DNA from: Puffinus mauretanicus
Lineage: Eukaryota > Chordata > Aves > Procellariiformes > Procellariidae
Assembly (NCBI GenBank): GCA_023333565.1
Contig: JAJKFH010000205.1
Span: 1,426,001 to 1,490,000, forward strand
Direction of reading: 5' to 3'
DNA: 64,000 nt
Both the position numbers and the translations under genes were made by a program. Below are positions 1-64,000 of this stretch, piece after piece; the first letter of the stretch is position 1, and the number at the start of each line of letters is the position of its first letter. Below the pieces are notes generated by a model. That model was not told where the DNA came from and made no database searches. It saw only the letters and a list, made by a program, of their open reading frames with translations.

Positions 1-541
1 TGACAAAATGCATGGCAAACTCTGGGACTTGTCCAGCTCGTACTGTGCTTGCTACTAAAAATGTAGCAAGGGATCACAGGTTTGTAAGATACTCACTGAA
101 TCTCTTTTGCTGCTGTCCCAGACAGTCATTACATGTGACAAATTGAACATGTAATTTAGTTTTGAAGTTTTGAGCACAGTTTTTCGCAGCAACTACTCCT
201 AACAAAGGTTGCTTGTTCCAGATAGTAACTGTCACAATCCTAAGAAATCAATCTACAAATTTCCAGCCAAACATGCTGTGTGTGCATGGTCCTTTAGCAG
301 AAGAAGGTTTTCCTTTTCCAAGGCACCTGCCCTACTCTCGCTGATGTCTTCAGAAAGAGCAACGATATCTTTGCTTAATCTTAATTTTCTCAGGTCAAAA
401 TAGCTGTTTTCAGTGTCTTGTCATAAACCACTCTCCATTCCCATGCTATAAGTATACCCGCTCTGTACCTCTCCCAGCCTCAATTACTTTTGAACATTGA
501 TGAACGGACTGTTCACGTAACCATCATGTCAATACATGTAC
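1..541 (-). other. ACTR5 intron 8, left part
   Basis: I looked on the minus strand for the terminal ACTR5 exon (a VQLASNPVLDAW-like sequence) and did not find it. No other feature is seen. Confidence 0.7.
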
Positions 542-674
542 CTGAAAAGACGACTGGAACGGCCTCATTTCGAGGAGTTCCTTCTGGACTCTGGCTTTCA
601 GTCCAGGGTACATTGTATTTCCACCAGTGAGAAAAACATTCTGGACAAGAATAGCTTGTTGCTCCTTTGGATAT
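542..674 (-). CDS. ACTR5: ACTR5 coding exon 8
   Basis: Acceptor CTTGTAG|ATATCC, donor TTTCAG|GTACAT, ends in phase 0. Codes [39 protein letters not shown] and QSSFQ. The next (probably last) exon is not found in 1-541, so it must lie left of the window. Confidence 0.95.
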
Positions 675-3600
675 CTACAAGAAACAAAAAACAACTTCAC
701 TCTTTCTCAGGGACATCTCTCCCTGTGAACTGAACAGCTATGGGGTGATACCTTGTCTTCAGGATTCACTTTGAGAAACTTCCCTCACTTCCCTAGCATG
801 AAAACCTGTGTGCATTTGTTTTTCTGGAAATTTCTGGGTGGCAGAAGAAAGTCCTTAAAGCTCTCTGTGCACTGTACCCCACAAATCAACAACTCAGTAG
901 AGCTGGAATTCTTACATTTCAGAAAACGCAGTCTCGTATGTTCATACAGTTCAGGGGTGACATTTTGCTAATGCTAAGTTGTCTGGAAATAGCTGTCCAG
1001 CAGGCGTGCCTACATCGTAACTTAAAAAAAGCCACCCCTGATTTTGGTCTCGCAAAAACAGAGACTGCCAGCTCATTATTTCAAGGGATGGATATTTACA
1101 CAGGTTTGCTGCTTCCCTCTATAACAACTTGGACCAGGGGTCTCCAAAGTGGGGTGTGTGCAAGACAATCCACTGGGGTGCAGGAAGAAGATATTTTTCG
1201 TACCATTAATAAATAAATAAAAATAGCGTTTATTTCACCTTTATTTCATCCTTTTTTAATTTCTATTTTTGAGTACGTTTTAAAATGTACATAATATACT
1301 AGTTCAGTAGTACCTGTATGTAATTTACAACTATACATATATTGGAGGTGTGTGCTCAAAAATTTTTTACTGATGGGGTAATCGATCAAAAAAGTTTGGA
1401 GACCACTGACTTAAGACAAGCAGAGTTACACATGGTTTTCAGAACAGGAAGACATGTCTAACCTGCAATGCTCAACCCCACCAAAAAGAACTATTCAAAC
1501 ATATTTTCTTGTATTATTGTTAAGCAACCAGTATTGCAAAAGCTGATATCAAAACAAGACTAGCTTATTTGAAGTAAGTGCCAAGTAGCTTTGTAAACTC
1601 ACCTCTCAAGGACATACTGCATGGTTTCTGCTATACCTGCCTGGTCTTCTCCTATCAGGGAGGGCTGGAAGACAATCTCTGGAGCCCTGATTCTTTCAGT
1701 GCCAAGGAAAAGCTGGTGGTACTCTGCCAGGTTAAACACGGGCTTTAAAAAGATGAGATTGAAAAGTAGTGGAAAATTATGTTAAAGAATAGCAGTATTC
1801 TAGAATAAGCAAAGTTTCCAAACAATTCTGCACAAAAAACAGATCGTAATGCTCTCACAGAGAAAGGGCCGTGCTGTAGAAGGTTCCAAAAGGCCAAGGA
1901 AACTGAATTTTTCCTATACTTTACTCTGTTTGGTGCCACTCAACCCTAAGGCTCAGCCTCACAAATTGAAAGCTGTGTCCACTGGGATATGATATTGGGT
2001 TATGGATCACACACACAAAAAAACTGAGCAGGCCTTTTTTTTCCTATAATAACATGGCACTGCTACAACAGGCACTGCCTGCAGAGTGAGCCAAGTGGGT
2101 ATGGTCGTGCTCTAAACCATCAGCTAAGATTGCAAGGACTTCTCCTCTCTTAATGTCCTGTTCAGATATTTTAAGCTTCCAAGAGCAGGCAAACAATGTT
2201 TGCATTTGAAGAAATGGCAGCAGACTAGCTGGACAAACAGGAAGCAGCAACTCTGGCACGAGGTGTAGATATAGAAACCAAACCTGCACTGCAGCAACAG
2301 GCTTCTCAACTTCAGGCTGTTCCTCAGCAAATAAAGGTTCAAACTCATTAATACTTTCCACATCCTCCAGTGACTGTTCACTGCCTAATGGATCCAAATC
2401 GGGAGTCTGGAAACAGAGAAGGTATATTAAGGTAGGTTAGCTCAGGTGTGCTAAGCACACATATGACTTAAATTCTGGTGACGTATTGGAAAATTCAATC
2501 CCAATTCCCTCAAATCTCAATTCTTTAGCATGCCTGAAACCGAATATGCTGTTCTCCAGCACTGAAGACAAAAATCAAACTGGTGAACAACCTAGAAAAC
2601 AGGAGTTAAGACAGATTCACTCAAAGTATACAAATCAAACACTTTTCAATAAATTTATCATGATGCCACCTCAGAAATTAAAGGCCTTAGTCAACAGGCT
2701 GACTGCCAGGATCCTAGCCAGCCACCTCCTAAATATAACAACATACTAAAACTTATTAAAATAGCTTTTTAAATTGGTTAAAACTTGGTGCACTCCCAGC
2801 ACCTCTAACTGCTCTATAATTACCATTAAACTCCCTACCTTGCTTGTGTGGGACTGGAAAACAAATATTTGCTAGCTACAAAGCTGCCACGCAATCTCTG
2901 ACAGTTTCAACCACCTAGCATTTGCACATGGGATATATCAGAAGCCCTTTATTTTTTACACAGATGTGAAGGTGCTCCCAAAGCCCCTTCCTAATGAAAA
3001 ACATCACTCAAAATCCTAGAGTGCTTCACTGTTGTGAAGTAGGAGCAGCTTTTTAATTGTCTCCTTTATTTTTGTGTTACAATGTTACCTTTGGGATTTT
3101 GTTGCCGCAGCTTTGTTTTTGTTATTTTAAACTTGAAACATTTGTTGCAATGTCTAGGAAAGCAATACCAGGATGAGACAAAGCTAGCTCATTTAAGCAT
3201 TCTGAAGTATCTAGCTTAAGTGCACTTGAAAACCAAGCAATTACTCAAATTCAAGTTGAAGCACTGTTCATTGTTAGAGCAAACGAACGGTAGTCACCTG
3301 AAGTTATCTCCAACACTTATGCTTTTTTAAATCCATTTCTTTTTACGTCTTAAACCTAGCAACAGAAATAAACATAGAACTCTGCTGAAGAGTTGGCACA
3401 GACCCTAGGACAACATAATTAGCTTTTAGTCTCCTTTACACAGCCGCAGAGGGCTGGCCTATCTTTGCAAATGGTTTCGGTGATAATTGTAGGCTCTCTC
3501 ACAAAGCACAGACCAAACAAAAAGGCTTGCCGATTCATTCTGAGGTCTGAGATTACACCTAGTAAAGAGGAGGAGCATGGGATCCAAAACAGACAAGTTG

Positions 3601-6600
3601 GAACTTAGGCACAACCACTGGGCAAAATGACAAGGAGCAGACAGTCTTTCAATCGCTTCTTTCTAGAACATTTTCTTTTGACAGAAGGCAGGAAGTTTCT
3701 TTACAACAGTAAGCCCATGATCTACCTCAATTTTGCTCAAACACAGTCATTCTGATTCTTACACAAACTTTCCTATTAAGGATAGGCAGAATACAACCAA
3801 GAAGATACCAGCTCACCTGCTAGTTTTGGCTACATCTCAAGTTCCGTATAAGACACAAGCATGCCTGTATCTCCTCTATACTTCAAATTTTCTGTTTTTC
3901 TTTTCCTGAGCAAAGACTGATATAACTAAAAAAGCTCTATCTTATGTGACTTGAAAGGCAATTTCAAGTAAATGCACGAACAGCCTTAGACATCTCTTAG
4001 AAGCAGCTGCTATGTGCTGGGCCTGTATTAGTCTGGCAAAGCAGACAAATAAGCTTCTCATCTTCAAGACAACTGCAACAACCAAGTGTAGCAATTAATC
4101 TTTCATTGTTAAGTAAACAGAATAGAACATGCTGTTTAATTGCACCAAAAAAAGATAGCCAAAATGAAGGCAAAGGGTTAGTTGTTTACCATAAAGTTCT
4201 CTGCACCTGAAAGGGAAGAACAGAAAGGAAAGAAAATACAGTTTTTAACTAAAAGCTTGACAGGTTCTTCCATATCTTTAGTACAAGGCTAGAGACATTT
4301 AAGAATGGTTGTCTTAAGATTATAACCACTTGAGATTTAAGTACTCAAAACTCTATGCCATTTAATTGTCAGACACTGAAAAAAAAAAATATCTTTAACA
4401 TACTAGGCCCACTTACTTCACCAAAATTAATGCAAAAGCAGAGTTAGAGGTTGGTTTAAAGTATGAACAAAATCGTTATGTTAGCTGCTGCTTTTACAAC
4501 CCTCTAAGCAAGTCAACCTTAAGTAAGGACATTGCCTGGCATACGCTGCCAGGAGTAAGTACAAAGGGAAGCAGTAATATCTTCAGTGGTACTTTCTCTG
4601 ACCCACTAGGGCTATTTTCTTTTTCTCCAACTTCTTAAAGATGTGCAAGAAAGTTTTAAGGAAACCTACTAATTTTATATAACCGTATACTTCAACTACT
4701 GTCAGGAAGCCTAGAGATTATGCTTAGAACCATATGGAATCAAACTATAAGATATGTTCCAGAGCACAGTGCAGAACAGCACAAGAAGGGTTACTGATTT
4801 TCAGGTATACTCTATAAAATCAAAAGTGTCTCTTTCTGTAGCTGCATAGGAAAGCTGGAAAAGAGAGAAGCAGTTACCAAATTAACAATGAGTTGCAGTG
4901 TGTTAAATGAAAAGCTTAGTTCATCAATAAACATTTGAAGAGGCACATTTTCAAGCATAAAAACTTAATTCTTTCAGACATAAGAGGAGGATTAACTTGG
5001 TGAAAACATTATACCTCTGGCTTGCTGTCCACAACATCTACTTCAATATTGACTTCTGCCTGTAGGATCTTCTGCTTCGTTTGTTCAACAGACAGACTCA
5101 ATTTGTTGATATAAGACTGAAGTTCTTCTGCAGAGTCCATGTTCAGCTCCACCAAAGCTTTGTGAAACTGATCCATTTGACCATCTTCTAAAAGTTCCTA
5201 CAGACAGATCAGAGTTAGCTGTGATGACCAATACAGGGTCATCAACTATTTGTCAACTGTGAGTGGACAGACACTTTGCCTTCACTAGTAGATATTATGA
5301 TGTGCACACTTCGGCAGCATTCAAAATATTTCACAAAAGAAGTACTATTCAGAACCTGGAAGCACCCTCTGCATCAATAATCTCTCCCTTTTATCTTGCA
5401 AGTAACCTTAAAAAGCTCCTATCAGAAAACACACAGGACAGTCGTAGCTTCTCTACAGCGATGCATAACCTTCTCATTAAGCTCTGAGGCCAGCCTGCCC
5501 TCCTCCCAAAAGATCACACAGAAAACTTTGCCTTGATTACCTGTACGTATAGTAACCTGTCCAGCCTCTCTTGGTCAAGTTGCAGCTTCTCTTCTCGACG
5601 ACGTGCATTGAGTTCTTGAAGCCGACGTAATTGCTGCTGCCGCCTCTCCTGCTTTTCCTCTGATGTCAGAGTGCTTCCCAGCAGTTTGTTAGAGAAAGGC
5701 AGCTGCATCTTGTGCATGTTGTTCTCATAGTACTCTGGGGACCGCCACTTCTGTAGCTCTGAATGTTTTGAAAGCAAAATAACTGTTTTGCCAGGCTGAA
5801 AATGATGATTCATATGTTGTACGCACTCCACAGTAAGTTCAGACTTAAAAGAAAGAAGACAACAATCCAGCCTAGGATTCTGTCATCTCTTGGCAGCTGC
5901 CCCATATTTAGCTACCCCCTCAGAGAACTACCCTCCAGTCACATACTCGCTGCACATGGTTCTTAGTGCTCTGATCTCCAGCACGCAGGAAACACAAAGC
6001 AGTAAGAAGTGGGAAGTGCACACTAATGCCTCTTCTCTCTTCCCAAGGTAAGGGAGAGTTCTCACACATTTCTAAGGACTCTTGCAGGCTCTTTCGTAAG
6101 TGACAAATTTAAGAAAAACCACTTTTCTTCGGCCACTACTTAAGATGACATTTACCATGGAAATTTTAAAACTTCTTTAATTCACAAAAAGTCATAAGAA
6201 GTATCCTCTGCAATTTTGGAAACCTTAAAGCAAATAAGAAATACGGCCAGATACAGAAATCATCCTATCCAATTTAATGTTTTGTTGGAAGTATAAAGTA
6301 ACTAATAAAATAAACTCATTTCAAATTCTTTTCCTCTGAAATAATCCCAATTTTTATTCACAGAGAAATCTGAATACAGGTTTTTTTTTTGTAATTTAAT
6401 TTTGTTTCTATCTTAATGTTAAATTCAAAACTATCGTCAAGCATTTCCCATGAGGCAGATTACCAGAAAGACAGCCATAAATAGTAGTAGAGTATTTCTG
6501 CCAGAATCCAAGCCAACTTGAGAACAAGGGATATAGAGGACAAAACTAAGTTTGGATGAACGCTATCTAGTGGTAAATTACAGCTGGTTTTACCTTCTAT

Positions 6601-9131
6601 ATAGTCCTCTGCAATGTAGCTATGCTCATGCAGTATTTCCTCCATGCGACTGAGAGTGATGGCAGCAAAATGTCCTGGGTATTTCAGCTGAAGGAGGCGT
6701 TGGAGATACACAGCTGCTTGACACCCTCCCAGATTTATACGTTTGCAGTTTTTAGCATCCAACCTGAAAATGCAAAGAGACACAACTGAGACTGGAGAGA
6801 TCCACAAGTTCAGCATAAAACAGACCTCCTACTTTCCCCAGTATTATTTAATTTCTGATATGGTCAAGTAGACAAATGAATATTCACAGATAAATACTTC
6901 AAGATTGTTACCAGAGAATCTCACACACCTGCTTTTCTCAGACAACAAGCATAATTACTGCTTTGTTTATTGCAGATACCTCCTGAAAGGCTCTGTTCTG
7001 CTTTAAAAAAACCCAAACATTAAATAATTTTGGCTACAGCAAGGAAATGTTCTATTTTAAGAAGGGAAGTGATAGTTAGTGGAGCTAAAAGTAGTTCCTT
7101 TAACCTTTGTAACATTTCACAGTTGGCCAGGTGTAACCCTCAAAAATTTGAAGCATCTACCAGATATAATAAAGCCATTTCCTGCACTAACGGTTAAAAC
7201 GAGGGGAAAAAAAAGTAATAGAAGAGTAGAGCAACGTAGCAGCATAATCAGAATGATAAAAGCCTCAAGAACTGCAGAAATCTCACGGAGCACTTTCTTT
7301 TGTCCCAAAGCTACTTTAAAACCTAACATATGTTTTTTAATGCCTGATCTTACTTGGGGCAGATAGCCCCTTCTACTTTTGAAAGGACAGATCTATGCAT
7401 GAATAGACTAAAAATACAAACATACAAGGACAGCACAGCTTCTTCAATTCAAAATTCAACAGAACTTAGCAAAATCTGCAGAGCTAGTTTTAACCCGTCA
7501 GTATAAAGTAAGACCTGATAAGGAGCAGGAATACTGAACGCTAGAGGAACGGGTATTTGCATCACTGAAAAGTCAATGACCGACGAAGAGAGGCTGCACC
7601 GTTCTTAAGACACCAAGAACTCACCTGCCTTCTAAGACTGGCAAAACGTGCGTACACTGATAACCTGAAGATATTACCAAACCACTGCAGGGCCAGTTCT
7701 GCCTTCTGTTGTGGTAAAAGCTGTACAAGCTATCTACGCCATAGGACACTTTTGGCACTTGATAACATTCGAAGAGGAGCTCTGACATCATTTGTCTCGA
7801 ATACAGAGGATTGCACACCGCTTCTGTCAAAACAATTGGATGATCAACACAACCCTGTAAGAGACAAAAGAAAAGAAAAATAATAAAGGTCTATAGGGAA
7901 AATCCAGCAATACTTATCCTCGCTTCAGCAAGAACTCCTCCAAAACAGCAATGAGAAAGCACTTTATGTGCAGGCTATTAATCATGTAAGTTAAATTATA
8001 TCTAGTGCTTAAATGGGTAAAAAAGAAGTCTTGTCTACAGCAGGGCTTCCAATGTTAATGCAACCAAAGAATAAACTAAGGGTGGAGGAGAACAGACTTT
8101 TACAAGCATATACGAATTATTAAAAATCTAAATAACCAAAATCTATGCAATGAGGAGGTGAAGTGTGAGGGAAAACTGGTGGAAGTTTAGTTCAACACTA
8201 GGTGAAGCTTTCAAACTGGTGTTGTCATGCAGACAAAATGCTTCATGGTCTGAGGAGCAACTCTCAACTCAGTTTGGAATACAAAACACGTAGTCAATGA
8301 GCACTAGTAATAAGAGCACTATACAGAACTAATAATGTTTAATGTCCTTGTCAAAAACTGATCCTGGACGCTGGTTCTCAGCCACAGCCTGACAAGATGC
8401 CGCAGTCCAAACCTCTCGCCCTGCAGTTGTATGCTCCCACTTTCGTTTTACCACAAAACTATGAAGAGATTAGGAGAATAGCGGGGTTCACAAGACACCC
8501 CTGGGGAGCACCTGGCCCGGCCAGGGTCGCCGCTGCAAGTTGCTCAGGGCCCGTCCACTGCGAGTATCTGCGAGGAGGGGGACAACACAACGTCCCTGCA
8601 CAACCAGGGCGACGCTGGACCCCCCAGTCCCACGACGCACCCAGGCACCTCGTCTCCCTCCACCCAAGCTCCCCCGGGGCCGGGCCTGGTTTCACCGGCG
8701 GCTTCAGGGCCTCGCCCCGGCGTCCCCCGCTCCCCGCCCGGCGGTACCTGTGAGGCGACGCCGAGGCGCTGGAAGACGTGGTCGAGGAGCAGCTCCTGCA
8801 GCTCCAGCTGGACGGGCACGTTGCGGTCGAAGGGCGAGCGGAGCAGCCAGCGCAGCGGCTCGGGGCTCCCCAGGTCGTTGCCCACCTGCGTCTCGGCGCC
8901 GGCCCCGCCGCGGGCCCCGCGGCTGCGCGCCGCCAGCGAGCGGAACCGCAGCAGGGGCTCGGCGGGGACGGCGGGGTCGGCGGAGGCCCAGCCCGCCCGC
9001 GTCTGGAAGGAGCCGTTGTCGATCACCAGCGGCACCGGCTGCGGCGTCCGCACGGCCGCGCTCGGCTCCAGCACCGGGTCGGGGGCCCAGCGCGCGTCGC
9101 GGAAGGCGAACACCCGCGACGTCGCCGCCAT
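542..9131 (-). CDS. ACTR5: ACTR5 (actin-related protein 5, INO80 subunit), coding exons 1-8 of probably 9, 3' end off the window
   Basis: ACTR5 is a nuclear actin-related protein that, with IES6, forms a module of the INO80 ATP-dependent chromatin remodeller, needed for nucleosome sliding, transcription and DNA repair. Eight exons join in phase: 9131-8748, 7854-7625, 6763-6594, 5758-5541, 5197-5015, 2406-2284, 1742-1603 and 674-542, giving 1581 nt or 527 codons. The human protein is about 600 residues, so some 80 residues are missing at the left edge. Visible marks are the actin-fold phosphate loop [11 protein letters not shown] near residue 37, [15 protein letters not shown] near 190-205, the Arg/Glu-rich coiled-coil insert [20 protein letters not shown] near 290, and the actin motif [12 protein letters not shown] near 495. 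Every junction is GT-AG and no frame break is seen. The start was chosen because [14 protein letters not shown] aligns with the human N-terminus; the frame is open upstream but unlike the family. Confidence 0.97.
1135..1408. mobile_element. Non-autonomous hAT-type DNA transposon remnant
   Basis: A 274-base element in ACTR5 intron 7 has imperfect terminal inverted repeats: CAGGGGTCTCCAAAGT at the left, and at the right the inverse of CAGTGGTCTCCAAACT. A CAGKGGTCTCCAAA terminus is typical of Charlie-like hAT elements. The flanking 8-mers (ACTTGGAC and ACTTAAGA) share only ACTT, consistent with a decayed target duplication. There is no transposase frame, so it is a MITE-like copy. Confidence 0.72.
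1603..1742 (-). CDS. ACTR5: ACTR5 coding exon 7
   Basis: Acceptor TTAAAG|CCCGTG, donor GAGAG|GTGAGT, ends in phase 2. Codes [32 protein letters not shown] and the residues leading to YVLER. Confidence 0.95.
2284..2406 (-). CDS. ACTR5: ACTR5 coding exon 6
   Basis: Acceptor TTCCAG|ACTCCC, donor GTGCAG|GTTTGG, 41 codons in phase 0. Codes the acidic linker [20 protein letters not shown] to VEKPVAAVQ. Confidence 0.95.
5015..5197 (-). CDS. ACTR5: ACTR5 coding exon 5
   Basis: Acceptor CTGTAG|GAACTT, donor CAGAG|GTATAA, 61 codons, phase 0 at both ends. Codes [20 protein letters not shown] to [12 protein letters not shown], matching human ARP5. No uninterrupted reading frame extends far past the exon, so it is recognised only by homology and splice signals. 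Confidence 0.95.
5541..5758 (-). CDS. ACTR5: ACTR5 coding exon 4 (coiled-coil insert)
   Basis: Acceptor ATTCAG|AGCTAC, donor GTACAG|GTAATC, ends in phase 0. Codes [20 protein letters not shown], then the Arg/Gln/Glu-rich helical insert that distinguishes ARP5 from actin, through RLDRLLYVQ. This is the most conserved part of the gene. Confidence 0.97.
6594..6763 (-). CDS. ACTR5: ACTR5 coding exon 3
   Basis: Acceptor TTTTCAG|GTTGGAT, donor GAAG|GTAAAA, ends in phase 1. Codes [33 protein letters not shown] and [17 protein letters not shown]. Confidence 0.97.
7625..7854 (-). CDS. ACTR5: ACTR5 coding exon 2
   Basis: Acceptor TTACAG|GGTTGT, donor GGCAG|GTGAGT, ends in phase 2. Codes [20 protein letters not shown] through [16 protein letters not shown], almost identical to the mammalian protein. 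Confidence 0.97.
8748..9131 (-). CDS. ACTR5: ACTR5 coding exon 1
   Basis: Codes residues 1-128, from MAATSRVF to GVASQ, and ends in phase 0 at the donor CAG|GTACCG. It contains [11 protein letters not shown] and the family-conserved stretch [20 protein letters not shown]. Very GC-rich because it lies in the CpG island. Confidence 0.96.
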
Positions 9132-9135
9132 TTTG
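9124..9135 (-). promoter_or_regulatory. YY1-type site at the ACTR5 start codon
   Basis: GCCGCCATTTTG is an excellent match to the YY1 consensus (GCCGCCATNTTG, the inverse of CAANATGGCGGC). It overlaps the ACTR5 initiation codon, a common position for YY1 sites in housekeeping genes. Function is inferred from the motif only. Confidence 0.7.
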
Positions 9136-9760
9136 CGCCCGCCCCGGCTCCCTCCGGCCGGGAACGCGGGCACGGACACACGGTTCCGGGCAGCGGCGGG
9201 GCGAGGGCAGCGCCGGCTGGTGGCTGCGGCCCTCCGCCGCGGGGTCCTGTACCCCCCAAGTCCCCGCCCACGCAGGGGCACCCTCTGCCACTCCGAGCTG
9301 GACTCGGACCTTGAGACCCCCCCGGCGTCTGTCAGCTGCGTGGAGGTGAAGACCCGCGGCCCTGGCCTGCCCAGGCCGCCCTGGGAGGTCAGGCGCACGG
9401 CCTGGGCTTCCGCAAGGCCCCGTCAGCCTCCAGCGTGCACATCTCCCTGCCGAAGAACGGCTGCCAGCCGGCGGCGGCCTCGCCTTCTCCGCGGGCGTCT
9501 GCCGGAGCCGTGCCCTGCGCCGGGGAGACGGGCACGCAGGGCGGGAGCCCTCCTGCCATGGCGGCGGAGGCAGGAGAGGCCTGCTCGGCAAAGCCGGCCG
9601 CTAGCTCGGCTTGGTGACGAGCCGGGAGGGACCCCGAGCGGTGCCGGTGTCGTGACCGAGAGAAGCACTGTGCCGCTGGAACTGAAGAGATCGCAGCCGC
9701 CGCCTTCTGCTCCTTTACGTCGCTCTTGTCGCTGCGTTTGTAGACAAACCGCTAACAGCC

Positions 9761-10899
9761 TGGTTTTCAGAAATGCCGCCAAGCTGCAACCCCCACTGGG
9801 TGAAGTGGGGACTGCCAATATTTAGCATCCTTGAAGCTCGGGTCATTAATGGCTTTTCTCACCTGTTTACCCAATGCACAAAGTAGGGTTAATAGCTTTC
9901 TTTTATCACACAGTGGTGTTATTAACGTGAATTAATAAGAGTTTGCAAAGTTCATTTAGATCTTGGGGTTAAAAGGCTCATTTCAAGGGGCTGTTACTAC
10001 ATAAAAACAAACGCACACAAGCAGGAACGTTAAATGCATCCAGTCATTCATAATGTGCACTTACATAGCTGCTCTCTTCTAAGGTTTACTGAGAGCCACA
10101 CAAACAATTAATTTAGCCAAACAACCCCCTGTGAGGTAAGTGATAGATAATGGGTTTATTTTATTGAAGGAGAAACACACAGTGTGATGAATATTAAGTT
10201 ACCGAAGTCACATCTCTATTCCTACTTTGATCACTGCTGAACTCCTCTACAATTAAGCAATACATTTATAGACACATATCCTATGAAACGTGCTAGCTTG
10301 CCTTTCTCAGAGGGAAGGGAGATAGAAAGGCAATTAAAATACAAAGGTTTATTTTCCTAATGGATTAACTAATAGATGGAAACATAGAGAGTAGGCTAAA
10401 AAATCGAGTCCATGTTAATACAGGACATATTTGTGCTCCATGTCAAGTAAGAGAGCCTGGGAGAAGTAATTTTTAGCTAGTCATCTTCTACACATCTCCG
10501 CAGGATTGATTCTGTTTTATTGATTTCTCAAAAGCAAGCTTGGCTACTCGGTTTCAAAGTGGCTGAAGTGCTTGGTTATCTCCCCCGTATCTGAAGACAT
10601 AAACATACCTTTAACTATTGTTTTAACATAAGCCCTGAAAGCTTCCTAATTTGTATTTATCCTTTAAATAGCAGCTGAAGGAGAATCAAATCAGATGTCT
10701 TCTCAGTTGTTCTTATCCCATGTTTAATCCTTTTTACTCGCTCCCTGCATAGCACAGGGCTGTCCCTTTTGCTACCCATGCTGAGTACATCAGCCGTCTT
10801 CTTGTGATTAACACAGTGATGCAAGAAGAGTTATTAAAAGGTAGTTAGTAAAGCGGAGCAGGCAAGCTGTTCTAAACTTAGTGTAACCTGAAGCAAGCA
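9761..10899. other. Spacer between the ACTR5 CpG island and ADIG
   Basis: AT-rich sequence with no recognised exon or repeat. A weak TATA-like TTTAAATAG lies near 10663-10671, about 230 bases before the ADIG start codon, and may set the ADIG transcription start. The ADIG 5' UTR is probably here. Confidence 0.45.
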
Positions 10900-11026
10900 A
10901 TGAAGTATCCTCTGGTTCCTTTGGTGAATGATCTGACCTTTCCTCTTCTTTTCTTCTGGTTTTGTTTGCCATTTGTAATGCTGTTGATCATAATGATTAT
11001 CTGGCTACAGCTTCTACTTAATGAAG
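10900..11026 (+). CDS. ADIG: ADIG coding exon 1 (membrane segment)
   Basis: Codes 42 residues plus one base and ends at the donor GAAG|GTAAGT in phase 1. Residues about 14-41 form one hydrophobic helix, rich in Phe and Leu, then Ile, with W-L-Q-L-L-L at the end. The N-terminus matches mammalian adipogenin at nearly every position. Confidence 0.93.
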
Positions 11027-14000
11027 GTAAGTTCTGCAGTTGGTCAGATAAAATGCTCCTACATAAAGGCTTTATCTAATAGCTTCATCTTTAAAGCACT
11101 CTGCTAGCTATTTTTAGGCTAATGCCACTTGTCACAGAAGGAAACTAAAGGATTTTTTAGTACTGTTGGTAGCATATGGAAAACCAAAGTCAAATTATTA
11201 TGCTTTTCGGTTAAAAATGCTTATAAGAAGACAAGCTGCTGCTAGCTGTTCTTCCTTATCCTCTCCCTTTTTCTCAGAGGTAATTTAATTTAAGAAAGGC
11301 AAAGGACAAGTAATTTTTGTAATTTTCTATAAAAAATCCCCCAGAAAGCAAACCTAACCCTCTAATTTTGTACACTTTAAAACTGAGGCATTACAGTTCT
11401 CTTGCACTTCTTTCTTTTTTTTTTTTGGCAGGGGGGAATGTTACTGGGGAAGCTGTTAAGGGATTCTTTTATCAATGCTGAGGCTAACAGAAAATTTTTG
11501 AAGAGAGCAGGACATGCATTTTCATTTATTTGTGGAGTTTGCATTTTTTTCTGATCCACCAGTGATTCTTATTTCTAACAAATCAGTAACTAATAACAGG
11601 GTTTGGTTTAGGCTAATAATAGGCTTGTTGATGTACCTAGGAGGATAAAGCCTTGCTAGTTTGCTCTAATCCTGGAGCATAAGCAATCCCAGCTGAGGAA
11701 TCAATCATAAGTTCAAAAGCAGTGATTCTGCCTTTGCAGAACAGCTGTAGGAAGGAAAACAAGAACAAAATTTTACTTCAGCAAGCTTTTACTTCTATTT
11801 GGTGCCCTCTGTTCTTACTTAATAACGTGGTATCCAGTCCTATAATAGATCCCATAGGAATAGCCACAATGAGACAATACCCACAGACAGCAGAGGAACA
11901 GGAGGTACTCACCACAGCAGAAGCTTGTACTCCTCCCTCCTTTCCCATCCCGCATGTGTGTGCATGCTGAATTTTTTACTTTCAGCTCCCATTTTGCAGG
12001 CTTAGCACACAGCTGATGCTCATAACAGCCTCTGCTTGCTGCAGTAGGAAAATATGTTCCCTCCACACATTCAAGTGCACTCTTGCAGGTAACCAAGCAG
12101 AGCAATTAAAAAGCACAGGTTGTAAGAGGTTGTGACAATTTGTACAAGCTACTCTGAGCAGCATAGGCATGGCTTACTGCTGATGCCTGAAGAGCAGAAT
12201 AAAATATCCATTTTGCATAGGTAAAGGGTAACTATGCCACATACTTACATTTAGGTTGAGTGTCAGCTTTTTGCCTGGACAGAGTAACTCTGGAATACCT
12301 TGAATGCCTTGAATTAGATTTTCAGGTTATATCTACTGCATTTATCTTCACAATTTCTGGCCCTATAGTGACTGTTATTAGCACCAGGCCTCCAAGGATT
12401 TCCACAAATGCTCTAAATTCCATGTTAATCAATAAGATTAGACACGTTACTAAACTTTTTACATACTAGTGTATGTATGTTTACGGGATTAGAATATTAA
12501 AGTGTTTTTCAATCACTCTAAAGAGAGAAAACAGTGCTATTTTTAATAACTTCCTAACTAATTCAGTCATATTTACTTACTTTATGCTAGTTTATACAGG
12601 CACAAGTAAAAAGCAGTGTGTGTTTCAGCTCCTCCTTTAATATAGTTGCTGATTAAGAGCTAATTGGTTAAAGTCAAACACTTGTACAGGCCTCTTATTG
12701 CCTAGCTGCGTTTGGAAATCCTTTATTTCAGCTGCAAGAGATTCAGAAGACCCTTGCCCAGCTCCTAGATGGAACATGTAAGGCTTGCAGCTAGGGAGGA
12801 AAAGTCACACACAGGTATTTTACATGTTCTTTTTAAACCTCTTTCTAGCACAGATGCCCAGTGTAGAAGAAATAAAGCAAAAATCTTCTGATGAGCCTGA
12901 TTCTGACTCTAAATTTGAGGATGAACCAACAGAGGAAGAAAACCAAAATGACACATCCAGTATCGAAACGCAAGAGGAGACACAATCTAGCGGATCTCTG
13001 GGAAAACTGAAGCCCAAACCTGCTTATCTGAGTTCAAAACCAAAAAGCCAAAAGCAAAGTCTTCTTGCTGCAATCTCAGACAGCGGGTCTCAGAGCCAGA
13101 GGATGAGACCTTCCCACGTTGAGAAGAGCGATCTCTGTAACATCGTGATGGTGAGTAGTGTGACCAGACTACCTCTTTGCATATCTACTGCTTTCGTGCC
13201 TCAGCTCTGATTTTTTTTTTTTTTCACATTTGCCTGACTCCCCAGCCTCTTGGGTAAGAGAAAGCTGCAAGATTGGTTTCTGCTTGGTTAATGACTAACA
13301 AGTGGTGGTTTTTTTGCTTTCCCTATTTGCAATGACTCCTGTTGTAGACAAGGTAAAGGTAACACAAAATTGTACAGAAATAACTATCATATATGTGTAT
13401 TGTATAAGTATGTGTATATATATTTAAAGATATGTATACATATTTAAAATGTCCTTAAGAATTGAATTTGAAACAGTGAAAATTGCTACCTATTCCTCTA
13501 AGATAAGAGGTTTAGCTCAACTTTATATAGAAACTGTCTTGTTATGTATGGCTGATATTATGTATTTTTAAAAGCTGCTTCAGATTTCTTACTGTGGAGT
13601 GTGTGACTAAAAATTAGATGTATTTCATTTGCTCGATAAGAGCTGAAGCCAGAAGTCTCTTTGCAAACACGACAGTCCCAATCCTCTTAGGCTTTATACA
13701 AATCCAAAAAGATGTATTTGAAGCAGCAGAAGAGCTTAGTGTCTCGTGTGTCTTCTCTTTCCCTGTGCCTTGACTGTATGTTCCTTTGCAGAAGGGGCTG
13801 AGAAGGGAAAGCTGGTCTGTGCCTCCACTATCACTATTCACAGTCCTGACTACTCATTTACATTGCTTGGATTTTTGAATTGCAGCAACTGAGGTACTCT
13901 CTCACACTTACTTCCACCAGCTTTGCTGAAGCAGTACCCTTTATGAGGCTGGAATAGCTAAGGGCTGGTATCATCTTAAATTGCTGCAGCTGTTTGTCTA

Positions 14001-14586
14001 GCACACCCTGAAGCTGAGCTTTAGCATGGAATCGGTAATATCTCAAGTTTTTGACCTCGTTAACACCACCAAAGCAGTACCCAGTCAGTGTAGTAACATT
14101 TTTTTCATTGTTGTTGTTGAAGTGAACATCTGTTCATATATACAAGTGAACAGAGCAGTTTGAAAAACTGGGTTTTAAACTTGTCCCTTGTAGGACATAA
14201 TAGTCATACTGAAAGGTGTGTTAGTTGTGTTGGGTGGGTGAGGGAAGGGAACAAGCACTCATGGTCTCGCATCATTTACATCCTCCTGAAAACTGAACCT
14301 CTTCTGAAAATATCATTGCCACGACAATTCTCTTCCTCCTTTTCTTCACTAGCTGTTGTGCACCATGCTTTCTTCTCTCACCTGGAACTTTATCTGCCAG
14401 TTGCTCCAGATCTCTAATGTCCTGAGGATTCAACTGCTGCCATCCTCTCTGATTATCTACATGGCTCAGCTGCTTGTTTTGCTGGGTGAAAAAGTTGTGA
14501 AAATCCTGGGCTCCCTGAGGCTGGAGAGCAGAAGGCTGTTAGCCTCAGACTTGAGGAGGAGATACAAGCAAACTGGAAGAGAGTGA
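10900..14586 (+). CDS. ADIG: ADIG (adipogenin) locus, extended avian-type reading frame
   Basis: Adipogenin is a small single-pass membrane protein induced in adipocytes and linked to lipid-droplet formation in mammals. Exon 1 reads MKYPLVPLVNDLTFPLLFFW, then CLP and a hydrophobic segment to about residue 41; the human protein as I recall it begins MKYPLMPLVNDLTF. Joining 10900-11026, 12849-13150 and 14353-14586 keeps one frame open for 220 residues, with strong splice signals and AATAAA 30 bases after the stop. A 46-base exon at 12732-12777 can also be spliced in: this restores a mammal-like ARDSED...W segment but leads to a stop at 12889-12891, giving 71 residues. Exon 1 identity is near certain. 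Which downstream structure is the main product is unresolved, and the long C-terminal part is unlike the roughly 80-residue mammalian protein. Confidence 0.72.
12732..12777 (+). CDS. ADIG: ADIG candidate 46-base exon 2
   Basis: Strong acceptor TTTATTTCAG|CTGCAAG and donor AACAT|GTAAGG. Read from exon 1 (phase 1) it codes AARDSEDPCPAPRWN, resembling the DSEEND...W stretch that follows the membrane helix in human ADIG. Read in phase 0 it is also open (LQEIQKTLAQLLDGT), in the frame that continues into the long exon 3. A second AG seven bases in (12737-12738) would join exon 1 to that second frame. Confidence 0.6.
12849..13150 (+). CDS. ADIG: ADIG candidate exon 3 (acidic, Ser/Glu-rich)
   Basis: Acceptor CTTTCTAG|CACAG, donor GTGATG|GTGAGT, 302 bases. 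In phase with exon 1 it is open throughout: QMPSVEEIKQKSSDE, an acidic disordered stretch with many Ser, Glu and Asp, then a Lys/Ser-rich part ending KSDLCNIVM. I recognise no domain. If the 46-base exon is fully included, the frame shifts and stops at 12889-12891. Confidence 0.6.
14353..14586 (+). CDS. ADIG: ADIG candidate terminal exon (hydrophobic helices and basic tail)
   Basis: A long pyrimidine tract leads to TTCACTAG|CTGTTG. In phase 0 from exon 3 the exon is open for 77 residues to TGA. It encodes Leu/Ile-rich segments (ICQLLQISNVLRIQLL, IIYMAQLLVLLGEKVVKIL) and an Arg-rich tail, suggesting membrane or lipid-surface association. I know no homologue; support is splice phase, open frame and the poly(A) signal just downstream. 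Confidence 0.52.
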   Translation: MLCTMLSSLTWNFICQLLQISNVLRIQLLPSSLIIYMAQLLVLLGEKVVKILGSLRLESRRLLASDLRRRYKQTGRE

Positions 14587-14615
14587 TGAAGCTCAGAGAA
14601 CCACCTCAGGGTGGA

Positions 14616-14621
14616 AATAAA
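14616..14621 (+). terminator. Poly(A) signal of the ADIG locus
   Basis: AATAAA lies 30 bases after the stop of the terminal ADIG exon, which supports that exon as genuine and the 3' UTR as very short. Confidence 0.6.
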
Positions 14622-14639
14622 GCAGGTAGTCCCATGACC

Positions 14640-15780
14640 ATTAGCCGCAGTCCCGTTCACCATCGGTGGGAGCTACTACAGTATGGCAGAGGGAGGTTAA
14701 CTCTCTGAAAAGGAAACCTAGTCAAGACTAAGTCGACACATGCTCGGATCACAACAGCTACTTTCAGAGTGAACAGTATTGACTGGCTAAACATTAAATG
14801 GACGACAGCAGCCAGCCTCTTGTCCAGCATGTGGGTGCGTGCTCTGCTCCCCTCCCACTTTAGAGAGGGATGACTTGCTTTTTTTTTTGTAAGGATCAAA
14901 CACTACACCAGCACCAGTGTGATACTCTCTGTTCACCACTACAGATCTTTGGTTTCAGACAAATAAGATCAAGGCAATAGCTCTCAGTAGTGGTTCTTAC
15001 TGGAGCTTACATGCAGTACAGCCCAGTGATTATTTTACTTATACTGCAATTAGCGCTTTTCTGATCTCCAACTTGTGAGTTCTCAAAGTAGGAAACAATT
15101 TTTCGATTGTCTAATAAATGAAACAAGCCTAGCTCCAATTAACAAGAAATAATTAAGCCCTTAGCAGATACTGAGCATGCATTTCCTTCATTTCTGTCCA
15201 GGAGATGCCTTTTCAGCACAGCTGCCAGGCTGGTACAAGGTTAGATTGCAGCCCAAAGAGGCACTCATAGACAGATTGGTTTATGCAGTTGGTGGGACCA
15301 CAAGGAGGTTGGTGGGGCTTGGATGAGCCATAATTTTGTGGCCTGAGGGTTTATCCAGTTGTCAGGCTGTGAACAGAACAGCTGTTTGCTGCTGGTGTTG
15401 ATGCGCACATTCAACAAACTTTTTTTAAAGAGGACCTGAATTAGGAAATCACATCCCAAAAAGTACATTGCTGCTTGTGAAAACGTTTGTCCCTGCTCCT
15501 CGTGTGCAGTAACTCTGTCTCCCCAGAGTCTTGCATGGGCAGACTGTGTAACAGTTACACTAACCTGCACTGATTATGAAGCATGCCTTGTTTATGTTTA
15601 CTTGTCTTTCCCTCCCCATCCCTTGAAGTCCGCATGTCCAAATATTTGTCCAGAGCAGTATGCTCTGAAATAAAACTTGTTTGTCCACATCTTTATTTTC
15701 GTAGGTCCTTTATTTAGAGAGAAAAAAAAAAATATTTGCCGTTCCTCAGCTGTTTGCCGAGGAAATCTCCGTCTCTCCCT
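14640..15780. other. Spacer between ADIG and the downstream CpG island
   Basis: No exon, repeat family or RNA gene recognised. Short open frames on the minus strand have no splice or homology support. Confidence 0.5.
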
Positions 15781-16234
15781 CTGCCCAGCGGGTGACCCCG
15801 GGCTCGGGTACTTCTCCCTCGGGGACGCCCCGTCTCTTCCCCCCGCGGAGAGCGGGCCGGGGTGGGTATTTAAGGCAGATGCTGAGGGACCGCTTACAGC
15901 TGCAGTTGTTACCGGGGGCGAGCTCGGGCAGCGGCGTGGGGTCCGCCCCGGCCCCGCCTCTCCGCAGCCCGCTCAGGGGCCGGGCTGGGCCCCCCCACCG
16001 CGGACGGAGGACGCTTCGCCTCGCCGCGGAGCTCCGCGCCCGGCCCCGGTGCGAGCAAGGATCGGGGCTGCGGCGGGGCTCGGGGCCGCGGCGGGTGGGT
16101 GCGGGCGGCACGGCGGGGGCGCAGCGAGGCGCTTCGGCTGTCGTGCCGCGGTGGGATGTCGAGAGAGCTCCCGACTCTCGTCGTCTTCTCTTCTCCGGCT
16201 CGGCCGCTATTGTCTGCAGCGCTGACCTGACCAG
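15780..16234 (+). promoter_or_regulatory. ARHGAP40: CpG island with probable ARHGAP40 5' exon
   Basis: A GC- and CpG-dense block contains the TATA-like TATTTAAG at 15867-15874 and ends at the splice donor CCAG|GTAGGC (last exon base 16234). A start about 30 bases after the TATA-like box would give a first exon of roughly 335 bases. ARHGAP40 is the next plus-strand gene, so this is probably its promoter and 5' exon. The frame entering 39790 is open through this exon but has no ATG downstream of the predicted start; an ATG at 16156 opens a 24-codon upstream frame instead. Confidence 0.6.
15867..15874 (+). promoter_or_regulatory. TATA-like element
   Basis: TATTTAAG in an otherwise GC-rich island, 360 bases before the splice donor; predicts a start near 15897. 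Confidence 0.4.
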
Positions 16235-19189
16235 GTAGGCTGATGCTGGGTGGTGGTAGGGAGGCTCTGGCTGTGCCCCGGGGGTTTCTGTTGCTTGAGA
16301 TGCTGTAACGTTCGGTGCTAAATTGCTGCTTCTCCTGCAGAATGTGGCTTCCCCTGCCCCGTTGGGGAGTGGGGTTATTGTTTCAGCTACAGCCCCCCTG
16401 CTGACATCTCAAAGCTGTCTTCCCTGAGCCAGTGAGAAGAACGTTTTCTGGTAGTCTCAAGGTTTTTTCTCTTTTCCACCTAGTCTATGTACATTTAAAA
16501 TCATGTTGGCAAGAAGGACTTAATTTTGCAGCTGAATCGCTGGGGATGCCTCCTGTCTCTGTGGGATTTCACTTGTTTAGGCTACTTGAATATGTTGGAC
16601 TCTGTTAATCTCAGTTCCATATGAAACCTTATTATCTTGAGGCAGTTGCCAAAATGCCACCATTCAAGTTAAAAACGTTTTACTGGGATCATCACTGCAA
16701 AGAAGTAGATGAATTGAGGTGAGTAGGTAAACTACCTAAAGGTCTAGTAGAATATTGCCGTTTGTTGTATTGCATGGAGGTGTTTGAAAGCCTGATGATA
16801 CCAAAGTATATGCTTTGGGTAGCTTTTAGTCTGTGTAAATACACTCAGAATAGCTTTAGCTTGGCTGGGCTGGCTGTCGCTTACAATGTCACTGTAATAG
16901 CAGGGAAGTTGGTGCCAGCATGCAAAACCTGCTTGAGAAACCTACTTTGAGGATTACTGGTTCCTGCAGAGTTCCCCAGTACCACAGCTATGCTTATATG
17001 GTTTATACCTGGTTTTCCTGTCTCTGAGCTATAAGAAATACTGCACGACTAAATATTTGGGTATTAAGAATAAAACTTTTATGTGGGGATTTGGCTAAAA
17101 GTAGTATGGAAAGGCCATTTTGGCTCTGCTGTGGGTCTGTGCTTCTTGCAAGAGGTTGATGATGTGTGAACCTGACCTGGAGAATGGGCCCAGACCTACA
17201 GACATGGGGACTTGGTTTGAACCCTGTAGACTTCGTGTTGCGGTCCACCTGTGTTAAAACCTTTCTTACCCTTAATCTAGCTGTAACGCCTGCCCCGGTG
17301 CCTATCTTTGGTGAGCGTTTGGAGTTCGCAGTGCGAATGCAGCATGACCTCCCAGCTGCCTTGTAGTCTGCAAGCACTTGAACAGCATCAGTGAATTTGT
17401 GCCTTAATTTCCCCTTTGTTTTTGTGTGTAAAAGCTGTTTTCTGGGCCTCAGCAGGAGCATTAGAACTTGTAGACTTGGATATTGTAGTAGAGCTCCTTC
17501 CAGTGTGATTGTTTGCAGTGATTGCAAACAGACGGGTTTTTTTTTTTTAAATGAAGGCTTTTCTATAGTTTTGGATTTAATTCACCTGTAAGGTCTCTTG
17601 TTCACCTGGGGCAAAGCATCATTTCTCATATGCACCCAGCAGCCTCCATCCCAGGGCACTTCTATATTGTAGCAAGTATGTATTTTTCTTAGGTGCAAAA
17701 GTTTGATACCAAAACCTGGACTGAACGCTTTGGAGCACAGCATTAGTGGTAGTTTCTTTTTGGCAGTTTCTTTTGACTGAGGTTGAGCCTCCTGGGAGAC
17801 AGAAGCCTGCATTTCTGTATACCAAACTGTACTGTAGATGGTTTATGACCTTTTGCACATCACTTAATGTCTCTTCTTTCCCTCTTCTTATTTATAAAGC
17901 ATTTACTTTGCAGGCATGTTACAGGGGTGGGGTTTGTTAAACTTTAAGACTCCATTGGGAAGCATTGTACGTTGAAAAACGTAGATATCAGTTTCTTTCT
18001 CCTCTGAGCTCAAAACTCTGGAAGAAGTCGATAAAAGACCCAAACCCTAATCTAGTGTAAACTCAAGTAACCTAATGTGTTTTGATGGATTTCAGTGATA
18101 AACATGTCTGATAGCAGTATGTCAAAGCATTTTGGGATAAGGTCTTGCAGCATGTTGGGCTCCCTAACTTGTAAGTGGGGCCTCTGTTGGTAACAGCTGG
18201 GTGAGCTGTGGCTGTTTACATCCTTCTCCTGGAGGAGTCATGGGATGATTTAACTTGGCTGACATCTGTTTTTAGTAAAGAGGAATCGGGGTTCTTGGGT
18301 CCAGCTGCATGGAGAAAAATAATGCTCAAGATTTGGCTCATGGTCCCTTGTGCCCCAAGAGGGCGCAACAGCAGCAGCGTAGCTCTTGGATTAATCAAGA
18401 CATGTTTTTTGAGATGATGTTTTGGATGCTGAAAGGGAAAACCTTTTAAGTGTTGTTTTCCAGTTCATAGCATCTTTGATTAGTTGGATGGAGAATCGTG
18501 TCACTTGTCAAAGCTTTATAGATTGAAACGGGTGAGGGTCCAGCTTGCCTAAAGGAAAAATATCACTCCCTGCAAGTACAGGGGAGTGTTGAAACGGGGG
18601 CGCGCAGAGGTTGTGGCACCTCAGTCCTTTACAACTGGCCAAAGCCCTCAGCATCCTGGTCTGGCTTCTGTTTTGACCCTGCTTTAAGCAGGGGGTTGAA
18701 TGAGGTGGTGACCTGAGGAGCCCTTCACAGGTACTTGTGATAGCACATGTAAACTGCTCCGGGGAACAGTGCCCTTCTCTGCACGGAGCAAAGGACCCCC
18801 CACTCCTTTAGTGCCTCGTTAAAAATCACTGTGTGACTTGCACTGGGGTCTTCTGCTTTGGCTGGGTGAGGAGGGCACTAAAGGTTACAAGTGTACATGC
18901 TATACGCTCTTAGCTTTTTTATCCTTTAAAAGTTAGAGGCTAGAATGCATGACCAAGAATACAGTATATTCTGGCTTTTTATGTCATTTAGGCTCTCAGT
19001 TCAGCAAAATGTTTGCTTAATCAGCGGTGTTATGGCCCATACGCTTCTATTCCAAGCAGTTTAAGTGCTTTCAGTGGAGACATAAAAATGTCTTAGTTGT
19101 GACATGGTGTTTGAGCCTTCCTGCTGCAGATGTAAAATCCATATGGCAGTAAGTCTTAATTGAAACCTGCTGGAGTTATTTTTCTCCCG

Positions 19190-19330
19190 CAACATATTAA
19201 ATGAAATATTCTTTATGCAGCTGGCTTGAAATGATTACCCTTAATTAGATATTTCTAATCAATTAGTGCTGTTCCTTTCTGTAATGCTGTTCCTTCCTAA
19301 GAAACATGATTTTGAGTTATATAAGGCACT
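19190..19330. promoter_or_regulatory. AT-rich homeodomain-site cluster with palindrome (candidate conserved element)
   Basis: Contains CTTAATTAGATATTTCTAAT followed by CAATTAG, an imperfect inverted repeat of TAATTAG/CTAAT cores. It stands out from its surroundings, but regulatory function is inferred. Confidence 0.25.
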
Positions 19331-22300
19331 TTGATTTGATATTCTACATATCAAATATGGCCTGTATGATTTACTCATTATTTTATGCCATAGACTTTAG
19401 GTCAAAGTCATTCACCGCAGCATTGTTAGTCCTGTGGGTAAGTCCCTCCAGGTGTGTTGTGTACTGAAAAGCTTGTCTGAAATCAGAACCTTTTGCTTGG
19501 AAAGTTAGGTCTCTAACTAGGTTTTAGATTCAGATGTTTATAGTACTTTCTGGTATTTGTTGCTCTTTGGTAAGACCGTTAGGTCAGTTTGCAGGGGAGT
19601 GTGTTTTGTGATTGCGCAGAAGTTTGGAGAAAGAAATATAAAAGCTGATGTAGCTTAAAGCATATTCCCCAAAGTAGATTACTCCAAGAGTCTGGAATGT
19701 GTCGGTGGGAGGCTTCAGTTTTAGTGAGATGTTGCTCTATGCGTGCAGGAGTCCTTCCCTCCTAAATAATTGGTTCCATCTGCATAGCTTATTCCATCAG
19801 CCCCAGGGCTGCTAGTGCCTGGACTGTTGAGCTGTCTGCAAAATTTGGGTCTCTTGTAAAAATGAGGATCTTTCTCACTAAATCCTCTGTGCTATGTATG
19901 AAGGCAACTTTGCTGTTGTCATAAAGAAAAAGAATAGGGCAACTCCCACTCCAGGACCTTTTAAAATAAGCAGCATTCTGGTCTTTCTTTCATGTCCTTT
20001 TAAACTTTTAGAGGGAGAAGTTTTGGGACCCTTGAATCTTATTGCATAATGTCTGGCAAGCCTCTTATTAATTCACTAGTTGTCTGAGAGTTGTTTAGTT
20101 TTTATATAATATGATTTTTTTTTTTTTCATCTATGATAACTTGCAATGTCCCTGGCTACTTGAATTGAATATTGTGGCTTACGGTCTGAGAGATGTCCAT
20201 GTGAACATACACGCTCCCATATGGTGGAGCCTGAGCATAGGAAATGACACTGCATGCAACATATAGTTGAGAGCTCAGTGTTTCAGTAAACAACTTGGCT
20301 GAGACCCAAGCACACTTCTAGTGCGTGAATTCCTGTTTGTTGATTTTGCAGCACTAATGTACTTACCCCTTTGTCCTCTTTTGCCCTTTTATAGAAGGTT
20401 CCTTCTAGGGTGATGGACTCTGATAGCAGAGGAGGTTGGTACCGACACGTTACTGTTATGGGTATATTGGGAAGGGACTGCCAAGAAGGTGGTGAGGGCA
20501 GTGGCAAGAGCCTGCTCGACCATTATCCGCTTGTGGTTCAGTGGTAGCATAGCAGGCAGCCTGTGCATTGATGAAGCAGTGACAGCAGGCTCCTGAGCGA
20601 GAGTTACCATTTTATACTTCTCAGTTATCCCTGCCTGGGTCACCTAATGAAGCACGGGAGAGACATCTTTGTAACTAAGAAATAGTGTCATGGCACAAAT
20701 GCGGAGTACTCTTCACTCCCTCCCCTCTGCACTCTTCTCTCTGAAGGGTCTCGTTTCTGAATTAGTTGAGGTCAGGTAGGAGCCTGTTTCCTGGAGGAGG
20801 TGGCATGACAGATGTCTCTTTCCTTATCTTCAGTTCTTGGTGAACCTTCACGGGGCTTAGCCTGGGGTGGACATGGAGCGCGTACGCAGGAGGAAAGGAA
20901 GTGTGCCCGGCGGGGGCTGGTTTGTAGCACTGCTAGTTTGGGGCAGGAAGAGGACTTTTGCGAGACAGCTCTGAAGCTTGTGCATGAGGCTGTCTTGATC
21001 GTGGTGGTTACCATTCGAGTGCTGTCAACTTAAAACTTTTTCACCGCTGCTGCCAAATTAAGGGTTACGCTGGAGTTCTGGGAGCTCAGATTTCTGTGTC
21101 TCTGTACGTACACAGTTGAGCATGCTGCCAGTGTCTGAACCTCCTTTTCTCCTGCTTGATCATACTTCTAACAACTCAAATCAAGTGACCAAGACTGGAA
21201 ATGAAAGGGATGATTCTTGTCTTGAGGGTGCTGTTTGAATCCTAGAGGAAAAACAGGACGGTGTATAAGCTCTTGAGTGAACAGGAGCCTGTAACTCTTG
21301 CAAGGTCCATAGCAGGTGGCCAATGTATAATGGAACTGGAAGGATATCCTCTTTAGGCAACAAATAAACACAGCTTTGCTGATGAAAGTTGTTTTTCTCG
21401 GTCAAGGTAAAGCTCAGACAATGTTAATGTTTGAAAACAGCAGGGCTAACACAGTGGAAGGAAATCCTTGCATGCCTCATAGCGGAAGGTAGACATGAGG
21501 CTGCAATGTATATACATCCCCGCAGCTGATCTGAGATACAGTTGTTTTGGTCAAATATTCCAGAATCCTGGACTCACTCCAGCTTGTGCATAAGAAGGGT
21601 AAAAGTAGATAAAGGTAACAGCTGTATTTAGATGCGGTATTTCCTTTGACTAACGGGAGAGGAAGGCTACCTCCTGGGAGCAGTCTTTCTAACGATATCC
21701 CTAATCCAAGAGTTTCAGAGTTCATTCACTTCACGCTTCCTACGCTCTCTTGGCCAGCGTAAAGCAGGCGTGAAGCTGCCGGATGTTTGCAGGCCAGGAA
21801 GAGTTTGGAGCAAGCACAGAGCTGCCAGGTCAGTTGGGAGAATTCAAGACTTTATTAAATACCAGCACGCATCGTGGAAAAAGCTTTTTGGAGAATGACT
21901 TTTTGCGAAGCTTATGCTAGCTGCAACAATGTGTTAGCTGGAAGAAAACCTAACCGGGGGGCAAATCTGTAAGTAGGACCAAGGAATTGCTTCTTTAAAG
22001 TTTTTCGGTGAATTCTGCTAGTGAGGTCTGCGCAATTTTGTAGTGGATTAGCATTACCTCATTGTCAGTGTCAACAAAGCAGATGGCAAAGAAAAACTGG
22101 ACTTTTTAAAGGTCAAAAAGCTGCCACTTGGTTGCTCGCTGTGGATCTATGAGTATCATTTAACCCTATTTGAGTGCTTTTTCTGACAATAGTGCTGAGT
22201 TAAGTGTCGTGGTTCGTTTGGACCTCTCAAAGTGACAGGAGGATGTACCCTGTGAATCCAACTTTATTACATGAGCTCATTAGGTAAAAATCAAGTAAGG

Positions 22301-25300
22301 GCTTAGTCCCCTTTCAGTGGGCTGCGGTAACTTGTTAATTCTCTAATTCATTACTTCGTTAATTCACAAGTTCACTAACTCGCGTGCTTGTGAGGAAGCC
22401 CGTTTCCCAGCTGATGGTGAGAATGCTCATCCTTCCTCCTCTGTCACGGTGCAGGTGTCCCAGTATCACAAGTGGGAAGGCTGTTAGCCTCAGCAGTGCA
22501 GATACTGATAGGTCAGCTTGAAAGCTTTTTGGGTAAGGTGATGTACTTACACCTTCCATCACGGAAGTTTGGTTTCTACCATTCCTGTAGGTTGTTCCAG
22601 TTAATTCTGAATAGTTTCAGTCTTATCAGAAACTGCCCAGCAGTTGCTTTTGCACAGCTGCAAGGACAGCAGGTCTTATCTCCTCCTCTCCTCTGTGTCT
22701 GGCATACGTGTAGCTCTTGCTTCAGCCCAGTGGTGCTGCTCCCAGCATAGACCAGGCTGAGCTGTGTCAGCGTGAGCGGTGTGTTGGGCCAAAACCTGAG
22801 CAGGATCGAGTCAGCAGCCACAGTCAAGTGATGCCTGTGTCAGAGAATGTCATTGTACAGAAGTTTGGTTGCTTAGACCAGCCTGGTTAAAACATACAGT
22901 CCTGAACGTCAGTTTGGTTATAAGAGTTCGTCAGACTTACTAGAGCTGTGAGGTAAAACATAGTTGCTATAGTTCATCTGCTTGTGTATGTATCTTTAGA
23001 TTTACTTTTATGAAATTTTTGTAGTTTTCAACTCACCTATGAGCCTGAATTGAATTTCTGCTTCTTTAGCTGGTTGGATTCACTGTGCTTATTCAGTGGA
23101 AGATTTATGTGCTGTCTTCTTTTTGCCTTTGCAATAGCACTGTGTTACTCTGAACTTGCACTCTGGTGTGAACTGAAGAATAAAAATCTGTCTTGCAACA
23201 TCACTTGGCACTGATACCTGAGACTTCATATGTCCGATCTTCTCTCTGGCCCTGCAGTTAGAGCAGTGGGGTTTTACACAAAAGTAAACAGCATGTGGGG
23301 ATTTATAGGCACCACTCTAGTCTCTGACCGACCTTTGAGATGATCTTGCACCACTAACCTCACCTGCCCTGAGTTCTTCTTCCTTTAAATCCTGCACTAC
23401 AAAGCTGTTTGGAAATGTCTGTAGCAAGCTCTTCCATCCCCTCGTTGGCCCCTAAGTCCTAGATCATGCCTGCAATTTTCCAATCCTGGTTTTCACAAAG
23501 ACTCGTGTAATTAAACTTTGTCATGAATATTTTGGAAAAACAAGCCTCTCCTAATGGGTTAACAAACTCTTGATTACCAATACTCTGTAAGAGCCATGAG
23601 CTGTATTGTACAATCAGGTTCAACATCTCAACTGGTTTTGTTCCAGCTGTTGCATGGTTTATAGATGAAACCAGTACAAACAAGCTCTGCGTGGTGACTT
23701 CAGAGCAGGATGCCAGCATAGCAAAAGTAGTGACAGCTGACTTTTTTTTTTTAACTTCTGAGCCTTTAAAGCAGCAGCCCAGTTCTGTTTCTGTCCCAGC
23801 TCTCTTCTAGAGGACAAATGAGGAGAACGCCCATAAATATAAATTATGGGCTACTTGTAATCTCTCCACACACAGAGAAGTTTAGATTCCTCCTGATGGA
23901 CCTGTTACTGAAGAGATGACAAAGTAGAACGGGAGCCTGTCAGGATAGATGATGACACTTCTTGAGTACAAGCACAACCGTTGCTTCTGAGTGGAATAAT
24001 TGGCACTTACTATTGCCTAACTGCTAAATAAGAACTTCTGCTACTAGGCTGTCTTAAATTTTCTTTTTATTTTGGAAAGAATTGATTGAGCAATCGGGAT
24101 CTGTAAAAATGCTGCTCCCTTTGAGAGGGGGGTATCGTTCTGTCCCCTGCTCAGAGGCTGGTGGATGTCCTACCCACAAATGAGCACATTGGCATTTCAT
24201 TCCCAAGCACATGCCCTATATCCACGTGTGTAGGGACAATGTGTGGGGACCTATTTGGTAAGTATTTTTCTCTGGATCTTGAATTTGGAGTATTTAGGTA
24301 AGTGGATTTAGTTTTTATTGTAATCATTTAACAAGACAAGCTTCAGTAACACAGAGGGGCTTCCAGCCTAATCTCTGAAGTAGTTTCAGCTAGTCTGACC
24401 CAATATAAAAACTTCTGGGGAGATTTTTAAAACTACAAGATACTGAAATCTATCAAAAAAACCCTAAACAAGACATTGCTTTGAAAACTGCATTTGTACT
24501 TAGTCCACGCTCTGGGCGTTAGGTGTTTCACTTTTAATCTTAATAAATAGCTTAGTTGTGTAGCTATGATCAGGTCACTCCTACTTTTCTCCTCCTCTTG
24601 TCTTACCATCCTTGCTACAACTCTAGCGTATCTGAGTCAAGCTACCAGTAGCTATCGTTTAGCTGTCTCATAACCTTGGTAGCTCTGAAGCATTTGCTTC
24701 TACCCGGATCGTGGGGCCATGCCATGTGCATGACTTCTCTTCTTTCAGGAGTGGATGTTTGGCATTCTTTGGGCAGTAACTCCTATGGGATGCCAGAAAT
24801 CACACTGACTCATGGTGAGTTCAGCCCGTGGAGCCCATCCCGCTGCTTGTGATTATGGGGCAGGAAATAAACAAGATGACAACCTAATCCATCACGTCTT
24901 TGGGCTGAGCCCTGGGGCGGCAGAGTACGATAGTCCATTTCTGACACTCTTTCTGTTTGCAGCTCTGTTGGCCCATCCATTTCCCAGAAGGGAACAGAAA
25001 ATTCAACTTGCAAAAATCAAAATGAGATTTGTGAAATGGGCTGGGATGTGAGCTGGGAATTTGAGCTCTTGCATATTCTTTTTCTATGAAAATTAAGGAG
25101 GTGCAAAGCGCTCCGTGAAGGTGGTGCTGGGGGTGAGCTCTGCAGCGCGGTCTCTGGTCCCGCGTGAGCTCGACTGACACAGCTGGGCTGGCGTGAGATG
25201 GTGGTTACTCATTACAGCCGGAGAGGGAGCTGACTGCTGATCCTTTGTCCCATCTACCTCCCTTCCATCACACCTTAGAAATGATGTGTAGCACTTTGTC

Positions 25301-26429
25301 AGCTGGTTGCAGTGATAATAGGTCCCTGTGTTTAAAGGAAGTGAACAAGCAGCGTGGTGGTTATTAATCTGGTGCCTGTCACTGCTTTCTGCCGTGAGTG
25401 TCCAGCAAGAAAGATACGGTTTTTGCAAGGCACAGCACCCGGTAGGTGTCAGGCACGTGGTTGAGTAGGGAGGTAAACAAGGTCATCCTCAGAAACCCGC
25501 TAAGACTTCTAATTTTATACAGTCTGAAAATGCCCAGGAGGCAGAAACATACTCAATTTAAATTAGTAAGTAAGTCTTGGTTATTCATCAGAATAAGTGT
25601 TTTTGTGTATTAAGAATAGCTGCTGTGTCTTAGCGCTTCCTCCTATTGTTACAGCTCTTCCTTGAGCAGTGGAAATGTTTTGGGTGGTTTAAATTACATT
25701 TACAGTAGTAATTAGGTCTAAGCAACTTTACAGTTCACTTATCTAAATATACATCTGTGTCTAAAGAGCGTATGATTTTTTTTAACTCCTTCGCTCCCCC
25801 AAGCCACGACATTATCAACGGGGGTGGGCAGCTGGCAGCAGTCATGTACCCAACCGCTGGCCCGTGTCTGGTGGAGATCTCTGCTCAGAGCTGCTGGTAA
25901 CGTGGTGAAGCGGCTCTGGCTCTGCTGCCAGCCTGCTAGTCCCGCTCTCCTACAGCATCACATCCCGCCAGTACCAGGGATTCCTCCTTTGCCCAATGTT
26001 TTTTCTTTTTTCTTAAATGTGAGATTAATAGCCATCTGCGTACAAACAATCTCAGCTTAGGAAGCATCTGTTGTTGCTGTTTGTCCACTGCCTGAAGTCC
26101 TAATCCTCTGTTTGTTACAACTCCTGGGTGCAGTAAAGCAGATTACGTGCTCTGACACACAGCTTGGGGCTGCAGGCGGGCTGGGTTTTACAGTAAGCAG
26201 GGTCTGACCGTTCGGCGTTGGGTCTGAGCCACCCTAAGCGTGGGCAGGGCTGGGAGGGTCGAGGGGACGATGCTGGGCAGTTGGGGAAGGTGATGCTTTA
26301 CCTCTCCGCTTGCTCTGGGTTGATACCCCAGCTCCCGTGGGCATGCCTGTATCTCTCCCAGTAGGATGACAAACTAGGTCTTGTCTCGTGAAGTAAAAAG
26401 TCACGAGCAGAAGCACTTTGCAGGATTTG

Positions 26430-26650
26430 AGTGTTGCTGTGGCTGTTTCTTGACCGCGGTGGGACCGAGGCGCTTGTTTGATCTCTCAGCCCAGGGCAGA
26501 GCAGAGCCGGCCGGCGCTGCGGGGCTGGCTGCGGGGAGCCGGTGCCTGCTACCCAGACGCGATCGCAACTTAGCGCTTCGCCCCGGGCCACAGCCGGGGT
26601 GCTGCCGCCCCGGCAGGCTGGGAACAAGCCGGGACTTGGATAATCTCACC
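26430..26650. promoter_or_regulatory. Small GC/CpG-rich patch
   Basis: A local CpG-rich block within the long intron with no convincing splice donor or frame. It could be an orphan CpG island or internal promoter. Confidence 0.25.
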
Positions 26651-28878
26651 GCCTCGGTGACTCCAGAAACTGTAATAATCTCTTAATCTTAATGGGTCCA
26701 CGTGATAGGTGGGTAATACTACTTGAGGATTTTCTTAATATGTGACGGGGTGGAGGGGGGATAAATTATTTTCAGGCTTTCCTAATATTATGTACTCTGT
26801 AAAAATAAACCTGCTGGAGAAAAAAGAATCGCGTGTTAGGGATTTCAGCTGCGTTCATGTTTTTCCACTCTACTTCACATTGCAGTATCTTTCACTTGCA
26901 TTTGATTTTCAGGGTAACAAATTACTTTGGGGGTGCTTGAAAAATGTAATGCTGCCATAAGGTCTTGCGATGCAGCTCTTGAACATTGTGTTCCAGCCGA
27001 CCTGAAGGCGCTGATGCTGGGTGCTGTCAGGCAGTGTTCAGAGGCAGGTCTCCCAGGCTGGTGGGGTCCCCGTGGTCCGGCAGAGGATTCCTGTAGTCTT
27101 CAGGTCTCTGGCCTGCACGTGCTCTGCCCAGCTGAAGTTCCCGTTTATCCAAAAGCATGTTGGATGTTTTCCCCCCTCCTTTTTGATCCTGAAAAAATCA
27201 GGTTTACTGAGCGAGCCAACTCGTGTCAGTTTGGCAGGACGTGTAGATACCTTCAGAAATAACTCGTGCGCTAAAGCTGTGACGATAACAGCGCTGGGTC
27301 TGTACCAGTGATTCATTTGAACTAGTTGGCTGCTGAGAGCATTGGTATGTCTCTTGGTCCATATTTGAGTAAGATTCGGCTCCTGTGATCCAGGTGATCT
27401 TGTCCTAGTGAGCTTGGCTCATCTCTAATGACGCCAGGAAGACTGTCCTGGTGCACGAAACATGCTGAAGAGGTCGAAACTAGAGTTGGAATATTTATCC
27501 TGATGCACTGTGTCCGAAAATGCAGACTCAGCTGGCCTCCTGTCCTATTCTTCCACCTCTTTTCTCACAAGTTAGGAAATAAACTTGCTGATTATTCCTC
27601 TCAAATGCCATGAATAACCGAAGTCTAGACAGGAGTGAATACGTGAAAGGCTGTAGATGGTAGCGCAGCTGTTATTATCCACAGAGATCTTAAACTTTCA
27701 GTAATGCTCGTGTACTGCTTTATATGAGTAATCAAAGCTGAATGTACTAGTAAAGAATTCTGTTTTCATTCTGGATACTTTAAATTTCCGTCAGTTGTGC
27801 AACAAGTTCGGCTGAATTATTATTCTGCTGTGTTAGAAACCTGTGACAATGAAGCTCGCTGTAGGAGTGACGGGCAGCCTGTCTGTCTGAAAATCTGCGG
27901 TCAAAACGGCCAAGGAGCTAGCTGAAGTTATTAAAAGAAATGTAATGAGAAGGAATATAGCTGAGGGATAAAAGAAATGTAGTGGTGGGCTGTTGTGTCC
28001 ATCTATTTGCAGTACTGGCAGCTTAAATGTGCTTTTGGGTACAGGAGAAGGAATGGCCTGAAACCCAACCACTTGTTTCACGGCATGGTGCGCTTGGTGG
28101 GAAGCCCTTTGGAAAGGCTGGGTGCCCCCGGGGAGAAATAACGCTTTCCTGAGTTTGTAAAAACAGCAAAGCTTAGAGCAGCCCCATCTCCTCCCATAGA
28201 TGTTTTTGTTGTCGTCCCTCCTCGCTCTCCCCTCCCATGTCTCAAACCCTGGGCAGTTTGTGTGGTCGCATATGACGGTGTAGGCTTCTGACCGATGTAG
28301 CTTTGCAACAACCGTTGCCCGTGTACTTGAATAAAAGCATCAGAACTGTTTTGATTTGCTTTTTGCACATTGGTAAGCTCTTTAGTATTGCATGCATTTT
28401 TTTATAATTTGCTGCCTAGGTATAATTCAGTGCTGTTGTAAAAGCTGTGGCTCGTGGATGGGCTTTTGTTATAACTGAATTTCACAAGTTGAGATTCTTC
28501 CGGACTGGTAGGTTCTGCTGTTTATCTTTGTTCAGAGCTGATGGAGGAGAAGCTATATGAATAACCCGAGTTTTGAATTTGATCCCTGATGACTCTTATT
28601 AGGACCACTTGTAATGAATAAGCTGAATAAGAAATATAACATGCAATCTATATGTGAGGCCTGTGGGTCTATCGGGAGCAGGAGCGAGCCAGGGGCAGCC
28701 AGCTCTAACTCCAGCTGTACACAAGAGCTTGCCCGCAGGCGCCTTCGGTTACCTGGAGAAAGACCCACCTTCTCCAGGGTGGTTCCTTCTCACTGGAAGG
28801 CTCTCCCCTTGGTTTGCTTCAGTGTCTAAAATTTGGGGGGAGGAATACAGTTTTGCAAGAATTTGGGATAAGTAGAAA

Positions 28879-28894
28879 GGGGGGGGGGGGGGGG
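28879..28894 (+). repeat. Homopolymer run of 16 G
   Basis: Sixteen consecutive G; a potential G-quadruplex and a likely length error in assembly. Confidence 0.9.
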
Positions 28895-30059
28895 AAATTC
28901 CATAAATATTTTTGCAAACTTACTGTGGGGAGTTTTAAGAGTCCCAGACCAAATTACCCTCCCTCCACCTCCCCGAGGGACCGAAGCTGTGCTGGGGTAT
29001 AGCCGAAGGCTGCGGGCGGGGGTTGTGCCCAAACCATGGAAAACTGATGTCATTTAATGTAGCGCAGAGGGTGTTCATCGGGGTCCCTCTGGGACGCGGC
29101 CGGGGCTCTGCCTACAGGTGGGCTTAGGACAGGGTCTGGGCTGATCCTGCTCTGCGAAGGGTGCGGAGGAGGATCGTGGCAGGAGTTTGGGCAGTCGGGC
29201 CGCGTTCCTTCTGCAACAAATCGGTTTGCAAGGTGGGGTGAAAGCGGCTGGGCTAAAGCAGTGGCTGGAAAAATAGCTGTATTCGTGGGTAAGGAACAAA
29301 CTGAGACGGCCTCTGCATGCTTTTATGAAGGGTGGTCTCTAAAATAGCTGCTGCTGCCCTTTAAGCCATTGCAGGCAAAGCAGGCTGAGCCATAGATCCA
29401 GTCTTACTGGGAATATTGGAAACAAGGAGCGGAGTTATTACCTGTGCTGGAGCAGCTTTGTGTGTCTTCGTTAAGGAAACTTTAAATACATGACTTGTTT
29501 GTCCCTTTAACTTCAGGATTATGCATAGCAAATGTTAGAGGAAAGGGAAGTTACAGAAGCACTGGGAAAGGCGGTTTGGTGGAGAGAATAACAAGGAAAG
29601 AACAAAACCTCTTAGGACACCAGGGAGACAGAAATTTGATTGCTTTAACCCTTCGCTCGCTCGTGTGTGGCTTGTTGATGAGATTTTAAAGAAGGATCTG
29701 GAGCTTGCAAAATATTCTCTGTGGGTGTTACGGGCTTACGCTGCTCTTTCAACACCAGTGTCTTACATACAGCTGGGATTTACTCACTGCTCAACTATGG
29801 CAAGAAATGCTGAATCTGCTTTTTTAATAAGAGCTCGGATCTTTTGCTGACACTCCCCCGCCCCCCGAGTCCCCAGGCAGATACTTTGTGCTTTTCTTGA
29901 TGTTCTCTTACTTCAGAGAAGTACAATTTTGAGGAGCAAACACGCTGTTTGACTCCTCCTTCCCAGCGCTGCTTGTGGGAGTTACTTTTTCAGCCAGCTG
30001 AGGCTTGAGTTAATGTTTAGCAAGCCTCAGCTTCAGCCCAGCCTTGCAAATAACTCCTT

Positions 30060-30530
30060 GCTATTTTCTGGTTGCTCCGAGGGCTGGATGCTGGCTGTGG
30101 GCTGTGTCCTCCAGCCCCGCGTCCCCGGCGTGGGCGGCTCAGCCTCGGGCACCGCTGCCTCGAAGGCGCAGGTGGATTTACTGCGACTTCGGGTGGGTGC
30201 GGGGAGGGAGGAGAGGATGCTCGCGGACACCCAATCGGCGCCTCGTGGGTGACGAGGAGCGGCTCTTCGTTATCAGCGGCGAGGCTCGGCCGCCGCTCCT
30301 CGACTCCGCAGCGGAGGGGCAGGGATGGACTGACCGCCGCTCTCCCCGTCCGGGCATGGACAAGCGTGGCAGAGGCGGCTCCGGGGTCGCCAGAAGTGGG
30401 GTCCCCAGGCCCTGGGCGGTGTCGGCACCTGCCCGGCCAGCCCGGCTTGGCAGCCTCGGCAGGTACGGAGCGGGGTACGGCTGTACGGGGTGATCGCTGC
30501 TCCTCTTCCTCCCGAAGGCAGGGCGGAGAG
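30060..30530 (+). promoter_or_regulatory. GC-rich patch with possible alternative first exon of ARHGAP40
   Basis: CpG-rich sequence with an ATG at 30356 in good context (G at -3, G at +4), followed by an open frame to the donor GGCAG|GTACGG (last exon base 30462). The frame ends in phase 2, which is what exon 39790 needs to stay open into MSQLPPKSPL. If used, the protein gains about 43 residues. Not confirmed by any homologue I remember. Confidence 0.35.
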
Positions 30531-33500
30531 GTAGGGCAATACCTGGGGCGGGATAGGTGGAAACAAGTTAATTTCCAGAGGCGAGCAGGCTATAATATGC
30601 CCTTTAAAACTGTGAAAGGAAACCTACCAAAACTCCTTTTTTTTTTTTTTTTTAATTATTATTAACTCTACAATTGGGATCCGTGCAGCGAGCTGTGGAA
30701 GTGGGACCTGGGGGGTGCGTGTGTGGCTGGGGGGGCTAAAACGCAGACTGCATTGTTCTTTGTGGTTCAGTGGTAACGCTGCCCTGGCAGCTCGTGGGGT
30801 TTGAGGGCTGTTCATTGATTTGTAGAACCGTATGAAGGTAAGAACTGCGTATTTATAAATATTGCACAAAGCACACATAGTAAAGGCTACATCTGAAAAT
30901 TGAACTACTTTGCTTGACAAAGTACTTACATTTGTGTGCTTAAATGACATTAAATGACTTAAGACTTCATCTAACTTGTATTTGCATCAGCTTAGAAGTT
31001 GCACCAAGTTTCAAATCTTCTCCCTGCTGCAGTAATCGAAACCTGTTGGTTTTGTGTGAATGTACACACAGGGATTTTATTTCTAACTGTAGCTCACGTT
31101 TTCGTGTTTCTGTCTGACTTCTCATTTTTCCTAGTCTGCTTTGAGCTTGTGTGTAGAAGCAAGAAAGGAAATCTTTAAAAGATCCCAAGCAAAATTTGAG
31201 ATGCAAAAAAAAAATTGATAATAATCATAGGGGGAATGACACAGGAATAATATGGTAAATTACTTTAAAATTACCCATGTGTAAGACAACTAGACTAGCA
31301 CCTTGAGTATTGCAGGGTTTCTTTGATAAAAATCAAAATACTCGGTAACAACTTACGGTTTTTGCCAAACAAGTTAGTTGAGTTCCAGTGTCTGTACTGG
31401 TGCCAGAACACCTCTGTGGTCAGGTCTGAAGAGGTGCTACAGCAGGAATCCCAAATTAGCTCACTAACTTTGACCAAAACACTTAACTCCTAGCAAGTGG
31501 CAATTCGCATCTGTTCATTGGGGACTCACCAGCAGCTCAAACGCCACCCGTATGTGTATGTGTAACTAAGTCCCTCTGCGAGGATTGACCTAAAACACGC
31601 CTATACAATAAGGCGATGATATGCCAGCCATCCTGGTTTTCTAATTAATTGATATTAATGGCTGTTTATTTTTGCAGCAGTAACTGGCATGCTTGCTGGT
31701 TCCCATTAAGACACCCACCGGCTTACCCGGCGGTGGTGGTGTCGTGCCTCCAAAGCACCGCTGAGAAAAAGCCATGGCTGAGCCAGCCCTGCCTGCCTCG
31801 TGCTCCTCCTCTGGGTGCTGTAAAGCCTGTGGTACGTGGGGTGGCTGGGGTCGGTGGCCCTCGGCTCGCAGTTATTTGTTCTAGAATTAGTTATAAATCT
31901 AACCAAGAGGAGGCTTTTCATGGCAAATAGTCAAGCACTTTGTTTTATGTGTAATAACTCTTGCCTGAGAAATCCAACCACGGAGCTTATGACGGTCCTT
32001 CCCGTCTTCCTGCAGCCCTAAACCTCCCGTGCGTGAAGCACGGCTGGATTCCAGCTCGTCTCTCAACCCCTCCTTACTTTGGGCTGGTAGCAGGTTACTC
32101 CTGTGACCTCTCCAGTCTCTTGCCCGTTCCCGTGCATCTGAGCAACAATTTGTAATTCCTCATTCTCTGCTGTGATGTAGGTACAGCTGGAAGGATGGGC
32201 TACAAGAACAAATAGGAACGAGTTCTATCATCCTGATTTACTCCAAGTTCAACATTAAAGAAGTTGTAGGACAAATATTTAGTATGTGTGAATCTGCTTT
32301 TGTAAAAAGCCCTTGCATTCATGAACGATCACACAAAAAATAAGTTCACAGCCTTTTTATACAGGTTTCGAACACACTAGCAGTCCTTCCTCTGGAAGCC
32401 ATGTGGTCCCCCACCCCCTGCGTCCCTAAGCCGGGCAGCTGAGGTGTGTAGGGGGTGAGCATCTTGCCTAAAGTCACAGCGGTGATGGAAATAAAGTAAG
32501 GGTGTCTCGTCTGACGTGCCGGTAGCGTGTTTTGAGGATGCGTTCAGTAACTGGGAGGTATTGACTCATTCAGGCCTCGGTAAGATCCCTGGCAGTGTGT
32601 GCTATAGGGCTGGGACAGCCAAGTCACTCAAGGGCAGTGAGTCCGTGCCAGCCGCTTCGTGGGAATCCCGTGCACAGCCCGAGGGAGCCCGGGGCAGCTT
32701 CTGTGCTGAGGACAGGGTAATGGGTAAGAAAGGTATGCGGAAGCTCCTGTCTGCCGCTGGGCTGTGGGTTTTGCAGCCCCGTGCTAACTGGGCTGTGGGT
32801 TTTGGCATCCTGGTGTCGTGCTGATAGGTGGAACTTGAATGGCAGACTGGATCTTTGTGGCTGCTGGACGGACAAAGTTGCTTGTGTGTTCAGATGAACG
32901 TGGATTCAGTGGAATGTGTGAAGATGGAAATAGGGATGAGAATGCCACCTTTTAATTAACGATTCTCATGTAGTCATCTGGTAGATCAGGCTTATCGATT
33001 CACAATTGCAGTAAAGATCACAGTATTCCTAAGACTTTGTTTTGGCCAGGTACCCCTTTCTCGTGGCCGGATTTCCGTGTCAAGGAAAGGCCTTTCCTGC
33101 TTGGCTTACCGTGCTAACGCAGGGAAAGTGAACAACGGGCTCGTCTGCAGTGACCTTACAGTGAAACAGAAAACCACATACAGAGAGCATGGCTTATGTC
33201 CTCTGAGGCCAAAACAAACTCTAGCGTGATGGGACAGACACCCAGCTAACAGACTAAACTAAACATGGCTTTGAATATTTTTAATTTGGCTGTATCTGCC
33301 TGGGCTTATCAATCTGGTGTTTGTTCTGCTCTGAGTTTCGGTCTGAGACACCTCCAGGCAGATCTGTAATTACAGGCAAATTTTGCTATTCTTTAGCTTG
33401 CTTGTTTAGACCCTTACTAGACAGAGTGGAGACAAGTCTACTCCCTGAGACAGATGTTGAGATGGAGTTTCTTTGCCTTTAAATACTTTGATAGAAACGC

Positions 33501-36500
33501 TTATTGTCAGGTAAGTTATAACCTATGCTTTATTTAAAACTCCCAGCGCTGTGATGGAGGTAACCTCTGGAGCTCAGGTCCATCACAGAAGGCGATGGAG
33601 CTGAGCTACAGCAGTGTGTTGCACACAAGCATCAGGATTCCAGTTTTTCGCTCCCCATAGCACTGGGCAGAGGATCGCTGTTGTCTTTCTGGTGTCACTA
33701 GGGATGCCAGGACGGGAGCTGGGGAGTGCCTTGTTGTTGGGGTGAGGGAAGGCTGGACCTGGTATGACATACTGCACCATGCAGAGCTATCTGGCCTGTC
33801 CTCTTTATCACTTGCAGTACAGGCTTCTTCAAAACAACCTTAAATGACACTGCTCCCCGAGCTGCTTGCATAATGGAAGATCTTGATGAACTGATTGCTG
33901 TGTTACTGAAAACAAGCTGTAATCTTGTTAGCAAACTGTAGTAGTGACATCTGAGCTATTCTTGCTGGTGCTATAGAGACAGACCTTCAAGTGTGCCGTC
34001 CCGTGGGTGCGAAGTCCTTAATGAAATGCCTTAATGCGAACATAAGTGGTGGTTGGCAGCAGTGCTATATAAAATAGCCTGGGCTAGAGGCACTGTGACT
34101 TCTTGGAGGGGATGCTCTCAGTGAAACTACTAGGTATATGAGCAAATCCCCTATGGTTAGAGATATGCAAAGACCTATGTCAGCAGTGGCAGCCCGCTTC
34201 TAAGATTGCTTTAATTCTGCCTCTTCAGCTGCTTTGGTTTAGTTAAGCCAGGGAAAGTAAAGCATGGTAAGAGTATATCGGGTAAGTTACTGTTCATCGC
34301 TGCCGCAGTAATTTGATAATTAGTCTGTCTTTACTTTTACGGTCTGGTGCAAGGAATTTGAACCAGCCATGTGCTTTTCATTTTCTCTTAAGAATAAACC
34401 TCAGTATTGCTCTTTTGCTGCTTGTTGTGGGGAGGAGGAGGGAATTGGTAGCCTGGTGTTTGTACTTCGTGTACAAAATTTGGAGGATTGTAGGAGTAAC
34501 AAAACCAGGCTTTAAAGATTTGTGATAAAGCTTGCTTTTGGTTTTAGACCTTTGGTAGAAAAGTTGTGGAGCTTGTGTCCGCAAGGCATCTCCTGGATAA
34601 ATTTGCTATCTGTGTTGGGAATGGAGTTTTGTGTAATCCTGTGTGTCTGAATAAAATAGTCGATTATGAATATTTCGTCTGAAATTCTGATAACAAGTAG
34701 ATTGACTTCTTTCTTACAAGGAATTGTTCTTATATTAACATTGATATCTTTAAAAGACTGAGGTTTAAACTTCCAATAGTTTCAGTAAGCAAAATTATCT
34801 ATATTTTATATAGATATAGCTACAGATATGTGACTTACTGCTTCAGGATTTGCTCCAGCTTTTCAAATACTCCTGTCTGTTGTTTCTGGATGCCTTTACC
34901 CTACTACATGATTTTAAACAAGAAAACCTGTCATGTTATGAACTGTGGAGGGCTGACCTTGAGGTGATTCTTTCTCTTCAGAATTACCTACACAGTTGTT
35001 CGCTTGGGTTTAAGCTGCTTGCTCAGGGTAGGAACTTGGAACCAAAGTGAAAAGGCGCTTTTTCCTGCATGGAAAGCATTTGGTTTCTTTTTATCTTGTG
35101 CTTTTGTATCCATCGATTGTTTTTGACCTTGAAGTAAATTGAAAGCCGGCAAGATGTGCGTGTGTTGTGACGCTGACGTATTTTTGTGCTCTGACTTAGT
35201 GTCTTTATCTGTCAAAATACTGCAACCAGTTGATAGAATTATTTCTCACTTTTTATTTTCTTCCCCTCCTTTCAAAAGAGCTTATGTTTCATGCTAGTGT
35301 TCTGACGTGCTATGATGCTGTGACTTGGTGCTGCTCCTAACTTGCTCTTGAGGTTAATTCAAACTCCTTCCATCCGTTTCTTTGTTTCATGTGTGCCTTT
35401 GTGCTTGCTCCAGATCTTTGGAAATGTCTTTGAAAACTAGGTGCTTGTGTGTGAAAGGACTGCCTTGTATAACGTAATTCTTCTGTTCTTTTTGCTTTTT
35501 TTCTCATAGTTTTTCTGGAAACAGTATTAAAGGAATTCCATTTTCTTGGCTTACACTGGTGACCTCCTGTTCTGTTTGAAATGCTTGAGAATTCTTTATT
35601 CATCTGCTAGAGAGGTATTTCAGTGAGGGAAGGATGTTGAGCAAGCAGCGAAGTAGTCTAGGCAGCTACAGATCCTTCGAGAAGCTCTCTGACAGGCGTG
35701 ATTCAAGCCTGGAATGAACAAAGGCATAGCAACAGTGTTTATTTTATTTTGATATTCAGAAGGGTTAAGGGTTGCATGAGTGTTTGCAGTGTATTTGCCG
35801 TGTGTTGACAGTATCTAGGAACAGATCAAAAACTGCTCTGAGACTTCATATTCCAGCCCAGGACCCGTGAGCCACCAACAGTCACTCAGTGCTATACGGG
35901 CACGCAAATCTTGCTCAGGGCTACCAGTGCTCTCTGTGGAGAGGATTTCTAGAAGAAATAACAAGAAAATGAACGTGTAAGGTCCATAGTCTCATTTCTC
36001 ATAAGCCTGCTGTTAATACGTTAAGTCAGGGTTAGACTGAACGTGTTAGGACCTGAGTCAGATGAATGAATCTCGAGCCCCATTAAAACCGGCTCTGCTC
36101 TTAAACAAGAGAAGGTTGCATTAGGGTGATCAGTCTTTCCACAGAGTCATTCCTTTATGGTTGTCCTTAACTAGATCTGTCTGCCAGTTTGCTTTTTGTT
36201 GGGTTAATTTTTAAAACTTTATAATCTTAAGCTTTTTGTTACATTGACAGTGCAACTGAGTGAACTTGATTATTCCACCTACTCTTTGCCCAGCTGCAAC
36301 TGAGCTATTAACATTTTAAGCCAACAATCTACACTTTTAATCTAAACTGTTGCTATGTTTATACGTCACAGATTCCCCTCGGTTGACTTGGGAATGCAAT
36401 GAGGAAGAACACTCTCTTAGGTACACTGAATCTAAAATTAACCTTCCACCTGGGTAGTTGGATTTGTAAAGCTCTATGCAGTGTGTTCAAGAAAAGAAGT

Positions 36501-36972
36501 ATTTAGACCAGAAAATAAAACACTTTCTAAATTTAAAATTAAATTAGAAGACTCTGCTTTGGTGGTGTCCTGTGAGACAGGAACAACAGCGCTAGCTTAG
36601 GACTTGTAGAGCTGGGCTTTGGATCCTGTAACTGCTGTGTAGAGCTGCTATGTGGCATTAGCATCCTGCACCTTGGTGAAATAGGGTTTAGCGCCTCAGT
36701 CCGTGAGGTTCTTGAGGAAAAAAAATTAGGATGGCTTTTGGGCTGTTTGCACAAGTAGTTCAAATATGGCTCTCCTATAGTAGGTGTGTAGTGTGACTGG
36801 TGGTGGAGCTTTTTGGTGCAAGCACTACTAGATCACCTGTATTTCCAGCTGTGGAAGGAAGCAAAACAACTGTGAGTGGTACAGAAGCACAAGTCAGAGT
36901 AGGATAGGGGTACAGCAGTTCACTGTTGTCTGGCAAAACTATATCCTTGCACCAGTACTCTGTTGTCTTGAC

Positions 36973-37115
36973 ATAGAATCATAGAATCGTTAAGGTTGGA
37001 AAAGACCTCTAAGATCATCGAGTCCAACCGTCAACACAACACCACCATGCCCACTACACCATGTCCCTACACGCCTCATCTACACATCTTTTAAATACTT
37101 CCAGGGACATGGACT
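36973..37115 (-). mobile_element. CR1 LINE 3' fragment, reverse orientation
   Basis: Begins ATAGAATCATAGAATC (inverse of the CR1 tail repeat), followed by TTAAGGTTGGAAAAGACC and AAGATCATCGAGTCCAACC, the standard inverted 3' end of avian CR1. Homology fades after CCAGGGACATGGACT. Confidence 0.92.
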
Positions 37116-38168
37116 GAAGGTGCTGGTAGATCAAAAATAGCTGCTGGCAAGGCTATAGCCTGAAACCTGGTCTGTAAGGATGTTGTGACCCTTCTCAGAT
37201 GTGCTCCAGGAATATGCCCTAATGCCTTAGAAAAGTATTAACTCCACGTGGTTGTAGTAGTATCTCCTGGACTAAAACTTGCTTTCAGGATCTGGTATCT
37301 GGGTAAGTCATGCAGAACACCTAAGTCAAGAGTCACCCTTTTGAAAGAGCTGAAGACTGTATTTACATTGGCTTAAAATTTTGTTTTTTTTCCAGGCAGG
37401 CGGGTGGCAGGTGTGGGGAAGGGCTTGTCATAGCTGTGTGTGCCGCAGAGCACGTCTGCTGGGTGCAAGCTGCTGCTCGGGTCTAGGGGAGGTTCTGCTG
37501 GATCTGCAAACCTGGGTATAAGTGCTGTTTTGGTGTGAATCCACGAGATTTCTGGGATGCTAGATGAGCCTGCTCCACACCAGGCTGAACCTGAAGGAAA
37601 AGTACATTTTAGAGCTGCTTTGATCTGTATAACCTAGATCCCACAGTAGTATAGTGCAATAACTTAGGGCAAGGAGAGTAGCTGTGTGCCTGCTGAGGAC
37701 CTTTAGTAGAGCAGTTAGGAGAGCTTGTAAGATGGTTCCTTAGCCCGTGTAGTGTTGTGCATTGGGAGACTGCTCTTTAGTGCAAGTTTGGCTGCCAGCG
37801 TTTCTGGCACTGATATGGCCAAAACCAAGTCCTTTGAGATAATCTAAAATCCTCCTTCTAGTTTCATGTTGCAAGTGGTGATTTCTATTGACTGGTGTGT
37901 AATGGAATTCAGGTGAGATATCATGGCAAGGTATTAAACAGTCTTTTCGATGCTAGCAAGGTGGCTTTGTTTAAATCTAATCCTCTTACAAGAAGGCTGT
38001 GAGAAAATGGAGAGGAGTACTAAAGATGAAGAGTTAATGTGAGGGATGTGATCTAAATGTTTAGCCCCTAATGGGTAAAGATATAAGTGAAAAGTTGAAA
38101 GGGGAAATAATGATTTGGGATGGTAGCTGTAGTAGAACTGAGAGAGATGGACATGAACTAGGATGGTT

Positions 38169-38198
38169 AAATAAATAAATAATAATAAAAAAAAAAAA
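38169..38198 (+). repeat. A-rich AAAT/AAT simple repeat
   Basis: AAATAAATAAATAATAAT passing into a run of 12 A. Confidence 0.85.
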
Positions 38199-39811
38199 TC
38201 TTAGATTGACTATTTAAGTGCTGTACCAGGCTACAAAGTGGCATCTCAACGGAGGTCTGTTATTTGGATATCCAGGAGTAGGAAAGGCGGGGGGAAAGGT
38301 GGGATGGGTACTAAACAAGTGGGTCACCTCTGCCCTTGTCAGAGGTGGGCTGGGTGGCGTAATAGCTTTTCAATTTTTAACTTTTGTGTTCCTGTAAAAC
38401 AAACAAACAAAAACCTTCTTCTTGTTCTCAATGCCATTGCTGGCTCCAGATGTTCCTAGAATGATGGTTATTGCTTTAGTTCTGACCTTTAGAAGAGAAG
38501 GGTTGCCTGTGTGCATGTTAGAAAAAGGTATGAGCATAATATGCATGCACATGTGGAAATATAAGTGCAGAATATCCTACAACATACGCCTCTTAGTTGT
38601 TAGATCTTCAAATTTAGTCCTTTATGACTCGAAACGCTTCTTATAACAGAAGCAAGTTAGTGCTAGAATTGCTAATAATGGCTTTCTGGAATGAAAGGAA
38701 CAAAATCTTTCCAGATATTTTGCCATCTATAACTTTCTAAGTCCTTCTAGAGTTAGGAGGCTAAATTGCACTTGGCGGTTGTTTTGTTGTCATGGTTTTC
38801 AAGGCACAAGACTTGATCTGCTTCTTTTTTGTCATAAAACTAGAAAGCAATTCGAATCTGTGTTTGGTGGAGGTGGCTGTTCACAGGTGGTTTTCAAACC
38901 ATCCAGAGTTAGCATGGTGTGCAGTCTCTTTAATTTTGTATTCATAAGTTGAACCATTGAGGTGTTTTCACAAGTAGGTTCCACTTACCCCTTTTTTTTA
39001 AGTCTTTAAAAAAGATATACAGCAGGGTTTAAGTGGCTTGCAACCCTTTGAAGTGAAGTGAAATTCATTTTAGGAGAGGCATTATTTTATGAACTGATGA
39101 GAACCTCACAACTTTCTGTAGAGAGGTTGAAAGCTGAATGAGGCCAGTCTGGGACTTCGGCCACCCATGAATTAATCAACAGGGTGGTAAGAAAATTCTG
39201 TATGTTTGGGTTTCCCAGGACACTTGTACTGTTTCACAGCTCAAAAATCTGCTCGGGGCAGGAAAAGAGGGCCTCAAACATCTGAGTTGTTGATTGCATG
39301 AGCTGAGGTGCAGGAGACGGAGCTGTGCTGGTTTTTGCATACAGGACAAGCCTACTGGGTTCAGTCTGCTGTGGCTGGGAGTTGTTGGACTTGCTGTGCA
39401 TGCCAGATTATCAGAGCACATGTGCACCAAGCTTGAAACATCTTGGTTGTCTGGGAATGTGGAGAGTATCTGTGCAAGTTTGCAGGGGAATCTTGGAAGC
39501 AAGTGTGGGAGTGGTAGGTGGTGTCTCGGAGGTCGCTGGAAGGACAGCATCGGAAAACCCGTGTTGATACTGTGTCCTCTCGCATGTTTGGACAGCAATT
39601 TTTCCCCTACTCTAGGGGATTTGATCCCAACCTTGTGTGTTATTGCAAAACGCTAACCAAAGGAAGTCTAGCACTTACCTCTGTTTGGCTTTTGTTGCAG
39701 TCATTAATCAATAAAGACCGCTGTATTGTGAATGCCGTATCTGAATACGTGTAGCTTAATCTCTCTCTCCTTATCTCTTCCTCTCTCAGTACCAGAAATT
39801 GCCCTTGCGAA

Positions 39812-39992
39812 ATGAGCCAGCTTCCTCCGAAGAGTCCTTTGGCATCCCCGGTGTCAGAGAGCACGAATTCCAGGGTAGAGTCTTTGGACAACTTGTCAAT
39901 GGACAGTTTTTGGCTGGAAGTAGAGAACATTAAACAGAGCGCTGAAGCCGAGCAAGAGGAATGCAGCCTTGCAGATGTCAAAACACAAGAGG
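39812..39992 (+). CDS. ARHGAP40: ARHGAP40 coding exon 1
   Basis: The exon opens at the acceptor CTCTCAG|TACCAG (39790). The first ATG is at 39812 and the exon ends GAGG|GTAGGT in phase 1. Codes MSQLPPKSPLASPVSE, SLDNLSMDSFWLEVENIK and an acidic end. The 22 bases before the ATG are open in frame. Confidence 0.88.
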
Positions 39993-42900
39993 GTAGGTTG
40001 CCAAAAATGTTGGGAGCGAGGGAAGGAAGATAAACATCTTAGAAAATTTGCTTATGCACCTGAATGATTTAGAAGCATGTTGAAATATGGTTAGAATATT
40101 ACCAGTCAAATCAGAGACATTTTTTTTTTTTTTCATTGGGTGGTGGATCACGCCCTGCAGAAGGGGAGTGCTGGCCTGGCCTGGTTTCAGCTTCTAAAGC
40201 TGACTCTAAAGGTCACTCAGGAGTACGTTCAAGGCTCCAGATTTTTTTCAAACAGCCCCTGCTGAGCGTGGGGGCTCTCACTCCCCACGTGGGTGGCTGT
40301 ATGGTAAACATGCTGTGATAGTTGAGGGTGTTCTGGAAGGCTTTTTTCTGTATGTGGTTCTGAGACTTCATCATAGTGGCTTTTATGAGGGCTGCTTTTG
40401 TGGAAGGCAGACTTTCCCCCCCCTCTGATTCACTGTTCAAAAACCATAGTAAACATTCAGAATGACTTAAGTCCATCCACACAACGTTTTTCTTATATAC
40501 CTCCTGTTTTTTCTCTTTCTTTCTTTTGAAGACTGCTTCATGTGCATGGGGTGTTTCTATTGGGCTTTCTATAGTGCTGATGTTGCCCAGTATTTTGGAA
40601 TAATTGGTACCTGGACCGATTGCCTTTTGACATGGGAGGTGCAACATCCTGGGGTGCTGGAGGGATGATAAACCGTGATAAGCGCCCAGCGATCCCGCAG
40701 ATCGGGATCACACGTTTTTCCAGGTCCGTTTTGAAGAATGTGGTTTAGTTGGCTGTACATCCTCTTGGATGGTCGGGTTTGCAGCCTGTACAGCCTACGG
40801 CTGTTGTGCTGACCTGATGGAAGGATCCACGTACGTAATGGGGAAATGTTGGAGTGAAAGTCCCAGTGTGCTACCGTGCTGGGAAGGGTAGATAGCTCTC
40901 CTGGGTGCATGGAGGGGGCTCTGGAGAGCAGGGTGGGAAGATCATCAGCTGTGTCTGCCATAGTAGGCAAGGTACCGTAAACGTTAAGGTCTGCTGTTAG
41001 TGTCCCTGCATAAAGGTTGTAAGTTTGTTTTTTAGAACTGGAGGAGATGCAAAAGTGAGTCAGAAAATGAGCGCGCCAGGAAGGAGACTCTGGAAAAGAG
41101 GCCGTGCCATGAGATGAAAGGCTGTCTGGGATATCCGAAACACTGATACGCTAGAGGCAATTCGATTCGTGTGTTTAAGCAAGGACACAAGGAAAAGTGT
41201 CTTTTAATGCTGTATATTAATCTAGCAGGCAAGAGCTGACTGCTTAATTGGCCACTGAAACCAGACAGACTTGAAATAATGCTCCGAGTAACGAAGCCTT
41301 CCCGGCAGGCTGGGGAAGGAGGCGCGGCAGGCTCAGCCTCCCGGTGCCTTCCGCAAGGGAGCTTAGTCAAATGGGTGTTGTGCTGGAAGCATAAGCGGCG
41401 AGGGGAAACTTCAGATGGCGTGGATGCAGGAAGCTGGACTCGGCTGGTGCCTTTTAGCTTTCGAGTCTCTGCAATTTATGGTCGGAGCACCTCGAGGTGG
41501 CAACGCAGCACAGAGGCTCCAGGGCTCCTCGGAGCCAAAGGCACCATCGCTCTTTGCATAAAGCCCGAGAAGCTGCGCTTGGGCAGCGGCTAACAGCTCC
41601 GTCTGGAGACGGCATGGCTCAACCTGGCAAATAGCCGATCGTAATCGCAGGACAGGGACAGCGTGCAGGCTACGTGTAGATAAGGCGTTGCAAAAATGCT
41701 GACCCAGTTGGAGAACGCTGGTCTCCCGTGTGAGCCCTGTGCAAGGGGTGGTGTAATGGGAAGCTGCTTGTGACCTGGTGTTAATGGGAGGCCAGCGTGT
41801 AACTGTGCAGAAGAACTGGGTCAGCAGAAATGATGATACTTGTGGCCTCACTAACAGTTGAAGGGGGTAGAAAGTAGGTTTTTCCTGAAATACGAGCAGC
41901 AATGTCCTTTTCTTGCTGTTTATCCAGCTCTCTCCAAGGTCTGATTGTACAGCAGACTGATAACGTGTGCACGGTAGTGCAACTAAAATATCTGCTAGCA
42001 TCCTTATAGCATGTGATCATGTCTGAGAAGTGTCTGCAAAGAGTGATTCTTTACCTTCAAAAACTATGTAGGAAGTTGTGCTTCATGTTTAGTCTGGAAT
42101 TATAGGATGCTTAGCTGTCCTTTAGCTTTTTTTGAAACTAAATGCTTTATTATGAATGCTATTTTTGGCTAGCTTATGTTTCAAGTAAGTTTTTGGAACT
42201 GGTGTTCTCTAGTTGTGCAAATTTTTTCCTAATTGTGCCCCCCCTGAAATGCTGCTTGTCTGGAACCACAAGGCAAATCTTAGCAGCTCTCCAGGCTTAA
42301 ACCTGTGGCTCAGCTTCTGTGGACCCCTCAGTTCTGACCTGTTTCTCTCTGATTTCTCCCTTCTCCCCATAAGTAACCTGTTTTGCTGGTTTCCTTTTGC
42401 GTTACTGGCAAACATAACTGGGCCAAAAATATTAAAGAGAGGAATTAAAATCTGGTGCTTTGGCATCAGATGGGGCAGTAGGCTCACACGGATGTCCGAT
42501 TTAGGGCCTGCTGTTTAGTATTGTGTATTAGATTAGTTTCCTGTTATGACTGGAATTGGGTTTTTTCAAAATTTGCAAGCAATACACTTAACTTCCTTTA
42601 GTTCCCAAAGACAAAATAAACCAGAAGCCTTTTGCGCGCTGTGCTGCTGTGAAACCACAGATGTAGGACAAATAGCTGTACAGTGAAGAGTGCTGGACGG
42701 GACCGCGAGTGCGTGAGCGGCTGTAGCCCAGCGAGCAGTGCCGGGGGCTGCTCTTACCTGTTCACTTCTAGAACCAGACATGGGAAATGACCAAAGCTTA
42801 AGACCGTGTAGGAAAGCTAGCCAGTTCGCTAGAAGATTCGTTAAAGAAAATACTTGACTTCAAGTCCAACTCTATTTATTGTGATGTGATGCTGAAAAAA

Positions 42901-45900
42901 GTTCTGTTACATTACAGTGCCCAAGAACACAAAGAGCATGCTCTGAAGGCTGGAAAGAGTTTTAATGGAGTCACAATATGTTTTTGCAAGTTGCATGAAC
43001 ACAGAAGTTTCCCCAGAAAAATGAAATTATTTAATCTCTCAAGAAGACCTGCATGGCTTTTTTATTACTGTTGCAGCAGTAATAAAACTTTGCCTGAGCA
43101 GCTGTGGTAACTGAGGAGCTATCAGTTTGCATAGGAAAGGAAGAGTGGGAATGAACTGTTCTGTTTCAGTCAGTTCAGTTGTGATTTTTCTTTTTCCCAG
43201 CATAACCTTTGGTAGAGCTATGCTGGAGCTGCCTGCAGTGAATGAATGTAGTACGTAGAATTGAGAAGATAAAGGCTTTGTGATGTTCGCTATATTAAAG
43301 TTGAAGCCACCTGCTAAATTGCTTCTTTTATCCTTGGATTTCAAGTAGCTGCCTTGCTCAGGGCACTTTCTCACTTGCACAAAGGGTGCATCCCATAAGG
43401 AAAAAATTGGCTTCTGTGTTTGAAGTGCAACTCTATATATATTGAAGAATGAAGTGGAATTGAGCTTGTTTGAGTAATGTTGCTGTACTGTCTCCAGGCT
43501 TCTCACACTTCATTCTGGAACTGGAATGGTCTTTCATTTTAGTGATGTTTTGAATAGGCACAGACATAAAGTGAATTCACAGAGCAAGAATAACGTTTTT
43601 GCTTTTGTTGAATGACTGTTGGGATACCAATCCACTTAAAAAGGTAAAGAATAAGGATGGTGCATACAAATAGTTCTGCAAGTATATTAAATAAAATACA
43701 TTTGAATCTACCAGTGTCTGGATATTTAAAAAAAAACCAGTTGTTGATACATAGGCATGCATATAGATAAATAAAAATTAAAAGAAATAGCCAAATAACT
43801 GGGAAGAGTACAAAAGCCAAATGTGCAGTGTTGTATGTTGTGGCTTCCCACAGACCTTTTGTCCATCCTCAAAGATGTCGGAGGATGGGGTGTGCTGCAG
43901 AGCGAGGCGGTGCCATTCATTCCGAGTTTGCTGCGCGCTATTGCCTGCGGCCAGAGCTCCCCTTTGCACAGGCAGCCCATGTAAAAGCAGATTTAAGCAA
44001 GTGCATCTGACGTTCCCCCCATGTCCTGTGAAAACCCCCACTGGATTCAGTTCCTGTTGCAATCCTTGTGCTAAATAGCATGTAGAGTCACTTGTGCCCA
44101 GCTTCTGAGGGAGCCTAGGTTCCTGGCAATGTCCATGCCTCCGTAATTTTTTCTTCTTTTTCCTCACCTAGGGTGAGGAGAAGGGAGTATGTGGGCAGTT
44201 GCAGCTGCCTAAAGCGCTGTCTCTCCTCTGATTTCACCCTGATACCCAGCTGGGTACCTGCGAATAGGGCTAAGATTTTGAGAATAGCCGTGGCTTCCCA
44301 ACAAAGATGCGGCTCCCTTCCAGGGATGTCCCATTGCCGCCCAAGAAAGGGGATGGCTCAGGCTTCTGGTTTTCTGCCTCTGAAGTGTTTCAAGCACTCA
44401 GATTGCCGTTATCCTTTCTCTTCTCACTCGCCCTTCTCATCCCTTGCCTCGCAGAGGGAGAAGCTGAAGCCGAGTGGCTCCAGGACGCGGGTCTGTCCGA
44501 CCTCCTCGGGGACTGTGCCTCGGAAAACGACAACATCGTGCTGCTCTCCACCCTGACCAAGACCCAGGCTGCTGCTGTGCAGCGGCGGTTGGATACCTAC
44601 TCCCGCTCTCGGAGGAGGAAGAACAAGCATCCTGTGCGTGATGTCCGAGACATTTTTGGAGTGGTCAGCTCTGAGGTATGTTGATTGAGTGGGATCTCCT
44701 GAAAGACTTTGTTGTGTCGTGGTAGCTGACTTGACTTTCTGAGTCTAGGGCTACTTTCATTTCCAAATAGATGACTTAGTCTTTTGAGCCGAAATGAAGC
44801 TGAGATTGTAGAAATTCTGCAGCCAGGTTGCAGTGTTGAGAAGTTGCTGCAAAACCTGCAGATCCATAAGCTTCCTAGAGTCTGCTGGAAGACTTCAGTG
44901 TAGTGCCTTCAGCACTGCAGCCTTGTGGAGCACTGGTATCGTTTGGAGCCCTCTTGTGTTTTCTTTATTCCAGTGACTTGTTAAATCATTATTAACCAAA
45001 AAAGGAGGGAACTTCATAAGTTCAGTTCTGATAAGCTGATCTTGTACAGTTGGTAATTCTAGAGAAAGGATAGCCACTGCCTTTTTTTTGCTAGAGAATA
45101 CATGACCATTAACTCTTCAGCTGCTTTCCTGCTGTGCTGCTCCTCTTTTGGTTGTGGCCACAAGGTAGAGTATCCTTATTTTCTCCAGGGGCTGCTGGAA
45201 AGTATCCCAGTCAGGGCTCCTTGTGACTTTCTCTACTCGGTCAAGTATCTAGTCAGAAGGTATTGAGCTTAACCAAGATATACCTTTTTCAGTCGCACGG
45301 GACCCTTGCTGTCTACCAGAAGCGAATACTCCTTTTCCTCAGCCTGAGCATCTTTGAAACATCTTTTACTATAATGAGATGAATTATACCCAAATAATCC
45401 CTTGAGTGCCTTAAGGGAATGACGCTACCAGTCTGCAACATCACTGGAAACTGCTGTGGTTGTGTTCTTTGTAGCTGCCCAGTGTTGAGGTGCAGATTGC
45501 TTCCTTAGTGTGAATTGCACCGAGACAGAGCCATGGTTGATTTGCTTTTGTAGGGCATTGTTTGCATTCCTGCACAAATGGGTGTCAAAAAGATGACGTT
45601 TCTGAAAGCAATAATGCTGCAAGCTTGTCTGAAGTGCCTTAATTGAAATTCATCAAGTTTTTAAACTTGCAGATTAAATAGAAACCTGTCACATCTCTTA
45701 AAATAATTTTACTTTCTACTGTATAGGAATGGAGATTTTTAAGCTCTTAATCTGTGTCCACTCACTAGGTCTCTAATAGTTGTATTTGATAATTTGCATT
45801 TGATAAGCAACTGAGATCAAATCCAATGTTTTAAAGTGACGTTTTGGTATAATGAAGGCATGTACAAAGATGCTAAAGCTGCCTGTTTAAATTGCCTTAA

Positions 45901-48900
45901 TTTTATTGGAAGTGAAACATTTTCCTCACTTCTTACTTTGGGCAAGGTCACTGGACTCTTCCAATAACTCTGCTGGAATTATTCATATTTTCTTTAGCTT
46001 AATTTTTTTTAAAGCTTTGCAGTTGCCTCTGAGATCTACAGTTTTACTGGAGGTCACTGAAATAAAAAACAGTGTTGTTTTTTTCCCCCTCTCTTTTTAA
46101 TGAAAGTAAAAAAATGTATTTTAAATTAGTCCACTTGACTGTTTGTTCCTTCTTTGCTGAGTGGCCATGAGCTTAACCTCTGGATTCCTTGCTTGTCTTT
46201 TACAGTGCACGCAAGGGGTGGTGTTTGCCCTCTTCATTTCATGGGAAGTGACTGATGCTCAGCTTAGGCAAATTGAGAGTGGTCTCCATGAAAAATGGTA
46301 AACTTCTGAGATGTTAGGATATGTCACTGGATGTAGGCACTGAGCAGAAGAAGTCCTCTACCTTTGAGTAGTTCCTGGAGCAATCCCAGAGGGAAGCAGG
46401 CTTTTTGGTTAATTTTCTATACTGGTTTGCTGTGTTGTCCCAGTTCCAAGCACAATTTTGGGGCTTTGAAGGACAAATTCAGGAACCACATGCCAAAACA
46501 GGCCTGGTGTTGCTATAACACTTGTTCGAGGCAAAACATGATCAATCCCTTATGGCACAAAAGGATATTTGAAATCTCCACTTTGTAAGTGAGGAAACAG
46601 AAATGCAGAAAGGTAACGTTTTTTTTTCCCCCCACAGTCCCAGAATTGGAACCCAGTATCTGTGCCCTTACTGCTCAATCAGGTTTTGGATGCTTCCCAC
46701 TACTGACTGCTCTCTCGGTGTACTGGGAGCAGAACCTTTGAATGGGGTCTACCTATGGAAAAATTGTGTTCAGCAAATGGAGCTTAAAGCTAATTCAGTT
46801 CAGCTGTGGCTTGAGTGGAAGCAGTTCAGCCTGTAAGAGTGCAGGCAGTGATGCGTCAGAGTAATTGGGATTTTTATTTCCGTCAGTGTTTCAAGATGGA
46901 TTTGCAGTTCACCTCCTGTCCACCTCTGTCATGAGCTACTCTCAGGCATGAAAGCTGTTGGCACTTCTATCAGAACCTTTCTACATACTTCCCCTATACT
47001 GCTGTTCAGTATGGCCTGTTTACACAGCAGCTGGATGCTCTGGCATTATTCAGTGTACGGTGTGTCATTAAGCCAGATGCTAAATGAATTGGTTCTGCCT
47101 TCACGGCAAGCTCATCAGTTGTGCACCTACTCTGAAGATACGGCACATCTCTGCAGATGAACTGTTTTGTCCATTTGCAATGATTTTGCACAGGTTCCTT
47201 TTAACTTTCAGTCCTCGGTCCACAACTCCACGTCACAAGCACGTTCTCGGAAAGTTGCTAACTTTTGGTAATAGAATAAGCTTTCCTATATTCTAACTAG
47301 TTCTAGCAAAAGTAAGGTTTTTATTAACAGAATTGCCTGCCAAGTGCCTCCTTACACTTTTAAAGATTCACTTCTCTCTCCAGACATGAAGAGGCAGGTT
47401 ACTATGAAGCCCATGAAGGGAAGCTTTCAGGTGCTGATGTCTACTTGGCGTGTTCTTTCTCGTGAAAGATCTTGTGATCACAGGCAATGGGTAGATCCCA
47501 TGCAGCTTGGTTGGTCCACTGTTTGTTAGCCCCTCAATGCATGAACTAAAAGGGGAAATTGGCTACTGATTGTGTGAGAGGAAGAATTGGCTTAATGATG
47601 TGCAAATTTATCACAAATACTGTCTATGAGAGAGTCATCTGTTTTCCACCTGCCTGCCAAATCCTCTAATTATGGTTCTTAATTTCAGAGTAGTCTTGTA
47701 GCCCTGAGCTTGAGCAGCATTTTCTTAGACTAGCAGATGATGTCAGGTGTGTTTTGGGGTTCCCCCCCTCCCCGCCAAAATCGGGTTGTCTTATAATAAC
47801 TTCTGTTTTCTGTAGGTAAACACGTTCTGGTTTATTTTTCAGGAGACAGCAGCAGAGAAAGAGGAGTCCAGCCCAGATCAGTTGTGGCACAATCTACGGA
47901 CTTCAAATGTACAGAGAAGTAAGAAAGAAGTTTTAAAATGTACAGTAGGATTGGAAGGGGAGTATGATCTGAAGTAGCGCTGGAACTGTAAGGGAAATTA
48001 TACTAATCTGGGCTCTGAAACATTGGCCTTGTTTGTATTTATTTTTTTTTTAAATCCACAGTTGTGCCGCTCAAACTGATAAGTAACTTTTCAAGAAAGC
48101 AATTAGAAGATGCAAATAAAATCACTCTAGCAAAGGTCATAGGGTGAAATCCCATAAATGCCATACGCAATTGTGTAAAGAGAAGTTAGACATAGGTATG
48201 TCATTTAATTTAAGGCCATGCTCATGTCTTACCAGTGGCCTGGTGATTGTAGCTGTAATGTTGTGGCTTTAAGCTAATCTTACCCTACAGATCAGTCTCA
48301 GGACTGTGCTATGACAGCACTCTTTTCAAATGTTAATATAGTTTTTTATTTGGTGGTTCCCAAATCTGTCTCAAACTGCTGTTTTAGCACGCCTGTTTTC
48401 TAAGCTTCATCCTTTTGGCTTTCTGAAATTCAAAACATTTTCTCCTTTGTAGCAGAAACCCAGGATTACTCCTGCACAGTTCGAAACCCTGGAAAAGAGG
48501 TGGTGTTCAACATGGATGTTGCCTACTCAGAGCAAGCGGCTGTCCTGCTCAAGGGATCGTTCCTGTCTGAATCTAGGAGGTTAAAGGATGGAAACGCCCT
48601 AACGGTAAGCACTGAAGGAATTTTTCCTATCTCTTTTTGTGTCGAGGGGTACAAGACATTTGATTCAACTGTATGATCAGCTCTTGGAAATGTCCTCTAT
48701 GGATAGTGTTGGAATATTATGTAGGTATTTTTGGACAGGTAATGCAGTTATTGCGGTCTTGGGCAAGGATAACTGTTGTGTAGTGAAGGGTCAAAAGAAG
48801 TAGTACTTGTGTGTGCAACTGGCTATTTTGATTTGAATCTGGGTCATTGAAAAGAGGAGAATAACTGGACTTTCTTACTTGTAATGCTAACAGTTTTCTT

Positions 48901-51900
48901 CCTCACAAAGGTACTGGACTGCTTCCAAAGTTCAGGTGGATTAGAGTGGGTATCAGGCTGTCTTTAATTTAGATAAATTGGGATCTCCGATACAGTTAAA
49001 GAGCGATGCTGAAAAGGGAAAATATTTATCCAGCTGTGGGTTGAGTAGAAGTAGTTTGGGGCTTTTGTCTGGTGTTGAAAACAAGAGAATGAGTAGATGC
49101 TTGGTTATGGTAAGGAATGATAAAAATGCAGCAAAACTTGATATCTGTGATGATACTTGCACTGAACCTTGTGTGTGTGTGTTTTCCCTTAGAAATTTAA
49201 GATCCCTAAGGGCAGACTAGGAGTGACCAGGATTGGAGATCTATCTGCTCAGGACATGAAGAAGATCCCCACGCTGGCTCTGATTGAACTAACAGCTCTC
49301 TGTGATGTTCTGGGCTTTGAGCTGAAGAGAAACAAGGCAGCAAAACTGAAAACAACAGGTTACTTGTATTTCATCTTGATTTTTTTTTTTTTGAGTGCAT
49401 TTTTTACATTGATCTTCTCATAGGTTTGTGTTTGAAATGTTAGAACAGAGAGGGTCTTTGATAAGAAACCTTGTGACAGGTGTTTTTTCCTTGATCAGAA
49501 TTTCTCCTGGAAGTCACTGGATCCATAGCATCAAGACCTAGCACCACATTTATCTCTGACTGTCAAATGCACTTGCCCTGTTGACTGTTCCTCTCTTTTT
49601 CTTCAGAACCTGCACTTATAAAATGTGCCCTCTTAGTCTGCAGTGGTAGATATATCCCTGACATCTGTGTTAGTGGAGATACAGACTTATAACATGTTGT
49701 TTCTGTTGTAGAGAAAAGACTCTTTGGAGTTCCACTCAACACCCTGTTGGAAAATGACCAAAAACTGCTCCCCAATACCAAGGTCCCTCTGTTACTCCAG
49801 GCAGTAAGTTCCCTTCTGTTTCATTCACCACTTCTGATCCTCAGGGGTGGGAAGCCTGTCATAAGGAAGGGCTGACTTCTCATCCTCTGTGCCTAAGAGT
49901 TTTCTTTTTTCCCCTTTTAATAGCTGCTGTCCTGCTTGGAAAAAAGAGGACTTGAAACAGAGGGCATTCTGAGAGTTTCTGGGTCCCAGACCAGAATCAA
50001 GGTATGAGCTCTTTAGTAGTGTTCAAAAGTATCGGAGGTGATCAGGGAGCGTGTTGCTGAAGCAAGTATCTAAATAACCTGGATTGTCTCATCTGCCTTC
50101 CCAGTACAACTAGAAACATCCATGCTGGGAAATCTGGGAGCGTCTGCTGTGAGGGTCTCTGCACTCTTTTGACTTGATGGGTTGCCCTCCTAGTGCTCAG
50201 CTACAGAATTTCCCTTGTATTTGCTTATTAAAGCATGTAATAAATTCCATCTTTTTTCATAGAGTCTGGAACAGAAGCTAGAAAGGGACTTTTATACTGG
50301 CCTTTTCCGCTGGGATGAAGTCCACCAGAATGATGTATCTGGGCTACTGAAAAGATTCATAAGAGAGCTGCCGGCCCCACTGCTGACAGCAGAGTACCTC
50401 CCTGCTTTTGCTGCTGTACAAAGTGAGTCCCTGCTTTGGCTGTTTAGCATCAGTTTGCTGGTTTGTGCTTTTCTTGCAAAGCTCTGCTGGTCTTGGGCTC
50501 TCCTGTCAGGTGAGTTGGGAGCCTGTGGATTCCATGGGAATATAGAGCACGAAATGAACTATAGCCAAACTCGGTGTGCTGGGTGCTATATGTATTATTA
50601 CGTGTTAGCCCGAGTCTGGTCACTGGTGCTTGGTTGCATACATCTTTGTGTAGGAACGCTGCCCTGGAGGCTTAAATTTATGTTGTGTCATTTGAGGCTG
50701 CAAGGTTGCTAACCATGAATTAGGACAACTTGATAAATAACGACATGCAGGCTGAGCTGTGGCAGCTGGCCAGGGTGCGCAGTCTTGGCTTGTCTGCAGG
50801 GAATGCAATGTTCTGCAAGCACCTTATTTTGAGGTTTCCTCGATAACTAGCTTGAATGTGTTAAGCTAACTGTTTAAGTGCACAACTTTTTTTGTACAAG
50901 AAATGGGGAACGATGGGACTTTTGATGCCCTTCAAGGGCATCAGACTTGCTGGTAGACTATGTACTCTGAAACAAATCAGCCAGTCTTCTAACACATAGG
51001 TAGCTCACTTCATAAGGGCTGTATGAGCCTGATTGCTTCTGTAAAACAAGGTCTCAAATCCTAAATGACAAACACTACAATAATTAATTGCCTTATTCCT
51101 TGGGGGATTCCCCTACTCAGAAGGAACACTGTTAGGAGCCTGAATCCTTTCTCCTGTTGTCGCTCACCCTCTCTAGACATTCCAGACCTGAAGCAAAGAT
51201 TGCAAGCTCTAAACCTCCTGATCCTGATTCTGCCAGAGCCCAACAGAAACACTCTAAAGGTAACTACCTGTTCTGGATTTAACTGGAAAACCGTGATTTC
51301 ATTCCAGGTTTTTATTCAGCTTTTGCAAATAACATACATCATGCTACTTGGTTTTATTTCACTGACTTGAGAATGGAAACCCATGATGGGGGGAGCGGGC
51401 AAACCTCAAGGCTGTGCAGTGAATGTAAGCTGTAAGCACAGTCTGCCTTTTGGGTACAAACTTAAGAGCAGTACCTTAAGAGCATCCTGTTTAGAAACAC
51501 GCCCTTCCTCTTCAGTGTGTTAAAGCACTTCATTATGAAGTGAAAGATGTATAGGTCTTACATTGTCTGTGGGCATGCCAAGGTATAGGGAAAGAGATTC
51601 AGTCTTTTGATTCATGGTTTGTGGTGTTGTCATCATCTATGAAGGACAGTTTCAATTTAAAAAAAAAAAAATATAAAAAAAGCTACTAAGCTTATAACTT
51701 CCTACCCTTTTCTGATCAGAAGGCATTTCAAATCCTTTCACCTACTGCTTTTTGAAAGAATAAATGCTGATGGGATCGGCTTTGCAGGCAGTGCACAACC
51801 TCTGCCTTTCTGTGCTTTATAAGAGCTGTGGTGGTTGTTGCTGATGATTTTTGGTGGTTTTTTTTTCTCCTGAATAGTTCAGCTTCCAGGTAATAAAGGC

Positions 51901-54900
51901 AAGGCTGACTTAGATGATCTGTCATGCGTCATGGCTTTGGTGGAGGCATGAGGCAGAAGTGATGATCCAAAAGGGTTTATTTTTCCACATCTGGGAATAG
52001 CTTTGAAGAGGATACTGGGGGAAGGGAGGGGTCATCTTTGGATTCTGTAACTTTTATGACTGGACTTTGTAAATTGTCACCTGCCGAGGAGTAAGAGCTC
52101 ATCTACTTCCCACACAGCCTGTCTCTCCTGATTCATGAACACTGGGCAAACTATCTCTCTGCTTGGTATGGTTATTTGTTGCTATCCTAGTATTAGAAAC
52201 TGGTCACTGAACCTCCTGACCGGAGAAATAGGATTTGCTCATGGATATCAAGAAAAGACGCTAATTAAATGATCTCTCCAGCAATTGCCACAGTGGCTTC
52301 TTGAGGACTGTTAGTAATGGATGTCTTAAGTCTCTTCCTCTCTCTTTAGGCTTTACTTGAATTTCTCAGCAAAGTGGTTGCCAGGGAGAACAACAACAAA
52401 ATGAACCTCTGGAACGTTTCCACAGTCATGGCCCCAAACCTCTTCATGCACAAGGGGCTGCCAAACAAGATCCCCGAAGGGAAGGAGAAACAGCTGGCAG
52501 AGGGGGCGGCTGACATTGTGCGGACGATGATCCAGTACCAGGACTTGCTCTGGACAGTAAGTTGTGCGGGTGTCTTGTGGTATGGTGTAGCGGTGTCTTG
52601 GTCTGCCTAGAACTGGAAGAGGGGAAGGGATGGTCTTGGAAATTTCAGAGGAGTTAAATGTCTGTAGGCAAAACCTTTAGCTGAGTTCCAAGGCTAGTTG
52701 TTTTCAAGGTATATGGATATTTTGTCTATTTAAGGAGCTTCATAAAGTGATGTTTAGATTCTTAAATGGCGTCCTCATCTCTGCTTGGTTTAATGCCTGT
52801 CGTCTTCCTTCTTCCCTTCCCAGGTCTCCTCTTTTCTGGTAGCTCAAGTGAGAAAGCTGAATGAGAGCAATAGCAAAAGGTACCAGTTTTGTGACAAGCG
52901 AATTAAAAACTTGTTGCGGAAGATTCATGCTGATAAAGACAAAGTGGAAAAGAACCAGGCAGAGGTGAGTTAGGACTTGGAAAAACTGGGCCCTTTCATA
53001 ACAGTGTCAAATACTTTCTCATTGTAAATGCTTTCATGAGAACTTGGAAAACTGTGAGGAGTGATGCTCTTTACAGAGCAAGAGAGGGAAAAATCTGCAG
53101 AACCGTAAGAAACAGCTTCCCAGACCCTTTTGGTCAGGTTGTGGCAAACACTGATTCCAACAGCAAGGGTACTAAATAAATTTCAGGTACAAAACACTTG
53201 ATTAAGATGCTGCATTGTTGCAGAAGAAGGGGAAGAGACTAGAAGCAGAAATGCTGGTCTCTACCTCGCGTGAAGAGCAGAATTCACATGGCTCTAGATG
53301 CCCCGTGTGTTTAGACAGATGTCTAGGATGATAAAAGCAGACTTATTTTCATGAACTTAAAGCAAAAATTTAGGCTATTACAGTAGTGTAAAAGCACATT
53401 TTTGTATCTTATTTCGTTTTTGCTCCATAATGCTGCTGATCTGTATGGGAGGGTTTGAGGACGAGGTTCTTTCCACTTAAAAGGAGAGAATTAACTTCCC
53501 TGATAAATGAAATGGCTCTACTCTTTCTTGTGTTGGTGCAGACGGAGATTTTTTTAAAACAGATGTTACTATCAGATCTATTTGTGTATCAAAGGTGAGA
53601 AAAGATCCTTGGAGTCATTCTGCCTTTTTTTCATTGCCACCATTAGTTGAATAAGTGTAGGTCTGTAGCAGCTAAGTTACATGATGCTGGATTGTAAGTG
53701 GTGCAACTGGGATGCTCTGAGGACACGAGCTAGATGGAGTCTGCAGGTAGAAATAATACGTTGAAAGCTTAAATCTGCAGAACTGAAGAAGTTTGTGTTC
53801 TCACAAGCCAGTACATCCCCTGCCTTTCTATACAAGTTGGAATACTGAGATGACGTCTGCCTAAAATTTGGCTTGTAAAGGCTGCACGTCACTGTTGAAG
53901 GCGCTCTCATTTCAGAGAGGGCAACTACTGTTTAGGCAGTCAAACAGATGACCCAGTGCTAATACGACTTCCTAAAGGCCTCGGTGTTCAGCGCCGTTTT
54001 GCAAAAGATTTGGGATTGCAAAATTAACTTGCTGCAGATCAGACCCCGTTAGAACAGTTCAACATTCTCCACAAAAGTTCTGAGAAGTTACTTCATGAAG
54101 GAGTTGATGAAAACAATCTTGAGAAAATAGCGCTTGAACTCTGCTCTGTGATGTCTCCGCGCTTCCTTTTTTTGAAACTACTTTTCTGAAATTCGGTAGT
54201 CTGCAATTCAACTGTCTAAACTCCTTTTCCAGTAGTTTGGAATTAATTCCAGAGAAGTCTATCAGACTTGGGCAAAACAGTCTGTCAAAATTTATTCTGA
54301 CAAATCCTATTTTCATCAAAGCTGTGTCGTTTCTAGTGCCGGTGCTGCATTTGAACAGCAGAGAGCACCAGCGCACGCTGATGGAAAGCGGTGCTTTTCT
54401 CCCCAGCTCCAACACCGACGCACAGATGATTTGTTTATAATGCTCACCTTGACGCTTCTATAAGCTTCCAGTCTGTAGTATGTGCGGGATATGAAACAAA
54501 CCTCAATTCTCGGAATAGTTGGCTTGGATAGGTTTATTTCTTCACACTCTCCAATCTGTTTTGAAACTTGATGTTTTAGCTGATAACAAAGTCTTTCTTT
54601 AAGCACTTTCTTCTTTTTGCCTGCCTTGTTCAGCCTTCCAAGATTGTGAAAGTCCATGCTTCGCTTCTCCTGAAGGATTCGCTAGAGGTGCATTTGAACA
54701 ATGCAACCAGAGTTGCTGATGTCTTGAGGCAGTTTCAAAAGAACCTGAGCCAGAATGGCTGGAATATTGTTAACACTGTCAACCTCCTCAAGTGGTAAAT
54801 GGCTTTTTCTCTCTTTTTTTTTTTTTTAAAAAAAATAAAAAGTACCAGGTGGTCTAGTTCTGGCAGAGCTGATGTGGTGGCACAGTGAGCTGTTAGGAGA

Positions 54901-57489
54901 CTGTTCTCTGGTCCTCTGTTCTAAGTTTCTATGTACATTGGATGGGGCAAGCAAATGTTAGTTGGACTGAGTGATTCCATCACTGTGCTCCGCAGGTCAG
55001 GTAGTGCCCTCTGGTTTGCTGGACGGTGTGTGAACTTCAGCAGCCTTGCTGGAGGGAAGGGAAAGTGGAATAACATTGACCCTGCAAAACAAACTCTCTC
55101 TAGCTCTCCTGGAGAAGAACATCACCTCTGCAAATTACTTGCCTGGAGCTGTATTTCCACCATGCACATGTTAATGTAGGTGCTTCCTAAAGTAAGCTCT
55201 GCAATTCCCTCCTGTGGTCCAGTGGTGAATTGCTGAAATAACCCCCAAAATGAACAAAAGAATTCCTGCCCCCCTCTGTCACTATGTCCGCAGCCCAAAT
55301 TTAGTAGGTAAAGTGGTAGTGCATCTCCTGACCGTGTCCCTGGGCAGGAGATGTCTAGACGAGGAGGGTGGATGGGAAGTTGGCTGAATATGGGTCAGCT
55401 GGGAACAGTGTCTCACTAAGAAGCTACTACAGCTGCTGAAGTCTTCCTGCAGATGAGCTTCTCTTGAACAGGCCATCAGTTCTAGAGGAATGCTGCCAAT
55501 GAACTTCGGTATTTATGCCTGTTGTCTTCCTATTGAAAAGTTAGTGTTTGCATATAGTGTGCATCTTCCTACCAGCACGGAATATCTGCCTTGTTTTCTT
55601 TTTTCCAATTTTGGGTGTGCTTTTCAACAGCTGCACTGTTCAGGAGGATCAGCAAGGTCTCTGTACCATGGCCTGTAGCTTTCTTGACCATTGCTGGCCT
55701 CTGAACCATAAGCAATTTTTGGGAAGAAACATTACTAAACTACATAACTTGCCTTTGGCAGAGCTTTGTTAACTTCAATGTGTTTTTCTTTCTGCAGTAA
55801 CAACTCAATGGAGTGCACAAACTTGCTCCTGTATGAAGTGGGAGGCAATATTGGTAAGTCTGGGTGGTAAATGAAAATAAAGACTCTGATATCCAGGTTT
55901 TTATGCTTTACTTATCTTAGGAGGAAGTTTAAAAAAAGAATGAGATTTGGAGGGGGCTCTAAAAGTTAAAAGACAAATGAACAAGTGTGGGTTAACCTCA
56001 CCCACAGCAAAGATGGGGACAAACCTTTTAGCAGGGCGTGTTGTGACAGGACAAGGGGGAATGGTTTTAAACTAAAAGAGGGTAGATTTAGACTAGATAT
56101 AAGGAAGAAATTTTTTACAATGAGGGTAGTGAAACCTTGGCACAGGTTGCCCAAAGAGGTGGTAGATGCCCCATTCCTGGCAACATTCAAGGTGAGGTTG
56201 GACGGGCCTCTGAGCAACCTGATCTGGTTGAAGATGTCCCTGCCCGCGGCAGGGGGGTTGGACTAGATGACCTTTAAAGGTCCCTTCCAACCCAAACTAT
56301 TCTGTGATTCTATGAAAGAGTACCTGTTAAAGCTCGCGTGTCTTCCAGCCATCACTGCAAAGCCTTTGTAGTGCAAGTATGTGGGAAGGTTGAAGCCTGG
56401 ACTTCCAAAAATACTTAACACTAATGGATCTTATTCAGAAGCTGCCTGTCAAGAAAGGTAGAAACTCAAGAGTCCAGAAGTCTTGAGAGGACAGAGACGT
56501 GCACAACTTTGTCCATCTTAAAAACAAACTTCCCATTCTGTTAAACGTACCATGTTAAACTCCCTCTTCCCTCAACGATAAAGGTCCATGTTTGGAATTA
56601 AGTGTAGAACTTAACCATAAACTACATTCATCTAAGTAAAGGGCAACTTCATCCTATGCCACTATAGGCTTTTAATTGTGTGCTTCTTATCTGGACTTGA
56701 AGTGTGGTATGCTGGCACATGGCATCTGTACTAATGATGGCCAGCTCCAGGTGTGAATTCTGTCTGCCTTCATCAAGTTTCTGACAAAAGAACCCGTACT
56801 AACTTGGGTGGAAGTTTCTCAAACCGTGTAGTTAAACAAGTTGGTGATGTTGATTAGTCACCAATTTCCACTCGGCAATAGGATAATGTCATCAGATGGA
56901 GAGGAGACTTAAATAATACGATTGCAGCAGCAGATTAAGGGTGTCTGAAAATGGAAAGGAATTCTTATGCCCTGTTACAGCTGCTTCTGGAGACTGTCGG
57001 TTACTGGGGTGCTTTGGCTGCCTCTTAGTATTTCTGTTTGTAGCATCTGTAGAAGAAAAGCTCTGTCATTGGAAACAATTCAGTCTTTGGATTTGATCAC
57101 TAACATATCTCATGATGGTTTTCAAGTGCTAAAGTTATTGGGTGTTAAAGTGAGAGTACCTTTCCACAAAGGTCAAAGCTTGGGCTTAGTACAGTTTTAA
57201 GAAACATACATTCATTTTAACATACATAACTAGAACTTTTCCAGATTTGTGGAAACACTTCTGAATCGTTGTGATATTGAAATTAATGTGAACAAATACC
57301 AGTTTTTAGGGGGGAGGGGGGAAACAAACTAGCAACTACAGGATATAACAAATGCTTTTTTCTGAATCTCTTGTTTTGGTAGGTGAACGTTGCCTGGACC
57401 CAGACACTTACCTCTTAGACTTGTACCACATCAATCCCCATGCTGAGTGGATAATTAAGCAAAACCCATCTTATCCTCGGATGTTCTAA
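39812..57489 (+). CDS. ARHGAP40: ARHGAP40 (Rho GTPase-activating protein 40), 14 coding exons
   Basis: Encodes a GAP that speeds GTP hydrolysis by Rho-family GTPases, in the ARHGAP18/28/40 group. Fourteen exons join in phase from ATG 39812 to TAA 57489, giving 626 residues, close to the human protein as I recall it. Early group signatures are SMDSFWLEVENIK (near 29-41) and EAEWLQDAGLSDLL (near 65). The RhoGAP domain spans about 267-480, with the arginine finger in EGILRVSG (R313), the conserved lysine in LLKRFIRELPAPLL (K352) and the asparagine in MAPNLF (N433), so it should be catalytically competent. The C-terminus LLLYEVGGNIGERCLD and HINPHAEWIIKQNP matches ARHGAP18. The symbol rests on ADIG/ACTR5 synteny plus group sequence. 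Exon 39790 is open upstream of the ATG, so an N-terminal extension from an alternative first exon is possible. Confidence 0.93.
44455..44675 (+). CDS. ARHGAP40: ARHGAP40 coding exon 2
   Basis: Acceptor CTCGCAG|AGGGAG, donor CTGAG|GTATGT, ends in phase 0. Codes EGEAEAEWLQDAGLSDLL, LLSTLTKTQAAAVQRRLDTY and VRDVRDIFGVVSSE, all hallmark sequences of the ARHGAP18/28/40 group. Confidence 0.95.
47843..47918 (+). CDS. ARHGAP40: ARHGAP40 coding exon 3
   Basis: Acceptor TTTTCAG|GAGACA, donor AGAA|GTAAGA, ends in phase 1. Codes the linker ETAAEKEESSPDQLWHNLRT to NVQR. Confidence 0.87.
48453..48604 (+). CDS. ARHGAP40: ARHGAP40 coding exon 4
   Basis: Acceptor TTTGTAG|CAGAAA is a tandem NAGNAG site; using the second AG (exon from 48456) drops three bases in frame. 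Donor AACG|GTAAGC, ends in phase 0. Codes DYSCTVRNPGKEVVFNMDV through RRLKDGNALT. Confidence 0.92.
49193..49358 (+). CDS. ARHGAP40: ARHGAP40 coding exon 5
   Basis: Acceptor CCCTTAG|AAATTT, donor AACAG|GTTACT, ends in phase 1. Codes KFKIPKGRLGVTRIGDLSAQ, DMKKIPTLALIELTALCDVL and GFELKRNK, the conserved segment preceding the GAP domain. Confidence 0.94.
49712..49803 (+). CDS. ARHGAP40: ARHGAP40 coding exon 6 (start of RhoGAP domain)
   Basis: Acceptor GTTGTAG|AGAAAA, donor CAGGCA|GTAAGT, ends in phase 0. Codes FGVPLNTLLENDQKLLPNTK and VPLLLQA. Confidence 0.95.
49924..50001 (+). CDS. ARHGAP40: ARHGAP40 coding exon 7 (arginine finger)
   Basis: Acceptor TTAATAG|CTGCTG, donor ATCAAG|GTATGA, 26 codons in phase 0. 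Codes LLSCLEKRGLETEGILRVSG; R313 in GILR is the catalytic arginine finger of RhoGAPs. Confidence 0.96.
50263..50422 (+). CDS. ARHGAP40: ARHGAP40 coding exon 8
   Basis: Acceptor TTCATAG|AGTCTG, donor CAAA|GTGAGT, ends in phase 1. Codes NDVSGLLKRFIRELPAPLL, with the conserved K352 and the RELPxPLL motif. Confidence 0.96.
51177..51259 (+). CDS. ARHGAP40: ARHGAP40 coding exon 9
   Basis: Acceptor CTCTAG|ACATTC, donor TAAAG|GTAACT, ends in phase 0. Codes IPDLKQRLQALNLLILILPE and PNRNTLK. Confidence 0.95.
52350..52556 (+). CDS. ARHGAP40: ARHGAP40 coding exon 10
   Basis: Acceptor TCTTTAG|GCTTTA, donor TGGACA|GTAAGT, 69 codons in phase 0. Codes NKMNLWNVSTVMAPNLFM, with N433, and MIQYQDLLWT at the end of the GAP domain. 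Confidence 0.96.
52824..52964 (+). CDS. ARHGAP40: ARHGAP40 coding exon 11
   Basis: Acceptor TTCCCAG|GTCTCC, donor GCAGAG|GTGAGT, 47 codons in phase 0. Codes VSSFLVAQVRKLNESNSKRY and a Lys-rich helix ending VEKNQAE. Confidence 0.95.
54634..54794 (+). CDS. ARHGAP40: ARHGAP40 coding exon 12
   Basis: Acceptor TGTTCAG|CCTTCC, donor AAGTG|GTAAAT, ends in phase 2. Codes PSKIVKVHASLLLKDSLEVH and VADVLRQFQKNL, the start of the C-terminal module shared with ARHGAP18. Confidence 0.95.
55798..55853 (+). CDS. ARHGAP40: ARHGAP40 coding exon 13
   Basis: Acceptor TCTGCAG|TAACAA, donor ATTG|GTAAGT, ends in phase 1. Codes NNSMECTNLLLYEVGGNI. Confidence 0.95.
56012..56315 (+). mobile_element. CR1 LINE 3' end in the last intron of ARHGAP40
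   Basis: About 304 bases match the avian CR1 3' terminus: AGCAGGGCGTGTTGTGACAG, ATAAGGAAGAAATTTTTTAC, GGTTGGACTAGATGACC and the tail ATTCTGTGATTCTATGA. A frame through the element to 56266 resembles the end of the CR1 reverse-transcriptase ORF (RLPKEVVDAP...FKVRLDG). It is 5' truncated, as usual, and little diverged. Confidence 0.95.
57383..57489 (+). CDS. ARHGAP40: ARHGAP40 coding exon 14 (terminal)
   Basis: Acceptor TTGGTAG|GTGAAC, then GERCLDPDTYLLDLYHINPH and AEWIIKQNPSYPRMF to TAA. Confidence 0.96.
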
Positions 57490-58019
57490 GGAAAGCATGA
57501 GCAAAACGAAGCATTTGGTGGAAGTTTTTGGAAGGCATGGAAAAGCTGTAGAGATGTTCCTGGTATAGTCACAGACTGGACAATGCTTGTGTCTTTGAAG
57601 GAAAAACAACTTTATTTACTACTTCCATGACAGCTGGCTGTGAGAGTACACGAGCCTACATGCTAACAGGGGTGTTGATAACAAGCAGCAATTATCATTA
57701 GGTAGCGGAATTTGCAGGGGGTATGATTATTCTTAAACAAAATAACCCTCCCAAAACAAACCCTGCAAACAAAGCTACAGTGATTGTGCAGCAAAGATGG
57801 AATGTAAGAGGAGAAATGTCATCTTGAAGATGGTAGAAGACATCTGTTTCTTCTGGATTTGCTCTTCCTTTTGATCACATTCACATTTTGGAGGAGCGAC
57901 AGTCAAATGCTGCAGCGGTACTAATGACATGCCTTTGGGAAGATCCACCATTGACTGTTGCACATCACCAGAAGAAGTTGTGATCCTGGGCTTCACTAAT
58001 AAGATGCTGTTATTTGAAG

Positions 58020-58025
58020 AATAAA
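58020..58025 (+). terminator. Proximal poly(A) signal of ARHGAP40
   Basis: AATAAA 531 bases after the stop codon, followed by an A-rich stretch. Confidence 0.4.
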
Positions 58026-60025
58026 AAAAGATGCTTCCAAAAAGGCCAGATGGGATGTGAAGCCAACATCCCGTATTTAATGACTACAGTTAAAATGCAT
58101 ACATGCAACACAAGAAAATAACCTTTCTTGGAAAAAGGTGTGGGATGGACAGCAGCCTTTCCAGTTTGAAAGGAGAGATGCCTGTCCCATACAGCTCTGC
58201 TGGTAATGCAAAACCAAATGTGCAGGTTGCCATTGATGATGGTAAAATATGCATTTATTTTGCTGGACAACCTATATATCAATGGCTAACCAAGGAAATA
58301 TTCTGAAGTTAATTTGAGGTTAGTAATCCAACCTGGCCACATGAACTAAACTTCTTTTTGGAAGACTCTGTGTGAACATGTCTGTTAAAAACAAAACAAA
58401 AAACCAACCCCAAGATGTGCAGTGGCTGAGATAAGAAGAGGTCCGTGCCTGTGTCTGGTCACACAGAGGGTACTGAATTGAGCCTTTTCTGCTCTGACCG
58501 CACGTTTTCATCCCGCGCAGCACAGTGTGGTCACTGTGGTCTGGAGAGACGAGGGCGGAGCAGAACGCTTGCACCTCGCATCACTGCGTAATCATCGTAC
58601 GACCTCAGCTCAAATTAGACTGCGCTTGTGGAAGAGGAGTGAGAAATATTGTTTTCCTTTGTGGTGATGCTGAAATACCTCACGTGAGGGAACCTACTAT
58701 GCAGTTACAGGGGATGGAACCTGCACCGTTTCTGAAAATCCTGACGTCTTTTTTTATATACTGTTTTCAAACACTGTTGGATATTTATTTGTGTGGCAGA
58801 AGCAGGGCTGCCCTGCAGGTGTATACTCAAGTATTTTATTTGCCAAGTCTTAGCTGCACTATAGTGGCAATCTCCAGTATTATTTCTTTTGTTTAACTGA
58901 ATTTGTTTCCATTTCAGTCTGAACTTCCCCTCCTTTTTTTTTTTTCTTCCCCCAGGCTGATGTGTAGCTATCCCTATTCATTATCTCAAAGTCCTAGTTT
59001 CTATTGTAAGGGCACTTCATTCTGTGGTTTGTCTGACTGTTTAAATTCTCTTGGTGGTTAAGCTCCTTGAGGAACAGGTGAGCCATAGTCCATGTTCTTT
59101 CTAACCTGTTGTGAATATGGTATGAGTGGTGCTGATGTCTTGAAATGATGCATATATTAGAGAGTCTGTCTACTTTTTTTGGTTGAGATGATGCAGATGC
59201 ACTGACTGGTGGGATCATCTTCATAGCTGTCTTTTTAAGAACCCGTAATAGAAACTTGCCAAAAAACCATCTCCCAACCCTAACCCAGAACCCCAATGTC
59301 GAGACTTCTTGAGGTGCCTCTGTTTTTTAGGCACAGTTTAAGCCCTATAAGGGCCTGATTCTTATCCTTGAGGATGGGTGCTCTGTGTCTCTTGAAAGAT
59401 CAAGCTGCTTTAAAATCGGGCATTAAAAATCGAAGGTACCTAATCACTCGTCACTTCTGGAAATCTTTGTTGCAGTGATGGAGCTTAGCAAAGAGCAAAT
59501 GCCAGAGATGTGATACTGTAAGAAATACCTAACTCGCAGAGGTATCAGTGGGAGAGACAGAAGAACTTGTTCCTGCTCAGAGATGCTTTGTAACCTAAAT
59601 TGCATCCCTACAGATCACATAATGCGGCATTTTTTTCCACACCTCATATACTGGAGGTTTTATTAAACATACTGGCTTCCATACGTGTGAGGGGGAAATG
59701 CTACATCACTGCTTCTGTAAACAACAAATGAGTGGGTTTTTTTGAACACCAAATAATGTGAATCAGTGCTGTGAAAAACAAGATTGGTGGGAGATTCTCA
59801 TAAGACAAATACCAGTTCTCAAATATAAAGGAATTGTAAAGAAAAAAAAAAATCTCTTTCCAGATGATGGATATGCTTTTTTATTTTTCTTTCCGATCTT
59901 TGCACCAAAAAGTAAGTATGAATTTTTCAGTCACTGATGTGCAACCTACTTCTGAATGCTGGCTTTTAATAACTTTTTTTACAAATTTTTAATTCTGTAT
60001 TTAAAACTCATTTATTCAATGAAAC

Positions 60026-60031
60026 AATAAA
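60026..60031 (+). terminator. Distal poly(A) signal of ARHGAP40
   Basis: AATAAA in an AT-rich context about 2.5 kb after the stop; probably the main 3' end. Confidence 0.5.
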
Positions 60032-60050
60032 AATATAGTAAAATCTCTTG

Positions 60051-63000
60051 GCTCCAGTTTCATCAGCGGCTGAGAATAAGTTAGCGCGGTAAATGGCACC
60101 ACGTCTGTGAATGCCAGCAGGGTTTGCCTCATGCCTGAAGAGGGAGGTACCTGGGGTCTAAGTGAGCTTGACAAGGTTTTCATGTTACAGCTTCAGGAGA
60201 AGTTCCTCTTCAGACGATCCGGTGGGGTGGCTGCAACAGAGTGGTCCAGGAGGAGGAAGAGGAGGTCAGTGTTGGGTATAGAAAGCCCAGAGAAAGGTTG
60301 ACGGTGGGGCTGAAGGTCTATTTGTGAGCACCAAGGATTAGTGACTTCTGAAGGAAGAAGAGCTGTTGTTAAAGATTTAAGCTTGAGGAAGGGTGGCCAT
60401 GTGCCGTGAGAAGTCCCCTTCCCACCCCCTCAGTCCCTTCTCAGTTGAGCTGTGCTGGCAGGACTAGCCAAGTTGGCCAAGAGTAACAGGAATCCAGTCT
60501 GAACCTGTGGTTAAATTATAATTAATATTTTAGTGTTCAATAGTCAGTGATGAAATGTGGCATAAATCCACTATTTGTTTAAAAAACAGCAGCAGCAGCA
60601 GCCCATCCAGTGCCACTGATAGAAAAGCAGGACTTGCTATCCTATCCAGAAACAAAGGGAAAGGGAGGAGGATCCAAGCGGCTTTAGAAAGCTTTCAGAG
60701 CAATTATCTGAGGAAAACACCAGCTTATCAAACTCGTTTCACCCATTCATCTTCAGTAGTATCAAAGTGCTAATCTCTCCCATCCCCAAGGGCATTTTTT
60801 GATTGATCAGTACACAGCTATCTCCCCTGCTCAGAACAAAAGCCCAGTATTTATTCTGTATGCAACTTAGTCGGCTGTGCTGAGATAACAGGACATAGCA
60901 TAAAAGAATCTTGCAAATGTTGGTTAAACATATTTGTGGATGAAATGGAGCTGAAATACCACGTATTAAAAAAAAATAATAAATAATTTGCTTCAGGGGA
61001 AAAAAATCTTTGCAGAAATACAGGGTCTTCACAGGAACAAATGACGCTTCAACCCTTGGAGGGGAAACACTGGTGGAAAACGACTAAATACAGTTCCTGG
61101 AGCAAAGTAAGTAAATGATGGCAAATACTGTTGCAAACAAAGTACAGTTGCATTTGATTAAATCTATTTCTTTCCTCTAGTGCACTCCCCAGTGTTGAAA
61201 ACAAGACAAATGACATCTGTGTTTTTGCATGCTAGAGAATGAAACTTTAAAGTTCTCTCCAAATCCTGTCTGGTCTTCATTGCACACAAGGGTTGCATAT
61301 GTCTTCACCTTGGGGGAAAGAAGAAGAGGCCGTAGTTCAATATTTTAAGTTATTAGAAAAGAAAATGCGCAGCTGCACTGACTTACCAGGTAGGAAATGG
61401 CCGTGGCAGGATCAGTTCCTATAGCCTTCCCCAGCCATCTTTACTCCCTATAAACTCGGGCTTGTACGCTTTTTTTTTGTGTGTGCGTGGTGACAAACAC
61501 TTTCTGAAAGCAGCTTTGCGTTGGCTGTCCCTTCCCCGTTCCTCGTTGTCCAGGGGAAGGCAGGTGACCTCACCTGCCAATGTCCTTCTCCCCAGCACCC
61601 GGACCTGGCAGGATCCGCGGAGCTCAAGGGGTTGCAACTTTTCTCCCCACACGCTGTTCTGTTATCTAGCTCTATCCAAGGGCTGGTCTAAAGCCAGTGG
61701 GGAGAAGAAATCCCTTTTATCCTTAGTCCTTGGAGGGGAACGTGAAGTGGTGATGTTTTCACCTATCTGGCCTGGCTGGTAAAGTTGAAGGAATAATTAC
61801 CTAGGGGATAAAGGAGGAAAAGAGGAAGAAAACCAACAGAAATGGAGGGTGTAGGTGTACCTGTGGGGTCTATTTGGTTTTATGGTTTGTTTTGCAGGGT
61901 TTGGAAGAGATGCAGGTGCTCACAAGCTCTGCTGCCCTCTCCTCACTCCTCCCAAACCTTGTTCGTGGCAGGCTGCAGTAGAAACCTGCTCCAGTGGTTC
62001 CCCATCCTTTGCTGGCTGAAAACCAAAGGCTGGTTTCCCTTGCCTTCAGCTTTCGCTAGCCTGCCCTTTTTATGCCAAGGGGGTGACGTGAGCCTTCAGT
62101 ACTGAATGTGCTTCATGTTGGTCCTCACGTGTGGATGGATGCTCCAAGCTGTGCATGGACGGCTTGTGACTTGTATTGAAGCCGAATCTTTTGAGCCTTA
62201 CCCAGAGTTTTAGAAGTCCTGAGGAGCGTGGCTGTGCGTAACCTGCCTATGTTACCTCCTATCTCAGCTCTTTGTATGCGCATAGTGCAGGCGGAGAAGT
62301 TGCTTTTATCTGTGCTGATGACTCTGTAGTAAGCCTTCTCTGGACACAAGAGGCAGCCAGAAAGTGGAATAATTGCCTTTCACTTATAACAAACCAGCAG
62401 AGCTGGCTCAGGGTTTCAAGAGAGACAATTAAAGATATTGCATTGTTTTCTTCAAAAGGAGAAATAGACCTGGGGGTTCCCTAATAGCCCTCCTGGTTCT
62501 GCACCGCGCTCTCGGAGCGCGTTGTTGTGGGTTGCATTTATTATGAGCCACTTATTATCCCTAATTATTTAGCAGGGGGGAGGTCTCTCAGTAACAGGCG
62601 AATTTGTGACTTGATGAACACTCAGCTGTCTGTATTTAAGATAAAATTACTGTAATTAACAAATTGATCAATCCTACTTTCACTTTGCCTGGCTGGAACA
62701 GAACAAATGGGCTAGATGAGACCTATTTAGCACAGAGGTAGAGAAAGGGGTTTGCAGACCTCAGGCTTAAAGCTTTTTTTTCCCCCCGCACACTGCTTTT
62801 AATGGTAATGTCACGTAATTGTCTCTTGTTAGATAATTTTGTCTCCAACAAAAAGCACTCACGCTGTGCTTTCTTCAGCTCACCCCAGCAAGGCAGAGTC
62901 ACAGCGGGTGAATAGCCAGGTGGGTTGTTTTATTATAACCTAAACCTCGAGCAGGGGTGGGTTGGATTCCCTGGGTGCTGTGCTCTCCTGCGACTCTTAT

Positions 63001-64000
63001 CTGGTTGTTTGCAGAACTTACATCTTTGAGAGCAAGATTAATCCCTCAGGTTGCTTACACTTGGCAGATGTTGCCTGCTCCATCTCCCCCGGCTGCTGCT
63101 CTTCATGCAGGTTTGCTACCCGAGGGTATATGTGCTTCTGGCCCTGGCCAATCCTCCCGTCTCTCTGGCATGGGAAGAACTTGTCCCCAGCTCTTCTTCC
63201 AGGTAATTGGTACCTGCTAGCTCAGGTAGGAAAAGAATTTAAATAACTGTTCTGCAGCTGCAGTTTTGCCCTGGATTTTGGGACAGGCACCCACCTTACA
63301 TTGGCATCTCTCAGGCTGCACCTACTATGTCCCAAGTGTGTGTGAAGGGTGCAGAATAGTCACTGGGCTTTGAATTCATGCCCTGACTTAGTTCCTGGTA
63401 GTTTCCTAATGAAAACAACGCTTGGAGCCACGTGCTGTCTAGAAAGCATTCACCTGCTGGGATTTGACCACGTTTAAGCTTTTGAGGCATGTCTGCGCAC
63501 TCTCGCAATCTCACGCTGCACGTGTTGTCGGCCCATCCTCGCTGCCTTGTCACTCCAGGATTGTGAGGCATCCACACATGTATTTAAGGTGATCCCATTA
63601 AGTAGACAAGATGCTGGGGCCTAAGGAGATGCTCTCTATTTCACTGTATTCTGCTGTCCCGTGAAATGAACTGGTAAAGGGTAGATCTGCTATAGAAGAA
63701 GAAACTAGCTCTGGCTGTCAGTACAAAAATGGGGAGGGTAACCAAGTGCCTTCTCTGAGAAATGGGGCTGTCCCTGTGATTGACTCCATGAAGGGCAGAT
63801 CTGGCGGTGATGGAGGGAGAGACTGTCCCAGTTGCAAAATGGGACTGCTTCAGCATCAGCTGGTTGCTCTTACAGGAGGACGAAGATGTCTACAGGGGAA
63901 GCTGGTGCTCCTTGCCAATGATGGTGGTTCTTGCTACACCTACTCATCTAGCAGAAGAGGGGTTTGCTTACACATGCTGTGTAAGAAAATCACAGTCAAA
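60051..64000. other. Intergenic region after ARHGAP40
   Basis: I looked for the first exon of SLC32A1, the expected next gene, and found none. It contains a (CAG)5 run near 60586-60600 and an AT-rich site cluster at 62.5-62.85 kb. Short frames have no supporting evidence. Confidence 0.6.
62525..62850. promoter_or_regulatory. AT-rich homeodomain-site cluster (candidate enhancer)
   Basis: TAATTA cores at 62562-62567 and 62653-62658 and TAATTG at 62817-62822 occur with TTATTATCC and GATAATTTT. The density suggests a conserved non-coding element, possibly serving the neighbouring SLC32A1, but this is inference. Confidence 0.28.

Follow-up and report, generated by a model that had tools for sequence, protein, structure and literature searches.

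Our best explanation of the adipogenin locus of Puffinus mauretanicus is that avian ADIG encodes a protein of approximately 220 residues in three parts, in which a membrane helix is probably followed by an acidic linker and a hydrophobic, helical C-terminal module that would act as a second anchor. The underlying gene structure, a three-exon avian ADIG, is very likely. Within the window (the whole 64,000-nucleotide stretch of contig JAJKFH010000205.1 analysed here), the coding part of exon 1 lies at 10900-11026 on the forward strand (127 nt) and ends in the donor AAG/GTAAGT. It is followed on the same strand by exon 3 at 12849-13150, with the donor ATG/GTGAGT, and by exon 4 at 14353-14586. When a 46-nt exon-like stretch between exons 1 and 3 is skipped, the three exons join through canonical splice sites into a reading frame of 220 residues. 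The initial annotation had described this in-phase continuation, and translation of the window reproduced it, together with the terminating TGA (14587-14589) and a polyadenylation signal AATAAA shortly downstream (14616-14621, forward strand).

The splice signals of these exons rank high within the window. Scored with a donor-site matrix, the donor of exon 1 falls in the top 0.08% and that of exon 3 in the top 0.41% of all GTs, and the pyrimidine content of the acceptors places exon 3 in the top 2.3% and exon 4 in the top 0.3% of all AGs. Taken by itself, the open frame of exon 3 is only slightly unexpected: when the 5.4-kb region was simulated 500 times with a first-order model, both strands included, 25 runs contained a frame of at least 142 codons. 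In tblastn searches against the window, adipogenins of lizards, turtles, and a gavial matched stretches of exons 1, 3, and 4 in the same frames, with local matches that run past the splice sites by some codons. At the level of sequence, it is thus homology rather than frame length that settles the reality of the three-exon chain. Among the best 11 candidates scored, the adipogenin locus was the single match in this genome.

The identity of the product follows from exon 1, which had been read as adipogenin from the outset. The exon 1 peptide matched the Pfam adipogenin family (PF15202) with an E-value of 1.1e-12, scoring 54.5 bits alone and 48.3 bits within the 220-residue form, both exceeding the family's curated threshold (27 bits), and phmmer matched it to the chain that represents adipogenin in the seipin complex of PDB entry 9c8d (E 4.2e-12). 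Both matches are confined to the N-terminus, covering only residues 1-42 for Pfam and 1-44 for the 9c8d chain. In this region, which holds the MKYPLVPL motif and the hydrophobic segment, the protein resembles mammalian adipogenin (ADIG/SMAF1) over roughly 42 residues, and it is 76-79% identical to the proteins of six aligned lizards. The long form matches positions 1-42 of the PF15202 profile and leaves the C-terminal part (positions 43-79) unmatched, while an opossum protein covers positions 1-68. The product is therefore an adipogenin orthologue by its first exon, with a different C-terminal half, and at approximately 220 residues it contrasts with the approximately 80 of the mammalian protein.

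All three exons were matched by 65 of 148 database proteins from birds, turtles, a gavial, and lizards, a count of proteins rather than species that includes several isoforms of one species and one protein (P0068) that reads exon 4 in another frame. Identity to the long form was 58-59% in turtles, 53% in the gavial, 43-50% in six lizards, and 40% in a seventh. Entries such as those of Haliaeetus (P0003), Terrapene (P0055), Podarcis (P0069), and chicken (LOC101749666, P0056) have the same exon chain and a length of 219-224 residues. These database sauropsid adipogenins are predicted models, and for the orthologues of chicken and Tyto the only name given is "uncharacterized protein". The long form is thus already present in databases as predictions, and the protein of approximately 220 residues is the adipogenin form most often listed there for sauropsids. 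Two passerine-like entries, each spanning both junctions, are closer to transcripts: P0020 (228 aa, 6 members, longest contig 1098 bp) and P0027 (221 aa, 5 members, longest contig 1091 bp). As contigs of approximately 1.1 kb are too short for the unspliced gene, which spans 3.7 kb in the window, both look like spliced RNA, and splicing across both junctions is in this way shown indirectly. The conserved exon chain and the two transcript-like contigs support the proposal of a long bird adipogenin that carries an acidic linker followed by a second hydrophobic module. Because turtles, the gavial, and lizards share the chain, however, the long form is not an avian addition.

The same protein set bears on a second suggestion of the initial annotation, that exons 3 and 4 belong to an undescribed overlapping gene. 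Such a separate transcription unit would have its own promoter near ACTR5 and lack the adipogenin helix, and joins to exon 1 would be minor or artefactual. It could account for the 14 of 148 proteins that match exons 3-4 with no exon 1 detected, some of which carry a partial label in their source records; a falcon isoform X3 (P0038) and a duck isoform X2 (P0085) are examples of the 14. It is also in line with a tentative alternative 5' exon on the forward strand at 9773-9844 (end placed by eye), beside the ACTR5 promoter, to which two proteins gave weak tblastn matches: P0001 at 9773-9841 (70% of 23 residues, E 1.7e-4) and P0084, which lacks the exon 1 helix, at 9773-9847 (52% of 25 residues, E 1.6e-4). 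Against this stand the 65 proteins in which exon 1 continues into exons 3-4, in phase in birds, turtles, gavial, and lizards alike, and the presence of exon 1 in both transcript-like entries. We consider a separate gene improbable. Given the 14 proteins with no detected exon 1, however, some transcripts of ADIG may begin at another site and leave out the seipin-binding helix.

Exon 3 consists of two unlike parts. Residues 43-95 are acidic (net charge -12), and residues 96-143 are basic (net +5) and better kept. The acidic linker is probably disordered, as judged from an AlphaFold2 model of the eagle protein in which pLDDT is below 50 at residues 44-95 and 100-108. The 5' part of the exon is just 23-28% identical to the six lizards, and against the gecko Paroedura it showed no excess over shuffled sequences (z 0.5). 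Among birds, identity over exon 3 is 68-92%. The 17-19 codons that follow exon 3 in the same frame, within intron 3, are however 53-100% identical in 10 of 11 bird proteins, and 0% in the remaining one, an annotated Amazona protein that may be spliced there. As these adjoining intron codons are no less alike, bird-to-bird identity in exon 3 was rejected as proof of constraint.

Exon 4 encodes the second hydrophobic module (residues 144-208) and a variable basic tail (residues 209-220). The exon aligns to the six lizards over 65 residues without gaps at 45-54% identity, and its similarity exceeded that of shuffled sequences in all nine non-avian relatives tested (z 16.4-33.3). Hydrophobic stretches in the window protein lie at residues 16-34, 140-158, and 169-187; the second of these is stronger in lizards, with a mean hydropathy of 2.2-2.7 (P0069, P0074, P0081) versus 1.5 here. 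AlphaFold2 models of the eagle and monitor-lizard proteins, of low to moderate confidence (mean pLDDT 57), show the exon 1 helix, a disordered linker, and a helical C-terminal module, but differ over whether the C-terminal helix is interrupted. The low-confidence eagle model had no fold match in the PDB by Foldseek, and the exon 4 peptide matched no Pfam family at E-values up to 1. Across 43 aligned members, Pfam families other than PF15202 appeared in only part of the members, with a best E-value of 3.3e-05 among the 25 of 41 families listed, PF15202 included. The faint similarity of residues 122-179 to henipavirus matrix proteins seen with phmmer (E 1.2-1.6) was regarded as fortuitous. The basic tail, formed by the last 12 or so residues and initially counted among the features of the protein, is not conserved, and the last 16 residues of the eagle protein match the window at 14570-14617 in another frame.

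Inclusion of the 46-nt stretch at 12732-12777 (forward strand) shifts the frame and leads to a stop after 71 residues. A short, mammal-like product of exon 1 and this exon, with exons 3-4 mostly 3' untranslated, would have usable splice sites and a mammal-like length, and its join scores 3.6 bits higher against PF15202 than the exon 3 join (63.0 versus 59.4 bits). None of the 148 database proteins matched the 46-nt exon, however, although a peptide of 15 residues could easily be missed at the threshold applied. Homology of its peptide to the mammalian tail was not supported, as 522 of 1,000 shuffles reached the score for each of two mammalian tails. Moreover, the stop lies approximately 260 nt ahead of a splice junction, for which mRNA decay is predicted, and the conservation of exon 4 at the protein level would be left unexplained. 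A short product is therefore very improbable, and the stretch is possibly a poison exon.

An alternative terminal exon, E4' (13792-13878, forward strand), joins in frame, and the resulting isoform of 171 residues would lack the second hydrophobic module. The same exon occurs in five passerine proteins (P0062, P0063, P0065, P0066, and P0067) and in P0084; P0018 overlaps both E4' and exon 4, by eye partly in another frame. The module is also absent from three snake models (P0096, P0097, and P0106).

Mammalian adipogenin, an 80-residue microprotein, was recently reported as a seipin cofactor favouring large lipid droplets, and structural work describes seipin binding and dodecamer assembly, in both cases as summarized in a review. 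By analogy, the exon 1 helix of the long form would bind the seipin ring in the ER, and the exon 4 module, at the end of a flexible tether, could insert into the ER or the surface of the lipid droplet as a second anchor and in this way tie seipin to the growing droplet. Use of E4' as the last exon would then yield a form without the second anchor. We propose this mechanism tentatively. More speculatively, and with considerable doubt, sauropsid adipogenin as a whole might be a two-anchor seipin cofactor, in which the helix clamps the seipin ring, the module on its acidic tether holds the droplet, and the alternative last exon serves as a switch, with an unrelated short tail taking its place in mammals. 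Alternatively, the long protein may be made with exon 1 doing all the seipin work, in which case the C-terminal module would be a degradation signal or just another transmembrane helix, with no droplet role. The snake models and passerine E4' isoforms suggest that the module may be dispensable, while its retention in the six lizards, better than that of the linker, argues against this reading, which we find rather unlikely. LDAF1 (promethin) is a lipid-droplet assembly cofactor of seipin. The analogy that we propose to it, as a small hydrophobic helical seipin partner, concerns function only; within Pfam, the exon 4 module had no sequence family match to lipid-droplet hairpin or LDAF1-like proteins.

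A by-eye S-D/E-G-N pattern had suggested that the mammalian tail is homologous to sauropsid exon 3. In 28 comparisons of two mammalian tails with 14 sauropsid proteins, no relation to exons 3-4 beyond chance was found. The lowest shuffle counts, 8 of 1,000 for the 9c8d tail against an emu protein (P0011) and 15 and 25 of 1,000 for the opossum tail against the snake proteins P0096 and P0097, are about those expected from 28 comparisons, and the homology was not supported; the emu match looks compositional. We found no description of the long form in the titles, abstract openings, and passages of the adipogenin literature covered, mostly outside subscription journals. With a length nearly three times that of the mammalian protein and a conserved second module, the long form would make the mammalian protein just one of two designs. 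Long and short adipogenins would also form a natural contrast from which to learn what part of the protein controls the size of droplets in fat tissue.

An Rfam search at gathering scores returned nothing in 9000-17000. The divergent neighbour upstream is an open frame on the reverse strand (8547-9131) that holds the first coding exon of ACTR5, with a phmmer match to solved ARP5 chains (E 1.8e-44). Downstream, an exon at 50266-50421 (forward strand) encodes a Pfam RhoGAP domain (E 6.3e-08) and presumably belongs to ARHGAP40, a name assigned by synteny from the human gene order. ACTR5 and ARHGAP40 mark the human gene neighbourhood of ADIG, which may be shared here.

The three coding exons of adipogenin, on the forward strand at 10900-11026, 12849-13150, and 14353-14586, join into a frame of 220 residues that ends in TGA, with an AATAAA polyadenylation signal beyond it at 14616, and thus reproduce the joins proposed in the initial annotation. 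Their splice signals rank high among all those in the window, and in the genome (1.21 Gb, 2370 contigs), the long protein matches a single locus, exon by exon, among the best 11 candidates scored. The open frame of exon 3 is only mildly unusual in length (25 of 500 simulated regions reach it), and it is homology rather than this length that, at the level of sequence, settles the case for the long form. ACTR5 lies divergent from the gene on the reverse strand, up to 9131 (similarity to ARP5, E 1.8e-44), and an exon of a neighboring RhoGAP gene lies on the forward strand at 50266-50421. These neighbors are consistent with the human gene order, ADIG-ARHGAP40-ACTR5, and would favor orthology with ADIG. 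Next to the ACTR5 promoter lies a candidate upstream exon (9773-9844, forward strand), which is joined in a Mycteria model (P0001) and in the eagle-like protein P0084.

Three protein searches, which kept 103 proteins with E <= 10 from 686 candidates, 112 of 4549 (profile search), and 37 of 37 (short-form search), were pooled into 148 distinct proteins; because such searches find only relatives with common short exact words and similar length, absence from this set is not proof. When all were sorted by tblastn against the window, with reading frame disregarded, 65 matched exons 1, 3, and 4, a count of proteins in which several are isoforms of the same species and which still includes P0068, a protein that reads exon 4 in a different frame. 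The architectures were exons 1+3+4 (61 proteins), exon 1 alone (34), exons 3+4 (14), exon 3 alone (11), exons 1+3 (10), exon 4 alone (6), exons 1+3 with the alternative last exon E4' (5), exons 1+3+extra exon+4 (2), exons 1+4 (2), and one protein each for upstream exon+1+3+4, 1+3+E4'+4, and upstream exon+3+E4'. By eye, some of the 65 use acceptors internal to exon 3 or 4. Named sources comprise many birds, the turtles Pelodiscus and Terrapene, Gavialis, and squamates (Podarcis, Varanus, Pogona, Anolis, Sceloporus, the worm lizard Rhineura, and the geckos Heteronotia and Paroedura); no amphibian or fish appeared among the names displayed, one per cluster, and in the mammals (Sus, Monodelphis) the match was confined to exon 1. 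Identity is highest with a partial protein of the northern fulmar (97% across 65% of the query). The long gene model is not new, being present in databases as adipogenin or, in chicken, as an uncharacterized LOC. Within the part of the adipogenin literature surveyed, which includes PMC7966854, PMC13083654, PMC12363775, and PMC5067096, no published description of it was found.

Constraint is unevenly distributed along the protein. Relative to the six lizard proteins of one alignment (other lizard proteins were found outside it), identity is 76-79% in exon 1, 23-28% and 35-54% in the first and second halves of exon 3, 45-54% without gaps in residues 144-208 of exon 4, and 14-33% in the last 12 residues. 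Shuffle controls with nine non-avian proteins gave z of 16.4-33.3 for exon 4, 4.8-18.4 for the second half of exon 3, and 0.5-10.8 for the first. Of the hydrophobic module with a basic tail described initially, the module is thus kept, whereas the tail drifts and shifts frame: in the eagle protein, the final 16 residues correspond to 14570-14617 read in another frame. Eleven proteins with exon 3 run on past its end, and over the next 17-19 residues, 10 of them show 53-100% identity to the window's intron-3 read-through, while Amazona, whose annotated protein may be spliced at this point, shows 0%; exon 3 itself is 68-92% identical in these proteins. Since read-through is about equally kept, bird-to-bird identity of exon 3 says little, and the argument for constraint is one of deep, non-avian comparison. 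The kept stretch, about 19 codons in the exon-3 frame (13151-13207, forward strand), is possibly a retained-intron isoform or regulatory sequence.

Two proteins from a source tagged "lgn", presumably Logan assemblies of sequence-archive runs, span both junctions: P0020 (228 residues, 6 members, 3 contigs, the longest of 1098 bp) and P0027 (221 residues, 5 members, longest contig of 1091 bp), both closest to passerine proteins. Set against a gene span of 3.7 kb in the window, contigs of 1091-1098 bp are best read as spliced transcripts, although a processed retrocopy could also give rise to them. RNA of a form without the exon-1 membrane helix also seems to exist, as P0084 (contig of up to 1993 bp; nearest to eagle, 93% over 116 residues) chains the upstream exon, exon 3, and E4', by eye using an acceptor inside exon 1 that skips most of it. 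E4' (13792-13878, forward strand) continues the exon-3 frame without a break and is common to five passerine models and this eagle-like contig; its use gives a protein of 171 residues and would leave the second hydrophobic module out. Inclusion of the 46-nt exon (12732-12777) leaves a frame of 71 residues with a stop about 260 nt ahead of the exon 3/4 junction, so that nonsense-mediated decay is predicted; none of the 148 proteins matched this exon by tblastn, and its peptide is no nearer to two mammalian tails than shuffles are. Several short bird or reptile entries, "adipogenin" or unnamed, appear to continue from exon 1 into intron 1 (P0118, P0124, and P0140, within the 34 exon-1-only proteins). 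P0124 reads into GKFCSWSDKMLL, as does the window's own intron 1, and by eye, these entries are probably annotation artifacts.

The initial identification of exon 1 as adipogenin was borne out by its match to the adipogenin chain of the seipin complex in PDB entry 9c8d (E 4.2e-12; profile E 5.1e-17). Beyond exon 1, mammals and sauropsids differ as far as their sequences go. The opossum tail matches that of 9c8d with a score of 65, reached in 0 of 1000 shuffles, while 28 comparisons of mammalian with sauropsid tails gave no match above chance (lowest shuffle counts 8, 15, and 25 of 1000).

According to the review PMC13083654, adipogenin stabilizes a dodecameric seipin ring and favors enlargement of existing droplets. 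Across sauropsids, exon 1 has many residues that vary little or not at all, so seipin binding is likely the shared function. In the exon-4 module, a conserved LLPSS lies near the break between two hydrophobic stretches (residues 140-158 and 169-187), and an amphipathic, basic sequence comes after them. AlphaFold2 places helices here in eagle and lizard models (mean pLDDT 57), the C-terminal helix being broken at 171-175 in eagle and unbroken in lizard; a Foldseek search with the eagle model returned no match. We tentatively favor a module that would anchor to a membrane or droplet surface, tethered by the flexible acidic linker of exon 3, while allowing that this reading may well be wrong; its main rival is that the module acts as a conventional second transmembrane helix or is dispensable.

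In snakes, three models of adipogenin (P0096, P0097, and P0106, from a boa, an elapid, and a viper; 146-148 residues) match exons 1 and 3 without the exon-4 module, which this lineage may have lost. In Tyto alba, two proteins of 215 residues each (P0021 and P0022) belong to separately named loci, LOC116964310 and LOC122152425, reflecting either a duplication or an assembly artifact. Finally, exon 1 has strongly diverged in galliforms (P0056, chicken; P0057, pheasant), where the FFWFC stretch is lost; that of chicken is 63% identical to the window, below the values of all six lizards.
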